Below are positions 1 to 64,000 of a DNA stretch of 64,000 nucleotides, in pieces. Every line of letters begins with the position of its first letter. Positions within the stretch are counted from its first letter, which is position 1. Source of the stretch: Paludibacteraceae bacterium (GTDB lineage: Bacteria; Bacteroidota; Bacteroidia; Bacteroidales; Paludibacteraceae). Below the pieces are notes generated by a model. The model did no database searches. It was not told the DNA's origin and saw nothing but the letters and a program-made list of their open reading frames with translations. Location: positions 1 through 64,000 of the forward strand of contig JAGPGD010000004.1 in the NCBI GenBank assembly GCA_018056165.1. The letters are read 5' to 3'. Made by a program: the position numbers and the translations under genes.

Positions 1-267
1 TCAAAAATTTAAAGTAAATTAACTTGAAAGGGTCTATTTTTAGCGAAAAAACGGTCTATTTCTGCAGAAAAGCATTTAAATTTTGATTATTATTAACAAT
101 CAGAGAACGGATACCCTGCAATGTGGGCTAATACAGCAGAATTAGTTTCAAGAATGCTTGCTCCTCCACTCCAGGAAGCAGTTTGACGAAAATGGAATCA
201 ATAATGTATTGATAATCAGACGGGAAATAACTAAATTGCACTTCATTATTTCCTGTCTTTCAAATCA

Positions 268-498
268 TTAAATCAAAGTGCGAAACTTTAGTAAAATATC
301 ATTGGCATCGTCATGAGATAAAACCATTTTTCGGATATGCCAATATAAACGTTCTTGGAATTTTCTGACAACCATAGAAAATGCAGCAGCCTTTGTATTA
401 GCCTGATTCAATTGAAACATTAACTCTTCTTCGCCTGTTTCAATGTTAAGTTTTGTTGAATGGCTACCGTTGTTGTCTTTATTCTTATTTTTATTCAT
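268..498 (-). pseudogene. truncated ECF-type RNA polymerase sigma factor remnant
   Basis: The 76-residue product resembles the start of a Bacteroidota ECF sigma-70 factor. A stretch around residues 38-70 (FQERLYWHIRKMVLSHDDAND) looks like the region 2 pattern FQEKLYWHIRRMV..HDDANDVLQ. The similarity ends directly after DAND-IL, where intact family members of about 160-200 aa continue into the rest of region 2 and then region 4. The frame closes within ten codons, and I could not recover region 4 in any frame of the 267 bases downstream. I therefore call it a broken gene. It lies 25 bases from the start of the window's first intact minus-strand gene's 3' end. The assignment rests on pattern memory over a short stretch, so an unrelated small protein is possible. 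Confidence 0.5.
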
Positions 499-523
499 TT
501 TGACTGCTCAGAAATCAATTAGT

Positions 524-1480
524 TTAATTTACTTTGGTTATATTGCCATTCCCTTCGAAAAAGTTGATAATATTTTGAGCTGCAAATTTACTCATTTCAT
601 TTCGAGCTTCTAAAGTAGCAGTGCCATTATGAGGTGATAAAACGACGTTGTCTAATTCCAGCAATCCAGAAGTAATATCTGGCTCATTTTCAAATACATC
701 CAGCGCAGCCGCTGCAATCCAATGATTTTTCAGTGCTTTAAGAAGAGCTATTTCATCAACAATCGGTCCTCTTGCCGTATTGATTAAAATAGCAGTCGAT
801 TTCATCAATCGAAGTGTTTCTTCATTCATAAGATGATAAGTGTTTTCATTTAAAGGAAGATGTAATGTTACTACATCACTTTCGCTTAACAAAGTTTTCT
901 GTTCAATAAATTCTGCCTTAAATTGCTCTTCCAATGTTGGATCTAAGCGATTTCTCTGGTAATAAATAATTTTCATATCCATTGCAAGAGCACGTCGAGC
1001 AACTGCTTTGCCAATACGTCCCATTCCAATGGTCCCTAACGTTTTTCCATACAATGATTGTCCAAGATTTTCCAGTAATCCCCATTTTAATCCATTAGGG
1101 ATTCTTAATTTTCTGTCGCATTCACTAATTCTTCGTGCAGCAGCTAACATTAAACCTATGGTATGTTCTGCTGTAGGTTCTGTGACTGGATCGGGTGTAT
1201 TAGTTACTACAATTCCCTTTTTAGCAGCATATTCGACATCAACATTGTCATATCCTACTCCATAATTGGATATTATTTTTAGCCGTCCTGCAGCACCAGC
1301 ATCAATCACTTCTTTATCAACTTTGAACTGAAAAGTAGAAATAAAAGCATCAAAAGAAGGAATTATTTGAATAACTTCTTCTTTACTAAAAATATCGCTT
1401 TCAGGAAAAACCACTTCGAATTTTTCAATTAAAGAACCAAAACCTTCTAAAGGTAATTTAGTTGAAACGAGTATTCGCAT
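524..1480 (-). CDS. D-isomer-specific 2-hydroxyacid dehydrogenase (phosphoglycerate/hydroxypyruvate dehydrogenase-like)
   Basis: An NAD(P)-dependent cytosolic oxidoreductase of 318 aa, the usual length for the family. The nucleotide-binding motif GTIGMGRIGKAVARRA lies near residue 148. The catalytic triad is visible: Arg in NTARGPIVDE, Glu in DVFENEP and His in LSPHNGTAT. The family covers D-3-phosphoglycerate, glyoxylate/hydroxypyruvate and D-lactate dehydrogenases. The protein lacks the C-terminal ACT domain of long SerA enzymes, so the substrate cannot be fixed from sequence. A DUF1015 gene follows divergently; in Bacteroidota that family often sits near serine-pathway genes, which mildly favours a phosphoglycerate or hydroxypyruvate role (inference). 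The start ATG at 1480 gives a normal N terminus (MRILVSTKLP). Confidence 0.9.
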   Translation of the reverse strand: MRILVSTKLPLEGFGSLIEKFEVVFPESDIFSKEEVIQIIPSFDAFISTFQFKVDKEVIDAGAAGRLKIISNYGVGYDNVDVEYAAKKGIVVTNTPDPVTEPTAEHTIGLMLAAARRISECDRKLRIPNGLKWGLLENLGQSLYGKTLGTIGMGRIGKAVARRALAMDMKIIYYQRNRLDPTLEEQFKAEFIEQKTLLSESDVVTLHLPLNENTYHLMNEETLRLMKSTAILINTARGPIVDEIALLKALKNHWIAAAALDVFENEPDITSGLLELDNVVLSPHNGTATLEARNEMSKFAAQNIINFFEGNGNITKVN

Positions 1481-1660
1481 ATCTCTGAAATAATAAATTT
1501 AATCCTCATAGAATTCAATAAATAAGAAAAAACAAAAGTAATGAAACAACAAAAAGTGTACAATTATATTTTTCAAATTTTGAGTTTTTAGCAGACATTT
1601 GATTAAAAACAATTCAACTAAGCAAGTTTTTGTACTTTTAAAAAATTATATTTTTTTATT

Positions 1661-1668
1661 TATCTTTG
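1661..1668 (+). promoter_or_regulatory. probable -7 box of a Bacteroidota promoter
   Basis: TATCTTTG matches the TAnnTTTG -7 element and sits 37 bases before the DUF1015 start codon. I see no TTG at the expected -33 spacing, so only half of the promoter is supported. Confidence 0.4.
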
Positions 1669-1705
1669 TAAACTTATTTGCGAATTCAAATTTAACTGAT
1701 TAATT

Positions 1706-2950
1706 ATGGTAAAAGTAAAACCATTTAAAGGCATTCGTCCTCCTAAAGATTTAGTAGAAAAAGTAGCTTCTCGACCTTATGATGTATTAAATTCAGAAGA
1801 AGCCAGAGTAGAAGCTGAGGGCAATCCTATGTCATTATATCATATCATTAAACCAGAAATCGATTTTGAATGTGGAACTGATGAACATGAAGAAAAAGTG
1901 TATTTAAAGGCAGTAGAAAATTTTGCCAAATTTCGAGAAAATGGTTGGTTGCAGAAAGATAAAACAGAACATTATTATGTATATGCTCAAACAATGAATG
2001 GGCACACACAATATGGGATAGTGCTGTGTGCATACATTGATGACTACCTCACTGGAAAAATCAAAAAACACGAATTAACCCGAAAAGATAAAGAAGAAGA
2101 CCGTATGAAGCATATTCGCATGACTAATGCCAATATGGAACCAGTTTTTCTCGCTTATCCTTTTCAGCCTGAGTTAGACAAAATTGTATCTGAGGTTATT
2201 AAAAATAAACCCGAATATGATTTTAAGGCAAAAGATGGAATAATTCATAGCTTTTGGATAATCGATGATAAAGACAAGATGAAAAAAATTACAGAAATTT
2301 TCGATAATATTCCTTCACTTTATATTGCCGACGGTCATCATCGGACGGCTGCAGCAGTTGCAGTTGGAAATGAAAAAAAACAATCGAATCCTTCTCATAC
2401 AGGGAATGAAGAATATAATTACTTTATGGCTGTTTGTTTTCCTGAGAATCAATTAAGAATTATGGATTATAATCGTGTGGTAAAAGATTTGAATCATTTG
2501 ACTGATGAAGAATTCTTAAAAAAAATTTCAGAATATTTTCTGGTTGAAAAAAAAGGAAAAGAAATTTATCAGCCAAATAAATTACATAATTTTTCGTTAT
2601 ACTTAGAAGGCAACTGGTATTCTCTGACAGCTAAAGAAGGAACTTATAATGATGCTGATCCAATTGAAGGATTGGATGTTACGGTGTTGTCCCATTATAT
2701 TCTGGATAATATTTTGGATATTAAAGATTTGCGTACCGACAAACGAATTGATTTTGTAGGAGGAATTCGAGGCTTAGGAGAACTAAAAAAATTGGTCGAC
2801 AGTGGAAAAATGAAAGCAGCATTTGCCTTGTATCCAGTATCGATGAAACAATTAATAGCAATAGCCGACTCAGGAAATATCATGCCTCCCAAAACTACTT
2901 GGTTTGAGCCCAAATTACGCTCTGGATTAGTAATTCATGAGTTGGAATGA
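1706..2950 (+). CDS. DUF1015 family protein
   Basis: A 414-residue cytosolic protein of the DUF1015 family. It is recognised by the N-terminal pattern VKPFKGIRPP...VASRPYDVL and the central YIADGHHRTAAA motif near residue 210. Length is normal for the family. The biochemical function is not established. The conserved DGHHR motif suggests a metal- or phosphate-binding enzyme site, but that is inference. It is transcribed divergently from the 2-hydroxyacid dehydrogenase, and 50 bases separate it from the PorE-like gene downstream. A TAnnTTTG box precedes it. Confidence 0.9.
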   Translation: MVKVKPFKGIRPPKDLVEKVASRPYDVLNSEEARVEAEGNPMSLYHIIKPEIDFECGTDEHEEKVYLKAVENFAKFRENGWLQKDKTEHYYVYAQTMNGHTQYGIVLCAYIDDYLTGKIKKHELTRKDKEEDRMKHIRMTNANMEPVFLAYPFQPELDKIVSEVIKNKPEYDFKAKDGIIHSFWIIDDKDKMKKITEIFDNIPSLYIADGHHRTAAAVAVGNEKKQSNPSHTGNEEYNYFMAVCFPENQLRIMDYNRVVKDLNHLTDEEFLKKISEYFLVEKKGKEIYQPNKLHNFSLYLEGNWYSLTAKEGTYNDADPIEGLDVTVLSHYILDNILDIKDLRTDKRIDFVGGIRGLGELKKLVDSGKMKAAFALYPVSMKQLIAIADSGNIMPPKTTWFEPKLRSGLVIHELE

Positions 2951-3000
2951 CTTAATGAAAATTTATAAATTTCACTTTTCTCGCTTTTTAAATATTATTC

Positions 3001-4989
3001 ATGCGTTTTAGAATTTTCAGCGTCATATTGATTCTTTTAGCTTTTCTCTTACTGGAAGGATGCAATACTGCTTCAAGAATCAAGAAAGCTGATAATCGTT
3101 TTGAAATTGGAGAATATTATGCTGCTGGCGAGTTGTATAAACGTTGCTATAGCCAGCTTTCTTCTAAGGATAAACCTATGCGAGCTTATGTGGCTTTTCA
3201 GCAAGGTGAATGTTACCGATTGACAAATTATTATCGGGCTGAACAAGCTTTTGCCAATTCCATCAGAAATAATTTTTCCGACAGCATTGTTTTTTTAAGA
3301 TATGCTCAGCAATTGCACAAAAATAGGAAATATGCAGATGCTTTGAAATATTATAAAATATATCTTCAGAAAGATTCTTCCAATATTGTTGCAAAAAATG
3401 GGATTTTGGCGATAGATTCTATTGAGCAATGGAAAAATACTCCTACTCGTTATCAAATAAATTATGAAAAACAATTTAATGAACGAAAGTCTTCTTCTTT
3501 CAGCCCTTCTTTTATGAACTCTTCAAATGATGTGCTGGCGTTTACTTCTACTCGTCCGATGAATAAAAAAGCTCCTCCTAAAGCCGATCCTATTACTGGC
3601 TTACCTAAAAATAATTTATTAATAGTAAAAAAGAATGCGATCGGGAAATGGGAAAAACCTGAGTTTATCGAAGGTGAGATTAATACCTTAGATTCCGACG
3701 AAGGTGTTTGTTCCTTCAGCTCAGATGGTAAAACTATGTATTTTTCTCGAGCTCAACAATCACAAGAAAAAGATATGGGAGCTGAAATTTATTATTCTAA
3801 ACGTGCAGGTGGAAGTTGGAGCACACCTCAAAGAATTACTATCTTTAAAGATTCAAGCATTTCAGTAGCTCACCCAGCAATTGCACCCGATGGTGAAACA
3901 CTTTATTTTGTTTCTGATCATCCTTCTGGTTTTGGAGGAAAAGATATTTATCGAGCTGTTTTAGAAAGCGGCGAATGTAAATATGTAGAAAATTTAGGTC
4001 CTTCAATTAACACACCAGGAGATGAAATGTTCCCGACAATAAGAATTGATGGAACACTTTATTTTTCTTCAAATGGTCATCCTGGTTTTGGAGGGCTCGA
4101 TATTTTTAAAGCTGTACAAAACAAAGATGGTATGTGGCAAATAAAAAACATGGGGATGCCAGTCAATTCTTCTTCAGACGATTTCGGAATTACTTTTGAA
4201 GGAAATGCCGAACGAGGTTATTTTTCTTCAAACAGAAATGAAAATCGCGGTTATGACGCCATTTGGAGTTTTGAATTACCAGAAATAATTTATTTATTGG
4301 AAGGAAAAGTAGTTGATGAAAACGGACAGCCTGTCCCAGATGCAAAAATTAGAATTGTAAGTAATACAGGAGTCAATGCTTATACACAAACTAAAAAAGA
4401 CGGTTCGTATCGTTTTAAATTGGAAAAAGATGCAGAGTATGTTATGCTGGCTTCTGCACGAGGATACCTAAATCAGCAAAATAAATTGTCAACTATGGGT
4501 GTTCAAGAAAGTAAAACATATCACGTTGATTTTAAATTATATCCAATTAATAAACCCATTAAAATTGAAAATATTTTTTATGAATTTGGGAAATGGGATT
4601 TGACACCCGCTTCTGAAAAAGCCTTGCAAGAATTAGTGCAAGTATTAAAAGATAATCCAAACATTACTATTGAATTAAGTTCTCATACTGATTATGTGGG
4701 AGATAATCAATTCAATAAAATTCTTTCAGAAAAAAGAGCTCAATCTGTTGTTGATTATTTAATTAAGCATGGAATAGAAAAAGAACGATTAACAGCAGTA
4801 GGTTATGGAGAAGAACAACCCGTTGTAGTAGACGAAAATTTGGTTCAAAAATATCCATTTTTAAAACTTGGGCAACCTTTAACTGAAAGTTATATTTTGA
4901 CTTTGACACCTGAGCAACAGGAAATTGCCAATCAAATCAATCGACGAACAGAATTCAAAGTGCTTAAAACAACCTATAATTTATATTGA
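3001..4989 (+). CDS. porE: PorE-like type IX secretion lipoprotein (TPR, propeller, OmpA)
   Basis: A 662-residue outer-membrane lipoprotein. A signal peptide ends in a lipobox with Cys21 (LLLEGC). Next come TPR-like helices (about 30-140), WD40/PD40-type propeller repeats (about 160-420, with recurring motifs such as [10 protein letters not shown] and DGTLYFSSN), a carboxypeptidase-regulatory-like beta domain (about 430-510) and a C-terminal OmpA domain (about 520-655, with [10 protein letters not shown] and [13 protein letters not shown] supplying the peptidoglycan-binding Asp and Arg). This domain order and length match PorE of the Porphyromonas gingivalis type IX secretion system, which anchors the machine to peptidoglycan. 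Paralogues with the same architecture occur in Bacteroidota, so the porE name is likely rather than certain. A PorQ-type gene is at 62.8-63.8 kb. Confidence 0.8.
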
Positions 4990-5018
4990 TAAAAATAAAA
5001 TATTTATTTCTTGAAAAA

Positions 5019-5813
5019 ATGAAACAATATTTACATTTATTGAATAAAGTACTTACTGAAGGGGTTTACAAAGAAGATCGAACCGGAGTAGGAACTATCA
5101 GCATTTTTGGACATCAAATGCGTTTTTTGTTAGAGGAAGGTTTTCCTTGCCTCACTACCAAAAAATTACATTTAAAATCTATTATTTATGAATTACTCTG
5201 GTTTTTAAAAGGAGACACCAATGTGAAATATCTGCAAGAAAATGGCGTGACTATCTGGGATGAATGGGCAGATAAAAATGGAGATTTAGGTCCCATTTAT
5301 GGCTACCAATGGCGTTCATGGCCTGATTATAATGGCGGATTTATCGATCAAATTTCAGAAGCAGTTAATACAATAAAAAATAACCCCAATTCTCGGAGAA
5401 TAGTTATAAGTGCCTGGAATGTGGCTCAACTTCCTCAAATGAAATTACCACCCTGTCATATACTTTTTCAATTTTATGTGGTGAATGGCACTTTAAGCTT
5501 GCAACTTTACCAGCGAAGTGCTGATATTTTTCTGGGAGTGCCTTTTAATATTGCTTCTTATTCATTATTATTAATGATGATGGCACAGGTTACAGGTTTG
5601 AAAGCAGGTGAATTTATTCATACTTTAGGTGATGCCCATATTTATCTGAATCATCTGGATCAAGTAAAATTACAATTAACTCGTATTCCTCGTCCTTTGC
5701 CCACTATGAAGATCAATCCTGATGTTAAAGATATTTTTTCGTTTCAATATTCTGATTTTGAACTTATTAATTATGATCCTTACCCTCCCATTAAAGGTGA
5801 AGTAGCAGTATAA
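5019..5813 (+). CDS. thyA: thymidylate synthase
   Basis: Converts dUMP and methylene-tetrahydrofolate to dTMP and dihydrofolate in the cytosol. With the ATG at 5019 the protein is 264 aa, the same length as the E. coli enzyme, and the nucleophile is Cys146 in [10 protein letters not shown]. Other family motifs are [17 protein letters not shown] and [14 protein letters not shown]. The reading frame is open upstream to a TTG at 4986 that overlaps the stop of the preceding gene; that would add 11 non-homologous residues, so I prefer 5019. folA follows after 129 bases from its own promoter, pairing the enzyme that makes dihydrofolate with the one that recycles it. Confidence 0.98.
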
Positions 5814-5869
5814 AAAAGAATTGATTAATTTCTTTCCAGAAAAATCAAAAAACAATTTTTTTATAAACG

Positions 5870-5900
5870 TTGAGAACTTTCATATTTTTTAGTAACTTTG
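5870..5900 (+). promoter_or_regulatory. folA promoter, Bacteroidota type
   Basis: TTG at 5870-5872, a 20-base spacer and TAACTTTG at 5893-5900 fit the -33/-7 consensus of the Bacteroidota housekeeping sigma factor. The start codon of folA follows 42 bases later. Confidence 0.75.
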
Positions 5901-5942
5901 AAAAATTGTCTTAACGCTTATTAACATTTAAAGTGATGCATC

Positions 5943-6446
5943 ATGCCTAAAATTTCAATCATTGCTGCTGTTGCTGACAATTATGCAATTGGAAATTTGA
6001 ATAAACTTCCATGGCATTTGCCAGCAGATTTGAAATATTTTAAACAGCTTACTACAGGTCATCCTATCATTATGGGAAAACGCACATTTGATAATTTGCC
6101 AAATGGACCGCTTCCAAATAGAAAAAACATTGTTTTGACTTCTGTTATCTCCGAAGGAATCACAAAAGGATATGTAGAAGCTAATTCATTGGAAGAAGCT
6201 CTTGAGATATGCAAAAATGATGATGAAGTATTTATTATTGGTGGCGTTTCAGTATTTAAACAAGCCATTGATATCGCTGACAGAATGTACATTACGTGGG
6301 TACATGAAAATTTTAAGGCAGATGCCTTTTTCCCAGAAATTAATTTTGACGAATGGGAAGAAATATCCAGAGAAGATCACCCCGCTGATGATAAAAACCC
6401 TTACGCTTATACTTTCTCTGTTTACGAACGAAAAAAAAGAAAATAA
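5943..6446 (+). CDS. folA: dihydrofolate reductase
   Basis: NADPH-dependent reduction of dihydrofolate to tetrahydrofolate. At 167 aa it has the standard length. The N terminus (ISIIAAVADNYAIG), the LPWHLPADLKYFK segment with substrate-binding Asp29, MGKRTFDNLP and the late VFIIGGVSVFKQA motif are all typical of type I DHFR. It lies downstream of thyA with its own promoter and converges on the bactofilin gene. No trimethoprim-resistance feature can be judged from the sequence alone. Confidence 0.97.
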   Translation: MPKISIIAAVADNYAIGNLNKLPWHLPADLKYFKQLTTGHPIIMGKRTFDNLPNGPLPNRKNIVLTSVISEGITKGYVEANSLEEALEICKNDDEVFIIGGVSVFKQAIDIADRMYITWVHENFKADAFFPEINFDEWEEISREDHPADDKNPYAYTFSVYERKKRK

Positions 6447-6513
6447 TAAGATTTTCCCTTTTTATCCTATGCGTGATGGTTTTTTAATTTTAATGTAGCT
6501 GGAGAAAACTAAA

Positions 6514-6553
6514 AATCAACTAATGTAAAATGAGTATTAAACATTAGTTGATT
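6514..6553 (-). terminator. hairpin terminator that includes the bactofilin stop codon
   Basis: A perfect 13-bp inverted repeat (6514-6526 and 6541-6553) has a 14-base loop and, read on the minus strand, a following TTTTTAG tract. The promoter-proximal arm encodes the last residues of the bactofilin, and the stop codon lies at the edge of the loop. Confidence 0.65.
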
Positions 6554-6950
6554 GATATTCTGATTTTTTTACTTCTTTTGGATTTTCTTTTGTTTGTTTT
6601 TCAAGATTATTCTGCATTGAGCAGGAGCCGTTAAATATTGCATTTGGCTCTACTACCAACACTTTAGTTTTTACATCCCCCTTAACAATGGCTGTTTCTC
6701 GGAGAGTCAAAGTATCAAAAACAATAAGTTCTCCTTCCACTTTACCTAAAATTTCGGTATTGCTACAAGTAATAGAACCTTTCATAAAACCTTTTTGCCC
6801 AATAATTACTTTCCCTTTGCAAGTAATTTTTCCTTCTACTTCACCATCGATTCTAAAATCATTATCAGCAATGATTTCTCCAATAATTTTACTCCCGTTT
6901 GTTAACGAATTGTAAATAATACCTGAATTCTGAACAACTTCTTTTGCCAT
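6537..6950 (-). CDS. bactofilin-family polymer-forming cytoskeletal protein
   Basis: A 137-residue protein with the bactofilin (DUF583) beta-helix core from about residue 20 to 105. The core is made of short repeated turns rich in G and I/V, such as IDGEVEGKITCKGKVIIG and VEGELIVFDTLTLRETA. Bactofilins self-assemble into filaments at the inner membrane and help position cell-wall or surface-related proteins. A charged tail (EKQTKENPKEVKKSEYQ) follows. The frame is open upstream to 6977, but the ATG at 6950 (MAKEVVQNSG) gives the expected short N-terminal tail. The gene is convergent with folA. Confidence 0.87.
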   Translation of the reverse strand: MAKEVVQNSGIIYNSLTNGSKIIGEIIADNDFRIDGEVEGKITCKGKVIIGQKGFMKGSITCSNTEILGKVEGELIVFDTLTLRETAIVKGDVKTKVLVVEPNAIFNGSCSMQNNLEKQTKENPKEVKKSEYQSTNV

Positions 6951-6977
6951 GATTATATAATAAATTTTTTCTTTCAA

Positions 6978-7342
6978 AATTACACCATTTTTTTAGAAAA
7001 AAATTAATACTTTCCCAAATTATTTCTTTTTCTGAATGAAATAATAGTTTTTTAAAAATCTAAAATCACAACGAAAAAATTGAGTCTAAAAAAATGAGCC
7101 TACTCTTAAAAACCTATTTTGTAATTATTTCTTAAATTTAATATTGATATTCACAACTTACAACTTACAAATTACAAAACTATCAAACTAATGTTCATAA
7201 AAAAGACTGATATAGGCAAAGATAATATATTTTCTACTATCCAACAATAAAAAAGTTTATTGAATTGTTGATGATTCTTTATTATTTTTTACTCCAAAAA
7301 TTACCAAGAAGCAATTAATTTATTTAAAATATTGATTTAATT
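6978..7342. other. AT-rich intergenic stretch without a recognisable gene
   Basis: This is the space between the divergent bactofilin and proA genes, ahead of the proA promoter. It contains a degenerate run near 7154-7190 built from ACAACTT/ACAAATT-like heptads. I see no RNA gene or conserved element. Confidence 0.6.
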
Positions 7343-7373
7343 TTGTTGTTATTCTTGTTAAGTGATACTTTTG
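7343..7373 (+). promoter_or_regulatory. proA promoter, Bacteroidota type
   Basis: TTG at 7343-7345, a 20-base spacer and TACTTTTG at 7366-7373 match the -33/-7 consensus. The start codon is 47 bases further on. Confidence 0.7.
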
Positions 7374-7420
7374 TAAGATAAAATTTGCTTAAGAAATTTT
7401 ATTTTTAATTTTTTAAAATT

Positions 7421-8674
7421 ATGGATAATAACAACATAAATTGGAAAGAAGCTGCTCTAAAAGCTTCTCATACACTTCATTTTGTAAATGATAAAACCAT
7501 TCGTGATGTTTTATTGGAACTGGCAGAGGAAACCTTAAAACAAAAAAAGGAAATCTTATCAGCCAACCAAAAAGACCTGTCGGCAATGGATCGGACTAAT
7601 CCAATGTATGACAGGCTTTTATTAGATGAACAGCGTCTTGAAAATATTGCTACAGATATTCGTAATGTAGCAGCATTACCTTCTCCACTTGGAAAAATTT
7701 TAATGGAAACAATTCGTCCTAATGGGATGAAAATTTCAAAAGTAACAGTGCCCTTTGGTGTGATTGGAATCATTTACGAAGCCCGTCCCAATGTTACATT
7801 TGATGTTTTTTCACTTTGTCTTAAATCAGGAAACGTCTGTGTATTAAAAGGTGGCACAGATGCATATCATTCCAACGAAGCAATAGTAAAAATTATTCGT
7901 TCCGTACTGCAAAAATTTGATCTGGATAATCATATTGTTACCTTGCTTCCTGCCGGGCGTGAAACCACCAGTGAACTGCTGAATGCAGTAGGATATGTAG
8001 ATTTAATTATTCCGCGGGGTGGAAAAGGGTTGATCGAATTTACTCGCGAACATTCCAAAATTCCAGTAATAGAAACAGGTGCAGGTGTTTGTCATACTTA
8101 TTTTGATGAATTTGGCGAAGTAGAAAAAGGAAGTAAAATTATTTTTAATGCTAAAACCCGTCGAGTTAGCGTTTGTAATGCTCTCGACTGCCTTATTATT
8201 CATGAAAGGCGACTGAACGATCTCCCTAGTCTATGTCAAAAATTAGCAGAAAAAAATGTGATTATTTATGCAGATGCAAAAGCTTACACTTTTTTGGTAG
8301 GCAAATATCCTATCTCTTTGTTGCAAAAAGCTACTGAGGAAAGTTTTGGTACTGAATTTCTGGATTACAAAATGGCTGTTAAAACGGTAGAATCCATTCA
8401 GGAAGCTATTCAGCATATTTCAACATATGGTTCAAAGCATAGTGAATGTGTAATAAGCGAAAATAAAGAAAATATAGCTCTTTTTGACACAATGGTTGAT
8501 GCAGCTTGTGTTTATACCAATGTTTCTACAGCTTTTACTGATGGAGCTCAATTTGGATTGGGAGCAGAAATTGGCATCAGCACTCAGAAAATGCATGCCC
8601 GTGGTCCAATGGCTTTAAATGAACTATGCACTTACAAGTGGATCATTAAAGGAAACGGTCAAACACGAGAATAA
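7421..8674 (+). CDS. proA: gamma-glutamyl phosphate reductase (glutamate-5-semialdehyde dehydrogenase)
   Basis: The second step of proline synthesis: NADPH reduction of gamma-glutamyl phosphate to glutamate-5-semialdehyde. At 417 aa it is a full-length ALDH-fold enzyme. The key features are [29 protein letters not shown], the catalytic Cys252 in VSVCNALDC, and the late [17 protein letters not shown] segment. The gene stands alone here; proB and proC are not in the window. Its own promoter lies directly upstream. Confidence 0.97.
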
Positions 8675-8904
8675 AAAAATTGTTTTTAATTTATAGAGGT
8701 AAACTATAATTAATTAAAAGAAAAAACTTTTTTATCAACGGCTATAAAAAAAATTAACAAAGTACTGATAATCAAAAAATTAATGTGATATACTTTATAA
8801 ACAAAAAATAATTCTACTGGTTTTGATCACAATAAATCAAAAGAAATTTTAATCGAATATTATTAAAAAAATTCTTAACGATAATTTGGGATTATTCAAA
8901 TTAC

Positions 8905-9516
8905 TTATTTCAAAACCATGACAGGAATAAAAGTACATAAAAAACCAACTACGAAGCCTGCCAGAGTTTGCATTGGGGTATGGGCTTTCACTCCAATACG
9001 GGCTATTGCTGAAAGGCAAGAAATAAATAAAACCAGAATAAACAACCAAACAGGATTTATCGCAAATCGATAACAAATTCCAAAGACTCCGCCCGTAAAG
9101 CCTCCCATGCTAGTTAAATGGGCACTAATTTTCCATTTTGTATTTATAAAAGTAATGATAATAATAGAAAGTGCTGAGCCAAAGCCAATACTGGCAATAA
9201 AAAGTGGCAATCGCATAGTTCTCAATAAGAACAAACCCCAAAAGAGATAAGCCAAAAAAGAAAACAAATAAGGCAAAGTACGCTCCTCACGATTAGAAAT
9301 AAAAAGATTGCTAATTTGCTTTTTAAAATACATAATTAATACTGGAATAGAAGGAAGTAGAGCAGTAAATAAAAATGTTCCACCCACTGCATAAGCTTTC
9401 CAATAAAAAGGAAAATTATTTGCAAAAAGTGGAATCTGCATCATTAGTAACATTCCATAGGTAGGTAATAAAATAGGCTGAAATAAAATGGAAATTATTT
9501 TATAAAAAGTTTTCAT
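8905..9516 (-). CDS. PAP2-superfamily-like membrane protein with incomplete phosphatase motifs
   Basis: A 203-residue protein with about six hydrophobic segments. The arrangement recalls the PAP2 phosphatase family: NREERTLPYLF resembles the first motif, KISAHLTSMGG the second (usually SGH), and RIGVKAHTPMQTLAGF the third (usually R-x5-H-x3-D). His is retained in the third motif, but Gln replaces the usual Asp, and the second motif has SAH. Activity is therefore uncertain; it may be a lipid-phosphate-binding or diverged enzyme. It lies downstream of rpoN on the same strand, 134 bases away. Confidence 0.7.
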   Translation of the reverse strand: MKTFYKIISILFQPILLPTYGMLLMMQIPLFANNFPFYWKAYAVGGTFLFTALLPSIPVLIMYFKKQISNLFISNREERTLPYLFSFLAYLFWGLFLLRTMRLPLFIASIGFGSALSIIIITFINTKWKISAHLTSMGGFTGGVFGICYRFAINPVWLFILVLFISCLSAIARIGVKAHTPMQTLAGFVVGFLCTFIPVMVLK

Positions 9517-9650
9517 TTCAAAAAATTTATCTTGTAAAAATTCAGTTTATTAAAAAATTACTGTAATAACTTGTATTACACACATTTAACTTTTAACTCT
9601 TAACTTCAAACTCAGAATTCCAACCTCGCATCTCAAACCTCATATCTCGA

Positions 9651-11111
9651 CTATATTTGTTTACGAAGTCGGGCAACTGGAATATTGAGTTGATCTCTGT
9701 ATTTTGCCACCGTTCTTCGAGCAATATTATAACCTTTTTCTTTCAATACTTCTACTAATTTTTCGTCATTCAACGGTTTGCTTTTATCTTCATTTTCAAT
9801 ACATTCCAAGAGAATTTTCTTTATTTCACGTGTTGAAATTTCTTCTCCAGATTCGTTGGTCATCGATTCAGAAAAAAAATATTTTATTGGAAAAATCCCG
9901 AAATCGGTTTGAATATATTTGCTGTTGCTAACACGTGAAATGGTTGAAATATCATATCCTGTGCGTTCAGCAATATCTTTGAGAATCATAGGCTTTAAGT
10001 ATCTTTCATCTCCTTCAATAAAAAAATCTTTCTGATATTCCACAATTGCCGACATGGTTGTCAATAATGTTTGTTGACGCTGCTTAACAGCATCAATAAA
10101 CCATCGAGCAGAATCAATTTTTTGCTTTACAAACATCAAAGCTTCTTTCATTTGAGGAGTCTGATTCCGTTTGTTTGCCATATAATCCTGAAACATTGAA
10201 TTGTACGTACTATTAATCCGTAACTCAGGAATATTGCTATTGTTTAAATGCACATAAAGGTCCCCATCCTTGTTTTCCAGAATAAAATCAGGCACTACTG
10301 TAGTCATGGATTTCTCTAGCACACTACCGCTCCAGGCACTTCCAGGCTTCGGATTAAGTTTTATTATTTCATTCATTGCCTTTTTTAGCTTTTCCTCATC
10401 AATTTCCAGCCCTTTGATTAATTTTTCAAAATGTTTTCTTGTGAATTCTTCAAAATACTCTTTTACAATACGTTTGGCAATCTCAATTTCAGGCGTAAAA
10501 GGTTTACGTTCTAACTGAAGCAGCAAACATTCTTGTAAATCGTAAGCTCCCACCCCTGGAGGATCAAGCTGCTGAATGATTTTGATAATTTTCCTGATTT
10601 CTCCTTCATTTGTTTCAATATTCAACTGAAAAGCCAAATCATCAATAAGTGCTTCAGTCTTTCTACGTAAATATCCTTCTTCATCTATATTTCCTATAAT
10701 AAATTCGGCAATAATTTTTTCTTTCTCTGTAAGAGGAATTAGGTTCAATTGATCCATCAAATAATCATGAAAAGTCATGCCCGCAGAAAAAGGAATTTCC
10801 TCATATTTGTCATCTTTTGAAGTATTATTAATTCTAAGTTTATAATCAGGAATTTCATCTTCATCAAGATATTCTTCAAAATCAATCTCATCATTGACTT
10901 CCTCATCAATTTTTTCTTCTTCAAAATCGTCAGAAAGTTCTTCTTTTTCGAGCTCGGGTTCCGGACTTTCCTCCAGAACTGGATTTTCTTCCAATTCCTG
11001 GCGTATTCGTTCTTCTAACTCTAAAGTAGTCACTTCGAGCAGTTTTATCTCTTGAATTTGGGCAGGCGAAAGTTTCTGTTGTAATTTTTGTTGTAATTGT
11101 TGTTTTAACAT
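9651..11111 (-). CDS. rpoN: RNA polymerase sigma-54 factor
   Basis: The alternative sigma factor that needs AAA+ activators. The order is: Gln/Leu-rich activator-interaction region (residues 1-45), a very acidic linker (about 50-100), the core-binding domain (about 110-310), a helix-turn-helix (ERTGYDISTISRVSNSKYIQT) and the C-terminal RpoN box (ARRTVAKYR). I place the start at the ATG at 11111 (MLKQQLQQKL, 486 aa). The upstream in-frame start at 11138 overlaps the TATCTTTG promoter box and so could not be in the message. A matching NtrC-type activator is encoded at 61.6-62.7 kb. Confidence 0.96.
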   Translation of the reverse strand: MLKQQLQQKLQQKLSPAQIQEIKLLEVTTLELEERIRQELEENPVLEESPEPELEKEELSDDFEEEKIDEEVNDEIDFEEYLDEDEIPDYKLRINNTSKDDKYEEIPFSAGMTFHDYLMDQLNLIPLTEKEKIIAEFIIGNIDEEGYLRRKTEALIDDLAFQLNIETNEGEIRKIIKIIQQLDPPGVGAYDLQECLLLQLERKPFTPEIEIAKRIVKEYFEEFTRKHFEKLIKGLEIDEEKLKKAMNEIIKLNPKPGSAWSGSVLEKSMTTVVPDFILENKDGDLYVHLNNSNIPELRINSTYNSMFQDYMANKRNQTPQMKEALMFVKQKIDSARWFIDAVKQRQQTLLTTMSAIVEYQKDFFIEGDERYLKPMILKDIAERTGYDISTISRVSNSKYIQTDFGIFPIKYFFSESMTNESGEEISTREIKKILLECIENEDKSKPLNDEKLVEVLKEKGYNIARRTVAKYRDQLNIPVARLRKQI

Positions 11112-11135
11112 CAGTAAAATAATAAGTATTTTATG

Positions 11136-11143
11136 CAAAGATA
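11136..11143 (-). promoter_or_regulatory. -7 box before rpoN
   Basis: On the minus strand this reads TATCTTTG. No well-spaced TTG is visible at -33. Its position argues for the rpoN start codon at 11111 rather than 11138. Confidence 0.45.
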
Positions 11144-11380
11144 AAAGTTTTTTGCAAATAAGTTTATTACATAAACATTTGTGAAAGTTAAAATATCTGA
11201 TATTTTTTTAATTTCTAAATCATTTTGGGAATTTGAAATAGCTTTTGAAATTAATTTTTTTAATCCACGAAAAAACATACTTTTTGAAATTTTAATGATT
11301 TATTCAAATAATATTATGAGAACATTTTGTTACTTTGCATCAGAAAAAAATGATTTTCAAAATCTTTCTAAATTAATTAA

Positions 11381-12670
<1,290 letters not shown>

Positions 12671-12703
12671 GAAAAATTGTCATTCTCCTGTCAATTTTTT
12701 GAG

Positions 12704-12733
12704 AAGAGCCACTGTAATAAGTGGTTCTTTTTT
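12704..12733 (+). terminator. intrinsic terminator of eno
   Basis: The stem AAGAGCCACT / AGTGGTTCTT (one G-U pair, 6-base loop) is followed by a run of T. It begins 34 bases after the eno stop codon. Confidence 0.85.
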
Positions 12734-12959
12734 ATAAAGCTCTTCTTAGCTTTTGTAAATTTTTGAAAAATCCACTATTATGTTAATATCAATCAAAGAA
12801 CGAATTTATCAGTTAATTTTAAACAAATCTATATCAAAACTGTTATTATAAAACATAAATTTATTTAAACACAAATGTTCATTATCAATTTTAGGTATTA
12901 TTTTTGTTTGTAAATCATAAAAATTTATTATATTAAAAATAACTTTAAAAAAACAACAA

Positions 12960-14444
12960 ATGAAGACAACAAAAAAAGCGAAAGCAGTTGGTTTGATGTT
13001 TTTGATTATTATTGTGAGTGTAGCTTCCAGTCTTATTACGAGTTATTTTACAAATAAAAACAAGAACAATAATTTTAATCAGAATCTTCAAGTTCCTGCT
13101 GCGTATGCAAAATTTGCTGAAGTATCCAGTGCTGGAGAAACGGATTTCACAGTAGCTGCAGAACTTTGTGTACATTCAGTGGTTCACGTTAAAACAAAAT
13201 CAAAAGCTCAATTATCCTTCAGTCCTGATCCTTTTTTTGAATTCTTTTTTGGAACACCAAGACTCTATCAAGAGCCCCCTGTTATTGAAGGCTCAGGTTC
13301 AGGAGTAATTATTACAAATGATGGTTATATAGTTACAAACAATCATGTCATTGACCGTGCTAATCAAATTGAAGTAACGTTAAATGACAAAAGAACTTTT
13401 GATGCAAAAGTAGTAGGGACAGATCCGAATACTGATCTTGCCTTGATAAAAATAGATGCTGACAATTTACCGATTATTCCCTTTGGAAATTCTGATTCAC
13501 TGAAAGTAGGTGAATGGGTACTGGCAATTGGCAATCCTTTTAATCTTACTTCTACTGTTACAGCAGGAATTGTCAGTGCAAAAGCCCGTAATATCAATAT
13601 TATCAATTCCAAAATGAGAATTGAATCATTTATTCAGACCGACGCAGCTGTCAATCCAGGAAACAGTGGCGGAGCCCTTGTAAATACTAAAGGACAGTTA
13701 GTAGGAATTAATACCGCCATTGCATCACAAACAGGTTCTTATGCTGGTTATGCTTTTGCTATTCCAACCAGCATTGTGAAAAAAGTGGTTTCAGATCTTC
13801 GTCAATATGGAGTAGTTCAAAGAGCAGTATTAGGTGTAGAAATTACTGACATTACTGCACAATTAGCAAAAGAAAAAGATTTAAAAACTTTGGAAGGAGC
13901 TTATGTAGCTAATGTAAATCCAGGAAGTGCTGCAGAAAAAGCAGGAATTAAGGAAGGGGATGTGATTATCAATGTCAATGGAGTAAATGTAAAATCGGTT
14001 GCAGAACTTCAGGAACAAATTGGACGCTATAAACCGGGCGATAAAATTTCTGTTACAGTGATGCGTAAAAATGAAAAACTGAAATTTGACAATGTAGAAT
14101 TAAAAAATGCACAAGGAATTTCAAGTGTTGTTTCTGCTGATAAAATAAATGTCGAAAAAATTTTAGGTGCTACCTTCAAAGAAGTTCCAGCTTCTCTAAA
14201 GAAAAAATTGGATATTAATTATGGTATGCAAGTAGTTTCACTTACTAAAGGTAAATTACTTCAAAATGGTGTAAAAGTAGGATATATTATTTTGAAAATA
14301 AACAATCAAACTATTCGAAAAATAGAAGACATACAGAGTGCTGTAACAGCAGCCTTGAATAGTGAAGAAAAAGTTCTTTTCCTCAGCGGCATTTATCCCG
14401 ATGGGAAAATTACCTATTATGCTATTAATTTGGAAAACGATTAA
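12960..14444 (+). CDS. HtrA/DegP-family periplasmic serine protease
   Basis: An envelope quality-control protease of 494 aa. An N-terminal hydrophobic segment (about 9-30) targets it across the inner membrane. The trypsin-like domain carries His129 (NNHVID), Asp159 (NTDLALI) and Ser236 (GNSGGAL). A PDZ domain follows (about 290-390, with AYVANVNPGSAAEKAGIKEGD), and a second, more diverged PDZ-like region closes the protein. Length and layout fit DegP/DegQ proteins. It is monocistronic, with a long perfect hairpin after the stop codon. Confidence 0.95.
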   Translation: MKTTKKAKAVGLMFLIIIVSVASSLITSYFTNKNKNNNFNQNLQVPAAYAKFAEVSSAGETDFTVAAELCVHSVVHVKTKSKAQLSFSPDPFFEFFFGTPRLYQEPPVIEGSGSGVIITNDGYIVTNNHVIDRANQIEVTLNDKRTFDAKVVGTDPNTDLALIKIDADNLPIIPFGNSDSLKVGEWVLAIGNPFNLTSTVTAGIVSAKARNINIINSKMRIESFIQTDAAVNPGNSGGALVNTKGQLVGINTAIASQTGSYAGYAFAIPTSIVKKVVSDLRQYGVVQRAVLGVEITDITAQLAKEKDLKTLEGAYVANVNPGSAAEKAGIKEGDVIINVNGVNVKSVAELQEQIGRYKPGDKISVTVMRKNEKLKFDNVELKNAQGISSVVSADKINVEKILGATFKEVPASLKKKLDINYGMQVVSLTKGKLLQNGVKVGYIILKINNQTIRKIEDIQSAVTAALNSEEKVLFLSGIYPDGKITYYAINLEND

Positions 14445-14472
14445 AAAGACCTTTATCGTTTCATAAATTGAA

Positions 14473-14524
14473 TAAAGGATGAACTTTATACCCAATTTTT
14501 AAAAAACTTAAAGTTCATCCTTTA
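14473..14524 (+). terminator. long perfect inverted repeat after htrA
   Basis: The arms TAAAGGATGAACTTTA and TAAAGTTCATCCTTTA pair over 16 bp around a 20-base loop. No strong T run follows, so it could be a terminator or a stabilising 3' hairpin. Confidence 0.6.
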
Positions 14525-14641
14525 GCGTTTTAAATAATTCCTAAATAATTCTTAAATAATCCCTGAAAAATAATCCTATTAGAACAATTTCGTTTTTAAA
14601 ATGTTATTTATATCGAATTTTAATATTAAAGAAAAAAATAT

Positions 14642-14649
14642 TAATTTTG
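14642..14649 (+). promoter_or_regulatory. -7 box before rpoD
   Basis: TAATTTTG matches TAnnTTTG. It overlaps the TTG that would be an earlier rpoD start, which supports the ATG at 14671. Confidence 0.45.
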
Positions 14650-14670
14650 CACCCTAATTTTTTGAAGAAA

Positions 14671-15531
14671 ATGAGACAATTAAAAATTACTAAATCCATA
14701 ACAAATCGCGAAAGCGCATCTCTTGATAAATACCTTCAAGAAATTGGTAGAGAAGATCTTATAACCGTTGAGGAAGAAGTAGAATTAGCTCAACGTATTC
14801 ACAAAGGAGATAGAGTTGCGTTAGAGAAACTTACCCGTGCTAATTTACGTTTTGTGGTTTCTGTCGCCAAACAATATCAAAATCAGGGATTAAGTTTGCC
14901 TGATTTGATCAATGAAGGAAATTTAGGACTTATTAAAGCAGCCGAAAAATTCGACGAAACACGGGGTTTCAAATTCATTTCCTATGCCGTATGGTGGATC
15001 AGGCAATCCATTTTACAAGCTTTGGCGGAACAATCTCGTATTGTACGACTGCCATTGAATCAGGTAGGTTCGTTAAATAAAATTAATAAAGCCCTTTCAA
15101 AATTCGAGCAAGAAAATGAACGTACCCCTTCTCCTGAAGAATTAGCCGAAGAATTAGATATTCCGGTAGATAAAATTGCTGATACGATGAAAGTATCGGG
15201 ACGTCATATTTCTATGGATGCTCCATTTGTGGAAGGAGAAGAAAACACCTTACTGGATGTAATGGTAAATGAAGATTCACCTGATACCGACCATATTCTA
15301 ATCAATGAATCCTTATCACAAGAAATTGAAAGAGCTTTGTCTACCTTGTCTGAAAGAGAACATCAAATTATTAAAAAGTTTTTTGGATTAGGAGTTCCTG
15401 CAATGACACTTGAAGAAATAGGCGATGAGTTAGGTTTGACACGCGAACGAGTTCGTCAAATCAAAGAAAAAGCTATCCGACGACTACGAACAAGTTCAAA
15501 AAGTAAATCATTAAAAAGTTATTTAGGATAA
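14671..15531 (+). CDS. rpoD: primary RNA polymerase sigma-70 factor
   Basis: The housekeeping sigma factor, 286 aa from the ATG at 14671 ([21 protein letters not shown]). It carries region 1.2 ([12 protein letters not shown]), region 2 ([44 protein letters not shown]), region 3 and region 4 ([29 protein letters not shown]). It lacks the long N-terminal region 1.1 of E. coli RpoD, as is usual in Bacteroidota. This factor would read the TTG/TAnnTTTG promoters seen in the window. A hairpin terminator follows. Confidence 0.97.
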
Positions 15532-15551
15532 TTTCTTTTTATTCAAATGAT

Positions 15552-15587
15552 AAAAAACCGTTCTATATAAGTTATGAACGGTTTTTT
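15552..15587 (+). terminator. intrinsic terminator of rpoD
   Basis: A 12-bp stem (AAAAAACCGTTC paired with GAACGG and T7) with a 12-base loop ends in a T run, 20 bases after the stop codon. Confidence 0.85.
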
Positions 15588-15708
15588 TATTATTTACTTT
15601 CTTCCCTTTTCAGATAATGCCTCGTGAAATTCTCCCATAAAATACCCGTCAATACTCAAATGAAAATTGTAACTTTGTAACCTATTATTAAATCTTCTTG
15701 CATAAAAG

Positions 15709-17553
15709 ATGAAAAAGAGAATTTTTTTAGTCGTTTACCTTTTTATTTGTTTCTTTATCGTTGGTTTCGCTCAACGTCCTTTTAGCTTCGCATTATTAAC
15801 CGATTTGCATATTTCTGCAACCAATCCTCAAGCTTCAGAAGACCTTCAAATGGTAATTGATGAAATCAATACCAACGATCAGATTGAATTCGTCCTTGTG
15901 TCAGGCGATATTACCAATTATGGAGATAAATTATCGCTTGAAATGGCTAAACGAATTTTAGATCAACTCAAAAATCCATATTACATTGTGCCAGGCAATC
16001 ATGAAATGAAATGGAGTGAATCTGGAGCAACCGATTTTGCTAAAATTTTTGGTGATGATAAATTTTCTTTTACTTATAACGATTGTTATTTTATTGGTTT
16101 GGCAACGGGACCCATTATCAAAATGGGCGATGGACACGTAGCACCCCAAGATATTGAATGGACAAAAAAACAATTAAAGAAAATTGGTAAAAATAGCCCC
16201 ATATTTGTAGTAACTCATTATCCACTTTTAAATGGCGATGTTGACAATTGGTATGAAGTAACCGATGTTATTCGTCGCTATAATGTTCAAGCAGTATTGG
16301 GAGGACATTATCATCGAAATGTTTTTTTGAATTATGATGAAATTCCAGGTATTATTCATCGTTCCATTTTAAGAGGAAATGAGCCAAAAGGCGGCTATTC
16401 AATTTTAAATGTGAGTGATTCTATTTATGTTTATGAAAAGATAATTGGTAAAACTGTCCGTAAATGGTTAAGTTTACCATTCGGCAAAAAACATTACCCA
16501 AAGCCAAATTTATCTCTTCGTCCTTCCTTTGCCGTAAATCAATTATATCCAAACGTAAAAGAAAAATGGAGAAAAAACACACTGGCTGCAATTTACACCA
16601 CTCCAGCAATTTCTGAAAATTATATTTACTATGGTGATGATAAAGGTTATTTTTACTGTATTTTTGCAAATAATGGAAATTTAAAATGGAAATTTAAAAC
16701 TGGCAACAGAATTATTTCTTCGCCTACTGTTCAAAATGGGAAAGTAGTTTTTGGCTCATGCGATGGAAATATCTATTGTTTGAATACTCAAAATGGAAAT
16801 TTAATCTGGAAATTTGAAACAGCAAATGCTGTTCTGGGATGTCCGTATATTCAAAATGATACTGTACTTATGGGAGGAAGTGATGGATATTTTAGAGCTT
16901 TAAATTTACATACAGGTAATTTAATCTGGCAATATGAAGGAATAAAAAATTATATAGAAACTCGCCCCGTCGTTGCTAATGGAAAAGTTTATTTTGGTGC
17001 GTGGGATACTTATTTTTATGCATTACATCTTGAAGATGGCAGTTTAGCTTGGAAATGGAATAACGGCAATTCAAATATTTTTTATTCTCCAGCAGCAGTT
17101 TTGCCGGCATATTCATTCAACAAAATATTTATTACCGCTCCGGATCGTTTCTGGACATCATTGGATGCAGAAACAGGAAAAGTTGTTTGGCGAACCAATC
17201 AACATGAAGTACGAGAAACAATTGGAATTTCTGAAGATAAAAATACCGTTTACAGTCGAGCTATGAACGACAGTGTGTTTGCTGTCGATGTACAAACAAA
17301 TTATCCGAAAATAATCTGGAAAACCAATGCTCAATTTGGGTATGATCATAATCCCAGCATGCTTATTGAACGAAATGGAATAATTGTTTTTGGAACAAAA
17401 AATGGTTTGTTGGTAGGAATAAACGCAAAAGATGGTTCTGTAAGCTGGAAACACAAAATTGGCAATTCTATTATCAATACTGTTTCTTTTATTTCAAATA
17501 ACGAATTTATTATTACCACAACAGAAGGCGTAATAGCAAGGATAAAATTTTAA
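15709..17553 (+). CDS. exported metallophosphoesterase fused to a PQQ-type beta-propeller
   Basis: A 614-residue protein with a signal peptide (residues 1-22, ending near VGFAQ). A calcineurin-like phosphoesterase domain (about 24-240) shows every metal-site motif: TDLHIS, SGDITNYG, PGNHEMKW, VTHYPLL and GGHYHRN. The C-terminal part (about 290-614) is a propeller of PQQ-type repeats such as VVFGSCDGNIYCLNTQNGNLIWKF cut into NGN-L-WK.. units. The substrate is unknown; family members hydrolyse phosphodiesters or phosphomonoesters in the periplasm or at the surface. murF-alr starts 4 bases after its stop, suggesting a shared transcript. A TAACTTTG box at 15670-15677 may be its promoter. Confidence 0.87.
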   Translation: MKKRIFLVVYLFICFFIVGFAQRPFSFALLTDLHISATNPQASEDLQMVIDEINTNDQIEFVLVSGDITNYGDKLSLEMAKRILDQLKNPYYIVPGNHEMKWSESGATDFAKIFGDDKFSFTYNDCYFIGLATGPIIKMGDGHVAPQDIEWTKKQLKKIGKNSPIFVVTHYPLLNGDVDNWYEVTDVIRRYNVQAVLGGHYHRNVFLNYDEIPGIIHRSILRGNEPKGGYSILNVSDSIYVYEKIIGKTVRKWLSLPFGKKHYPKPNLSLRPSFAVNQLYPNVKEKWRKNTLAAIYTTPAISENYIYYGDDKGYFYCIFANNGNLKWKFKTGNRIISSPTVQNGKVVFGSCDGNIYCLNTQNGNLIWKFETANAVLGCPYIQNDTVLMGGSDGYFRALNLHTGNLIWQYEGIKNYIETRPVVANGKVYFGAWDTYFYALHLEDGSLAWKWNNGNSNIFYSPAAVLPAYSFNKIFITAPDRFWTSLDAETGKVVWRTNQHEVRETIGISEDKNTVYSRAMNDSVFAVDVQTNYPKIIWKTNAQFGYDHNPSMLIERNGIIVFGTKNGLLVGINAKDGSVSWKHKIGNSIINTVSFISNNEFIITTTEGVIARIKF

Positions 17554-17557
17554 CAAA

Positions 17558-20020
17558 ATGAAACTTTCTCAAATTGCAACGGTTCTTAATGCAAAAGTCA
17601 AAAAGAATATTCCAGATGTTGAAATTAATTGGTTGTTAACTGATAGCCGAACAGTTTCTTTCCCAAGTGAAAGTCTTTTTTTTGCTATCAAAACACAAAG
17701 AAATGATGGACATAAATATATTGGTGAACTTTATGAGCAAAATGTTTATTATTTTGTGGTGAGTGAAATGCGGCCAGAATTTAATAGTTATGAAAAGGCA
17801 GTTTTCTTTTTCGTGAAAGACACTCTTGAAGCTTTGCAACGACTGGCAGCTTTTCACCGAAATTCCTTTCAAATTCCTGTGATTGGCATTACCGGAAGCA
17901 ATGGCAAGACCGTTGTAAAAGAATGGCTCTATCAATTGCTTCGTTTTGATTATCATATCACGCGTTCTCCACGAAGTTATAATTCGCAAATTGGCGTTCC
18001 GCTTTCAGTTTGGGCATTGAATGAAAATACACAATTAGGAATATTTGAAGCCGGCATTTCTCAACCTCACGAGATGGAACGTTTAGAGCCGATTATTCGA
18101 CCTACCATTGGCATTTTTACTAATTTGGGTGAAGCTCATCAGGAAAACTTTTCCAGCTTGAAACAAAAATGTGAAGAGAAACTCAAACTTTTTACTCATA
18201 CAGAAGTCTTGATTTATTGTTGTGATAACAAACTTGTGGACATTACCATTGCTCAATCCAATTTTAAAGGGAAATTGTTTTCCTGGGGAAAAAATGAAAA
18301 AGCTGTAGTCAGGATTTTAAGCATTGAAAAACAATCAAATACAACAGAAATTAGTTTAAAATATCAAAATCATGAAGATAGTTTTACGATTCCTTTTATT
18401 GATGATGCTTCCATTGAAAATGGTTTGCAATGCATCAGTTTGATGTTGTATTTAAACTATGATGTGGAAACAATAAAAAAACGGGTTTTGCAATTGGAAC
18501 CAGTAGAAATGCGGCTAGAAGTAAAACAAGGAATTCATAACTGTTTGATTATCAATGACACTTATAATTCAGACCTCAATTCTTTGACCATTGCGCTCGA
18601 TTTTTTAAATCAACAAGCAGCTTCCAAAGATTTATTGCGAACCCTTATTCTTTCTGATATTTTGCAAAGTGGACATTCTTCAGAAGAATTATACAAAACA
18701 GTAGCTTTTCTGGTGAAAAGTAAAAATATCCAGCAAATGATCGGCATTGGTTCAGAAATTTCCAAATATGCTGACGAATTTAATTTTGAGGATAAAAATT
18801 TCTTTGAAACGACGGAAGATTTTTTAAAATCTTCTTTGATTCATACTTTTCAGGATAAAATTATTCTTCTCAAAGGTTCTCGTAAATTTCAATTTGAAAA
18901 AATTCTGGAAAGGTTAGAATTAGTAGCTTATGAAACAACGTTGGAAGTAAATTTGAATGCCTTGATTGAAAATTTCAATTATTTTCGGTCAAAACTTTTA
19001 CCTGAAACAAAAATTATGAGTATGGTAAAAGCTTTCGCTTATGGAAGCGGTTCAGAGGAAGTGGCAAGAGTTTTACAGCATCATCATTGTGATTATCTTG
19101 CTGTAGCTGTTGCTGACGAAGGTGCAGAATTAAGAGAAGAAGGCATCAGAATTCCTATCGTTGTAATGAATCCAGAAAAAGGAAGTTTCAGAATGATTCT
19201 GGATTATCAATTAGAACCTGAAATTTATAGTTTTCGTATATTGGAATCTTTTTTAACCGCTACAGAGAAATTAGGTATTGTGGATTATCCGATTCATATT
19301 AAAATTGACAGTGGCATGCACCGATTGGGATTCGATCCTTCTGAAATTGATAAATTAATTTCTATTCTGAAAAATCAGAATCAATTGAAAGTTCGTTCGG
19401 TTTTTTCTCATCTAGCAGCTTCTGATGAACCTCAATTTGACGATTTCACGAGAAAACAAGTAGAAACTTTTTCTGCTTGTGCTGATAAGTTCTCAGCAGC
19501 TTTTTCACATCATATTTTGCGTCACATATTGAATTCTGCTGGAATTGAACGTTTCCCAGAATATCAATTTGATATGGTACGACTTGGAATTGGACACTAT
19601 GGTATTAGTTCTTTACCAAATATTAAGCTAAGGCAAGTTTGCTCGTTAAAAACAATTATATTACAAATTAAAAACGTCAAAAAAGGAGAAACTATCGGTT
19701 ATGGAAGAAAAGCTATGATGAAAGAAGATGCTCGAATTGCAGTAATTCCGATTGGTTATGCTGATGGTTTTGATCGTAAATTGGGAAATGGTGTAGGTGA
19801 AGTTTTAGTTAATGGTAAAACAGCAAAAGTAGTTGGAAATGTTTGCATGGACTTAACTATGATTGACGTAACCCATCTTGACGTAAAAGAAGGTGATGCT
19901 GTAGAAATTTTTGGTGAACATTTACTCATTTCTGAAGTTTCTCAAAAATTAAACACCATTCCTTACGAAGTATTGACACGTGTTTCACGTCGGGTAAAAC
20001 GGGTGTATATTTATGAATAA
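17558..20020 (+). CDS. bifunctional MurF / alanine racemase
   Basis: An 820-residue fusion. The N-terminal half (about 1-450) is UDP-N-acetylmuramoyl-tripeptide:D-Ala-D-Ala ligase with ATP-binding loop GITGSNGKT at 110-118 and the later motifs IFEAGISQPHEM and INDTYNSD. The C-terminal half (about 455-820) is alanine racemase with the PLP lysine Lys491 (MVKAFAYGSG) and the catalytic Tyr715 (IGYGRKAMM). One polypeptide thus makes D-Ala and adds D-Ala-D-Ala to the peptidoglycan precursor. This fusion is known in Bacteroidota. It follows the phosphoesterase gene by 4 bases. Confidence 0.96.
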   Translation: MKLSQIATVLNAKVKKNIPDVEINWLLTDSRTVSFPSESLFFAIKTQRNDGHKYIGELYEQNVYYFVVSEMRPEFNSYEKAVFFFVKDTLEALQRLAAFHRNSFQIPVIGITGSNGKTVVKEWLYQLLRFDYHITRSPRSYNSQIGVPLSVWALNENTQLGIFEAGISQPHEMERLEPIIRPTIGIFTNLGEAHQENFSSLKQKCEEKLKLFTHTEVLIYCCDNKLVDITIAQSNFKGKLFSWGKNEKAVVRILSIEKQSNTTEISLKYQNHEDSFTIPFIDDASIENGLQCISLMLYLNYDVETIKKRVLQLEPVEMRLEVKQGIHNCLIINDTYNSDLNSLTIALDFLNQQAASKDLLRTLILSDILQSGHSSEELYKTVAFLVKSKNIQQMIGIGSEISKYADEFNFEDKNFFETTEDFLKSSLIHTFQDKIILLKGSRKFQFEKILERLELVAYETTLEVNLNALIENFNYFRSKLLPETKIMSMVKAFAYGSGSEEVARVLQHHHCDYLAVAVADEGAELREEGIRIPIVVMNPEKGSFRMILDYQLEPEIYSFRILESFLTATEKLGIVDYPIHIKIDSGMHRLGFDPSEIDKLISILKNQNQLKVRSVFSHLAASDEPQFDDFTRKQVETFSACADKFSAAFSHHILRHILNSAGIERFPEYQFDMVRLGIGHYGISSLPNIKLRQVCSLKTIILQIKNVKKGETIGYGRKAMMKEDARIAVIPIGYADGFDRKLGNGVGEVLVNGKTAKVVGNVCMDLTMIDVTHLDVKEGDAVEIFGEHLLISEVSQKLNTIPYEVLTRVSRRVKRVYIYE

Positions 20021-20053
20021 ATTGAAACGGTTTATCTTCTTTTTCAAGTAAAT

Positions 20054-20830
20054 ATGATTTTAACTTTGATTCAACAGGTCGATGCTGCAGACGAATTACT
20101 AAAAAGTGCTTCCTATTTGGCTATTCAACTTGAAAAAAAATTAGGAATTTTATTGATAAATGTTCAGGAAAAGGAATGGGTTTCTGAAAAGGAATCACTT
20201 TTAAAATCCCGAATTGATTTTTTACATTTGTTTCCACCACCTGTTCAAATTTTTCGAGCTTCAACACCTCAAGAGCTCACTGAAATGTGCGAAAAAGTAG
20301 AAGCATCATTTCTTTTCATCCAATTGCTTGATGATTCAAAAAAAAATATTAGTTTCTGGCTTTCTCAATGTCGTGAGTTACGAATACCTTATGTTTTTTT
20401 TAAAAATTCATTCCCTTCTCTGGATTTATCAAAAGTAATAGTTCCCATTAATTTTTTAGAAGAAGAAATTGAAAAAGCTCAATTTGCGTCAGCTTTTGGA
20501 CGCTTTTGTAGAAGTGAAATAAAAATGCTCCTTGCTAATGATTATGGTTCGAAAGCCAGACAAACAGCTGAAAAGATGAAAGAATTGTTTGATAAATTTC
20601 AATTAAATTATACACTTATAAAAGGCAATTCTGATAGCTATAAAATAGAAAAAGAAGCTGTACAAGTAGCTATCAATGAAAATGCGGGAATGGTGCTTGT
20701 GTCCGCTTCCAGAGAATATGGACTGGATGATATTATTTTTGGACCAAAAGAATTGCACCTGATTAAAAAATCTTCTGTACCTATTTTGTTAGTCAATCCT
20801 CGTGGCGATTTGTACGCTCTTTGTAATTAA
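20054..20830 (+). CDS. universal stress protein family (tandem UspA-like)
   Basis: A 258-residue cytosolic protein with two UspA-like halves. The second ends with AGMVLVSASREYGLDDIIFGP...SVPILLVNP, matching the usual end of a UspA domain. The nucleotide-binding G-x2-G-x9-G-S/T motif is not intact (FGPKELH in place of the usual GS), so ATP binding is doubtful. Function cannot be set beyond stress-related family membership. It lies 33 bases after murF-alr and may be cotranscribed. Confidence 0.8.
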   Translation: MILTLIQQVDAADELLKSASYLAIQLEKKLGILLINVQEKEWVSEKESLLKSRIDFLHLFPPPVQIFRASTPQELTEMCEKVEASFLFIQLLDDSKKNISFWLSQCRELRIPYVFFKNSFPSLDLSKVIVPINFLEEEIEKAQFASAFGRFCRSEIKMLLANDYGSKARQTAEKMKELFDKFQLNYTLIKGNSDSYKIEKEAVQVAINENAGMVLVSASREYGLDDIIFGPKELHLIKKSSVPILLVNPRGDLYALCN

Positions 20831-20956
20831 CTTATTTTCAACTATATAGATACTTTCTTAATCAAAAATTTCTAATATTTTTTTGTATTTTTGTATTTGT
20901 AACATTAGATTTTTATGCTTAATTTTGAGAAATTTTATCAAATTCATTGACAAACA

Positions 20957-22306
20957 ATGAAAAACAACTTTTTTGGCATTCCTATTTTTTTATTTTCTTT
21001 GATTCTTTGTCCCTTGAAGGCAAGTGACAGCGAAACATTTATAACAAAACTGAATGTGCTTGATAATGACTCAAATTATAAATATACTTATATTTACAAC
21101 AACGGTAAAAAAGTGGTAGAAACCAAATATTTTCAAAGAAACAATAAATGGTTTCGCTATTCTCAGATTGAATGGACATATGATGGAGAAAATTGTACTT
21201 CTCAAATTGAAAGAAAATGGGAAAACAAAAAATGGAATCCAACTTATTTCATTGAATACCATTATGAAAATAATCAATTGGTAGAGGAAATTGATTACAA
21301 ATATGAACAAAATTTACCTCTACCCATTTTTAAAACTCACTTTGAGCACAAAAATTCTAAATTAACTTCAAAGAAAAGCTATCAATTTGAAAATGGTAAT
21401 TGGCGATTGATACAAGAAATAAATTATCACTATGCCATTGATGAAAAAATAGATTCTATTCGTTTGACTTTTTATATAACTGAAAATGAAAAAGAAGAAT
21501 TTCTTTATTTATTCAATTATTTATCAAATGGTTCGTTTTCAAGTGTCGTCCTTCAACAAAAAAATGATTCAAATGAATGGATAAATAATGAATTGGTTCA
21601 ATGGTATTATCAACCTGGCACACAACAAGTTGCAATACTTATCACAAAAAAATGGAATGCTACGTATTCCACATGGGAAAATTATCAAAAAAGTGAATAT
21701 AAATATTTACAACAACAAACTCTATCTGAAATTCATCAACATTGGGAATTGGCATTCTGGCGAAACGATTTCCGTTACGATTACCTTTATGATAAGAATG
21801 GAAATTTAGAAAAAAAAATTCTTTCCTTGCCAATTTATGAAAAATGGCGTCCTGCTATTAATATCTTCTATGATAATTATACCAAAAAAATGTCCCATGT
21901 AATAAAAGCCCAATATGATTTCTGGGGTGGAGAAGTAAATGAACCCGTTACTTCTTATATTCCTTTTTTGTTCAATGATGAATGGACAATAAAAAAAGCT
22001 CAGTATATAGAAATTGATTATGATGATTTTATTGATAGCACAGATACAATTACCAATAAAAATAATAATATCATTAAAAATAATATCTTTATTTACCCTA
22101 ATCCTTCGGAAGGAATATATTATCTAAATCATTCGGGTGCTGAAATTCAATCTTGGACAGTTACTGCTTTAAATGGACAAATGATTATTTCTCAAAAACA
22201 ACCTTCTTCTTCTGTAATTGATTTGACAGACTGTCCTCAAGGAATTTATATTCTTAAAGTGCAAACCAGTGATGGACAATTCATTCAAAAAATTATCAAA
22301 AAATAG
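20957..22306 (+). CDS. secreted protein with type IX (type A) sorting domain
   Basis: A 449-residue protein with an N-terminal signal peptide (MKNNFFGIPIFLFSLILC...). The middle consists of aromatic-rich repeats of about 40-45 residues in which Y-x-Y and K-W patterns recur, similar in feel to MORN/YD-type beta repeats. The last ~75 residues form a type A C-terminal domain: IFIYPNPSEGIYYLN, then SWTVTALNGQMI and the final GIYILKVQTSDGQ-IQKIIKK. That domain directs export by the type IX system and cell-surface attachment. The function of the repeat part is unknown. Independent transcription is likely because 126 bases separate it from the gene before. Confidence 0.85.
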   Translation: MKNNFFGIPIFLFSLILCPLKASDSETFITKLNVLDNDSNYKYTYIYNNGKKVVETKYFQRNNKWFRYSQIEWTYDGENCTSQIERKWENKKWNPTYFIEYHYENNQLVEEIDYKYEQNLPLPIFKTHFEHKNSKLTSKKSYQFENGNWRLIQEINYHYAIDEKIDSIRLTFYITENEKEEFLYLFNYLSNGSFSSVVLQQKNDSNEWINNELVQWYYQPGTQQVAILITKKWNATYSTWENYQKSEYKYLQQQTLSEIHQHWELAFWRNDFRYDYLYDKNGNLEKKILSLPIYEKWRPAINIFYDNYTKKMSHVIKAQYDFWGGEVNEPVTSYIPFLFNDEWTIKKAQYIEIDYDDFIDSTDTITNKNNNIIKNNIFIYPNPSEGIYYLNHSGAEIQSWTVTALNGQMIISQKQPSSSVIDLTDCPQGIYILKVQTSDGQFIQKIIKK

Positions 22307-22323
22307 AATTTTGTTTTCAAAAA

Positions 22324-24456
22324 ATGATTCAAAAGATAAATCAAAAATTTAATAAAAATCATTTAATCGTAAAATTTTTTATTATGGTCACAACTTCCAT
22401 AGCTTCTACTGCTCTGGCAGGCAATCCTTTTTTTGAAACTTACAAAACACCTCATCAAACTATCCCTTTCAACTTAATTAAAAACGAACATTATATTCCT
22501 GCTTTTGAAGAAGCTATTCGCCAGCATAATAAAGAGATAGAAACTATTACCAACAATTCAAAGTCGCCTACTTTTAAAAACACTATTGAAGCGTTAGAAT
22601 ATTCTGGGAGATTACTGGACAAAGTCAGTTCACCTTTTTTTAATTTATTAAGTGCCGAAACTAACGATGAACTTCAACAAATAGCCGAAAAAATTTCACC
22701 AGAATTAACTGAACATTTTAATTCTATTTATTTAAATGATAAATTGTTCCAGCGGATTAAAATTGTTTATGGACAAAAAGATAAGCTTCCGCTTACTCCT
22801 GAACAAAATATGCTATTACAGCAAACCTATGATGCTTTTGTAAAAAATGGAGCAAACCTTTCGGATACAGATAAAGAAATTTTTCGCCAATATACAAAAG
22901 AATTAAACCTACTGACCCTTCAATTTGGTCAAAATGTACTGAAAGAAACCAATCAATATCAATTGCTTATCAAGGATAAAAATGTATTAAGCGGTCTACC
23001 CGAAGATTTATTAAACACACTGGCTGAAAACGCCAGAAAAGCTGGCAAAGATGGTTGGTTGATTGATTTAAAGCAAACTACTTATACTCCTATGATGAAA
23101 TATGCCGATCAGCGAGATTTAAGGCGTGAATTATATTTGGCTTATAATACCCGATGCATGAAAGGTGGCGAATATGATAATCAAGAAATAACTAAAAAAA
23201 TTGTCAATCTTCGCTTGAAAATTGCTCAACTGCTTGGATATTCTACTTATGCGGATTACGTACTTGTTCATAGGATGGCTGAAAACAAGGAAAATGTATA
23301 TGATCTCTTAAACAAATTGTTAACAGCTTATAAGCCGACCGCCAGAAAAGAATATGAAGAAATTCAAACTTATGCTGATGCAATCGGAGCTTATTTTAAA
23401 GTTCAACCGTGGGATTGGAGCTATTATTCAGAAAAATTGAGATCAGAAAAATATCAAATTAATGATGAATTGTTAAAGCCTTATTTTGAATTGGAAAAAG
23501 TAAAAAATGGAGTTTTTGGTTTGGCAACGCGGCTTTATGGAATTCATTTTACAAAAAATCCAAAAATTCCTGTTTATCATCCAGAAGTAGAAACTTATGA
23601 GGTAACTGATAAAGATGGAAAATTTATAGCAGTTCTTTACACTGATTTTCATCCACGTGAGGGGAAACAAAATGGTGCCTGGATGAGTGAATTCAAAGGG
23701 CAATGGAAAAAAAATGGAAAAGATAGTCGCCCACAAATTGTAATTGTTATGAATTTTACTAAACCTACTGCTACCAAACCTGCTTTATTAACTTTTGACG
23801 AAGTAACTATTTTGCTACATGAGTTCGGTCATTCATTGCATGGAATGTTGAGCGATTGTACTTATCCTTCTCTTTCAGGTACTAATGTTTATCGGGATTT
23901 TGTAGAATTGCCTTCGCAAATTATGGAAAATTGGGCTTTTCAAAAAGAGTTTCTTGATGACTTTGCTGCTCATTATGAAACAAACGAAAAAATTCCTGAT
24001 GAACTGATCCATAAGATAAAAGAAGCCAAGAATTTTCACGTGGCTTATGCCTGTCTTCGCCAATTGGGATTTGGTTACCTTGATATGGGCTGGCATACTT
24101 TATCTACAGATTTTGAAGGGAATGTGGTTCAATTTGAAAAAAACTCTATGATTGATACGCAAATTCTTCCTGATGTACCGAATACTGCCATTAGTCCAAC
24201 TTTTACCCATATTTTTTCTGGTGGTTATGCAGCAGGCTATTACAGTTATAAATGGGCAGAGGTGCTGGAAGCTGATGCTTTTTCTATGTTTGAAAAAAAT
24301 GGCATTTTTGATCAAGCTACTGCAAATTCTTTTTTGGAAAATATTTTAAAAAAAGGTGGAACAGAGCATCCTATGATTTTATATAAACGTTTTAGAGGAC
24401 AAGAACCAACAATTGACGCGTTGTTACAACGAAATGGCATTGTGACGAATAATTAA
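22324..24456 (+). CDS. M3-family zinc metallopeptidase (Dcp/oligopeptidase type)
   Basis: A 710-residue peptidase with the thermolysin-like zinc motif HEFGHSLHG near residue 500 and the downstream Glu-containing PSQIMENW segment. Length matches peptidyl-dipeptidase Dcp and oligopeptidase A. A hydrophobic stretch with an ALA-G cleavage-like site (about 18-37) points to export, so a periplasmic role in peptide breakdown is likely. A start further downstream (MVTTSIAS...) is possible. It follows the type IX cargo gene by 17 bases. Confidence 0.93.
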   Translation: MIQKINQKFNKNHLIVKFFIMVTTSIASTALAGNPFFETYKTPHQTIPFNLIKNEHYIPAFEEAIRQHNKEIETITNNSKSPTFKNTIEALEYSGRLLDKVSSPFFNLLSAETNDELQQIAEKISPELTEHFNSIYLNDKLFQRIKIVYGQKDKLPLTPEQNMLLQQTYDAFVKNGANLSDTDKEIFRQYTKELNLLTLQFGQNVLKETNQYQLLIKDKNVLSGLPEDLLNTLAENARKAGKDGWLIDLKQTTYTPMMKYADQRDLRRELYLAYNTRCMKGGEYDNQEITKKIVNLRLKIAQLLGYSTYADYVLVHRMAENKENVYDLLNKLLTAYKPTARKEYEEIQTYADAIGAYFKVQPWDWSYYSEKLRSEKYQINDELLKPYFELEKVKNGVFGLATRLYGIHFTKNPKIPVYHPEVETYEVTDKDGKFIAVLYTDFHPREGKQNGAWMSEFKGQWKKNGKDSRPQIVIVMNFTKPTATKPALLTFDEVTILLHEFGHSLHGMLSDCTYPSLSGTNVYRDFVELPSQIMENWAFQKEFLDDFAAHYETNEKIPDELIHKIKEAKNFHVAYACLRQLGFGYLDMGWHTLSTDFEGNVVQFEKNSMIDTQILPDVPNTAISPTFTHIFSGGYAAGYYSYKWAEVLEADAFSMFEKNGIFDQATANSFLENILKKGGTEHPMILYKRFRGQEPTIDALLQRNGIVTNN

Positions 24457-24556
24457 AGAATTCAAGAAAATTGTTTTTATGTTTTGAAAAAGAATTTTTA
24501 CTTGTTAAATTTTTTAAAGATTGTTCGTAAATTTATTATAAATCAATCATTTAAAA

Positions 24557-26551
24557 ATGAAAAAAATCATATTTATGTTTTTTCTTACAGGCTTTTTATG
24601 TTCCTGTCACAAGGTTGCCCATTATTCTTCTTATGATGAATATCCTGTTTACAATGGTTCTGATTTAGAATTAACTTACACTCCACAAGCTTCATTTTTC
24701 AGGGTATGGGCACCGACTGCTTCACATGTAAAATTATTACTTTATGATGATGGTGAAAATGGAAGTGCTTATAAGATTTATGATATGAAACATGCTGAAA
24801 ATGGCACATGGAAATTAAAGATAAAAAAAGATTTGAAAGGGAAATTTTATACTTTTCAAGTAAACATTAATGACAAATGGTTGGACGAAACGCCAGGCAT
24901 GTGGGTAAAAGCTACAGGTGTAAATGGTAAACGTGCTGCTATTATTGATTTTTCTGAAACTAATCCAGCAGGCTGGCTAAATGACCAGCGTCCGCCATTG
25001 AAAAATCAAGCTGATGCAATGATTTACGAAGTTCATATTAGAGATTTTTCAGTTTCTCCCAATTCAGGCATAAAAAATAAAGGAAAATTTCTGTCATTTA
25101 CTGAACGCGGCACTAAAAATCAATTTGGCGAAGCAACAGGCATTGATCATCTGAAGGAATTAGGAATTACTCATGTACATTTGTTGCCTGTATTTGATTT
25201 TGCATCTATTGATGAAACAAAATTATCTGAAAATAAATACAATTGGGGCTATGATCCGTTAAATTACAATGTTCCAGAAGGAAGTTATTCCTCCAATCCT
25301 TATGATCCAACCGTAAGAATTCGTGAATTCAAACAAATGGTACAATCATTGCATCAAGCAGGAATTCGCGTAATTATGGATGTGGTTTACAATCATACTT
25401 TTACAGGAGAAAATTCTCACTTGAATCTTCTTGTTCCAGGATATTTTTATCGAATGAATCCCGACAGCACCTGGTCGAATGCTACTGGTTGTGGCAACGA
25501 AACCGCTTCTGAACGTCCCATGATGCGGAAATTTATTGTTGAATCGGTCGTTTATTGGGCTACTGAATATCATATTGATGGTTTTCGTTTCGATTTGATG
25601 GGCGTTCATGATATTGAAACAATGAATGCCGTGCGTGAAGCACTTGACAGAATCGATCCTTCTATTATTGTTTATGGAGAAGGCTGGACGGCAGGTCCTT
25701 CTGTTTATCCAGAATCAAAACGAGCAGTGAAAAAAAATGCAAAATTGCTGGATAGAATTGCCGTTTTCAGTGATGATATTCGAGATGCTTTGACCGGTAG
25801 CTGGATGCATCCCGATATTCCTGGCTTTGTGTCAGGAAAAGACAGTCTGGAAGAAAGTGTAAAATTTGGTATTGTTGGAGCAATTTTTCATCCTCAAGTG
25901 GATTATACACGACTTATTTATTCAAAAGAACCATATGCCAAAGATCCCATTCAGGTGATAAATTATGTTTCCTGTCATGATGATTTATGTTTGGTTGATA
26001 AATTAAAAAAATCTTTACCAAAAGATGCTAGTGAAGAAGAATTAATGAAATTTGATAAACTTGCTCAAACCATTATTTTTACTTCGCAAGGAATTCCATT
26101 TATTTATGCCGGTGAAGAAATTTTCCGTAATAAAAAAGGTGTTCATAACACTTATCAATCGCCCGATTCCATTAATCAAATCAATTGGAATTACAAAACT
26201 ACATATCACGATATTTTTGAATATTATAAAGGATTGATCGCTTTACGGAAGTCTCATCCTGCTTTCAGATTAGGCACAGAACAAAGTGTCCAGGAACATT
26301 TGAAATTTATTGATATGAATACACCCAATATCATTGCTTATCAACTTTCAGAGCATGCCAATGGCGATAGCTGGCGTGAAATTCTAGTTATTCTGAATGG
26401 TAACAGGAAACCGGTGGAAGTGGAAATTCCCGCAGGTGAATGGAATGTGGTATGTCATGATGGACAGATCAATCTGGCAGGGATTTCGGTCGTGAAAACA
26501 ACAAATTTTGTAGTGGCAGCTTCTTCAGCAAGTATTTTATATCAAAATTAA
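24557..26551 (+). CDS. pulA: type I pullulanase lipoprotein
   Basis: A glycoside hydrolase family 13 debranching enzyme of 664 aa that cleaves alpha-1,6 bonds in pullulan, glycogen or starch products. The signal peptide ends at a lipobox (FLCSC, Cys17), so it should be membrane-anchored. A CBM48-like N-terminal domain precedes the catalytic barrel. The catalytic motifs are YNWGYDPLNYNVPEGSYS, DVVYNHT, GFRFDLMG (nucleophile Asp), YGEGWT (acid Glu) and VSCHDD. A small beta domain ends the protein. It lies alone between the M3 peptidase and the OPT transporter, not in a Sus-type locus. Confidence 0.93.
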   Translation: MKKIIFMFFLTGFLCSCHKVAHYSSYDEYPVYNGSDLELTYTPQASFFRVWAPTASHVKLLLYDDGENGSAYKIYDMKHAENGTWKLKIKKDLKGKFYTFQVNINDKWLDETPGMWVKATGVNGKRAAIIDFSETNPAGWLNDQRPPLKNQADAMIYEVHIRDFSVSPNSGIKNKGKFLSFTERGTKNQFGEATGIDHLKELGITHVHLLPVFDFASIDETKLSENKYNWGYDPLNYNVPEGSYSSNPYDPTVRIREFKQMVQSLHQAGIRVIMDVVYNHTFTGENSHLNLLVPGYFYRMNPDSTWSNATGCGNETASERPMMRKFIVESVVYWATEYHIDGFRFDLMGVHDIETMNAVREALDRIDPSIIVYGEGWTAGPSVYPESKRAVKKNAKLLDRIAVFSDDIRDALTGSWMHPDIPGFVSGKDSLEESVKFGIVGAIFHPQVDYTRLIYSKEPYAKDPIQVINYVSCHDDLCLVDKLKKSLPKDASEEELMKFDKLAQTIIFTSQGIPFIYAGEEIFRNKKGVHNTYQSPDSINQINWNYKTTYHDIFEYYKGLIALRKSHPAFRLGTEQSVQEHLKFIDMNTPNIIAYQLSEHANGDSWREILVILNGNRKPVEVEIPAGEWNVVCHDGQINLAGISVVKTTNFVVAASSASILYQN

Positions 26552-26570
26552 TCTGTTGACTTAAAAGTAG

Positions 26571-28571
26571 ATGGAAGAAGAAAGATTTTCAGGACTGCCA
26601 GAAAATGCTTATCGTGAATTAAAAGATGGTGAACAATATCATCCCATTCTTTCACCTGAAAAAAATTATCCAGAAGTTAATTTTCGTTCTGTGTCTGTTG
26701 GTTTGCTAATGGCAATTCTTTTTTCAGCAGCGGCAGCTTATTTAGGTTTGAAAGTTGGACAGGTGTTTGAGGCTGCAATTCCCATTGCCATTATTGCTGT
26801 AGGACTTTCCAGTGCTGCAAAACGAAAAAATTCGCTGGGCGAGAATGTTATTATTCAATCCATCGGTGCCAGTTCTGGTGTCATAGTTGCAGGAGCAATT
26901 TTTACTTTGCCTGCTTTGTATATTCTTCAAGCAAAATATCCGGAAATCACCGTAAGTTTCATGCAAGTTTTTCTTAGTTCGCTTTTGGGTGGAGTGCTGG
27001 GAATTTTGTTTTTAATTCCTTTCAGAAAATATTTTGTGGCTGATATGCATGGAAAATATCCTTTCCCTGAAGCAACTGCTACTACGCAAGTTCTGGTTTC
27101 TGGTGAAAAAGGTGGTGATCAGGCAAAACCCTTGATTCATGCTGGCATTATTGGTGGTTTGTACGATTTTCTTATTGCCACTTTTGGAAGTTGGGCTGAA
27201 GTTTTTACTTCACGTGTTTTGCCTTTGGGGACGATGCTGGCTGATAAAATTAAACTTGTTTTTAAGGTAAATGTTGGAGCTGCCGTTCTTGGCTTAGGTT
27301 ATATTGTTGGTTTAAAATATGCTGCTATTATTTGTGCAGGTTCAGCTTTGGTGTGGTTTGTTATTGTCCCAATTCTTCCTTTATTCAATGATAGTTTTTT
27401 ACACATATTGAATCCTGTTTTTACTGGAAATTTAATTAATGTTCCTCCTGAAATTATTTTTCGTGATTTTGCTCGTCATATTGGCATTGGTGGAATTGCA
27501 ATGGCAGGCATCATTGGTGTTATCAATTCATGGAGCATCATTAAAAATGCGATTCGTTTAGCTTCAAAAGAATTTAAAAAAAATAAGCCTGTTGAAACAA
27601 CGGTAAAACGCACGCAACGTGATCTTCCGATGAAAATCATTATTGTTGGAATTGTTGTTACTTTACTGTTGACTTTTGCTTATTTTTATTTTGGTGTCGT
27701 AGGCAATTTATTGCAGGCAATAGTTGGCATTTTAGTCATTGGTATCATTACTTTTTTGTTTACTACAGTAGCCGCAAATGCTATTGCCATTGTAGGAACA
27801 AATCCTGTTTCTGGAATGACCCTTATGACTTTAATTTTATCGTCAGTGATTCTTGTGGCAGTAGGTTTGAAGGGACCGACCGGCATGATAGCTTCACTTG
27901 TTATGGGAGGCGTTGTTTGTACAGCATTATCTATGGCAGGTGGATTTATTACCGATTTAAAAATTGGTTATTGGATTGGGACCACACCAGCTAAACAGGA
28001 AACGTGGAAATTTCTTGGCACATTAGTTTCTGCGGCAACAGTTGGCATTGTGATCATGATTTTAAATAAAACTTATGGCTTTACTGGTGAAAAAGCTCTG
28101 GTAGCCCCGCAGGCTAATGCAATGGCTGCTGTCATCGAACCGTTGATGTCAGGTGGAGGAGCTCCATGGCTTTTATATGCTTTTGGAGCACTCATTGCTC
28201 TTGTCTTGAATTTTTTGAAAGTCCCTGCACTGGCTTTTGCACTCGGAATGTTTATTCCATTTGAATTGAACATTCCATTGTTAATCGGTGGTGGGATTAA
28301 CTGGCTGGTTTCTACTAGAACAAAAGATAAAAAACTTAATCAGGTTCGTCAGGAAAAAGGTACTTTACTGGCTTCGGGATTTATAGCTGGTGGTGCTTTG
28401 ATGGGTGTGGTAAGTGCAGCTTTACGTTTTGGTGGATTGGATTTTATCAATAATAAATGGGCTGAAAGTGCTGCAGCGGAATGGTTGGCATTGATAATGT
28501 ATGCTGTGTTGATTGGCTATTTCATCTGGGATGTCATGCGAATTTCACCAAAAGATAAACAAAAAAATTAA
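26571..28571 (+). CDS. OPT-family oligopeptide transporter
   Basis: A 666-residue inner-membrane protein with about 14-16 hydrophobic segments. It has family motifs such as ENVIIQSIGASSGVIVAGAIFTLPAL, here seen in overlapping short stretches near residue 90-115, and PFPEATATTQVL near 160. Bacterial OPT proteins move oligopeptides or metal-chelate complexes by proton coupling. The substrate cannot be read from sequence; the exported M3 peptidase two genes upstream makes peptide import plausible (inference). It starts 19 bases after pulA. Confidence 0.93.
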   Translation: MEEERFSGLPENAYRELKDGEQYHPILSPEKNYPEVNFRSVSVGLLMAILFSAAAAYLGLKVGQVFEAAIPIAIIAVGLSSAAKRKNSLGENVIIQSIGASSGVIVAGAIFTLPALYILQAKYPEITVSFMQVFLSSLLGGVLGILFLIPFRKYFVADMHGKYPFPEATATTQVLVSGEKGGDQAKPLIHAGIIGGLYDFLIATFGSWAEVFTSRVLPLGTMLADKIKLVFKVNVGAAVLGLGYIVGLKYAAIICAGSALVWFVIVPILPLFNDSFLHILNPVFTGNLINVPPEIIFRDFARHIGIGGIAMAGIIGVINSWSIIKNAIRLASKEFKKNKPVETTVKRTQRDLPMKIIIVGIVVTLLLTFAYFYFGVVGNLLQAIVGILVIGIITFLFTTVAANAIAIVGTNPVSGMTLMTLILSSVILVAVGLKGPTGMIASLVMGGVVCTALSMAGGFITDLKIGYWIGTTPAKQETWKFLGTLVSAATVGIVIMILNKTYGFTGEKALVAPQANAMAAVIEPLMSGGGAPWLLYAFGALIALVLNFLKVPALAFALGMFIPFELNIPLLIGGGINWLVSTRTKDKKLNQVRQEKGTLLASGFIAGGALMGVVSAALRFGGLDFINNKWAESAAAEWLALIMYAVLIGYFIWDVMRISPKDKQKN

Positions 28572-28637
28572 TAATTTTGTTATTACGTTTAAAGTTTAAA
28601 ATTTCATTTTTGAATAATAATAAGAAATTAAAAGTAT

Positions 28638-29957
28638 ATGTTTGAATCATTAACAGAAAGATTAGAACGTTCGTTTAAAATTTTAAAAGGCGAAGGAATA
28701 ATTACTGAAATCAATGTTGCAGAAACGCTCAAGGATGTAAGAAGAGCTTTACTGGATGCTGATGTCAATTATAAAATTGCAAAAACATTTACAGATACCG
28801 TTAAAGAAAAAGCACTTGGCCAAGATGTTCTAAAATCATTGAAACCCAGTCAGTTAATGATAAAAATTGTTCATGACGAACTGGCTGAATTGATGGGTGG
28901 CACAAGTACAGATATTAATTTAAAAGGTTCGCCAGCAATTATTTTGATGGCAGGTTTACAAGGTTCAGGGAAAACAACTTTTGCAGCTAAATTAGCCAAT
29001 TTTTTAAAAACAAAACGAGGAAAAAATCCTTTATTGGTAGCTTGCGATGTGTATCGTCCTGCTGCTATTGAACAGTTGAAAGTGTTAGGAGAACAAATAC
29101 AAGTGCCGGTTTATGCTGAATTAGAAAACAAAAATCCTATTTCTATTGCAGAATCAGCAGTTAAATATGCAAAGCTTCACGGTTACGATGTGCTGATTAT
29201 AGATACTGCTGGTCGTCTGGCAATTGACGAAATGATGATGACTGAAATTTCTGCCATTAAGCAAGCTATTCAGCCACAAGAAATTTTGTTTGTAGTTGAT
29301 TCTATGACAGGTCAGGACGCAGTGAACACAGCAAAGGAGTTCAATGATCGACTTGATTTTGATGGCGTCGTGCTGACTAAACTTGATGGTGATACGCGTG
29401 GTGGTGCTGCTCTTTCCATACGTTCTGTTGTTAACAAGCCTATAAAATTTGTAAGTACCGGTGAAAAAATGGATGCACTGGACGTTTTCCATCCTGAACG
29501 AATGGCTGATAGAATTTTAGGAATGGGCGATATTGTTTCGTTGGTTGAAAGAGCTCAGGAACAATATAATGAAGAAGAAGCACGACGACTGCAGAAGAAA
29601 ATTGCAAAAAATCAATTTGATTTTAACGATTTTTTGTCACAAATTCATCAAATCAAAAAAATGGGCAATTTCAAGGATCTGGCTTCCATGATTCCAGGAG
29701 TGGGGAAAGCTCTCAAAGATGTAGATATTGATGAAAACGCTTTCAAGTCGATTGAAGCTATTATTCAATCTATGACGCCCGAAGAACGTGAAAATCCTTC
29801 CTTACTGAATGGAAGTCGTAAACAAAGAATAGCTCGAGGCAGTGGAACAACCATCGTGGAAGTAAATAGGCTTATCAAACAGTTTGACCAAATTAGCAAA
29901 ATGATGCGAGTGGCAACAGTAGGTTCTAATAAAATGAAAATGAAGAAGAAGAAATAA
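28638..29957 (+). CDS. ffh: signal recognition particle protein Ffh (SRP54)
   Basis: The 439-residue GTPase that binds 4.5S RNA and signal peptides and delivers ribosomes to FtsY. The N domain (1-85) is followed by the G domain with GLQGSGKTTFAAKLA, DTAGRLAID and LTKLDGDTRGGAAL. The Met-rich M domain (about 300-439) ends in a lysine-rich tail. Normal length. The downstream 390-bp gap holds the first 142-bp repeat. Confidence 0.97.
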   Translation: MFESLTERLERSFKILKGEGIITEINVAETLKDVRRALLDADVNYKIAKTFTDTVKEKALGQDVLKSLKPSQLMIKIVHDELAELMGGTSTDINLKGSPAIILMAGLQGSGKTTFAAKLANFLKTKRGKNPLLVACDVYRPAAIEQLKVLGEQIQVPVYAELENKNPISIAESAVKYAKLHGYDVLIIDTAGRLAIDEMMMTEISAIKQAIQPQEILFVVDSMTGQDAVNTAKEFNDRLDFDGVVLTKLDGDTRGGAALSIRSVVNKPIKFVSTGEKMDALDVFHPERMADRILGMGDIVSLVERAQEQYNEEEARRLQKKIAKNQFDFNDFLSQIHQIKKMGNFKDLASMIPGVGKALKDVDIDENAFKSIEAIIQSMTPEERENPSLLNGSRKQRIARGSGTTIVEVNRLIKQFDQISKMMRVATVGSNKMKMKKKK

Positions 29958-30167
29958 AAGAATGTTAACGTTTTTTTCTATTAGAAATGTTGTCGGCAAA
30001 AAAGATTGAGATTTTTTTATAATGGGTAAAAATTGATAGGTTGTTAAAATTTCTTCACAGAATTTTTGTATTTGTTTATCTCTTATTCTTTAGATGTTTC
30101 CCATAATTTTATAAACATTCTTTTCCCGCCTTCAGTGTGGTTATAATTTTCTCTAAAAATGGCATAT

Positions 30168-30309
30168 TAAAGAAATTCCTTAAAATTGACTATCCTCGCC
30201 GCAAGAAGCGAGATATTACGCCAATTTTATGGCTTCGCCACCGGAATTTCTAAAAAAATAAAAACAAAAGCTACCCCGACGCAAGCATCGGGGAATTCTT
30301 ACGATTAAA
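30168..30309 (+). repeat. 142-bp dispersed repeat, copy A
   Basis: Matches 40443-40584 in the same orientation at 138 of 142 positions with no gaps. Its first 84 bases are a nested palindrome: arms AGAAATTCC (30171-30179) and GGAATTTCT (30243-30251), inner arms AAAATTG and CAATTTT, and a hairpin CCTCGC/GCGAGA with loop CGCAAGAA. The second part is a hairpin CCCCGA/TCGGGG (30274-30293) with loop CGCAAGCA, followed by AATTCTTACGATTAAA. The rest of the ffh-oxidoreductase gap shows nothing else. Confidence 0.95.
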
Positions 30310-30347
30310 TTACTTGAATTTACGTACTAATACTTTTTAATTACAAA

Positions 30348-31310
30348 CTACTGACTACCAATTCTTAACTTCTTCTCTGCTTCTTCCAGCACTTTTACTA
30401 CTTCCAAACCCGATTGGCCATCGGCTATTTCTATTTTTTTATCCAGATGATCGACAAAATATTTCAATTCTTCGGTGAGTGGCTGCTTTTGTTCATAAGG
30501 AATGATTCTGGTAGGATTTTCAACTTTCACTGGAATTTCCTTTTCAAAATCAATTCGTTTGTCGTAAAATTTAATCTCTTTTTCAGCCGTAGCATCATCA
30601 AACGAGACCATTCCCTTGCTACCAATGACAACCAACCGTTGTTCTTTAAACGGATGAAGCCACGATACAAAAATATGGGCGTGAACATTATTCGGGTAAT
30701 CCAATTGAGTGATGGTCACATCATACACCTTTTCCTGAAGAAATTTTGAACCTTTTGAAACAATTTTTTCAGCCGAATGACCCACGAAATAATCCAAAAC
30801 GGAAATATCGTGCGGAGCAAACGACCAGAAAACGTTTTCTTCCGTACGAACCGTTCCCAAATTTAATCTATTGGAATAGAGATAATAAAGATTTCCCAAT
30901 TCTCCACTGTCAATTATCTCCTTTATTTTTCGGATAGCTGGATGAAACAGCAATACATGTCCCACCATCAATTGAACACCTTTTTTTTCAGCCAGTTCAA
31001 CGAGTTCTCTGGAAGTTTCGGTAGACAAGGTCATAGGTTTTTCGACCAATACTGATTTTCCGCTTTCGATAATTTTTCTGGCAACTTGGAAATGCAGTGG
31101 AGCAGGAACAGCAACGGTAAATCCGTCAAAATCCTTTTCCAATGCCTCTTCCAATTCTGTAAATCCTTCGACGGGATAAAGTTTCAGCAATTCGTTCAAA
31201 TGTTCGGAATTGGCTTCAACAATACCGCCCAAATTTCCCAGTTCATAAAGCGTTCTAATATGGTTTAGTCCCCATTTGCCACCGCCAACAACACAAATTT
31301 TTTTTGTCAT
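30348..31310 (-). CDS. Gfo/Idh/MocA-family oxidoreductase, WbpB-like
   Basis: A 320-residue NAD(P)-dependent sugar oxidoreductase. The Rossmann start is CVVGGGKWGLNHIRTL, the catalytic-site motif is VEKPMTLS (Lys-Pro), and a conserved His lies in FAPHDISVLDYF. It begins 2 bases after the UDP-GlcNAc 6-dehydrogenase gene, the arrangement of wbpA-wbpB, where WbpB oxidises the C3 hydroxyl of UDP-GlcNAcA. That role is likely by context rather than proven by residues. The aminotransferase and acetyltransferase that normally follow (wbpE, wbpD) are absent here. Confidence 0.85.
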   Translation of the reverse strand: MTKKICVVGGGKWGLNHIRTLYELGNLGGIVEANSEHLNELLKLYPVEGFTELEEALEKDFDGFTVAVPAPLHFQVARKIIESGKSVLVEKPMTLSTETSRELVELAEKKGVQLMVGHVLLFHPAIRKIKEIIDSGELGNLYYLYSNRLNLGTVRTEENVFWSFAPHDISVLDYFVGHSAEKIVSKGSKFLQEKVYDVTITQLDYPNNVHAHIFVSWLHPFKEQRLVVIGSKGMVSFDDATAEKEIKFYDKRIDFEKEIPVKVENPTRIIPYEQKQPLTEELKYFVDHLDKKIEIADGQSGLEVVKVLEEAEKKLRIGSQ

Positions 31311-31312
31311 TT

Positions 31313-32620
31313 TTAAAGTTTATAAACGTTATTAGCTGGTGGAATGACATTTCTTAAATCCACAATCAAATGAGCATGTTGCATAATAAAGTCTGCTTTA
31401 TAAATAGAATGATTGGTTGTAATCACTACTAAGTCTGCATTTCCCAGATTTTCAGCAGAGTAATCAGTTGATTGAAAAGAATAACCTTCGGGAGTGGTAA
31501 TGGAAGGAATATAAGGATCATTATAAGAAACAATTCCTCCTTTATTTGCTATAATATCAATGATTTCCAGTGCAGGAGATTCTCTTTCATCACTAATATT
31601 AGGCTTATATGCAACACCTAAAAAGAATATTTTGCTTCCGTTGATAGCTTTTTTCTGTTTATTAAGGGCTGAAGTAATTTTATTATACATATGGTGTGGC
31701 ATACGCATATTGATATGTCCAGCAGTATGAATCATGGTTAAATCAAAATCAAACTTTTTAGCAATGTATTCCAGATAAAAAGGGTCGAGCGGTATGCAAT
31801 GTCCGCCAATGCCAGGACCTGGATAAAAAGCTTGAAAGCCAAAAGGTTTTGTTTTAGCAGCTTCAATCACTTCCCAGATGTTAATATCCATTTTCCCTGC
31901 CAGCAATGCCAATTCATTGATTAAACTGATATTAATCAGCCGATAAGTATTTTCAAGAATTTTGACCATTTCGGCTACGCGTGGAGAACTAACCAAATGC
32001 ACATTTTGAATAGCTTTTTTATAAAGTGCTTCGCCAATTTTCAATCCCTCTTCGCTGATAGCTCCTAATACTTTTGGTGTATTTTTAGTTTTGTAAGTTT
32101 GGTTACCCGGATCAACTCGTTCAGGTGAATAAGCCAGCCAGAAATCAACTCCATGTTTTAGTCCAGATTCGCGTTCAATAATCGGCAACATAAAATTTTC
32201 TGTTGTAGTAGGGAAAGTAGTACTTTCCAGACTGATAAAAGTAGCCGGTTTCATGTTTTGCCCGATTTCGATGCAAGCACTTTCAATAAAACTCATATCG
32301 GGTTTTTGAAAGATATCCAGCGGCGTTGGCACACAAATAATCAGTGCATCACATTCCTTGATGCGAGAAAAGTCGTCAGTGGCAGTGAATTTACCATCGG
32401 AAATAATCTCGCAAAATTCTTCGTCAGAAATATCGGAAATATAATTTTCTCCGCTATTTATTTTTTTTACTTTGTCGGGATTTTTATCAAATCCAATAAC
32501 TTTTATAGAAGCTTGTGCAAAAGTAGTTGCTAATGGCAGACCAACATAACCCAACCCAATTATTCCTACAATAATTTGATTGGATTCAATTTTCTGCAAA
32601 AAATCTTCAGAAGTAATCAT
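31313..32620 (-). CDS. wbpA: UDP-N-acetyl-D-glucosamine 6-dehydrogenase (WbpA-like nucleotide-sugar dehydrogenase)
   Basis: Oxidises a UDP-sugar to its uronic acid using NAD twice. The 435-residue protein has GIIGLGYVGLPLATTFA near residue 18, the central domain with INISLINELALLAGKM, and the catalytic Cys in GPGIGGHCIPLDPFYLEY. The GGHCIPLDPF form is typical of the UDP-GlcNAc (WbpA/WecC-like) branch rather than UDP-glucose dehydrogenase. It heads a two-gene unit with the Gfo/Idh gene for an amino-uronic acid used in O-antigen or capsule. Confidence 0.88.
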   Translation of the reverse strand: MITSEDFLQKIESNQIIVGIIGLGYVGLPLATTFAQASIKVIGFDKNPDKVKKINSGENYISDISDEEFCEIISDGKFTATDDFSRIKECDALIICVPTPLDIFQKPDMSFIESACIEIGQNMKPATFISLESTTFPTTTENFMLPIIERESGLKHGVDFWLAYSPERVDPGNQTYKTKNTPKVLGAISEEGLKIGEALYKKAIQNVHLVSSPRVAEMVKILENTYRLINISLINELALLAGKMDINIWEVIEAAKTKPFGFQAFYPGPGIGGHCIPLDPFYLEYIAKKFDFDLTMIHTAGHINMRMPHHMYNKITSALNKQKKAINGSKIFFLGVAYKPNISDERESPALEIIDIIANKGGIVSYNDPYIPSITTPEGYSFQSTDYSAENLGNADLVVITTNHSIYKADFIMQHAHLIVDLRNVIPPANNVYKL

Positions 32621-32767
32621 CTTGTTTATTGATTTAAAGAGCTAAATTTTTGAAAGAGGGTTTTTAGATAATCGGAAACGAAAGAAAAATTTTATTGACA
32701 TTTTTCTTCAACTTATCTAATTTATTCAATAGAGAAGTTTATCAAAATCTTTCGTTATTTCGAAGCA

Positions 32768-32800
32768 CAAATTTAGTTAATAATTTTGAATTTTTTTCAA
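32768..32800 (-). promoter_or_regulatory. possible promoter of the wbpA-wbpB pair
   Basis: On the minus strand, TTG, a 22-base spacer and TAAATTTG lie in the 230-base gap before wbpA. The spacer is slightly longer than usual and the leader would be about 140 bases, so support is modest. Confidence 0.35.
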
Positions 32801-32850
32801 AGCTGAAAAGAAAAGTTTATCAATTTGTTTTATCAATTTATCATATAAAT

Positions 32851-33942
32851 TTAAAAAAAATCTTTTTGATTTTTGATTCCACAATATAATATTTTTTGTG
32901 GTTTCTTGTTATCAAAATTTCCTCTTAAACCATCCAGATAACAATTTACCAAAAACTTAATTCGTCTCCATTTGTTGTTATCATAAAAAATAATCCCAGT
33001 AAAAGATTTAAGAAAATCCCTTATTAAAATCAAATAATAATTCATTCTTTTTCGAGAATATTTTTTACCTAACCAAATTAAATTTCTTTTGCTGAAATAA
33101 GTTAGCCAGAGTTTATCATAAGGTATTCTTGGCGACTTAATACCTAAAAATTTTTTTACTATACCGACATCTTTTCTTGCTTCTTTATGAACAATGATAC
33201 TATCAGGAATAAGAAAAATTGTTCCTGACTGTTGTAACCTAAGACAATATTCAAAATCATCATGATGAATGAAAAACTCTTTTTTCGGATATCCTGCTTT
33301 TTGAACAGCTTTTCTGTTAATTAATAGCCCAACAAATGAAGCCATTTCTATTTCGACAAAGGAATTTTCATACAGTTTTGAGTCGACAGACTGTTGAAAA
33401 GCATAAAAATTTTGATTCAAATCTATGTAACTTCTATGCTCGAAATTTAGCGAACCATCAAGAAAAGTGACACTACCCGCCAATGCTGATACATTTTTAC
33501 AGTCGAAAAATCTGCTTAATTTTTCTAAAGCATCCTTTGCTGGTTCTGCATCATCATCCATTAACCACAGCCAATCATAACCTTTTTCAGAAGCTCTTTT
33601 GACGCCTTCATAAAATCCACCAGCACCTCCTGTATTTTCATTCATTCTCACATAATATATCGTAATGATTTTACTTTCATCTGAATTTTTTACTTTAAAA
33701 TCTATTTCCCACGGTTCTTTTAAATTTTCTGGTGGCAATTCAGTCAAGTAATGATTTTTCTTTAAAAGTTGAGGAGTAGCATCTGTGGAAAAATTATCAA
33801 TGATATAAATGGCATCAAGTGGAAAAGTTTGCTTCAATAAGGCGTTGAGACATTCGATCAGTAAATTTCCCCGATTGTATGAAACAACAATGGCACAAAC
33901 AGACTTTTTTAAATTTTTTTCTTCTTTTATCTCATTATTCAT
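32851..33942 (-). CDS. family 2 glycosyltransferase, probably galactofuranosyltransferase-like
   Basis: A 363-residue GT-A glycosyltransferase. It begins CAIVVSYNRGNLLIECLNAL, carries the metal-binding LMDDDAEP, and has NENTGGAGGFYEGVKRA. The GGAGGF pattern is shared by rhamnosyl- and galactofuranosyl-transferases of the RfbF/GlfT1 type. The gene overlaps the UDP-galactopyranose mutase gene by 4 bases, so use of UDP-galactofuranose is likely (context inference). It would act at the cytoplasmic face of the inner membrane. Confidence 0.85.
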   Translation of the reverse strand: MNNEIKEEKNLKKSVCAIVVSYNRGNLLIECLNALLKQTFPLDAIYIIDNFSTDATPQLLKKNHYLTELPPENLKEPWEIDFKVKNSDESKIITIYYVRMNENTGGAGGFYEGVKRASEKGYDWLWLMDDDAEPAKDALEKLSRFFDCKNVSALAGSVTFLDGSLNFEHRSYIDLNQNFYAFQQSVDSKLYENSFVEIEMASFVGLLINRKAVQKAGYPKKEFFIHHDDFEYCLRLQQSGTIFLIPDSIIVHKEARKDVGIVKKFLGIKSPRIPYDKLWLTYFSKRNLIWLGKKYSRKRMNYYLILIRDFLKSFTGIIFYDNNKWRRIKFLVNCYLDGLRGNFDNKKPQKILYCGIKNQKDFF

Positions 33943-35087
33943 TTTACTTTCTCTTCAAAAATTTCCAGTGATTTTTTAATTATATCATCCATATCATAAT
34001 ACTGATAATCAGCCAGTCGTCCAATCAGTATTAAATTTTTAAATTTCTTTGCCAGTTCTAAATAGCGATGATAAAGTTCTAAATTTTTTTCTTTCAATAT
34101 TGGATAAAAAGGTAAATTTTTACCCCACTGATAATCTTGTGGATATTCTTTCAGGATAATTGTTTTGCCCGTTTCCACAGGATGAATATGTTTAAATTCG
34201 GTGATTCTTGTAAAATCATAATCATTGGGATAATTTACCACAGCAACTTCCTGAAAATAATCTTTTTCCAATGTTTCAAACTGCAAATCGAGCGAGCGAT
34301 ATGGCAAGGTTCCGAACTGATAATCAAAAAGTTCGTCAATCATGCCAGTAAATATGAACTTCCCATCAAATTCTTTTCCTGAAAAATAAATTTTACTATT
34401 TTCCGTATCAATTTTTATAAGTTCTTTAAAATCAGTATGAAGCAATAATTTGATATGAGGATGATGCAACATTCTCTCGAATATTTTGGTATAACCTTCT
34501 TCAGGAACTACTTGATATTTATCTGTAAAATAATTGTTTTCCCGATTGATAACAATAGGCACTCTACCACTTACTTCTGGATTAATCTCTTCAGGTTTCA
34601 TTCCCCATTGTTTGAGGGTATAATGCAAAAACAATTTTTCGTAAACATAATCCGCCAACATCTGCAAATCTTTATCAGTTGACTTTTTAAGTTCAAGAAC
34701 AGGAATTTTTGAGTTGAAACCAAAAGTATTGATCAGTTTTTCTTCCAATTTTCGGGCAAAAGTTTCAGGAAAAAACATGTAAAGCGTGTTCAAATTGACA
34801 GGAATTGGCACTTTTTTCCCATCAATAAATGCTAACACTTTATGAACATACGGATGCCAATCGGTAAAATTGGAAAGATAATCAAAAACCGATTTTTCAT
34901 TCGTATGAAAAAGATGTGGACCATATTTGTGAACCATGATGCCATTCTTGTCTTTTTCGTCGTAACAGTTTCCACCTGTGTGGTTTCTTTTTTCAATTAT
35001 TAAAACTTTCTTGTTCAGTATATTGGCTATTCTTTCAGCCAGTACACTTCCTGCAAAGCCAGCTCCAACAATTATGTTATCAAACAT
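33939..35087 (-). CDS. glf: UDP-galactopyranose mutase
   Basis: An FAD enzyme converting UDP-galactopyranose to UDP-galactofuranose, 382 aa. It has the dinucleotide-binding start IIVGAGFAGSVLAERIA, the motif HTGGNCYDEKD, PHLFHTNEKSVFDYLSNFT, and LPYRSLDLQFET late in the protein. The ATG at 35087 is chosen because a strong GGAGGG ribosome-binding site lies 5 bases before it and homologues start with this sequence. An upstream in-frame ATG at 35141 would add 18 residues inside the flippase gene. It overlaps the flippase gene's end by 8 bases. Confidence 0.95.
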   Translation of the reverse strand: MFDNIIVGAGFAGSVLAERIANILNKKVLIIEKRNHTGGNCYDEKDKNGIMVHKYGPHLFHTNEKSVFDYLSNFTDWHPYVHKVLAFIDGKKVPIPVNLNTLYMFFPETFARKLEEKLINTFGFNSKIPVLELKKSTDKDLQMLADYVYEKLFLHYTLKQWGMKPEEINPEVSGRVPIVINRENNYFTDKYQVVPEEGYTKIFERMLHHPHIKLLLHTDFKELIKIDTENSKIYFSGKEFDGKFIFTGMIDELFDYQFGTLPYRSLDLQFETLEKDYFQEVAVVNYPNDYDFTRITEFKHIHPVETGKTIILKEYPQDYQWGKNLPFYPILKEKNLELYHRYLELAKKFKNLILIGRLADYQYYDMDDIIKKSLEIFEEKVK

Positions 35088-36414
35088 ATTTTCCCTCCAA
35101 AACTTTGATACCTTTTTTTTGCAAATATACAAACATGGCAATTGTTACAAAAGTTTCAGAAATCACAACAGCGAAAGCAATTCCAATATGGAAGAAAAAA
35201 GGCACCAGGATAAATGCCAATGTGATATTAATCAGACTGGCAATGATTAAAATATTCGAAAAAGCTTTTTTATAATCGAAAGTCAACAAGGTTTGAATAC
35301 CAAAAATGTTACTCAATCCCACAATAAATGGCAAAAACGATAAGATTCGTAACACCTTTATGGATTCAAGATATTGACCACCTAATAAAATTTTTACTAC
35401 CACTTCAGCTAAAAGGAAAATTAGAAGAGACAAAACAAAGCTGCTACTGCCAATAAGAATAGTTATTTTTTGCAAAAATTTTAAGGCTCGTTCTTTGGAC
35501 TCGCTGGCTATTTTACTGATATGAGGATAAATGGTTTGCGAAACAGGCGACAACAAACCTTGAACAGCATTGATTATTTTTTCAGCTCCAGAATAATATC
35601 CCACAATGGTATTGCTGGCAAATAAACCCAAAATAAAAGTATTGGAAATAGAATACAAACTTATTGCAACCGTAGAAATAAAAATGTACCAACCTTCTCT
35701 CAACTGATGAATAACTTCATTTTTTGATGGTAAATGAAAATTCACTTTAAAATGTTTTCTGATAATTCCAAGAGCCAAAATGCCACTGATAATTGTTCCC
35801 AACGCACCTAAAAATGGTACATAAATATAATCGGTCTTCTGACGAATAATTACAAAAACCAACACGGTAAAAATAGTTTTTGCTATAATATTTAACCAGG
35901 TAATATATTTCATTTTTTCTATGCCTTGAAAAAACCAGATCGGGAACAATACCTGTCCCAAAACGGTTCCGAAAGTCAAAAAGTATAATAGCCATTCATT
36001 TCTGAACTTATGAATGGAAAAAACAAGCACGGACATCAGGATAAACGAAAGAATCAGAAAAACAAATTTAATCAACATCACGGAACTGAATATTGCTGAA
36101 ATTTTTTCTTTGTTTTCTCGCTGCACTGAAATTTCACGCGTAGCTGACAGATTAAAACCATAATCCGTTAAAATTCCAAAATAGGCAATAAATGCTTGAG
36201 CAAAAGCTACCAAACCATACTTTTCAGGACCGAGAACTCTTACGAGATAAGGCAGCGTGATTAAAGGCAAAAGGTAATTCAAACCCTGCAAAACAGAAAG
36301 AGACAAAAAATTTTCAGTTAATTTTTTTCGTGTGGGAGAACTAAAAAAGAAATTTTTCCAATTGTGATAATTGAAAAGTTTTCCTGTTTCTTTCAAATAT
36401 GGTTTTATATCCAT
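35080..36414 (-). CDS. wzx: oligosaccharide flippase (Wzx/RfbX type)
   Basis: A 444-residue inner-membrane protein with about 12 hydrophobic segments. The N-terminal pattern LPLITLPYLVRVLGPEKYGLVAFAQAF is split over family motifs typical of Wzx proteins of the polysaccharide transport superfamily. It would move undecaprenyl-linked glycan repeat units to the periplasm. It is the first gene of a compact unit, wzx-glf-glycosyltransferase, all overlapping. No wzy polymerase or ligase is present in the window. Confidence 0.9.
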   Translation of the reverse strand: MDIKPYLKETGKLFNYHNWKNFFFSSPTRKKLTENFLSLSVLQGLNYLLPLITLPYLVRVLGPEKYGLVAFAQAFIAYFGILTDYGFNLSATREISVQRENKEKISAIFSSVMLIKFVFLILSFILMSVLVFSIHKFRNEWLLYFLTFGTVLGQVLFPIWFFQGIEKMKYITWLNIIAKTIFTVLVFVIIRQKTDYIYVPFLGALGTIISGILALGIIRKHFKVNFHLPSKNEVIHQLREGWYIFISTVAISLYSISNTFILGLFASNTIVGYYSGAEKIINAVQGLLSPVSQTIYPHISKIASESKERALKFLQKITILIGSSSFVLSLLIFLLAEVVVKILLGGQYLESIKVLRILSFLPFIVGLSNIFGIQTLLTFDYKKAFSNILIIASLINITLAFILVPFFFHIGIAFAVVISETFVTIAMFVYLQKKGIKVLEGKYV

Positions 36415-36653
36415 TATTCACATTTTCAAATTGAGTTTTTCAAATTTCTTATTTATTCCTCTTTAATTTTATAAACTCAAAACTTCAAAAATCATTACTA
36501 CTCTTGACTAATTATTTTTAGCGACGCAAAGCCATTGCAAATATAAATAAAATATCTAATGAAATGTTATTAACTTAAAAATAAATGATTTATAAACAAT
36601 TGATTATCAAACAAAATAAACAAATTTATTTTGTTTATTTTAATTTTTTCTAA

Positions 36654-36696
36654 TGGATAACCCCGAGATAAGCCTCGAGGAATTCTTTTGATTAAA
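36654..36696 (+). repeat. 43-bp palindromic repeat, copy C
   Basis: The core CCCCGAGATAAGCCTCGAGG lies at 36661-36680, preceded by TGGATAA and followed by AATTCTTTTGATTAAA. It is related to the second hairpin of the 142-bp repeats. It lies in the 376-base gap between the DUF4465 gene and wzx, which otherwise shows only AT-rich sequence. Confidence 0.9.
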
Positions 36697-36790
36697 ACAA
36701 TAAAAAAATTGCAGAGAGTGAAATTTCCCTGCAAAAATCATAAAACATTATAGGTAAACTAATTAAGTAAATTCACCTTTCTAAAAAATT

Positions 36791-37534
36791 TTATTCTTCA
36801 TTATTTAGACTTTTCTCAAACTGTAAATTATCTATACAAACATATTTGGGAGTATTAACGCCAAAAGCTCCCTTGTCGCTCGAATCGAAAAAGAAACTTA
36901 ACTGGTCAATTTTACCTAATGTGCTTATATTTAATTCATTCCATTTATTAGAAATAAAATTTTTGCCATTGCGAAAATCTGCCAGAAAATATTCTACACG
37001 TGCTGTTTCGTGCCCTTTCCAGTATCCTTTAATCATTACTTTAAACCAATCTCCTGCAGCAAATTTCTTGCTGAAAGCAGAACCATTTTTCATATCCCAA
37101 TAAGAATAAGTAGTGTTGGTCAGCATAATGCTTTTGGCAGAATAAGTTGCCAGTTCATTTTCAGGAATCAATATTGTTGCAGAATCGTCATAAGCAATTG
37201 CAAACTGATGAGAACCAAAAGCTCCACTTCCGGCTATAGTACTGTATTGATTTGCATAACCTTGTGTAATTGTATCATTCATGGCAGAACAAGCAAAACC
37301 ACTCCAGAAATCGCCCCATTCACTGGAGAAAGTGTTTTTAAAACGAAAACCATTGGCTAAAAATTCTCCTTCCCCCTCAGAACCATTCCAGTAATTTCCA
37401 TTTCCTAACTGAACGTCTTCAAAATCTACCAACACATTTGTTGTCTCAATTGGATCATCTTTCTGACAGGAAGAAAAAATAAAAGACATTCCTAAAGCAA
37501 ATAAAAACCATTTACATTTTTTCATTTTTTTCAT
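36791..37534 (-). CDS. DUF4465 lipoprotein under a cobalamin riboswitch
   Basis: A 247-residue lipoprotein of the DUF4465 family. The signal peptide ends at a lipobox (IFSSC), so it is membrane-anchored and probably surface-exposed. Typical family features are VDFEDVQLG at the start of the mature protein, WSGFACS, GSGAFGSHQFAIAY and a final YVCIDNLQFEK. A cobalamin riboswitch lies about 145 bases upstream, which ties the protein to vitamin B12 acquisition. From memory, DUF4465-type lipoproteins of gut Bacteroidota include B12-binding proteins (BtuH). No BtuB-type receptor is adjacent. The start at 37534 is favoured over 37570; 37525 is also possible. Confidence 0.85.
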   Translation of the reverse strand: MKKMKKCKWFLFALGMSFIFSSCQKDDPIETTNVLVDFEDVQLGNGNYWNGSEGEGEFLANGFRFKNTFSSEWGDFWSGFACSAMNDTITQGYANQYSTIAGSGAFGSHQFAIAYDDSATILIPENELATYSAKSIMLTNTTYSYWDMKNGSAFSKKFAAGDWFKVMIKGYWKGHETARVEYFLADFRNGKNFISNKWNELNISTLGKIDQLSFFFDSSDKGAFGVNTPKYVCIDNLQFEKSLNNEE

Positions 37535-37678
37535 TTTTTTAAAGTTTATAATATTAAAGAAATAGTTCACCGAACTTTTCTGCTCAGTAAAAAGAGAATA
37601 AAGAAACGAAAAGGAAGAATGAAAAAGAAAAGTTCAAACTTCTTTTGCTGTTTATTCCCGAAAGCAAAAAGTAATAGA

Positions 37679-37865
37679 AAAATTGGCAGGTCTTCTGACT
37701 TACTCCTGTTGAACGCCTTCCCAAGTTTCATTTTCTAAAATGAAAGACTCAGTGGCAAAGTATAGTTCAACACATTAATAGAGTTCACAGCAGCGGGTAC
37801 TGTTCCAGCTTTTCACTGGATTCCCTTTTATTTACATTCAAGAAAAGAATATAAATACCAATTTT
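37679..37865 (-). promoter_or_regulatory. cobalamin (AdoCbl) riboswitch
   Basis: On the minus strand the conserved blocks appear in order: AAAAGGGAATCCAGTGAAAA, CTGGAACAGTACCCGCTGCTGTGA, shown here as two short parts, then GCCACTG, GGGAAGGCG and finally AGAAGACCTGCC (the B12 box region). The closing helix P1 pairs AAAATTGG (5' end) with CCAATTTT (3' end). It lies upstream of the DUF4465 lipoprotein gene only. A short A/T-rich stem followed by U-rich sequence at about 37621-37650 may be the expression platform. Confidence 0.93.
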
Positions 37866-37872
37866 CTTTGTG

Positions 37873-37880
37873 CAAAAGTA
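37873..37880 (-). promoter_or_regulatory. probable -7 box of the riboswitch transcript
   Basis: The minus strand reads TACTTTTG here, about 7 bases before the first pairing base of the riboswitch, as expected for its transcription start. No TTG is visible at -33. Confidence 0.5.
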
Positions 37881-37909
37881 TAAAATAACCGTGAAAAGAA
37901 AAAAATTTT

Positions 37910-38554
37910 TTAAAACTGATAGAGTAAAGTAACGAACCAGCCTTTCTGGTGCAAACTTCCGGGTGACGATTTTTTTAAATTAATTAAGCCGAAATCATAT
38001 CCGCTTTTAAGCTGATATTTTTTCCATTGGAATCCACCGCCTGCACCAAATTGTAAATTAAACCTATGCAACATATTGTCCTTATAAAGTTCCTTGTGAG
38101 TGGTCCCTTGTGGAATTCCTGTCATTGAACTTAATTTATCAGTAAGTTTGGCAACAATTGTTTGTGGTTGAGATAAACCAATATTGAAGGTAGGACCCGC
38201 ATAAAGAAAGAAATTTACTTTTTTTATAAATGGGTAAGTAAAAGTTACGTGAACAGGAATATTGATAGAATGAATCGAAGTTTTGTATGTTACAGAGTCT
38301 TCGTGAGGATATAATTGAAGTTTATTAGAATATAGATAAGAATAAAGAGTACCTATTTCGCCTGTAAAATGTTCTCTAATATCAAAGCTGGTAACTACTC
38401 CTACCTGAAAACCATCAAAATAAGTAGCACTCATCTGCTTACCACTTTGAAGTTGTTGCACATACCCGCCTTCAATTTTATATGTTTGAGCTTGAGCCGA
38501 ATAAGAAAATAAAAATAAAGCAATAAAAAGAATTGTCCTCGAAGCTGTTTTCAT
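37910..38554 (-). CDS. outer-membrane beta-barrel family protein
   Basis: A 214-residue protein with a signal peptide (residues 1-22, ending YSAQAQ). Alternating-residue strands are ended by aromatic residues, and the final strand GWFVTLLYQF ends in Phe as in outer-membrane barrels. It resembles the generic PorT-like or OmpA-beta-barrel families of Bacteroidota, but I cannot name a function. It stands alone, 44 bases before the riboswitch start on the same strand. Confidence 0.75.
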   Translation of the reverse strand: MKTASRTILFIALFLFSYSAQAQTYKIEGGYVQQLQSGKQMSATYFDGFQVGVVTSFDIREHFTGEIGTLYSYLYSNKLQLYPHEDSVTYKTSIHSINIPVHVTFTYPFIKKVNFFLYAGPTFNIGLSQPQTIVAKLTDKLSSMTGIPQGTTHKELYKDNMLHRFNLQFGAGGGFQWKKYQLKSGYDFGLINLKKSSPGSLHQKGWFVTLLYQF

Positions 38555-38795
38555 TTGTTCTTTGATAAAAATTTAAAAGCAAAGATATAATTTTTTAACT
38601 AAACAAATAATGTCTCCCTGAATTGAATCCTTCATCTTTTACTTGTTTTTAACGAAAAACATTTGATTGTTAATATATTTTTAGTGACAAAAACTATTCT
38701 ACAAAAATTTAAAACTTTAGAAAAATAACAAGATAAATTCAAGTAATTAATACCATTTATAAGAAGAGCAATAGTCCGTTAGGAAAAAATTAAGA

Positions 38796-39425
38796 TTAAG
38801 CAGCTTTAATACCGAAATACAGAAGTTCTTTGACAAGGTGGTGACTTTTTAGGGCTTTAGGTTTTACACCGAAAGCCTCAATAAATCGATTCAACATAAA
38901 AGCATTGTGATACAACAGTTTATAGTTGGCAATAGAGAAAGGTTGTCCTGCGTTCTTTTTATCGCACAGGTGTATAATCTTTGCAATATTGACCGTTGTA
39001 AGTGATGCGTTAAAGTGAAAATAGAGTTTGTCCAAATCTCTTGCCTGAGAATGATTCAATCCGGTAGCCTGTTTGGCATCTCTGAAATTGAATTCCATTT
39101 GAAAACGACAGTGATAATACGCTAAAACCTCAAGAACATTCATCCTGGTATCGGTGGAGAATATCAGACGTTGTATTGTTTTTCCGTTTTCCTCCGTTTT
39201 TCGTTCGACAACCAATAAAATGTCTGTTTTCAAAGATTTGGAGTTGACAACGGCATAAAAAGCCTGAGTGTTGTCATTAATTTGAATTTGAGTAAAAACA
39301 TTCATATCCAAATTTTCAAGGTCAATTTTTCCTGCCAGTTTGGTTGGTCTGCCTTTACCAGAGTACTCACCCGTAAATTTATAGCGGATTTTCCCTTCCA
39401 AATTTTGTAAAAAATGATCTAAAAG
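38796..39425 (-). pseudogene. IS4-family transposase, C-terminal remnant
   Basis: About 200 residues of a DDE transposase. The IS4 signature Y-2-R-3-E-6-K is exact (YHCRFQMEFNFRDAK), and an Asp in LIFSTDT upstream fits the second catalytic Asp. The N-terminal half with the first Asp is missing. Reading upstream, the frame meets a TAG at 39426-39428 within sequence that looks like transposase coding (LKADWY-stop-LLDHFLQNLEGK). It is therefore a decayed, inactive copy. The C terminus seems natural. Confidence 0.88.
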
Positions 39426-39463
39426 CTAATACCAATCGGCTTTTAAGAATATTCCAGTAAATT
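39386..39463 (+). repeat. 78-bp IS remnant, copy 1
   Basis: This stretch is the broken 5' side of the transposase remnant. It closely matches 40203-40280 in the same orientation, differing at scattered positions (for example around TGTAAAAA and CCAATCGGC/CCAATCAGC). Confidence 0.75.
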
Positions 39464-39505
39464 TAATGTACGCAAGAAAAATACTATTTTTTTCTTCTAA
39501 CAAGG

Positions 39506-40132
39506 ATGATAAATGCCATTGATAGGAGTTCAGCAAAAGGGAAAAGAGATTATCTGGTTTTACTTCTAGCGGCAGAATATGGGTGGCGTGCCTCTGATAT
39601 TACTTCGTTTAGTCTTGAACAGATTGACTGGGATAAGAATAACATCTCAAGGGTTCAACAAAAAACCAATATTGCTGTTGAGTTCCCCTTATTAGCATCT
39701 GTAGGGAACGCCGTCATAGACTATATCAAACATGGCAGGCCGGTAGGAGGAGATAACGTTATAATAGTCAACCATGGGAATGCTCAAAAGGGGAAGAAGT
39801 TGACTTCTCCGACTATACATTCTATAGTCTCCAAAGCAATGCAGACAGCAAACATCCAAAATTGGAAAATAAAGCAACATGGTCCTCATTCATTACGTCA
39901 CAGCCTGGCAACTAATATGCTCAAACATAATGTTGCCATACCGATTATCAGCACAGTTCTTGGTCATCAGAGTACAGAAACCACCAAAATCTATATAAGT
40001 GTCGATATAGAAAAATTGCGCCTTTGTAGTCTTCCTATTCCAAAGCTGAGTAGTCCTTATTTTAACCTTAAAACAAAACCTGAGTATGGAAAGTCTATGA
40101 CTTTGTTTCCTTATCTAAATATTATATTTTAA
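39506..40132 (+). pseudogene. tyrosine recombinase/integrase, catalytic-domain fragment
   Basis: A 208-residue product containing only the catalytic domain of a phage-type integrase. The residues R-H-R-H-Y are present: Arg in GWRASDITS, His-x2-Arg in HSLRHS, His in LGHQS and the nucleophile Tyr in TTKIYISVD. The N-terminal SAM-like DNA-binding domain is missing: the frame begins at MINAIDRSSAKGKRDY, which lies inside the usual protein. The active centre is complete but the protein is probably non-functional. It sits between two copies of an IS remnant. Confidence 0.82.
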
Positions 40133-40202
40133 AATGCAACTTGGTATAAAAAATTAAACAGTGAACAATATAGTTAAATGCTTCATTATTGGGAGTTAAA
40201 AA

Positions 40203-40280
40203 GGATTTTCCTTTTCAAATTTTGTAAAAACTGATCTAAAAACAATACCAATCAGCTTTTAAGAACATTTTTTAGTAAAT
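40203..40280 (+). repeat. 78-bp IS remnant, copy 2
   Basis: Direct repeat of 39386-39463, separated by the integrase fragment. Sequence similarity stops at both ends, so only a small piece of the same insertion-sequence type is left here. The rest of the 40133-40442 gap shows nothing recognisable. Confidence 0.75.
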
Positions 40281-40442
40281 ATGATTATCCACAATCCATG
40301 CAGAGAGTAAATTTAATTTGGAATAATATGACGTTACTTTTACAAATAAACAATGGAATACTGTTTCAAATTTGGGCTTTATCTCTAATTCGCTTATTTT
40401 TTTAACAAATCGCTCTCGTAAGTATTTACTTGTGCCTTGCAA

Positions 40443-40584
40443 TAAAGAAATTCTTTAAAATTGACTATCCTCGCCGCAAGCAGCGAGGTATTACGCCAAT
40501 TTTATGGCTTCGCCACCGGAATTTCTAAAAAAATAAAAACAAAAGCTACCCCGACACAAGCATCGGGGAATTCTTACGATTAAA
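40443..40584 (+). repeat. 142-bp dispersed repeat, copy B
   Basis: Matches 30168-30309 with four substitutions and no gaps. Here the first inner hairpin is perfect (CCTCGC-CGCAAGCA-GCGAGG). In the second hairpin the loop reads CACAAGCA. It lies 105 bases before the thrS start codon. Confidence 0.95.
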
Positions 40585-40643
40585 AACTCAGCACACCTAA
40601 CATTCCAACTTACTTTCCTTATTTCCTTTTGAAGAAAAAAAAC

Positions 40644-40651
40644 TATCTTTG
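40644..40651 (+). promoter_or_regulatory. -7 box before thrS
   Basis: TATCTTTG lies 38 bases before the thrS ATG at 40689. The earlier in-frame start at 40629 would precede it, so it supports the later start. No correctly spaced TTG is seen. Confidence 0.45.
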
Positions 40652-40688
40652 CACCATTAAATTAATACTTAATGGCAAAATTTTTAAA

Positions 40689-42632
40689 ATGATTAAAATA
40701 ACTTTCCCTGACGGTTTAGTAAAAGAATTTCCTAAAGGTATTACTGGGCAAGAAATTGCAGAAAATATTAGTCCAAAAATAGCTCAAGAAGCATTGGCTA
40801 TTGGTGTAAATGATGAAATATGGGATTTAACTCGACCTATTGAAAACGATGCAAGGGTAAAAATATTTACCTGGGAAGACGAAGAGGGTAAACATGCTTT
40901 CTGGCATTCTTCTGCTCATTTAATGGCTGAAGCTCTTGAAGAACTATATCCAGGCATCAAATTTGGCATTGGTCCAGCCATTGAAAATGGTTTTTATTAT
41001 GATGTGGATGCCGGCGACACGATTATTAAGGAAACCGATCTTCCACAAATTGAAAAAAAAATGAAGGAACTTGCTGCTCGTAAGGAGCCTATTATTCGAA
41101 AGAATATAAGTAAAGCGGATGCCTTAAAAATATTTGAAGAAAAAGGCGACGAATATAAAATAGAATTAATACAGGATCTGACCGATGGAACTATTACTTT
41201 GTATTCACAAGGAAATTTTACTGATCTTTGCCGAGGTCCTCATTTACCTGATACAGGAAAAATTAAAGCCATAAAATTATTGAGTGTAGCTGGGGCTTAT
41301 TGGCGAGGCGATGAAAAACGAAAACAACTTACACGAATTTATGGAATTACTTTCCCAACAAAGAAAATGTTGGATGACTATCTGGTACTTCTTGAAGAAG
41401 CTAAAAAAAGAGATCATCGAAAAATAGGAAAAGAACTTGAACTATTTATGTTCTCCGATATGGTAGGGAAAGGATTGCCTATCTGGTTGCCTCGTGGAAC
41501 AGACTTACGTCTTCGACTGGAAGAAATTTTGAAGAAAATTCAGCGACGTTTTGACTATCAGCAAGTGATTACTCCACATATTGGAAACAAACAATTATAT
41601 ATTACTTCTGGACATTATGCCAAATATGGAAAAGATTCATTTCAACCTATCCATACGCCCGAAGAAGGCGAAGAATATCTGCTAAAGCCCATGAACTGTC
41701 CTCATCATTGCGAAATTTATAAATTCAAACCTCGTTCTTATAAAGATTTACCTTTACGAATTGCTGAATTTGGAACAGTTTACCGTTATGAGCAAAGTGG
41801 TGAACTTCATGGACTTACACGCGTAAGAAGTTTTACTCAGGATGATGCTCACATATTTTGTCGTCCCGAGCAAGTGAAAGATGAATTTTTGAAAGTAATG
41901 GATATTATTTTCATTATTTTTAAAGCATTGGATTTTAATAATTTTGAAGCTCAAATTTCTCTACGCGATCCAAATAATAAAGAAAAATATATTGGTACTG
42001 ATGAAAATTGGGATAAAGCAGAAAAAGCAATTGTAGAAGCATGTGAAGAAAAAGGATTGAAAGCAAGGGTTGTGTTGGGAGAAGCTGCTTTTTATGGACC
42101 GAAACTTGATTTTATGGTAAAAGATGCTATTGGTAGACGCTGGCAATTGGGAACTATTCAAGTGGATTATAATCTTCCAGAACGATTTGAGTTGGAATAT
42201 ACAGGTGAAGATAACCAAAAACATCGCCCTGTTATGATTCATCGAGCACCTTTTGGCTCGATGGAACGCTTTGTTGCTTTGTTGATTGAACATACCGCAG
42301 GGAAATTTCCATTATGGCTTGCGCCCGATCAAGTTGTGATATTACCCATCAGTGAAAAATATAATCAATATGCCTTCGAAGTAGAAAAAATTCTAAAGGA
42401 AAAATCTATACGAGCTATAGTAGATGATCGTAACGAAAAAATTGGCCGAAAAATTCGAGATAATGAACTAAAACGAATCCCTTATCTGTTAATCGTTGGA
42501 GAGAAGGAACTTGTTGGAAGGGAAGTTTCGGTTCGTCGTCAAGGTGAAGGAGACAAAGGAACCATGAAAATTGAAGATTTTGCTCAATTAATTCTTAATG
42601 AAATTAATACCTTATTAAAACAGTTTGATTAA
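40689..42632 (+). CDS. thrS: threonyl-tRNA synthetase
   Basis: A class II aminoacyl-tRNA synthetase of 647 aa from the ATG at 40689 (MIKITFPDG). It has the TGS domain (1-62), the editing domain with [11 protein letters not shown] and the Zn/Cys-His pair in CRGPHLP, then the catalytic core with [12 protein letters not shown] and [20 protein letters not shown]. The anticodon-binding domain closes the protein. The open frame extends upstream to 40629 but that crosses the promoter box. infC-rpmI-rplT, a common downstream group, is absent here. Confidence 0.97.
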
Positions 42633-42713
42633 TTTCATTATGTTTTAAAAACAACAAAATATTTGAATCAGCTTTAGTTTTTTAGACTTTTGCTGAATTT
42701 ATTGTGTAATGAA

Positions 42714-42756
42714 TGAATAACCCCGAGGCAAGCTTCGAGGAATTCTTTTGATTAAA
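42714..42756 (+). repeat. 43-bp palindromic repeat, copy D
   Basis: Core CCCCGAGGCAAGCTTCGAGG at 42721-42740, preceded by TGAATAA and followed by AATTCTTTTGATTAAA. It lies between the convergent thrS and rseP genes. Confidence 0.92.
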
Positions 42757-42789
42757 AAATAGAAATTGTAACAGATTTCTTATAAACTT

Positions 42790-44280
42790 TTATTTAAAAA
42801 TTGCCTTATAAATATCATTACCATTGGCATAAATTAATAAGGCAAGTAATAATAACATACCGATGGTTTGAGCTTGTTCCAGAAATTTTTCACTCGGTTT
42901 TCTTCCTGTAAAGATTTCATATAGCAGAAATAAAACATATCCGCCATCCAATGCAGGAATAGGTAAAAAGTTCATAAATGCCAATATAACTGATAATAAT
43001 GCGGTCATTGACCAAAAAATTTGCCAATCCCACTTTTTAGGGAATAATTTTCCAATAGCACCAAAACCACCTAATTGTTTGGAACCTTCTTTGGTAAATA
43101 CCAACTTAAATTGTTTTACATAACTTGCCAATGTTTCTACTCCTAATGAAACTCCTGCTGGTATAGAAGCCAATAACCCATATTCGATACGTGTAGTTTC
43201 AAAAAAATCAATATAAGGTCGAACCGCAACTCCTAATTTCCCTGTTTCGTCTAATTGAATTTTAGATTCGTGTAATGAGCCATTTCTATAATAGGCTAAT
43301 CTTATTACTGAATCACGATACTGGCTCAACTGGGAGGCTATATCTTGAAAAATATAAAGCGGTTTCCCATTAATTGCTACCACACTGTCGCCTCGCTGTA
43401 GGTGAGCTTGCCAAGCGGGAGTATTTGCGAATACACTGTCAACTACAAACGGGAAACGATAAGAAATAAGACTTTCTTCTCCACTTGCTAATACTTTTTG
43501 AGGAAAATCCTTAGGCAATTGAACATTTACAATCTGAGTGTCTCCTCTCAGTACGGTTACATTTTGGGCTCCATCAATCAGAATTTTTTCAATGACATCT
43601 GAAAGTTTTTCACAATTTTCCCCATCTATACTAAGAATTTTATCACCATTTTTGAAGCCATGCTCTAAAAATGTGTCTGAAAACTGAAGACCATATTTTG
43701 CATTTTGAATAGGAAGATATTCCTGCCCCCATTTATATAAAATACCTGAATAAATTACAATGGCTAAAATAAAATTCATCACCACACCTGCTGTAATAAT
43801 TGGTAAACGTTGCCAGACAGATTTTGAACGATATTCCCATGGTTGTGGTTCAGCTTTCATCTGGGTTTTGTCCATAGATTCATCAATCATACCAGCAATT
43901 TTGCAATAACCACCAAGAGGTAACCACCCAATTCCCCATTCGGTACTTTCTGGATATTTACGCCAATCGTCATCAGGAAGTTCTGATAGTGGTATCGGCT
44001 CCATAATAGGTTTCCCGTTTTCATCCAGCATAATATCACCATCAGCATCCCTTTTAGGACGTTCATTGGGCGGAACATTTTTGGCAAAAAACTTAAATTT
44101 CCATTTGCCGTTAATCTTTTTTGCTCTCATTATCGAGAAGCTGGGATTGAAAAATATGTAAAATTTTTCTACGCGTACTTTGAAAATGCGAGCAAAAATG
44201 AAATGACCAAATTCATGAATAATAACCAGTATAGATAAACTAAAAATAAGTTGCAATGCTCGAATTAAGAATGTTTCCAT
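42790..44280 (-). CDS. rseP: RseP-type site-2 intramembrane metalloprotease
   Basis: A 496-residue inner-membrane zinc protease that cuts transmembrane anti-sigma or signal-peptide substrates. The zinc motif HEFGH is at residues 22-26, and the second active-site motif FLPIPALDGG has its Asp at 445. Two PDZ-like domains lie between, and the insert after the first helix is the longer form seen in Bacteroidota. Placement after dxr on the same strand repeats a common bacterial gene order. Confidence 0.94.
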   Translation of the reverse strand: METFLIRALQLIFSLSILVIIHEFGHFIFARIFKVRVEKFYIFFNPSFSIMRAKKINGKWKFKFFAKNVPPNERPKRDADGDIMLDENGKPIMEPIPLSELPDDDWRKYPESTEWGIGWLPLGGYCKIAGMIDESMDKTQMKAEPQPWEYRSKSVWQRLPIITAGVVMNFILAIVIYSGILYKWGQEYLPIQNAKYGLQFSDTFLEHGFKNGDKILSIDGENCEKLSDVIEKILIDGAQNVTVLRGDTQIVNVQLPKDFPQKVLASGEESLISYRFPFVVDSVFANTPAWQAHLQRGDSVVAINGKPLYIFQDIASQLSQYRDSVIRLAYYRNGSLHESKIQLDETGKLGVAVRPYIDFFETTRIEYGLLASIPAGVSLGVETLASYVKQFKLVFTKEGSKQLGGFGAIGKLFPKKWDWQIFWSMTALLSVILAFMNFLPIPALDGGYVLFLLYEIFTGRKPSEKFLEQAQTIGMLLLLALLIYANGNDIYKAIFK

Positions 44281-44400
44281 ATTTAAGAAATAATGATTAA
44301 CTGAACTTTTTGAATGGATTTTTGATTTTAAAAATCGTTAAGTTGATGTTTGATGATTTTTTAATTTTTCTTTTAAACAATACTCGGGATTATTAAAGAA

Positions 44401-45564
44401 TTATTTATTAATCAATTCGTAAGTTAATATTCTAACTTCTTTATCTGTATTTACATAATCTTCATAAGTGGGTTGCTGAATAAAAAGTGCCTTTGACATT
44501 ATTTTTTCAATTATCTCACTCATTTGTAAAAAACCAATTTTATTTTTTAAGAAAGCATCCACTACCACTTCGTTGGCAGCATTTAAAATGCAGGGCATAT
44601 TTCCACCCTGATGTACAGCTTCATAAGCCAGTAAAAGATTCCGAAAGCGTTCCGTATCAGGTTTTTCGAAAGTTAGTTGAGAAATGATATTAAAGTCGAT
44701 GCGTGAAAAATTGGTATTGAATCGCTCTGGATAAGTAAAAGCATATAAAATAGGTAGTTTCATGTCTGGAATACTTAATTGTGCTTTTACACTACCGTCT
44801 GTAAATTGTACCATTGAATGAATAATAGATTGAGGATGAATGAGAATTTCAATTTGTTCAGGCTCTAAGCCAAAAAGCCATTTTGCTTCTATCATCTCAA
44901 AACCTTTATTCATCAAAGTAGCGGAATCAATTGTTATTTTGGTTCCCATTGTCCAATTGGGATGTTTTAAGGCTTCCGCCGATGTTACCTCCTGTAAATC
45001 TTTGAACGATTTAGTGCGGAAAGGTCCACCCGAAGCTGTTAAAATAATTTTTTCAATATCGTTGTTACCTTCTCCTGTCAAGCATTGAAAGATAGCAGAA
45101 TGTTCAGAGTCAACAGGTAAAATCATAGCATGATATTTTTCAACAAGTTGACCTATCAATTCACCAGCTACTACCAAAGTTTCCTTGTTTGCCAGTGCAA
45201 TTCTTTTCCCTGCCTGAATGGCATGCATAGTTGGTTTTAGTGCCGAATAACCAACTATTGCTATTAATATTATATCCACTGATTGAATTTCTGCAATTTG
45301 TGAAATTGCCTCTTCACCGGCAAATACTTTTATCGGAAGTTCAGCTAACGATTTTTTTAACTGTTCATAATGAATAGGATTGGCGATAGCAACCATTTCA
45401 GGGTGAAATTTTCTTGCCTGTTCTATCAACAAATCAACGTTGTTATTCGCTGTAAGAGCATATACTTCAAACTTATCAGAGTATTGTTCAATAACCTGCA
45501 ACGCTTGTGTGCCAATGGAGCCTGTAGAGCCTAAAATAGTTATTTGTTTTTTGGTTTCGCTCAC
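44401..45564 (-). CDS. dxr: 1-deoxy-D-xylulose 5-phosphate reductoisomerase
   Basis: The second step of the MEP isoprenoid pathway, NADPH-dependent, 387 aa. It has the NADPH-binding GSTGSIGTQALQVIE, ALANKETLVVAG, the metal-site LPVDSEHSAIFQ, SGGPFR and HPNWTMGTKITIDSATLMNKG. Full length. It lies 120 bases upstream of rseP and 35 bases downstream of the M23-like gene. Confidence 0.97.
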   Translation of the reverse strand: MSETKKQITILGSTGSIGTQALQVIEQYSDKFEVYALTANNNVDLLIEQARKFHPEMVAIANPIHYEQLKKSLAELPIKVFAGEEAISQIAEIQSVDIILIAIVGYSALKPTMHAIQAGKRIALANKETLVVAGELIGQLVEKYHAMILPVDSEHSAIFQCLTGEGNNDIEKIILTASGGPFRTKSFKDLQEVTSAEALKHPNWTMGTKITIDSATLMNKGFEMIEAKWLFGLEPEQIEILIHPQSIIHSMVQFTDGSVKAQLSIPDMKLPILYAFTYPERFNTNFSRIDFNIISQLTFEKPDTERFRNLLLAYEAVHQGGNMPCILNAANEVVVDAFLKNKIGFLQMSEIIEKIMSKALFIQQPTYEDYVNTDKEVRILTYELINK

Positions 45565-45599
45565 GTGAATTAAAAAATTTATACTGATTTTTTGATTTT

Positions 45600-46469
45600 T
45601 TAAAAAATAATAATCTCCTCCGGATTAATGGGCTTACCCTGTTGCCACAACTCAAAGTAAAATTCTTTTTTTGCTTTATTGGAATGATTGTTTTCTCCCG
45701 TTATAGCAATGGTTTCACCTGCTTTTACTACATCGCCAACCTTTTTTAATAATCTTGTATTGTTTTTATAAATTGATACATAATTATTTTCATGTTGCAC
45801 CTGAATGACCCAATCATTGTCAAAAGTAAATCCTGTAAAAATAACCGTTCCATTTAATACACTCATCACACTTTGATTGGGGGGAGTTAGGATATTGATT
45901 CCATAGTGGTGATTCTGTAAGCTGTAAGAAGAAGTTATTATCCCTTGCACAGGGCGAAAAAAAACATAAGTATTTTCATTTTTATTGATACTAATATTTG
46001 CTAAATTGAATTTTTCTTCTTCTTCAAATTTTTTACAGAACTCTTCCTCTTTTTTTGATTTTTCAAGTAATTCTTGTGATTTTTTACTTAGGGCAACTGA
46101 ATCAAGCGAAGAGATAGAATCAGGTTGGATCTCTTCATTTATTATTTTTTTAATAAGCTCTATATAAGCTGATTGTTGACTGACTACTTTCATTAAAGAA
46201 TCCGTTTTCAATGACTCTTGAATTATTTTTGATCGATCGCTTGTTTCTCCATAGCCTGGAAGATAATATCGCAAAGGTGTTACATAAATAAGAATTGTTA
46301 ATAAAACAAAAGTCAGTATAGTGAAAAGAAAAAAATAAAGAATAACAGTAAATCGCGACAAATGAATATGCCACGATTCCTCCAAAGTATTTTCATTGAC
46401 AACAGAAACACGATATTTAAAACGCAGTTTTTGTAATAATAATGAAATTTTTCCTTTTTTCTTTTTCAT
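45600..46469 (-). CDS. M23/LytM-like envelope protein with degraded zinc site
   Basis: A 289-residue protein with one transmembrane segment (about 37-60), a coiled-coil-rich linker (about 80-150) and a C-terminal LytM fold (about 175-289). The zinc ligands are largely lost: the usual HxxxD is HYGIN (Asp to Asn192), the YxHL position reads YKNN, and the final HxH position reads EFY. It therefore probably does not cut peptidoglycan. Like EnvC or NlpD it may instead activate amidases (inference by analogy). Confidence 0.87.
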   Translation of the reverse strand: MKKKKGKISLLLQKLRFKYRVSVVNENTLEESWHIHLSRFTVILYFFLFTILTFVLLTILIYVTPLRYYLPGYGETSDRSKIIQESLKTDSLMKVVSQQSAYIELIKKIINEEIQPDSISSLDSVALSKKSQELLEKSKKEEEFCKKFEEEEKFNLANISINKNENTYVFFRPVQGIITSSYSLQNHHYGINILTPPNQSVMSVLNGTVIFTGFTFDNDWVIQVQHENNYVSIYKNNTRLLKKVGDVVKAGETIAITGENNHSNKAKKEFYFELWQQGKPINPEEIIIF

Positions 46470-46660
46470 TCAATGATTACTGAATACAAAATGCTTTACA
46501 AAATTAGCATATTTCGAAAGAAAATAAAAATCAAGAAGTTCAAAGTGTTTTTTAAATTGAACTCCTTGATAAAAAAATGAAAAAATAATTTTGTTTTTAC
46601 TATAGCTGAAAAGTATTACACTACTTTTCTTTATCGTATTTTTTGATAAACTCTTTTTAA

Positions 46661-47148
<488 letters not shown>

Positions 47149-47195
47149 TTATTTTTTTAATTGTTAATATTTTATATACTTTGATTTTTTATTCT

Positions 47196-49031
47196 TTAAA
47201 TAATAGATTTTTCTTCTTTATAATGTGCAAATGGTTTATATTTTTTCCCTCCACCTTCAAAACCTGCATTTTTATAAAATTCCACAAAAGTCAGACGCAT
47301 GGGATGAACAAAAGCACCTAAACCAGACATGAATATATTAATACTATGTCCTATGAGCATAATTATTATCATAACAATGGGTCCAAAAAAAGGAATACCT
47401 TTGCTGATATTAATTGCCAAGTCATTGAATACAAATCCCATTACTGCTCCTGAAATACTTAATGCAAACAATCGAACATAAGACAAAATATCTCCCAACA
47501 GACCGGTTGCCCTATTATAAGTATCCCATAAACCAGAACCAATGTTTATAAGAGGATTTTGATGAATATTGTTCAACAAAAAAACAAATATTACTCCAAT
47601 TCCACCGAAAATGATATATAACCATCTTGCTACTATAAAAGGAAGACCAGCGTAAGAATTTAAAACAAAAGTGCCTCCACAACCTATTAAAATAGATAAC
47701 CAACCCCATGTTGAAAAAGATGCTGGCCAACCATAACGTAACACTTTCCCAACTGCTTTAATAATCATTCCAAATAAAATTTGAATAATACCCAGAATTA
47801 AAGAAATATAAAACAATTGATTTGAATCAATCATGATTTTTTTTAACTTCTCTAACAATGGTATTTCGGCTTCTATTAAATTAAAGCCAAAAAATGTACC
47901 TGTTATTATTCCCATAATTACAGTAGAAATTCCTAAACAAATCATCAAGGAAAGTACAGGTTTTATTGCATCATTGACTTTTTTTCGAAGGAAAATTGCA
48001 AATAAAACTAAAAGTAAACCATAAGCAGCATCTCCTAAACATATTCCAAAAAAGAGCATATAAAATGGAGCAAAGAAAGGAGTTAAATCAATTTCAAAAT
48101 AATGAGGCAAATCATACAAATTACCAATAAATTCAAATGCCCGAGCAAAACGATTATTTTTTAGCTTCACAGGTACTTTTTCTTCCATCGTGGGTTCGCT
48201 TGTCTCATAATAAATTTCAGAATCATTTAAGAAATTTTGTAATTCCTCTTCCGAATCTTCCGGACACCAACCTTCAATCAACATAACTTTCTCTTCAATA
48301 GTAGGTTCAGTATTAAGCACAACTTTTGTAAAATCAATTGTTTCAAAAGTTTCAACTTGAAAAGATTTCAAAGTATTATAATCTTCCACAGCCATTTTTA
48401 TTAGTTGTTGCTTTACCTCCTCAATTTCTTTCCTTATTTCTGCAATTTGCAAATCTAACTCTGGAGCAGTTCTATCCGACAATTTAATAGGATCGGCATC
48501 TATATCGACAACTTCGCCCGGTCGAGTAATGGTAATAAAATAACGGGTTGAACCTACGGTATCAATTTCAAAGGCATTATAAATTACTTCCCATTCTTGA
48601 TCAAACTTACGAACATTACAACTAAAAAAATTGATTATATACCCTGCTTCACGCAATTGATGCAGTCTTTCAAAGCTAAAAATCCCCCAAACTTCCATTC
48701 GGTCTCTTTCTTTCTCAATTTGCTGAAGTTTTTGTTCAAGTGATTCTTTTTGAGCTAATTTATTTTCTACGTTTATCAACACTTGTAAGCCATCTTTAAC
48801 AGGATCTGCTGGCAATGGTATTATTTCCTTTGAAAGTCTTTTTTCTAACTGTTTCAATGCAATTTTTATACGAGCTGATAACAGCATCTTTTCTCGCAAG
48901 GCATCGTTTTCAGGTATTCCTTCAGGTTTTTCTATCACGTGGAGTACACCAATCTCACGGATTTTTTCTAAAAATTCTATATATTGTTTGTGATATACCA
49001 AAAAGGTATATTTTGTCATTTTAATAATCAT
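47196..49031 (-). CDS. atpI: V-type ATPase subunit I (membrane stator, a-subunit)
   Basis: A 611-residue protein. The N-terminal cytoplasmic half (about 1-320) has coiled-coil arms that hold the peripheral stalk. The C-terminal half has about seven membrane helices that form the ion channel next to the K ring, with GLLGDILSYVRLFALSISG carrying the conserved Arg. The start ATG at 49031 overlaps the stop of subunit D as ATGA and has GGAGG 5 bases before it, which decides it over the later ATG at 49019. Confidence 0.95.
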   Translation of the reverse strand: MIIKMTKYTFLVYHKQYIEFLEKIREIGVLHVIEKPEGIPENDALREKMLLSARIKIALKQLEKRLSKEIIPLPADPVKDGLQVLINVENKLAQKESLEQKLQQIEKERDRMEVWGIFSFERLHQLREAGYIINFFSCNVRKFDQEWEVIYNAFEIDTVGSTRYFITITRPGEVVDIDADPIKLSDRTAPELDLQIAEIRKEIEEVKQQLIKMAVEDYNTLKSFQVETFETIDFTKVVLNTEPTIEEKVMLIEGWCPEDSEEELQNFLNDSEIYYETSEPTMEEKVPVKLKNNRFARAFEFIGNLYDLPHYFEIDLTPFFAPFYMLFFGICLGDAAYGLLLVLFAIFLRKKVNDAIKPVLSLMICLGISTVIMGIITGTFFGFNLIEAEIPLLEKLKKIMIDSNQLFYISLILGIIQILFGMIIKAVGKVLRYGWPASFSTWGWLSILIGCGGTFVLNSYAGLPFIVARWLYIIFGGIGVIFVFLLNNIHQNPLINIGSGLWDTYNRATGLLGDILSYVRLFALSISGAVMGFVFNDLAINISKGIPFFGPIVMIIIMLIGHSINIFMSGLGAFVHPMRLTFVEFYKNAGFEGGGKKYKPFAHYKEEKSII

Positions 49032-49633
49032 ATATTCCTCCCTCCTACTCTTTCGTGACGTGATTTGATAATTTTTTGGGAAGATTTCGACAGATTTTCT
49101 TCATCCTCCATAAATCGTTTTATTTTTCGAATCGCATCTTCATAACCGGGTATTTGTACTTTCTCAAATAAATTCACTTTTTGAGTTGTCTTTTTTCTTT
49201 CATGTTCCAACAAGTTAAGCTTTTGAATATAAAACTCATGCTCAATAGCAATTTGTGCTAATTCTTTTAATAAGGCTAAGCCATCTAAATACCATTTAGG
49301 CGCATTAAATAAGCTAAAAGGTTTGATTTTATAAACTACCTCATCTAAAACTGGGATACGTACAGCAGCAATCTTTTTTATACTCATTTTAATATCTTGC
49401 ACTTCGAGCAAGCTGGTATCAAATTCGCCCCACAAAGCCAACATTTTATCATAAGCAGCAATACGAGCTTCGAATTCAGCATTTATTCTTTTTATATCAT
49501 CTTTTGCTTTTTTGACTTCCGTACGCAAAGCACTTTCTTTGTTTTTAATCGTAGGTAATGCTCTGACTCTGATCTTGAGATTTTTTTCAAGATTTTGTAA
49601 CGAAGTTTTATTATATTGAAACTGTATTGCCAT
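49028..49633 (-). CDS. atpD: V-type ATPase subunit D (central shaft)
   Basis: A 201-residue mostly helical protein. Long N- and C-terminal helices form the coiled coil that turns within the A3B3 head, starting with QFQYNKTSLQNLEKNLKIR cut short here. The ATG at 49633 is preferred; the frame is open one codon earlier with a TTG. It ends with a 4-base overlap with subunit I. No separate subunit F gene is found beside it. Confidence 0.92.
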   Translation of the reverse strand: MAIQFQYNKTSLQNLEKNLKIRVRALPTIKNKESALRTEVKKAKDDIKRINAEFEARIAAYDKMLALWGEFDTSLLEVQDIKMSIKKIAAVRIPVLDEVVYKIKPFSLFNAPKWYLDGLALLKELAQIAIEHEFYIQKLNLLEHERKKTTQKVNLFEKVQIPGYEDAIRKIKRFMEDEENLSKSSQKIIKSRHERVGGRNI

Positions 49634-49676
49634 CAAAAGAAGGAATTTATTTTAATTTTTACGAAAAAATTATGAA

Positions 49677-50996
49677 CTAATTTCTCCAATATTTATCCAC
49701 TAACTCTTGTTTAATATTAACTTCACTCGGTTTAAAGTATTTAGCAAACAATTTCCACGTAACATCCAACATGGTAGTAGTATCAATATTTACATCAATA
49801 GCCAATATTTTTTCTGAATATTCTTTAGCGAAAGCCAGTGCACGTTCATCATAATCGGTCAAATCAAATCCATTTTCAAGTTTTGTTTTGGCATTGGCGG
49901 CATCAGCATAAAGACGTACGGCGGCATTCATTACTTGTGGATGATCTTCACGTGTTTTGATACCTATTACCAATTGTTTTAGTCGTGAAAGTGAACGGAA
50001 AGGATCCACTATTACTTTGCCTATATCCGTATCACGTCGAAGAAATAATTGTCCTTCAGTAATATATCCCGTATTATCAGGAATAGCATGGGTAATATCT
50101 CCACCTGACAAGGTAGTTACTGCAATAATCGTAATGGAACCTCCCGCTGAAAACTGAACTGCTTTTTCATAAATTTTTGCAAGGTCAGAATATAAAGAAC
50201 CCGGCATGGAATCTTTTGATGGAATTTGATCCATACGATTCGAAACAATTGCTAAGGCATCGGCATACAAAGTCATATCTGTAAGTAGTACCAATACTTT
50301 TTCGTTTTTATCTACTGCAAAATATTCCGCAGCAGTCAAAGCCATATCCGGAATTAATAAACGTTCCACAGGTGGATCTTCTGTAGTATTTATAAAACTT
50401 ATAATCCGATCTAAAGCCCCTGCTTCGTTAAAAACATTTTTAAAATAAAGATAGTCATCGTTAGTTAATCCTATACCACCTAAAATTATTTTATCAGTTT
50501 GAGCACGTAAGGCAACATTAGCCATAACTTCATTATAAGGCTGGTCAGGATCGGCAAAAAAGGGAATTTTCTGTCCTGAAACCAACGTGTTATTCAAATC
50601 AATACCTGCAATTCCTGTTGCAATTAATTCAGACGGTTGTTCTCGTCGGACAGGATTGACGGTAGGTCCACCTATTTCACGTTCTTCACCTTCGATTTCA
50701 GGTCCACCGTCGATAACTTCACCAAAAGCATTAAAAAAACGTCCTGCTAACTGTTCACTTACTTTCAAGGTTGGGGCTTTTCCTAAAAAAATAACTTCGG
50801 CATTTGTAGGAATACCTTCTGTGCCTTCAAAAACCTGTAAAGTAACTTCATCTCCAATAATTTTAACTACTTGAGCCAACTTACCATTAACAGTAGCTAA
50901 TTCATCATTGCCTACATTAGTAGCATGAAGTGAACATGTGGCTTTTGTAATCTGACTAATTTGTGTATAAATTTTTTGAAATGCTTTTGTTGCCAT
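49677..50996 (-). CDS. atpB: V-type ATPase subunit B (non-catalytic)
   Basis: A 439-residue nucleotide-binding-like subunit that alternates with subunit A in the hexamer. It has GREQPSELIATGIAGIDLNNTLVSGQK-type family sequence, here around residues 117-145, with the degenerate P-loop region after it, and DMTLYADALAIVSNRMDQIPS further on. It lacks a true Walker A, as expected. It sits between A and D in the operon. Confidence 0.96.
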   Translation of the reverse strand: MATKAFQKIYTQISQITKATCSLHATNVGNDELATVNGKLAQVVKIIGDEVTLQVFEGTEGIPTNAEVIFLGKAPTLKVSEQLAGRFFNAFGEVIDGGPEIEGEEREIGGPTVNPVRREQPSELIATGIAGIDLNNTLVSGQKIPFFADPDQPYNEVMANVALRAQTDKIILGGIGLTNDDYLYFKNVFNEAGALDRIISFINTTEDPPVERLLIPDMALTAAEYFAVDKNEKVLVLLTDMTLYADALAIVSNRMDQIPSKDSMPGSLYSDLAKIYEKAVQFSAGGSITIIAVTTLSGGDITHAIPDNTGYITEGQLFLRRDTDIGKVIVDPFRSLSRLKQLVIGIKTREDHPQVMNAAVRLYADAANAKTKLENGFDLTDYDERALAFAKEYSEKILAIDVNIDTTTMLDVTWKLFAKYFKPSEVNIKQELVDKYWRN

Positions 50997-51049
50997 CTTT
51001 ATGATTAAATAATAAAAAATTCTACTTAAATAAATTTATTAAAATTGCA

Positions 51050-52819
51050 TCAATTACTTGAATTTACTATTTTTCTTTCCTCCAAAATTTTATTCAATTC
51101 TTTTTCATATTTTTCAAAATCTTCTGAATGAAAAACAGAATAATTCATTTGTTTGCAGATATTAATAATTCTTTTGAAATAATCCATCACTTCAACAAAA
51201 TTACTGAATTTAAAATCGGCGTTACAAATATTCATTATTAAACTTAACATATAATGTTGTCGTTCAATAGGCGTTAATGCGTCAATTTCATCAAAAGCAT
51301 CCTGCTGAAGAATCACAAAATCAATTAATTCTGATTTCCAAAAAGTAATATGATAATCCACTGGTACCCCGTCGTCTCCTAAGATATTAATTTGTTCTTG
51401 CACTTCTCTTCCTCGTTGAAGAAGGGTTCGCATATCATTGACCATATTTGTCCAATCGGGCGAAATGTGCTCAGCTACATATTCTTCAAATTCAGGATAA
51501 TCAAAATATTTAGAATAACTTTCAATGGGATTAATAGCTGGATATCGTTTACTATCTGCGCGTGCTTGTTCAAGAGCAAAATAACAGCGAGCTACTTTTT
51601 TAGTGCTTTCAGTTACCGGCTCTTTTAAATTTCCTCCCGCAGGCGAAACTGTTCCAATAAAAGTAATGGAACCGGTTTTACCATTTTTTAATTGAACATA
51701 CCCTGCGCGGCTGTAAAAATTAGCAATAATAGCAGATAAATCCATAGGAAAAGCATCTTGCCCAGGTAATTCTTCCATCCGATTACTCATCTCACGCAAA
51801 GCCTGAGCCCACCGTGAAGTAGAATCTGCCATCAATAAAACTCTTAATCCCATTGCCCGATAATACTCAGCAATGGTCATGGCTGTGTAAACAGAAGCTT
51901 CACGAGCAGCAACCGGCATATTAGAAGTATTTGCTACAATAATGGTTCTTTCCATTAATAGTCTGTCGGTATGTGGATCGGTTAATTTTGGGAATTCTAC
52001 AAAAAGTTCAACAACTTCATTGGCTCGTTCACCACAAGCTGCCATAATAACAATGTCTGCTTCTGCTTGTTTGGAAATGGCATGTTGTAAAACGGTTTTT
52101 CCTGTACCAAAAGCTCCTGGAATAAAACCAGTTCCACCTTCAACAATGGGATTAGCAGTATCAATCACACGTACGCCTGTTTCCAATAGTTTAAAAGGAC
52201 GTGGTTTTTCGGTATGAATATTAATTGCCTTTTTTACTGGCCATTTTTGTGTCATATTTACCTCAATCTCTTTCCCAGCTTCATTTATCAATACTGCAAT
52301 AGTATCTAAAATTTTATAATCACCAGTTGGAACAATAGTTTTAACTGTATATTTTCCTTCAAATGCAAAAGGAACCATAATTTTATGAGGTTGATGATTT
52401 TCATCTACTTCGCCTAACCAGCTACCTGCTTCCACCTCATCACCAGGTTTTGCTAATGGTTTGAAATTCCATAATTTTTCTGTATCAAGTGGAAAATTAT
52501 ATTCCCCACGTTGAAGAAAAATTCCTGAAAACTTATTTAAATCATTCTGAAGTCCATCAAAATTTTTCGAAAGTAAACCCGGTGCCAACGTCACTTCCAG
52601 CATATGTTCTTCAAAATTAACATTGTTCCCCACTTTTAAACCTCGTGTACTTTCAAATACTTGAACAAAGGCATTGGTATCTATTACTTTTAGCACTTCG
52701 GCCATTAACATTTTACCGTCTAATTCAATGTAACATATTTCATTTTGAGCTACCGGACCGTCAATTTCCACCGTTACCAAATTAGAAACCACACCTTTTA
52801 CTTTTCCTTTTGTTGACAT
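51050..52819 (-). CDS. atpA: V-type ATPase subunit A (catalytic)
   Basis: A 589-residue catalytic subunit that hydrolyses or makes ATP. The P-loop reads GAFGTGKTV (usual GPFGSGKT), with downstream MAACGERANEVVE (catalytic Glu) and LMADSTSRWAQALREMS. The V/A-type-specific non-homologous insert lies between the N-terminal barrel and the P-loop. It lies 78 bases after the DUF2764 gene and 53 bases before B. Confidence 0.97.
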   Translation of the reverse strand: MSTKGKVKGVVSNLVTVEIDGPVAQNEICYIELDGKMLMAEVLKVIDTNAFVQVFESTRGLKVGNNVNFEEHMLEVTLAPGLLSKNFDGLQNDLNKFSGIFLQRGEYNFPLDTEKLWNFKPLAKPGDEVEAGSWLGEVDENHQPHKIMVPFAFEGKYTVKTIVPTGDYKILDTIAVLINEAGKEIEVNMTQKWPVKKAINIHTEKPRPFKLLETGVRVIDTANPIVEGGTGFIPGAFGTGKTVLQHAISKQAEADIVIMAACGERANEVVELFVEFPKLTDPHTDRLLMERTIIVANTSNMPVAAREASVYTAMTIAEYYRAMGLRVLLMADSTSRWAQALREMSNRMEELPGQDAFPMDLSAIIANFYSRAGYVQLKNGKTGSITFIGTVSPAGGNLKEPVTESTKKVARCYFALEQARADSKRYPAINPIESYSKYFDYPEFEEYVAEHISPDWTNMVNDMRTLLQRGREVQEQINILGDDGVPVDYHITFWKSELIDFVILQQDAFDEIDALTPIERQHYMLSLIMNICNADFKFSNFVEVMDYFKRIINICKQMNYSVFHSEDFEKYEKELNKILEERKIVNSSN

Positions 52820-52897
52820 AATTTTTTTAATACAGCTTTTAACAAAATTAATTATTTTGACACTATTCTATTTAGTCATTTCTATTGTTTTTTTACA

Positions 52898-53761
52898 TTA
52901 TCTAAAATATCTTCTTGACGTTACATTTGCTTCTTCTGCGAAATTAACACTTTCTTTAAGATGATTTACCATTGTTCTAAAAATTTGTGTTCCTTTTTCT
53001 ACCGACAAAGGCTGCCAACGTTCCAGTATTTCCATCTTAATTACAAAAGCAAGTATTTTTTCAACAGAAAAATAATGAAAAAATGTATTCTCTTCTAACC
53101 ATTTCCACTTAAAAGCATCTATCTCTTTTTCGCGTTGCAGCAAATCCTTTTCTTCTGCCATTTGCAAAAGTGTCTCCAAATTCTCAAAAATATTGGTCAA
53201 ACCAAAATCACGAGCATTAGTAGTACGAAGAATTTGTGCAATTTCATTATTTCCTACAATCATTTTTTTTTGGTCAATACCATATTTTCGACAAGCTACA
53301 GCCACCAAGATATTGTTAATATTCAAATTAAATTCAAACCATGATTTCAAAAAATCATTGTTATTATTCATTGCATATTCATAATATAAAGTAGAAAGAT
53401 AATCTTCTTTTGAAATGCCTTCGGACCAAAATTCTTCTTCATAATAAACAGCATAAAATTGCTGAATATAAGGTAATAATCTTTTATCGTTGGGATGTTC
53501 AGTTTCTTTCATCAAAGTTATGAGTTGCTGCCAGTCTTCAGAAGTTAAATTTCCCAGCGGATTTAATTCAGCTTCTTTATTTGCCAAGTATAGAAGAAAA
53601 TTTTGATTATCGTATTTGGCAAAAAGTAGTTTTATCAGTTCAACATCAGAAGGTGCCAGTTGGACTAATAATTCTTTTTTAAAATCAAGAAGAGGAAGAA
53701 ATAGTTTTGTGTCTTCTATATGTAAATCAGGAAGTCCTGCAATTAAATAATAATAATTCAT
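52898..53761 (-). CDS. DUF2764 family protein, V-ATPase C-like subunit
   Basis: A 287-residue, helix-rich protein starting MNYYYLIAGLPDLHIED, the signature of DUF2764. The family occurs within V-ATPase operons of Bacteroidota at the place where subunit C is encoded in others. It is thought to replace C as the link between rotor shaft and membrane ring; this rests on context. A late motif of tandem acidic helices and RRYFR at the C terminus are visible. No other C gene is present. Confidence 0.9.
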   Translation of the reverse strand: MNYYYLIAGLPDLHIEDTKLFLPLLDFKKELLVQLAPSDVELIKLLFAKYDNQNFLLYLANKEAELNPLGNLTSEDWQQLITLMKETEHPNDKRLLPYIQQFYAVYYEEEFWSEGISKEDYLSTLYYEYAMNNNNDFLKSWFEFNLNINNILVAVACRKYGIDQKKMIVGNNEIAQILRTTNARDFGLTNIFENLETLLQMAEEKDLLQREKEIDAFKWKWLEENTFFHYFSVEKILAFVIKMEILERWQPLSVEKGTQIFRTMVNHLKESVNFAEEANVTSRRYFR

Positions 53762-53839
53762 TTTTCTCTTTTCTTGTTCTTCAAACCCTCAATGCTTTTT
53801 CTATCAATTAAATTCAAACTCCTTGTTTCAAGCAGCTAA

Positions 53840-54439
53840 TTACATTTTTTCAAAAAGCATATCGACCAGTTTTGGTCGTAGAAAATCTTTAAAATACGCA
53901 ATAAATTCTTCTTCGCCGAAGGTAATTTTGTAACCTGCCCCTTCAGGAACAATAGTAAAATCAGCCTTAGCGTTATTCACTTTTGTTATTTTTACACCTT
54001 TATTCAGTAAATCTTTGGCATTTGCCATAAAATAATCTGTTAAAGCTTTCTCATCTTTGGTTTCAATAGTAATAGCTTGATTTTTTGCCCACTCTTTGAC
54101 CAATGTCAAAATCACTTTCTGCATAAAATCTTTGTCAGCAGTAGCTGCTTTTACAGAATTTGAAACAATTTCACCACAAATTAAATTGGCAATTTCTGAT
54201 TTTAAGGCATTCACCGCTTGTTGAGCAAAGAGGCGTAATTCAGCCTGGGTGTTTTTGGCTATGTTGGCTGCCTTCGTTTCTGCTTCCGAAATAATTTGCG
54301 CTGCCTCTTCATGGGCTTTTTTAATTATCTCATCAGCTTCTGCTCGGGCTTTTTCAATAATGGCTTTCGCTTCGGCATTTCCTTTTTCTACTCCCTCTTG
54401 ATAAATTTTGTCAGTTAATTCTTGTAATCTCGTATTCAT
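53840..54439 (-). CDS. atpE: V-type ATPase subunit E (peripheral stalk)
   Basis: A 199-residue protein whose N-terminal half (about 1-90) is a long Ala/Glu/Lys-rich helix (ARAEADEIIKKAHEEAAQII) and whose C-terminal half is a compact head. This is the typical form of the E stalk subunit. It is the first gene of the seven-gene operon. A partner G/H subunit is not seen near it. Confidence 0.92.
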   Translation of the reverse strand: MNTRLQELTDKIYQEGVEKGNAEAKAIIEKARAEADEIIKKAHEEAAQIISEAETKAANIAKNTQAELRLFAQQAVNALKSEIANLICGEIVSNSVKAATADKDFMQKVILTLVKEWAKNQAITIETKDEKALTDYFMANAKDLLNKGVKITKVNNAKADFTIVPEGAGYKITFGEEEFIAYFKDFLRPKLVDMLFEKM

Positions 54440-54465
54440 AAGAATTTATTTAAAATAACATTATG

Positions 54466-54473
54466 CAAATTTA
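54466..54473 (-). promoter_or_regulatory. possible -7 box of the V-ATPase operon
   Basis: The minus strand reads TAAATTTG here, 26 bases before the atpE start. No TTG occurs at the -33 spacing. Confidence 0.4.
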
Positions 54474-54703
54474 ATGTTTTATTTTTAGTAGATTATTTTT
54501 TTATAATTATTTAAAAAAATTATACACCCTAAAAGATTAAGAAATTTAGTAACATACAAATTATTCCTTGATTTTCAAATATAACTTTTTTGTGTAACTT
54601 TTTATGATAACTCATTTTTTATTAGCTTTGTACGTATTAATTGTCAGATGTAAATCAAAATAGAATTTTACTTTTATTTTTGAAAAACTAATAAATTAAT
54701 GAG

Positions 54704-55186
54704 ATGGATATTTTACTTATTATTTTATCAGGTATTTTCGTTTTTTTAGGTTTTATTGGTTGTATTTTACCTATTTTGCCCAGTGTTCCGCTAAGCTATA
54801 TAGGCATTTTACTGTTGCATTTTACATCAAAAATTCAATTTTCTACCCAATTTCTTGTCATTTGGGGAATAATTGTGCTTTTATCCCAATTGCTGGATTA
54901 TTTTGTACCGATTTTGGGAACTAAAAAATTTGGTGGTAGTAAAAAAGGTATATGGGGCAGCACGTTGGGAATGGTAATAGGGTTATTTTTTGCACCGTGG
55001 GGAATTATTATAGGTCCTTTCGTTGGGGCAATTGCTGGTGAACTTATAGATGGTAAAACAAATGTTCAAGCCATTCGTGCAGGATTGGGTTCATTTATAG
55101 GATGGATAATTAATACAGCTTCTAAACTGATAATTGCTGGATTTTTTATCTATTATTATTTTGAAGCACTTATTAAGGCATATTAA
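54704..55186 (+). CDS. DUF456 family membrane protein
   Basis: A 160-residue protein with about four hydrophobic helices. Gly-rich turns such as [19 protein letters not shown] and [18 protein letters not shown] are typical of DUF456. Function is unknown in the family. It is divergent from the V-ATPase operon, and its last 14 bases overlap the 3' end of hisS on the other strand. Confidence 0.9.
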
Positions 55187-56555
55187 GATTTAATTTATCA
55201 GACAACTGTTTTTTTAATTCATCAAAAGTAACTAACTGTTGATTGCCAGTTAACATATTTTTCAACATTACTTTTTCGGAAACCATTTCATTTTCGCCGA
55301 CAATAGCAACAAAAGGAATATTTTTATTATTTGCATAATCCAATTGCTTTTTGATTTTAACGGGTTCAGGATAAATTTCAACGTTGAAGCCAAAACTCCG
55401 TAACCTTTGCAACCACGAAAAACTATATATCAATTCCTTTTCACCAAGTGCAGTAAATAAAATTTGAGTTTGCGATTGCAAGGTTTGTGGATAAAGTTGA
55501 AGTTGATTGAGCACATCATAAATTCTATCTGCTCCAAAAGAAATTCCTACTCCAGAAACTCCTTTCATCCCAAAAACACCTGTAAGATCGTCATAACGAC
55601 CACCACCTCCAATGCTTCCTATTTTAACATCTAAAGCTTTTATTTCAAAAATAGCTCCTGTATAGTAATTCAAGCCACGAGCTAAAGTTAAGTCAAATCC
55701 TGGAAAAAATTTGATGTCCACATTGCTACAAAGCCGAAAAATGGTTTCAATTTCCGAAATTCCTTTTAGACCAATTTCAGAGGAAGCCAGTATTAATTTC
55801 AATTGGTCGAGTTTTTCTGCATTATTGCCTTTTAAAGTTAAAATGGGTTGCAATTTAGCTACTGCCTCAGGCGAAATACCTTTTTCAATCAATTCTTCAT
55901 TAACATTTTGCAATCCAATTTTTTCCATTTTGTCAACGGCAATAGTAATATCCAAAATTTTTTGTGAAGCACCTATTATTTCAGCTATTCCGGCAAGAAT
56001 TTTTCGATTATTGATTTTAATTGTAATATTAATTTTTAATTGTTCGAAAACTTCATTGACAATTTGAACAAGTTCTAACTCATTAACCAGTGAATCACTT
56101 CCCACTACATCGGCATCACATTGATAAAATTCACGATAACGCCCTTTCTGAGGACGATCAGCTCTCCATACAGGTTGAATTTGATACCGTTTAAAAGGAA
56201 AAGTAATTTTGTCGCGGTTTTGTACTACAAATCGAGCAAAAGGTACAGTTAAATCATAACGTAAACCTTTTTCACAAATTTTATTGGAGAGCTTTACAGC
56301 ATCACGTTTTAATAACTCATTATCAGAAATATCTGCAAGAAAATCTCCTGAATTTAAAACCTTAAATAGCAATTTATCTCCTTCTTCTCCATATTTGCCC
56401 AGTAAAGTGGACAAGTTTTCCATCGCAGGCGTTTCTATTTGTTGATAACCATATCGGCAAAAAACATTTTTAATGGTATCAAAAATATAATTCCTTCTTG
56501 CCATTTCTTCAGGCATGAAATCACGCATCCCTTTTGGAATTGTCGGTTTTTGCAT
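55173..56555 (-). CDS. hisS: histidyl-tRNA synthetase
   Basis: A 460-residue class II synthetase. Motif 2 is [15 protein letters not shown], the histidine-specific motif is [14 protein letters not shown], and motif 3 is GGGGRYDDL...[11 protein letters not shown]. The C-terminal anticodon-binding domain starts near residue 365. The N terminus [16 protein letters not shown] is typical for the start chosen. It lies 63 bases downstream of waaA and overlaps the convergent DUF456 gene. Confidence 0.97.
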
Positions 56556-56618
56556 AAAATTTTTTAAAATAATAAGATAGATATCCTTTTTAAAATGGTT
56601 CCTACTTTTTGTTAAAAA

Positions 56619-57839
56619 CTACGAGAATATTAAGTGATATATTTTTTCTGTAGCTCCTACATTTTTTAAAATATAAGCACCTGCTTTTTTACCTGCTTCT
56701 TCATCGTCGAGCAGTTCATCAAATTTTTTTTCAAGTGAATCATAATCTGAAATAGAAAAAGCTCCTCCTTCTGCAATTAATTCATGTGCTTCGCGAAATT
56801 TTTGATAATTTGGACCAAAAACTACCGGGATATTCCATACAGCAGCTTCCAAAATATTGTGAATACCAGCTCCAAAACCACCACCAACATAAGCAACTTT
56901 GCCGTATTGGTAAATAGAAGATAAAAATCCTATAGCGTCCACCACAAGGCAATTAAAAGTATGAATATTTATTTCTGTAGCTTCAGTGTATCGTATATAT
57001 TTCCCCTCTAATAATTTAAAAATATCATATAAATGACTTTTATCAATTTCGTGAGGCACCAGAATAAGCTTTATTTGCGGATGAAGTTTGATATAACGTA
57101 TCAATAATTCTTCATCTTCGGGCCAGGTGCTGCCTGCTACAATTACTTTACTGTTGCGGGCAAAAGATTCAATCAAAGGTATTTTTTTCGGTTCCAAAGA
57201 TAAAGCATATACCCTGTCAAAACGCGTATCACCGCACACTGTAACTTTCTGAATACCGTGCTCGTTAAGTAATTTTGCTGATAAATTATCCTGGACAAAA
57301 ATATGAGAAAATGTATTCAACAGTTGAAGATACCACTTTCCATATTTTTTAAAAAAAATCTGATTGGGGCGGAAAATAGCCGAGATGCAATATACAGGAA
57401 TTTTTTCAGCTTCCATTTCAAGTAAAAAATTAGGCCAGAATTCATATTTGATAAAAATTGCCTTCGTAGGCTTGACAATTTTCAAAAATTCCTGTGCAGC
57501 TTTTCTGGTATCTAAAGGGAGATAGGAAACCACGTCCACGCAACTATAATTTTTCCTCACATTATAACCTGATGGAGAATAAAAAGTCAATAAGATTTTA
57601 GTTTCTGGATGTTCTTTTTTCAACTTTTCAATGATGGGTCGCCCTTGCTCAAATTCTCCTAATGAAGCCGCATGAAACCATACATACGAAGATTGAGAAT
57701 CTATTTTTTCTCTCAGTACTTTTAAGGCATTTCGTTGTCCACGATAAAGCTCTCTCGCTTTGTCATAAAACAACGAAGCAATAAAAATTAAAATACCATA
57801 AACATGTATACCGAAAGAATATAAAATTCTCATTCTCAA
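56619..57839 (-). CDS. waaA: 3-deoxy-D-manno-octulosonic acid (Kdo) transferase
   Basis: Adds Kdo to lipid A precursor at the inner membrane. The 406-residue protein has an N-terminal membrane segment (about 7-24), then WFHAASLGEFEQGRPII with the catalytic Glu and LLTFYSPSGYN. The C-terminal GT-B half carries VAGSTWPEDEE, AYVGGGFGAGIHNILEAA and PVVFGPNYQKFREA. This places lipopolysaccharide synthesis in the organism. Confidence 0.95.
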   Translation of the reverse strand: MRMRILYSFGIHVYGILIFIASLFYDKARELYRGQRNALKVLREKIDSQSSYVWFHAASLGEFEQGRPIIEKLKKEHPETKILLTFYSPSGYNVRKNYSCVDVVSYLPLDTRKAAQEFLKIVKPTKAIFIKYEFWPNFLLEMEAEKIPVYCISAIFRPNQIFFKKYGKWYLQLLNTFSHIFVQDNLSAKLLNEHGIQKVTVCGDTRFDRVYALSLEPKKIPLIESFARNSKVIVAGSTWPEDEELLIRYIKLHPQIKLILVPHEIDKSHLYDIFKLLEGKYIRYTEATEINIHTFNCLVVDAIGFLSSIYQYGKVAYVGGGFGAGIHNILEAAVWNIPVVFGPNYQKFREAHELIAEGGAFSISDYDSLEKKFDELLDDEEAGKKAGAYILKNVGATEKIYHLIFS

Positions 57840-57940
57840 AAATATTTAAAAATGAAATAAAAAAGATTGATAAATATGTATAAATATTTATTGTCGAATT
57901 TTATACCACCTTATTGTAAAAAAATAAAAGTATGAAAAAC

Positions 57941-57976
57941 AAAAGGCATCTCAAAAATAGTTTTGAAACGCCTTTT
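57941..57976 (-). terminator. terminator of rpsO
   Basis: A 16-base stem with two mismatches (57941-57956 and 57961-57976, 4-base loop), flanked by A-rich and T-rich runs on its two sides. It starts 22 bases after the rpsO stop and could work on both strands. Confidence 0.8.
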
Positions 57977-57997
57977 TTGAAACACTTAAAAGTAAAA

Positions 57998-58267
57998 TTA
58001 CTTTCTTATACCCAACTCCTGAATTATTGCCCGATAACGGTTAATGTCCTTTTCTTTTAAATAATCGAGCAAACGGCGACGTTTTCCTACCAGTTTTACA
58101 AGAGCGCGTTCTGTACTATAATCTTTCTTATTTGACTTTAAATGTTGAGTCAAATGATCAATACGGTATGAAAACAATGCTATCTGGCATTCTGGTGAAC
58201 CAGTATCAGTGTTAGACTTCCCGTACTTTTCAAAGATTTCTTTTTTCTTTTCTGCTGTTAAATACAT
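57998..58267 (-). CDS. rpsO: 30S ribosomal protein S15
   Basis: The 89-residue primary 16S rRNA-binding protein of the small subunit. Typical segments are GSPECQIALFSYRIDHLTQHL, DYSTERALVKLVGKRRRLLDYL and the short C terminus YRAIIQELGIRK. A TAAATTTG box (58299-58306 on the minus strand) may be part of its promoter. pnp, which often follows, is not adjacent. Confidence 0.97.
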   Translation of the reverse strand: MYLTAEKKKEIFEKYGKSNTDTGSPECQIALFSYRIDHLTQHLKSNKKDYSTERALVKLVGKRRRLLDYLKEKDINRYRAIIQELGIRK

Positions 58268-58306
58268 ATTTAAAATTAAAAATTAATTATGAGTTTGCAA
58301 ATTTAC

Positions 58307-58672
58307 AAATTATATTTTAATTCCCTAACTTTTCTTGAAAAAACTTCCACAAAATTTTATTTAATAGACTTTTACACAAGAACTGACATTTTAAAAAACT
58401 GACATAAGGTAGTTCAAAACAACAACAAAAACTTCCGTGAAAAGCCATGAGATAGATTTTTAAGGAAAATTTTCATCTCAAATTTAAAAATTGAGTGCAA
58501 AAATATTCAATATTTTCTTAATAAAGACCTAAAATTTGCAAGTAAAAAATTGTTTGAGAAATTTATTTTTTTCAAATAAACTTTGAAAAACTCTCTTTTA
58601 AAAAATTGATTCGGTTAATGTGAATTAAGAAAATGGAAATACAATTATCCATTTTTGATTAGAGTTGCCCTA
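58307..58672. other. intergenic stretch between rpsO and rpmH with no recognised feature
   Basis: AT-rich sequence between the divergent rpsO and rpmH genes. I found no open frame with family features, no tRNA and no clear DnaA-box cluster. This is worth noting because rpmH is often near the replication origin in other bacteria. Confidence 0.55.
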
Positions 58673-58673
58673 T

Positions 58674-58703
58674 TTGTAGATTACAAAAAAATGCCTAATT
58701 TTG
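58674..58703 (+). promoter_or_regulatory. rpmH promoter, Bacteroidota type
   Basis: TTG at 58674-58676, a 19-base spacer and TAATTTTG at 58696-58703 match the consensus. The rpmH ATG is 40 bases downstream. Confidence 0.72.
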
Positions 58704-58743
58704 TAATCTCAAAAATAAGAAGAAACTGCTAAAATAAGACAAA

Positions 58744-58902
58744 ATGAAGAGGACATTTCAACCATCGCAAAGAAAAAGAAGAAATAAACATGGCTTTCGT
58801 GAAAGAATGGCAACTGCCAATGGCCGAAGAGTTTTGGCTGCCCGCCGTGCTAAAGGAAGAAAAAAGTTAACAGTTGCCGATGAAGGGCGTCATAAAAGAT
58901 AA
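58744..58902 (+). CDS. rpmH: 50S ribosomal protein L34
   Basis: A 52-residue, highly basic ribosomal protein. The start [20 protein letters not shown] and the segment [19 protein letters not shown] are the family signature. An acidic tail, DEGRHKR, extends a few residues beyond the ~44-residue E. coli form. It is transcribed alone, from a well-formed promoter to a hairpin terminator. The usual rnpA and dnaA neighbours are absent. Confidence 0.97.
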
Positions 58903-58933
58903 ATTTATTCCCTGAGTTTGTGAAATAAATAAT

Positions 58934-58968
58934 AAAGTAAAAACTGGCGGAAGGTTTTTACTTTTTTT
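58934..58968 (+). terminator. intrinsic terminator of rpmH
   Basis: The 11-bp stem AAAGTAAAAAC / GTTTTTACTTT with a 9-base loop is followed by a T run. It begins 32 bases after the stop codon. Confidence 0.8.
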
Positions 58969-59059
58969 ATTTTTAGCATTTCGATGACTGAAATAATTTC
59001 ATTATTTTTGACGTTAACTTGATAAACTTACATTTTTTGAAAGTAAGTATAATATTTTT

Positions 59060-59902
59060 ATGAACTTTAAAAAATTTTGGAAAGAAACTTTTGTTGGCTT
59101 TGTGGTAAAGAATGTATTGCTTGCCATTGTAGTGTTTATTTTACTCTCATGGGTGACCCTTATTTGTATTGATTTTTATACCCATCATGGTGAAGCTGAA
59201 ATTATTCCCGATTTAAGAGGTGCTTATGTAGAAGAAGCTGAAATATTATTAAGCAAAAAAAATCTTTATCCGAAAGTAATAGATTCAGTATATATTCGAG
59301 ATAAAAAACTTGGAACTATCGTTGAACAAATTCCTCCACCTAATTCTACTATTAAACGAAACCGTCCAGTTTATTTAATTATTAATTCTCGTCAGGTGAA
59401 ACAAATACCTTTGCCTGATGTCATTGATGTTTCTTATCGTCAAGCTATTGCAATGCTTTCATCGGTTGGCTTATCAGTCGAGGGAGTTCAATATTTACCA
59501 TCTGAATATAAAGATCTTGTTCTTGATGTAAAATATAAAGGGAGCAGTCTTTTGCCGGGTACACGTATTCCAGAAAGTAGTTCTGTAATCTTAGTAGTAG
59601 GTAGTGGTTATGGTGATAGTTTATCAGTCGTTCCTCAATTAAAAGGATTAACATTGCAAGAAGCAAAAGAAAAAGCTTTTTTAAATTCTTTTGTAATAGG
59701 ATCAACTTCATACGATATACTTCCAAATGGAAATGACAATGATTATTTTATCTATCGCCAGCGTCCTTCCGCAGGAGAATCAGCAAATATTGGTAGCAGA
59801 ATTGATATATGGTTGACTACTTCTAAAGAACGCTTAAAAGAAACTTTTGATGAAAATGACAATTCATTGGATAGTAATGGTGAGGATGAAATATTTTTCT
59901 GA
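59060..59902 (+). CDS. PASTA-domain membrane protein
   Basis: A 280-residue protein with one transmembrane helix (about 15-35) and an outside part of three PASTA repeats: first about 45-112 (IIPDLRGAYVEEAEILLSKK), second about 113-183 (LPDVIDVSYRQAIAMLSSVG) and third about 190-258 (VVPQLKGLTLQEAKEKAF). PASTA domains bind peptidoglycan fragments in kinases and PBPs, but here there is no kinase or transpeptidase part. The pairing with an RluD-type gene downstream is common in Bacteroidota. The C terminus is acidic. Confidence 0.92.
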   Translation: MNFKKFWKETFVGFVVKNVLLAIVVFILLSWVTLICIDFYTHHGEAEIIPDLRGAYVEEAEILLSKKNLYPKVIDSVYIRDKKLGTIVEQIPPPNSTIKRNRPVYLIINSRQVKQIPLPDVIDVSYRQAIAMLSSVGLSVEGVQYLPSEYKDLVLDVKYKGSSLLPGTRIPESSSVILVVGSGYGDSLSVVPQLKGLTLQEAKEKAFLNSFVIGSTSYDILPNGNDNDYFIYRQRPSAGESANIGSRIDIWLTTSKERLKETFDENDNSLDSNGEDEIFF

Positions 59903-59999
59903 AATTTTGTATATCATAATGTTGATAATTCTCTATATCAACAATCTTTTCTTAAATCCAATCTATTTTTAAAAAATCAATAAAATAATAAACTGAAAA

Positions 60000-61049
60000 T
60001 TGTTAGAAGTAACTAAATGGGAAGAATTAATTGAATCTGCTGAAGAATCAGAATTTTATGAACATTACCGATTTAAAGTAGATAAAGGACAGTCACCATT
60101 ACGAATTGATAAATATCTGGTTAATTGCATAGCGAATATTTCCCGTAATCGGATTCAGGAAGCTGCTGAAAATGGGAATATTTTGGTAAATGAAAAACCT
60201 GTAAAATCGAATTATAAGGTAAAGCCAGGAGATATCATTACTATTGTGATGATTTATCCACCTTCTCATTTTGAAATTATTCCTCAAAATATCCCTCTCA
60301 ATATTGTTTATGAAGATGAAGAATTGATAGTGGTAAATAAGCAACCAGGCTTAGTAGTTCATCCTGGCATAGGCAACTATGATGGCACACTACTTAATGC
60401 CTTAGCTTATCACTTTAAAAATCAACAGGATATTGATTTTAATGATCCTCGTATTGGTTTGGTTCATCGAATTGATAAAGATACTTCTGGTTTGCTTTTA
60501 ATTGCAAAAACAGAAGATGCAAAAACCCAGCTTGGAAAACAATTTTACGATAAAACAACCGAACGCCGATATCAAGCACTGGTATGGGGAAACATCAAAG
60601 AAGATGAAGGGACTATTGAAGGATCACTTGCCCGTGATCCACGAAACAGAATGTTGTTCTCGGTTTTTTCAGAAGAAGAAAATTCATCAGCTAAAAGGGC
60701 AGTAACTCATTATAAAGTACTGGAACGCCTGGCTTATGTTACATTAGTTGAATGCAAGCTGGAGACAGGACGAACGCATCAAATACGTGTTCACATGAAA
60801 CATATTGGACATCCAGTCTTTAATGATGAACGCTATGGAGGAAATGAAATTTTAAGAGGAAATCCTTCGACTAGCTATCGTCAATTTGTAAAAAATTGCT
60901 TTGAAATTTGTCCTCGTCAGGCTTTACATGCCAAAACTTTAGGATTTATTCATCCTAAAACAGGAGAACTTATGAATTTCGATAGTGAATTGCCTGCTGA
61001 CATGGAACAGTTGCTGGAAAAATGGAGAAATTATGCAAAAACAATCTAA
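60000..61049 (+). CDS. rluD: RluD-family 23S rRNA pseudouridine synthase
   Basis: A 349-residue enzyme that converts uridines of rRNA to pseudouridine. An S4 RNA-binding domain (about 28-85, LRIDKYLVNCIANISRNRIQ) precedes the catalytic domain with the active Asp in GLVHRIDKDTSGLLLIAK and ETGRTHQIRVHMKHIGHPV. The start is TTG at 60000, directly after an in-frame TGA; no ATG occurs before the S4 domain. Residue counts fit homologues. The exact target uridine cannot be read, so RluD is the family name. Confidence 0.9.
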   Translation: MLEVTKWEELIESAEESEFYEHYRFKVDKGQSPLRIDKYLVNCIANISRNRIQEAAENGNILVNEKPVKSNYKVKPGDIITIVMIYPPSHFEIIPQNIPLNIVYEDEELIVVNKQPGLVVHPGIGNYDGTLLNALAYHFKNQQDIDFNDPRIGLVHRIDKDTSGLLLIAKTEDAKTQLGKQFYDKTTERRYQALVWGNIKEDEGTIEGSLARDPRNRMLFSVFSEEENSSAKRAVTHYKVLERLAYVTLVECKLETGRTHQIRVHMKHIGHPVFNDERYGGNEILRGNPSTSYRQFVKNCFEICPRQALHAKTLGFIHPKTGELMNFDSELPADMEQLLEKWRNYAKTI

Positions 61050-61105
61050 TTGATTCATTTTATTAATTCCAACATCAATATTAAAAAACCAACTATCAAG
61101 AAAAA

Positions 61106-61555
61106 TCAACATAGTATCTTCTCGATGCGGCGTTGATGTCTTCCACCTTCAAAATCAGTTGTTAAAAAAATATCAATCATTTTTTTTGCTTCTTCTTGAG
61201 AAATAAAATGAGCAGGTAAAGAAATTACATTGGCATCATTGTGCTTTCGAGCTAAGAAAGCAATTTCTGACATCCAGCAAAGAGCACCACGTATTCCTTT
61301 ATGTTTATTTACTGTTATATTAACACCATTACCACTTGCACAAAGGGCAATACCAAAATCAAAGTCACCATTTTCTACCGCAGTTGCCAATGGATGGGCA
61401 TAATCAGGATAATCGCAGCTTTCTGTACTGTAAGTACCAAAATCTTTTAAAGCAGCTAAATTTTTCATTTTCAAATATTCAATCAGCTCATTTTTTAATT
61501 CATAACCTGCATGATCGCTACAAATGGCTATTTTTAATTCTGTCAATGGTTTCAT
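61106..61555 (-). CDS. rpiB: ribose 5-phosphate isomerase B
   Basis: A 149-residue isomerase of ribose 5-phosphate and ribulose 5-phosphate in the pentose phosphate pathway. It has the substrate loop SDHAGYELKNELI, DYPDYAHPLA, the catalytic Cys in ALCASGNGVNITVNK and the helix ARKHNDANVISLPA. Full length. It is convergent with the RluD gene. Confidence 0.96.
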   Translation of the reverse strand: MKPLTELKIAICSDHAGYELKNELIEYLKMKNLAALKDFGTYSTESCDYPDYAHPLATAVENGDFDFGIALCASGNGVNITVNKHKGIRGALCWMSEIAFLARKHNDANVISLPAHFISQEEAKKMIDIFLTTDFEGGRHQRRIEKILC

Positions 61556-61589
61556 AATTAATTTTATTTATATTCAGATATTTAAAAAA

Positions 61590-62741
61590 TCAAACAAATA
61601 ATTCTACATCTTCTTTGGTAATTTTAGATCCTCCTAAAATAATAAGACGTTCAACAATATTCCGAAGTTCACGAACATTACCGGGCCAATTTCTTTGCTG
61701 CAATAAAGATACAGCCTCTGGTTCAAACTCTTTGACCTGTCTTCCCTGTTCGGAACAAATCAGTTCACTAAAATGAGTAATCAAGAGTGGAATATCTTCT
61801 TTTCTTTCTTCCAGTGAAGGAACATGAATAGGAATAACATTTAAACGATGAAATAAATCTTCGCGAAAATTACCCTTTTCAATTTCGTTTATCAGATTTT
61901 TGTTCGTAGCTGCAATAACTCTCACGTTTACCTTGATGATTTTATCGCCTCCTACTCGAGTAAATTCGTTTTCCTGCAAAATTCGGAGCACTTTTGTCTG
62001 AGCTGATAAACTCATATCTCCAATTTCGTCTAAAAAAATAGTACCTTCATCGGCTTGTTCAAATTTTCCAATTCTTTGTTTGAGAGCTGAAGTAAAAGCT
62101 CCCTTTTCGTGACCAAATAATTCACTTTCAATTAATTCAGAAGGAATTGCTGCACAATTTACTTCAATAAAAGGAGCGTTTGCTCGATTGCTTTTTTGAT
62201 GCAGTTGCCTGGCAACCAATTCTTTCCCTGTCCCATTATCACCAGTGATTAAAACTCGTGCATCAGTTGGAGCAACACGATCAATCAGCCTTCTTACTTT
62301 TTCTATCGCAGGCGATTGACCGATAATCTGGTATTTCTTTTCTGTATTTTTCTTTAATGTTTTCGATTCTGTTATAAGTTCTTTCCGCTCTAAAGCATTA
62401 CGCACTGTGATTAATAAACGATTCAAATCAATAGGCTTCTCTATAAAATCAAATGCCCCTTTTTTGATACATTCTACTGCGGTATCAATAGTGCCATGCC
62501 CAGAAATCATTACAATGGGAACCTCAATTTCCCTTTCTTTCAAAAGCGTTAACAATTCAATGCCATCTATCTCTGGCATTTTTATATCAGAAAAAATCAA
62601 GTCAAATGCTTCATTTTGAGCAATTTCTAAACCTTGTTTGCCATTTTCAGCCAAAGATACTTTATGTTTTTCAAATTCGAGAATATCTTTTAGTGTATTA
62701 CGGATACTGCGTTCATCATCAATTACTAATATTTTTGCCAT
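61590..62741 (-). CDS. NtrC-type sigma-54 response regulator lacking the DNA-binding domain
   Basis: A 383-residue protein: a receiver domain (1-120, phosphorylation Asp in LIFSDIKMPE), then a AAA+ domain with P-loop GDNGTGKELVARQ, the sigma-54 contact loop GAFTSA and the Walker B IFLDEIGDMS. It stops after the AAA+ lid at ITKEDVELFV; the Fis-type helix-turn-helix usual in NtrC proteins (often ~450 aa) is absent. It could activate sigma-54 RNA polymerase from solution or with broad DNA range. The matching rpoN is at 9.7-11.1 kb. No sensor kinase is next to it. Confidence 0.92.
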   Translation of the reverse strand: MAKILVIDDERSIRNTLKDILEFEKHKVSLAENGKQGLEIAQNEAFDLIFSDIKMPEIDGIELLTLLKEREIEVPIVMISGHGTIDTAVECIKKGAFDFIEKPIDLNRLLITVRNALERKELITESKTLKKNTEKKYQIIGQSPAIEKVRRLIDRVAPTDARVLITGDNGTGKELVARQLHQKSNRANAPFIEVNCAAIPSELIESELFGHEKGAFTSALKQRIGKFEQADEGTIFLDEIGDMSLSAQTKVLRILQENEFTRVGGDKIIKVNVRVIAATNKNLINEIEKGNFREDLFHRLNVIPIHVPSLEERKEDIPLLITHFSELICSEQGRQVKEFEPEAVSLLQQRNWPGNVRELRNIVERLIILGGSKITKEDVELFV

Positions 62742-62835
62742 GATTTTATCCTATTCCATTGTGTTTATTTTAAACAAATTGAAATTCAAAATTTTTAAAA
62801 ACTTAAAAATAAGAATTTTTTACAACATAATAACA

Positions 62836-63843
62836 TTAAAATGCATCTAATGAAGTTGCAATTGAAAATTGATACGAATAATTTCCTACTTGAAAAGTAT
62901 TGACCCCAAACCCGACCTGAAATTTATATAATTTTACGCCTCCTCCAAAAGAAAAACCTGCCATACTTTTGAAATCTTCAATTTTCATTTCCTTACTCTG
63001 TCGATAATTGTAAGCAGCTATTAGGTAAAAATTATTCGAAGGAATAAATTCTAAACCAACAATAAAATGACGAAAAAGATTATCAAAAAAATCTATTTTT
63101 TTCGTTCCAGTGGAAGAAAGATATTCCATATCCCAATTTTGCAAGTTATGTAAAGTAAATGAAAAACGCAACGGCGCATGAGCTAATTTCTTAGTGGCTC
63201 CCAATTGTATATCGAAAGGTAAAGCTTCGTAATGTTGTCCTTCTTCGTCACTGTAATAACCTTTTAATTGTGTACCAACATTTCGTAAAACCAAACCAAG
63301 AGAAAACAGATTATTTATATCATTATAACTTATGCCTGCATCTAACGCCAGCCCAAAACTTGAATACCTCTCATATACGGAATAAACTGGCTTAAAAGTT
63401 CCTCCTACTGTAATTTTTTCATTTAACGGATAAGCATACATGATATAAAAAGCCATATCTTTTGCTGTAAATTCGCCAATTATTTCATTTTGTTCGGTAG
63501 TTTCTTTAAAAGTTCCATAATCCACATACTGGATCCCATAGGCTGTATAATGCTTGTCTTTAAAATTTTCCCCAAAAATAACACTACCAAACTGAATATC
63601 AGAAAGATAGTTTGCATAATTTAACGCTATTGAATGATGAGTGTTGGCTGTTAGTAAAGCTGGATTTCGAAAAGCAAAATTCAAGTCATTGTCTCTGATA
63701 GAAACATTGGTGCCGCCTAAACCAGCTATTCGAGAAGAAACAGGTAAATCTAAAAACTTATAAACACCTTGTCCTGCTTGAGAATATATTAAGATATTGA
63801 TATTTAGCCAAAAAAGTAGAGATAAACTTATTTTCCTTTTCAT
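62836..63843 (-). CDS. porQ: type IX secretion system protein PorQ
   Basis: A 335-residue outer-membrane barrel of the PorV/PorQ group. It has a signal peptide (1-21) and the family start GQGVYKFLDLPVSSRIAGLGGTN, quoted here in part, with NDLNFAFRNPALL soon after. Strand-like stretches fill the rest. In Porphyromonas PorQ helps the attachment of type IX cargo to lipopolysaccharide. It agrees with the PorE-like gene and the sorting-domain cargo in this window. Confidence 0.87.
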   Translation of the reverse strand: MKRKISLSLLFWLNINILIYSQAGQGVYKFLDLPVSSRIAGLGGTNVSIRDNDLNFAFRNPALLTANTHHSIALNYANYLSDIQFGSVIFGENFKDKHYTAYGIQYVDYGTFKETTEQNEIIGEFTAKDMAFYIMYAYPLNEKITVGGTFKPVYSVYERYSSFGLALDAGISYNDINNLFSLGLVLRNVGTQLKGYYSDEEGQHYEALPFDIQLGATKKLAHAPLRFSFTLHNLQNWDMEYLSSTGTKKIDFFDNLFRHFIVGLEFIPSNNFYLIAAYNYRQSKEMKIEDFKSMAGFSFGGGVKLYKFQVGFGVNTFQVGNYSYQFSIATSLDAF

Positions 63844-64000
63844 TCAAGAAATATTACAAGAAATATTAATACTAAAAAAATAAAATTAAGCTGCTCTTAA
63901 AAAATTTTTAAAGGTATATCATTTTAATTATTTGGAAAAAATTTTTTAAGATCGAGTTTACTCATAAAAACTATTTTTTTAATTATATTTAAAAATTTTA

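What the first reader, a model, noticed from the sequence alone, without database searches (positions are those of the whole stretch)
37525..37880. Cobalamin riboswitch driving a lone DUF4465 lipoprotein
A full B12-class aptamer, including the closing P1 helix, lies upstream of one lipoprotein gene with no BtuB receptor, BtuG-like propeller or corrinoid enzyme nearby. This ties a DUF4465 protein to B12 by regulation alone, inside a repeat-bounded segment, and suggests a mobile B12-scavenging accessory gene.
Basis: partly seen in the sequence, partly recalled or inferred. Interest (0 to 1): 0.6.

Follow-up and report, generated by a model that had tools for sequence, protein, structure and literature searches.

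The report
B12 riboswitch controlling B12-binding lipoprotein
A bacterium of the Paludibacteraceae carries an ordinary vitamin-B12-sensing RNA switch in front of a single gene for a lipoprotein of a family recently shown to bind B12; the rest of its B12 uptake machinery lies elsewhere in the genome, so this is one piece of a known scavenging system, not a mobile oddity.

Summary
A full class-I cobalamin riboswitch (RF00174, 97.5 bits, E 4.2e-23, minus strand 37877-37668) has a closing P1 helix supported by covariation, and it precedes one DUF4465 lipoprotein gene (37525-36791). No btuB, btuG or btuCD homologue lies on the contig. The gene appears to be a single-gene unit: a conserved Bacteroidetes -7 promoter motif lies directly before the aptamer and an intrinsic-terminator-like hairpin follows the gene. 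All four H-bonding residues shared by BtuJ1 and BtuJ2 are identical here. The mobile-accessory-gene reading is not supported. The gene is not orphaned: the genome's only other cobalamin riboswitch drives a BtuB1-type receptor, and single BtuG, BtuC, BtuD and BtuF-like genes lie elsewhere. Two congeneric genomes show the same two-riboswitch split. Of the 80 best relatives, 69 have the riboswitch core directly upstream; of 49 with at least 5 kb on both sides, 27 have it without btuB, btuG or btuC within 5 kb. The flanking repeats are unrelated dispersed elements. Verdict: new member of a known kind, low interest.

The parts
37873..37880 (-). Bacteroidetes-type -7 promoter motif TACTTTTG (TAnnTTTG); no clear -33 motif
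   Evidence: Sequence; same motif at the aptamer 5' end in 54 of 59 related riboswitches and in alignment A2; consensus quoted in PMC7366714
37668..37877 (-). Class-I cobalamin riboswitch aptamer, complete, with P1
   Evidence: RF00174 97.5 bits, E 4.2e-23; P1 covariation
37640..37672 (-). Conserved hairpin CTTTTTGCTTTCGGGAATAAACAGCAAAAG at the end of and just after the aptamer; role unknown (expression platform or L13-like); limits approximate
   Evidence: TTGCTTTCGGGA with at most 2 mismatches in 67 of 89 related riboswitches, 0.5% of shuffled tails
37566..37591 (-). Terminator-like hairpin TTTACTGAGCAGAAAAGTTCGGTGAA in the leader, candidate expression platform (not conserved in relatives by eye)
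   Evidence: weak
36791..37525 (-). DUF4465 (BtuJ-family) surface lipoprotein, 244 aa; alternative in-frame ATG at 37534
   Evidence: PF14717 E 7e-46; PDB 9hmu, 4jqr, 9fct, 9i2l matches; lipobox FSSC then QKDDP
36709..36734 (-). Intrinsic-terminator-like hairpin after the gene (TTGCAGGGAAATTTCACTCTCTGCAA TTTTTTTATT)

Best explanation
This is a B12-repressible single-gene unit of a dispersed B12 uptake regulon. When intracellular adenosylcobalamin (or a related cobamide) is low, the mRNA starting at the TAnnTTTG promoter is expressed and makes a DUF4465/BtuJ-type lipoprotein that is lipidated, carried to the cell surface (and perhaps to outer-membrane vesicles), and captures B12 with an augmented beta-jellyroll. 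It passes the vitamin on, directly or not, to the riboswitch-controlled BtuB1-type receptor encoded elsewhere (with BtuG, and a single BtuC, BtuD and BtuF-like set), to supply methionine synthase and methylmalonyl-CoA mutase. When cobamide is plentiful the aptamer closes and expression falls. Shown here: aptamer, gene identity, conserved binding residues, the other genome parts, conservation of the arrangement. Inferred: that it represses, the mode of repression (termination or translation), surface location, B12 binding by this protein, and hand-over to BtuB/BtuG.
For: RF00174 hit and P1 covariation. DUF4465 by Pfam; solved relatives 9fct (BtuJ1), 9i2l and 9hmu. BtuJ1 H-bond residues Y146, N241, T242, Y245 align with identical residues here: the first Tyr of TNTTYSY and the N, T and Y of VNTPKY. 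DUF4465 proteins bind B12, eight tested. CQKDDP matches the optimal surface signal C-X-K-(D/E)2-X. The only other riboswitch in the genome lies directly before a receptor matching BtuB1 8blw_A at E 1.5e-219; a BtuG1-like lipoprotein matches 8blw_B at E 8e-104; one FecCD permease plus ATPase and one periplasmic binding protein. MetH and methylmalonyl-CoA mutase are present. Congeners G001 and G002 also have one riboswitch on DUF4465 and one on BtuB. 69 of 80 best relatives have the riboswitch core directly upstream.
Against: No expression, binding or localisation data for this organism. The expression platform is not resolved: leader hairpins differ between relatives. BtuC, BtuD and BtuF-like were assigned by family and by being the only copies found, and no riboswitch lies by them, so they might serve another ligand. 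The pattern used to collect relatives required NTPxY, so conservation of that motif cannot be judged from that set. The genome is a 94.7%-complete draft, so further B12 genes may be missing.
Confidence: 0.88

Rival explanations
1. A mobile B12-scavenging accessory gene, moved as a repeat-bounded segment independent of host B12 uptake.
For: An IS fragment and an about 125-nt repeat lie to the right and a 46-nt repeat to the left; the gene sits at a different chromosomal place than in G001/G002; relatives show it at several places.
Against: The repeats are different families, each dispersed in the genome, and do not pair as ends of an element. The best homologues are the two congeners at about 60% identity, then other Paludibacteraceae. 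The upstream outer-membrane-protein gene also occurs about 3.2 kb from DUF4465 in L030 and L062, which suggests an old neighbourhood. No integrase or transposase was noticed next to the unit in congeners.
Confidence: 0.07
2. The protein is a B12-regulated lipoprotein whose main job is not uptake into its own cell, for example vesicle-borne capture of B12 as a public good or for denying competitors.
For: In B. thetaiotaomicron the BtuJ proteins are enriched on vesicles and deliver B12 from them; the gene is away from btuB in this genus.
Against: Same riboswitch class as the cell's own btuB, and a complete-looking uptake set in the genome; vesicle-bound B12 in B. theta is still taken up by cells.
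Confidence: 0.2
3. The riboswitch is a decayed relic without function on this gene.
For: No regulatory test; expression platform unresolved.
Against: All core motifs intact, 97.5 bits, covarying P1, conserved promoter and leader hairpin, same arrangement in the genus.
Confidence: 0.03

Closest known systems
BtuJ1/BtuJ2 (BT_1491, BT_1957) of Bacteroides thetaiotaomicron, DUF4465/IPR027828 (PMC12751083; PDB 9FCT, 9I2L)
   Same: Same domain family, lipoprotein, control by cobalamin riboswitch, same four H-bonding residues
   Different: BtuJ1/2 sit inside B12 uptake operons with btuB and others; here the gene is alone with its own riboswitch
D5EK51 of Coraliomargarita akajimensis (PDB 9HMU; PMC13398666)
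   Same: Closest solved relative by sequence (E 5.9e-25); B12 bound in the crystal
   Different: Other phylum; its gene context was not examined here
BtuB1-BtuG1 complex of B. thetaiotaomicron (PDB 8BLW; PMC10404256)
   Same: The genome's riboswitch-driven receptor and its propeller lipoprotein match BtuB1 and BtuG1
   Different: In B. theta btuG is always next to btuB; here btuB and btuG are on different contigs and the BtuG (361 aa) lacks the fused BtuH domain
RF00174 cobalamin riboswitch, E. coli btuB type
   Same: Complete cobalamin aptamer
   Different: Controls a lone binding lipoprotein instead of btuB

Membership tests
RF00174 cobalamin riboswitch | Score above gathering cut-off over the full model | tested here: met
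   97.5 bits against 31.5, positions 1-189
RF00174 cobalamin riboswitch | Closing P1 helix | tested here: met
   8 bp, 6 pairs with changes on both sides in 12 relatives
RF00174 cobalamin riboswitch | Ligand-dependent structure and gene control | not testable with these tools
   Needs in-line probing or reporter assay
DUF4465 / BtuJ (PF14717, IPR027828) | Profile match above curated cut-off | tested here: met
   157 bits against 25
DUF4465 / BtuJ (PF14717, IPR027828) | HI-loop NTPxY and DE-helix Tyr that H-bond the corrin | tested here: met
   VNTPKY and TNTTY aligned to 9fct N241/T242/Y245 and Y146
DUF4465 / BtuJ (PF14717, IPR027828) | Lipoprotein signal with surface-export motif | tested here: met
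   FSSC lipobox, then QKDDP, consensus from PMC5080379; the location itself is not tested
DUF4465 / BtuJ (PF14717, IPR027828) | Binds B12 | not testable with these tools
   Shown for eight family members in PMC13398666, not for this one
Bacteroides B12 uptake operon | DUF4465 gene in one operon with btuB/btuG/btuCD | tested here: not met
   No homologue in the window or rest of contig; parts elsewhere in the genome
Mobile genetic element cargo | Paired element ends or linked mobility genes | tested here: not met
   Unrelated dispersed repeats on the two sides; congeners carry the unit between housekeeping genes

The most novel reading that the evidence does not exclude
Across Bacteroidales outside the gut Bacteroides, the stand-alone riboswitch-DUF4465 unit is the common form, and it acts as an independent, separately tunable B12 capture module (possibly vesicle-borne) that feeds receptors encoded elsewhere, with its own conserved post-aptamer hairpin as part of the expression platform.
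Probability: 0.3. Interest if true: 0.4.

Novelty: new member of a known kind. Interest (0 to 1): 0.22.

Why it matters
It shows that the B12 link of DUF4465 proteins, now established biochemically, is mirrored by direct riboswitch control in most relatives of this gene, also where no receptor gene is near. That gives a simple rule for finding B12 capture proteins outside btuB operons, and suggests that these bacteria regulate the outer-surface parts of their uptake system. It is incremental, not surprising.

Tried and rejected
Mobile segment: repeats on the two sides do not match each other and are dispersed. Orphan regulation without receptor: rejected, a BtuB1-type receptor with its own riboswitch was found. 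Co-transcription with the upstream outer-membrane barrel gene (37910-38554): less likely, because a promoter motif lies between it and the aptamer; not excluded. L5-L13 pairing with the conserved TTGCTTTCGGGA hairpin: looked at by eye, L5 varies while the hairpin loop does not, so no covariation support. Ancestral neighbourhood via DUF4290: this gene was not found in the genome. Structure prediction was not run, since solved relatives at E 6e-25 already give the fold.

Full report
WHAT WAS CHECKED. The Rfam scan of the whole window gives a single hit, the cobalamin riboswitch RF00174, on the minus strand at 37877-37668, over the full model, 97.5 bits, E 4.2e-23. On an alignment of 12 riboswitches from this genome and relatives (ten directly upstream of DUF4465 genes, two upstream of btuB, one of those in a btuB-btuG-DUF4465 operon), 6 of 8 P1 pairs change on both sides, 80% of cells pair, and no shuffle or slid control reaches the observed covariation score. 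A Bacteroidetes -7 promoter motif TACTTTTG lies at the 5' edge of the aptamer, and the same motif is upstream of 54 of 59 related riboswitches in which it could be looked for. The consensus TAnnTTTG is quoted in PMC7366714. An intrinsic-terminator-like hairpin with a T-run follows the gene at 36734-36709. So the unit looks monocistronic, although no transcript data exist.

THE PROTEIN. The ORF is DUF4465 (PF14717, 157 bits). The start is ATG 37525 or 37534; relatives align with 37525. It has the lipobox FSSC, and the mature N-terminus CQKDDP fits the optimal surface-export signal C-X-K-(D/E)2-X defined in PMC5080379. It matches solved DUF4465 structures, among them BtuJ1 9fct, BtuJ2 9i2l and D5EK51 9hmu. 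The four residues that H-bond cobalamin in both BtuJ1 and BtuJ2 (Tyr146, Asn241, Thr242, Tyr245 in BtuJ1) align with identical residues here (TNTTY and VNTPKY). B12 binding has been published for eight DUF4465 proteins (PMC13398666) and subnanomolar affinity for BtuJ1 (PMC12751083).

THE REST OF THE GENOME. No homologue of the BtuB, BtuG, BtuC or BtuD queries lies in the window or on the rest of the contig. The genome (2.02 Mb, 94.7% complete) has exactly one further cobalamin riboswitch. It lies directly upstream of a TonB-dependent receptor (riboswitch L004:10036-10258, gene 10299-12383) whose best solved relative is BtuB1 of B. thetaiotaomicron, 8blw_A, E 1.5e-219. A BtuG1-like lipoprotein (8blw_B, E 8e-104) stands alone on another contig. 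One FecCD permease with an ATPase beside it and one periplasmic-binding-protein gene were found; the permease and the binding protein are the only matches of their families. MetH and methylmalonyl-CoA mutase are present. The B12 uptake system is thus complete in outline but scattered, with riboswitches on the receptor and on the DUF4465 lipoprotein. In B. theta, by contrast, btuG is always next to btuB (PMC10404256).

RELATIVES. The two congeneric genomes carry the same riboswitch-DUF4465 unit (about 60% protein identity), alone between ubiE-like and DUF4290-like genes (names from sequence by eye, except DUF4290, which was then sought as a family), and each has a second riboswitch upstream of a BtuB. 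Among the 80 best relatives in GTDB contigs, 69 have the riboswitch core directly upstream (the core pattern recovered all 13 Rfam-confirmed cases used as control and found nothing in the locus where Rfam found none). Of 49 with at least 5 kb on both sides, 27 have the riboswitch and no BtuB, BtuG or BtuC homologue within 5 kb, 11 have it with BtuB or BtuG, 4 have it with a BtuC-type permease, and 7 lack it. These counts depend on phmmer thresholds (above 40 bits for BtuB/BtuG, above 80 for BtuC) and on a collection pattern that required NTPxY. The lone arrangement is therefore ordinary in this order.

MOBILITY. The left repeat (46 nt, 36652-36697) has about 30 other copies across the genome and the right side has an IS fragment (38769-39386, longer copies 96-99% identical) and an about 125-nt repeat with several other copies. 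They are unrelated to each other. The upstream outer-membrane barrel gene has relatives about 3.2 kb from DUF4465 in L030 and L062, which hints at an old neighbourhood. The chromosomal place does differ between this species and its congeners, so rearrangement is real, but nothing marks the unit as cargo of a mobile element. Threonyl-tRNA synthetase identity to the congener G002 is 85%; the lower value for DUF4465 is what one would expect of a fast-evolving surface protein. A formal gene tree was not made.

MECHANISM. Most likely: low cobamide permits expression, the lipoprotein is exported to the surface and captures B12, which reaches BtuB/BtuG and the ABC transporter; high cobamide closes the aptamer and lowers expression. 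The way of closing (termination or translation) is open. A hairpin with the motif GCTTTCGGGA follows the aptamer in 67 of 89 relatives and may be part of the platform; it shows no covariation with L5 by eye.

NOVELTY. Riboswitch class, protein family, ligand, and control of DUF4465 genes by cobalamin riboswitches (in operons) are known. New here is only the lone-gene arrangement in this genus and how common it is in Bacteroidales; a term search of PMC13398666 found no description of it.

Noticed in passing
window 36652-36697, 42712-42757, 46659-46704: A 46-nt dispersed repeat (AATGAATAACCCCGAGGCAAGCCTCGAGGAATTCTTTTGATTAAAA), about 30 copies in the genome, mostly between genes where looked at; function unknown.
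   Followed up: partly
window 39379-40269: A 208-aa tyrosine-recombinase fragment (39506-40132) lies between two direct copies of a repeat (39379-39453 and 40196-40269); a longer form of the repeat (about 125 nt) occurs at several other places.
   Followed up: partly
window 38769-39386: Truncated DDE_Tnp_1 insertion sequence with 96-99% identical longer copies on other contigs, several cut at contig ends.
   Followed up: partly
window about 37640-37672 and relatives: Hairpin with TTGCTTTCGGGA just after the aptamer in 67 of 89 Bacteroidales cobalamin riboswitches (0.5% in shuffles), not found behind the btuB riboswitch of this genome.
   Followed up: partly
L030 6951-9526 and L062: In these relatives the riboswitch-DUF4465 gene is followed on the same strand by nrdD (anaerobic, B12-independent ribonucleotide reductase; family-checked in L030 only) and, in L030, a likely nrdG, possibly under the same B12 control.
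   Followed up: no
L099, L103, L110, L114, L124, L128, L130, L132 and others: A gene of about 345 aa starts within about 30 nt of the end of DUF4465 in nine of ten relatives that have it nearby; its L099 copy has a type IX secretion C-terminal signal (Por_Secre_tail) and no other known domain.
   Followed up: no
L166 4175-5260: BtuG1-like propeller lipoprotein on its own, away from btuB and without riboswitch, unlike the fixed btuB-btuG pairing in B. theta.
   Followed up: partly
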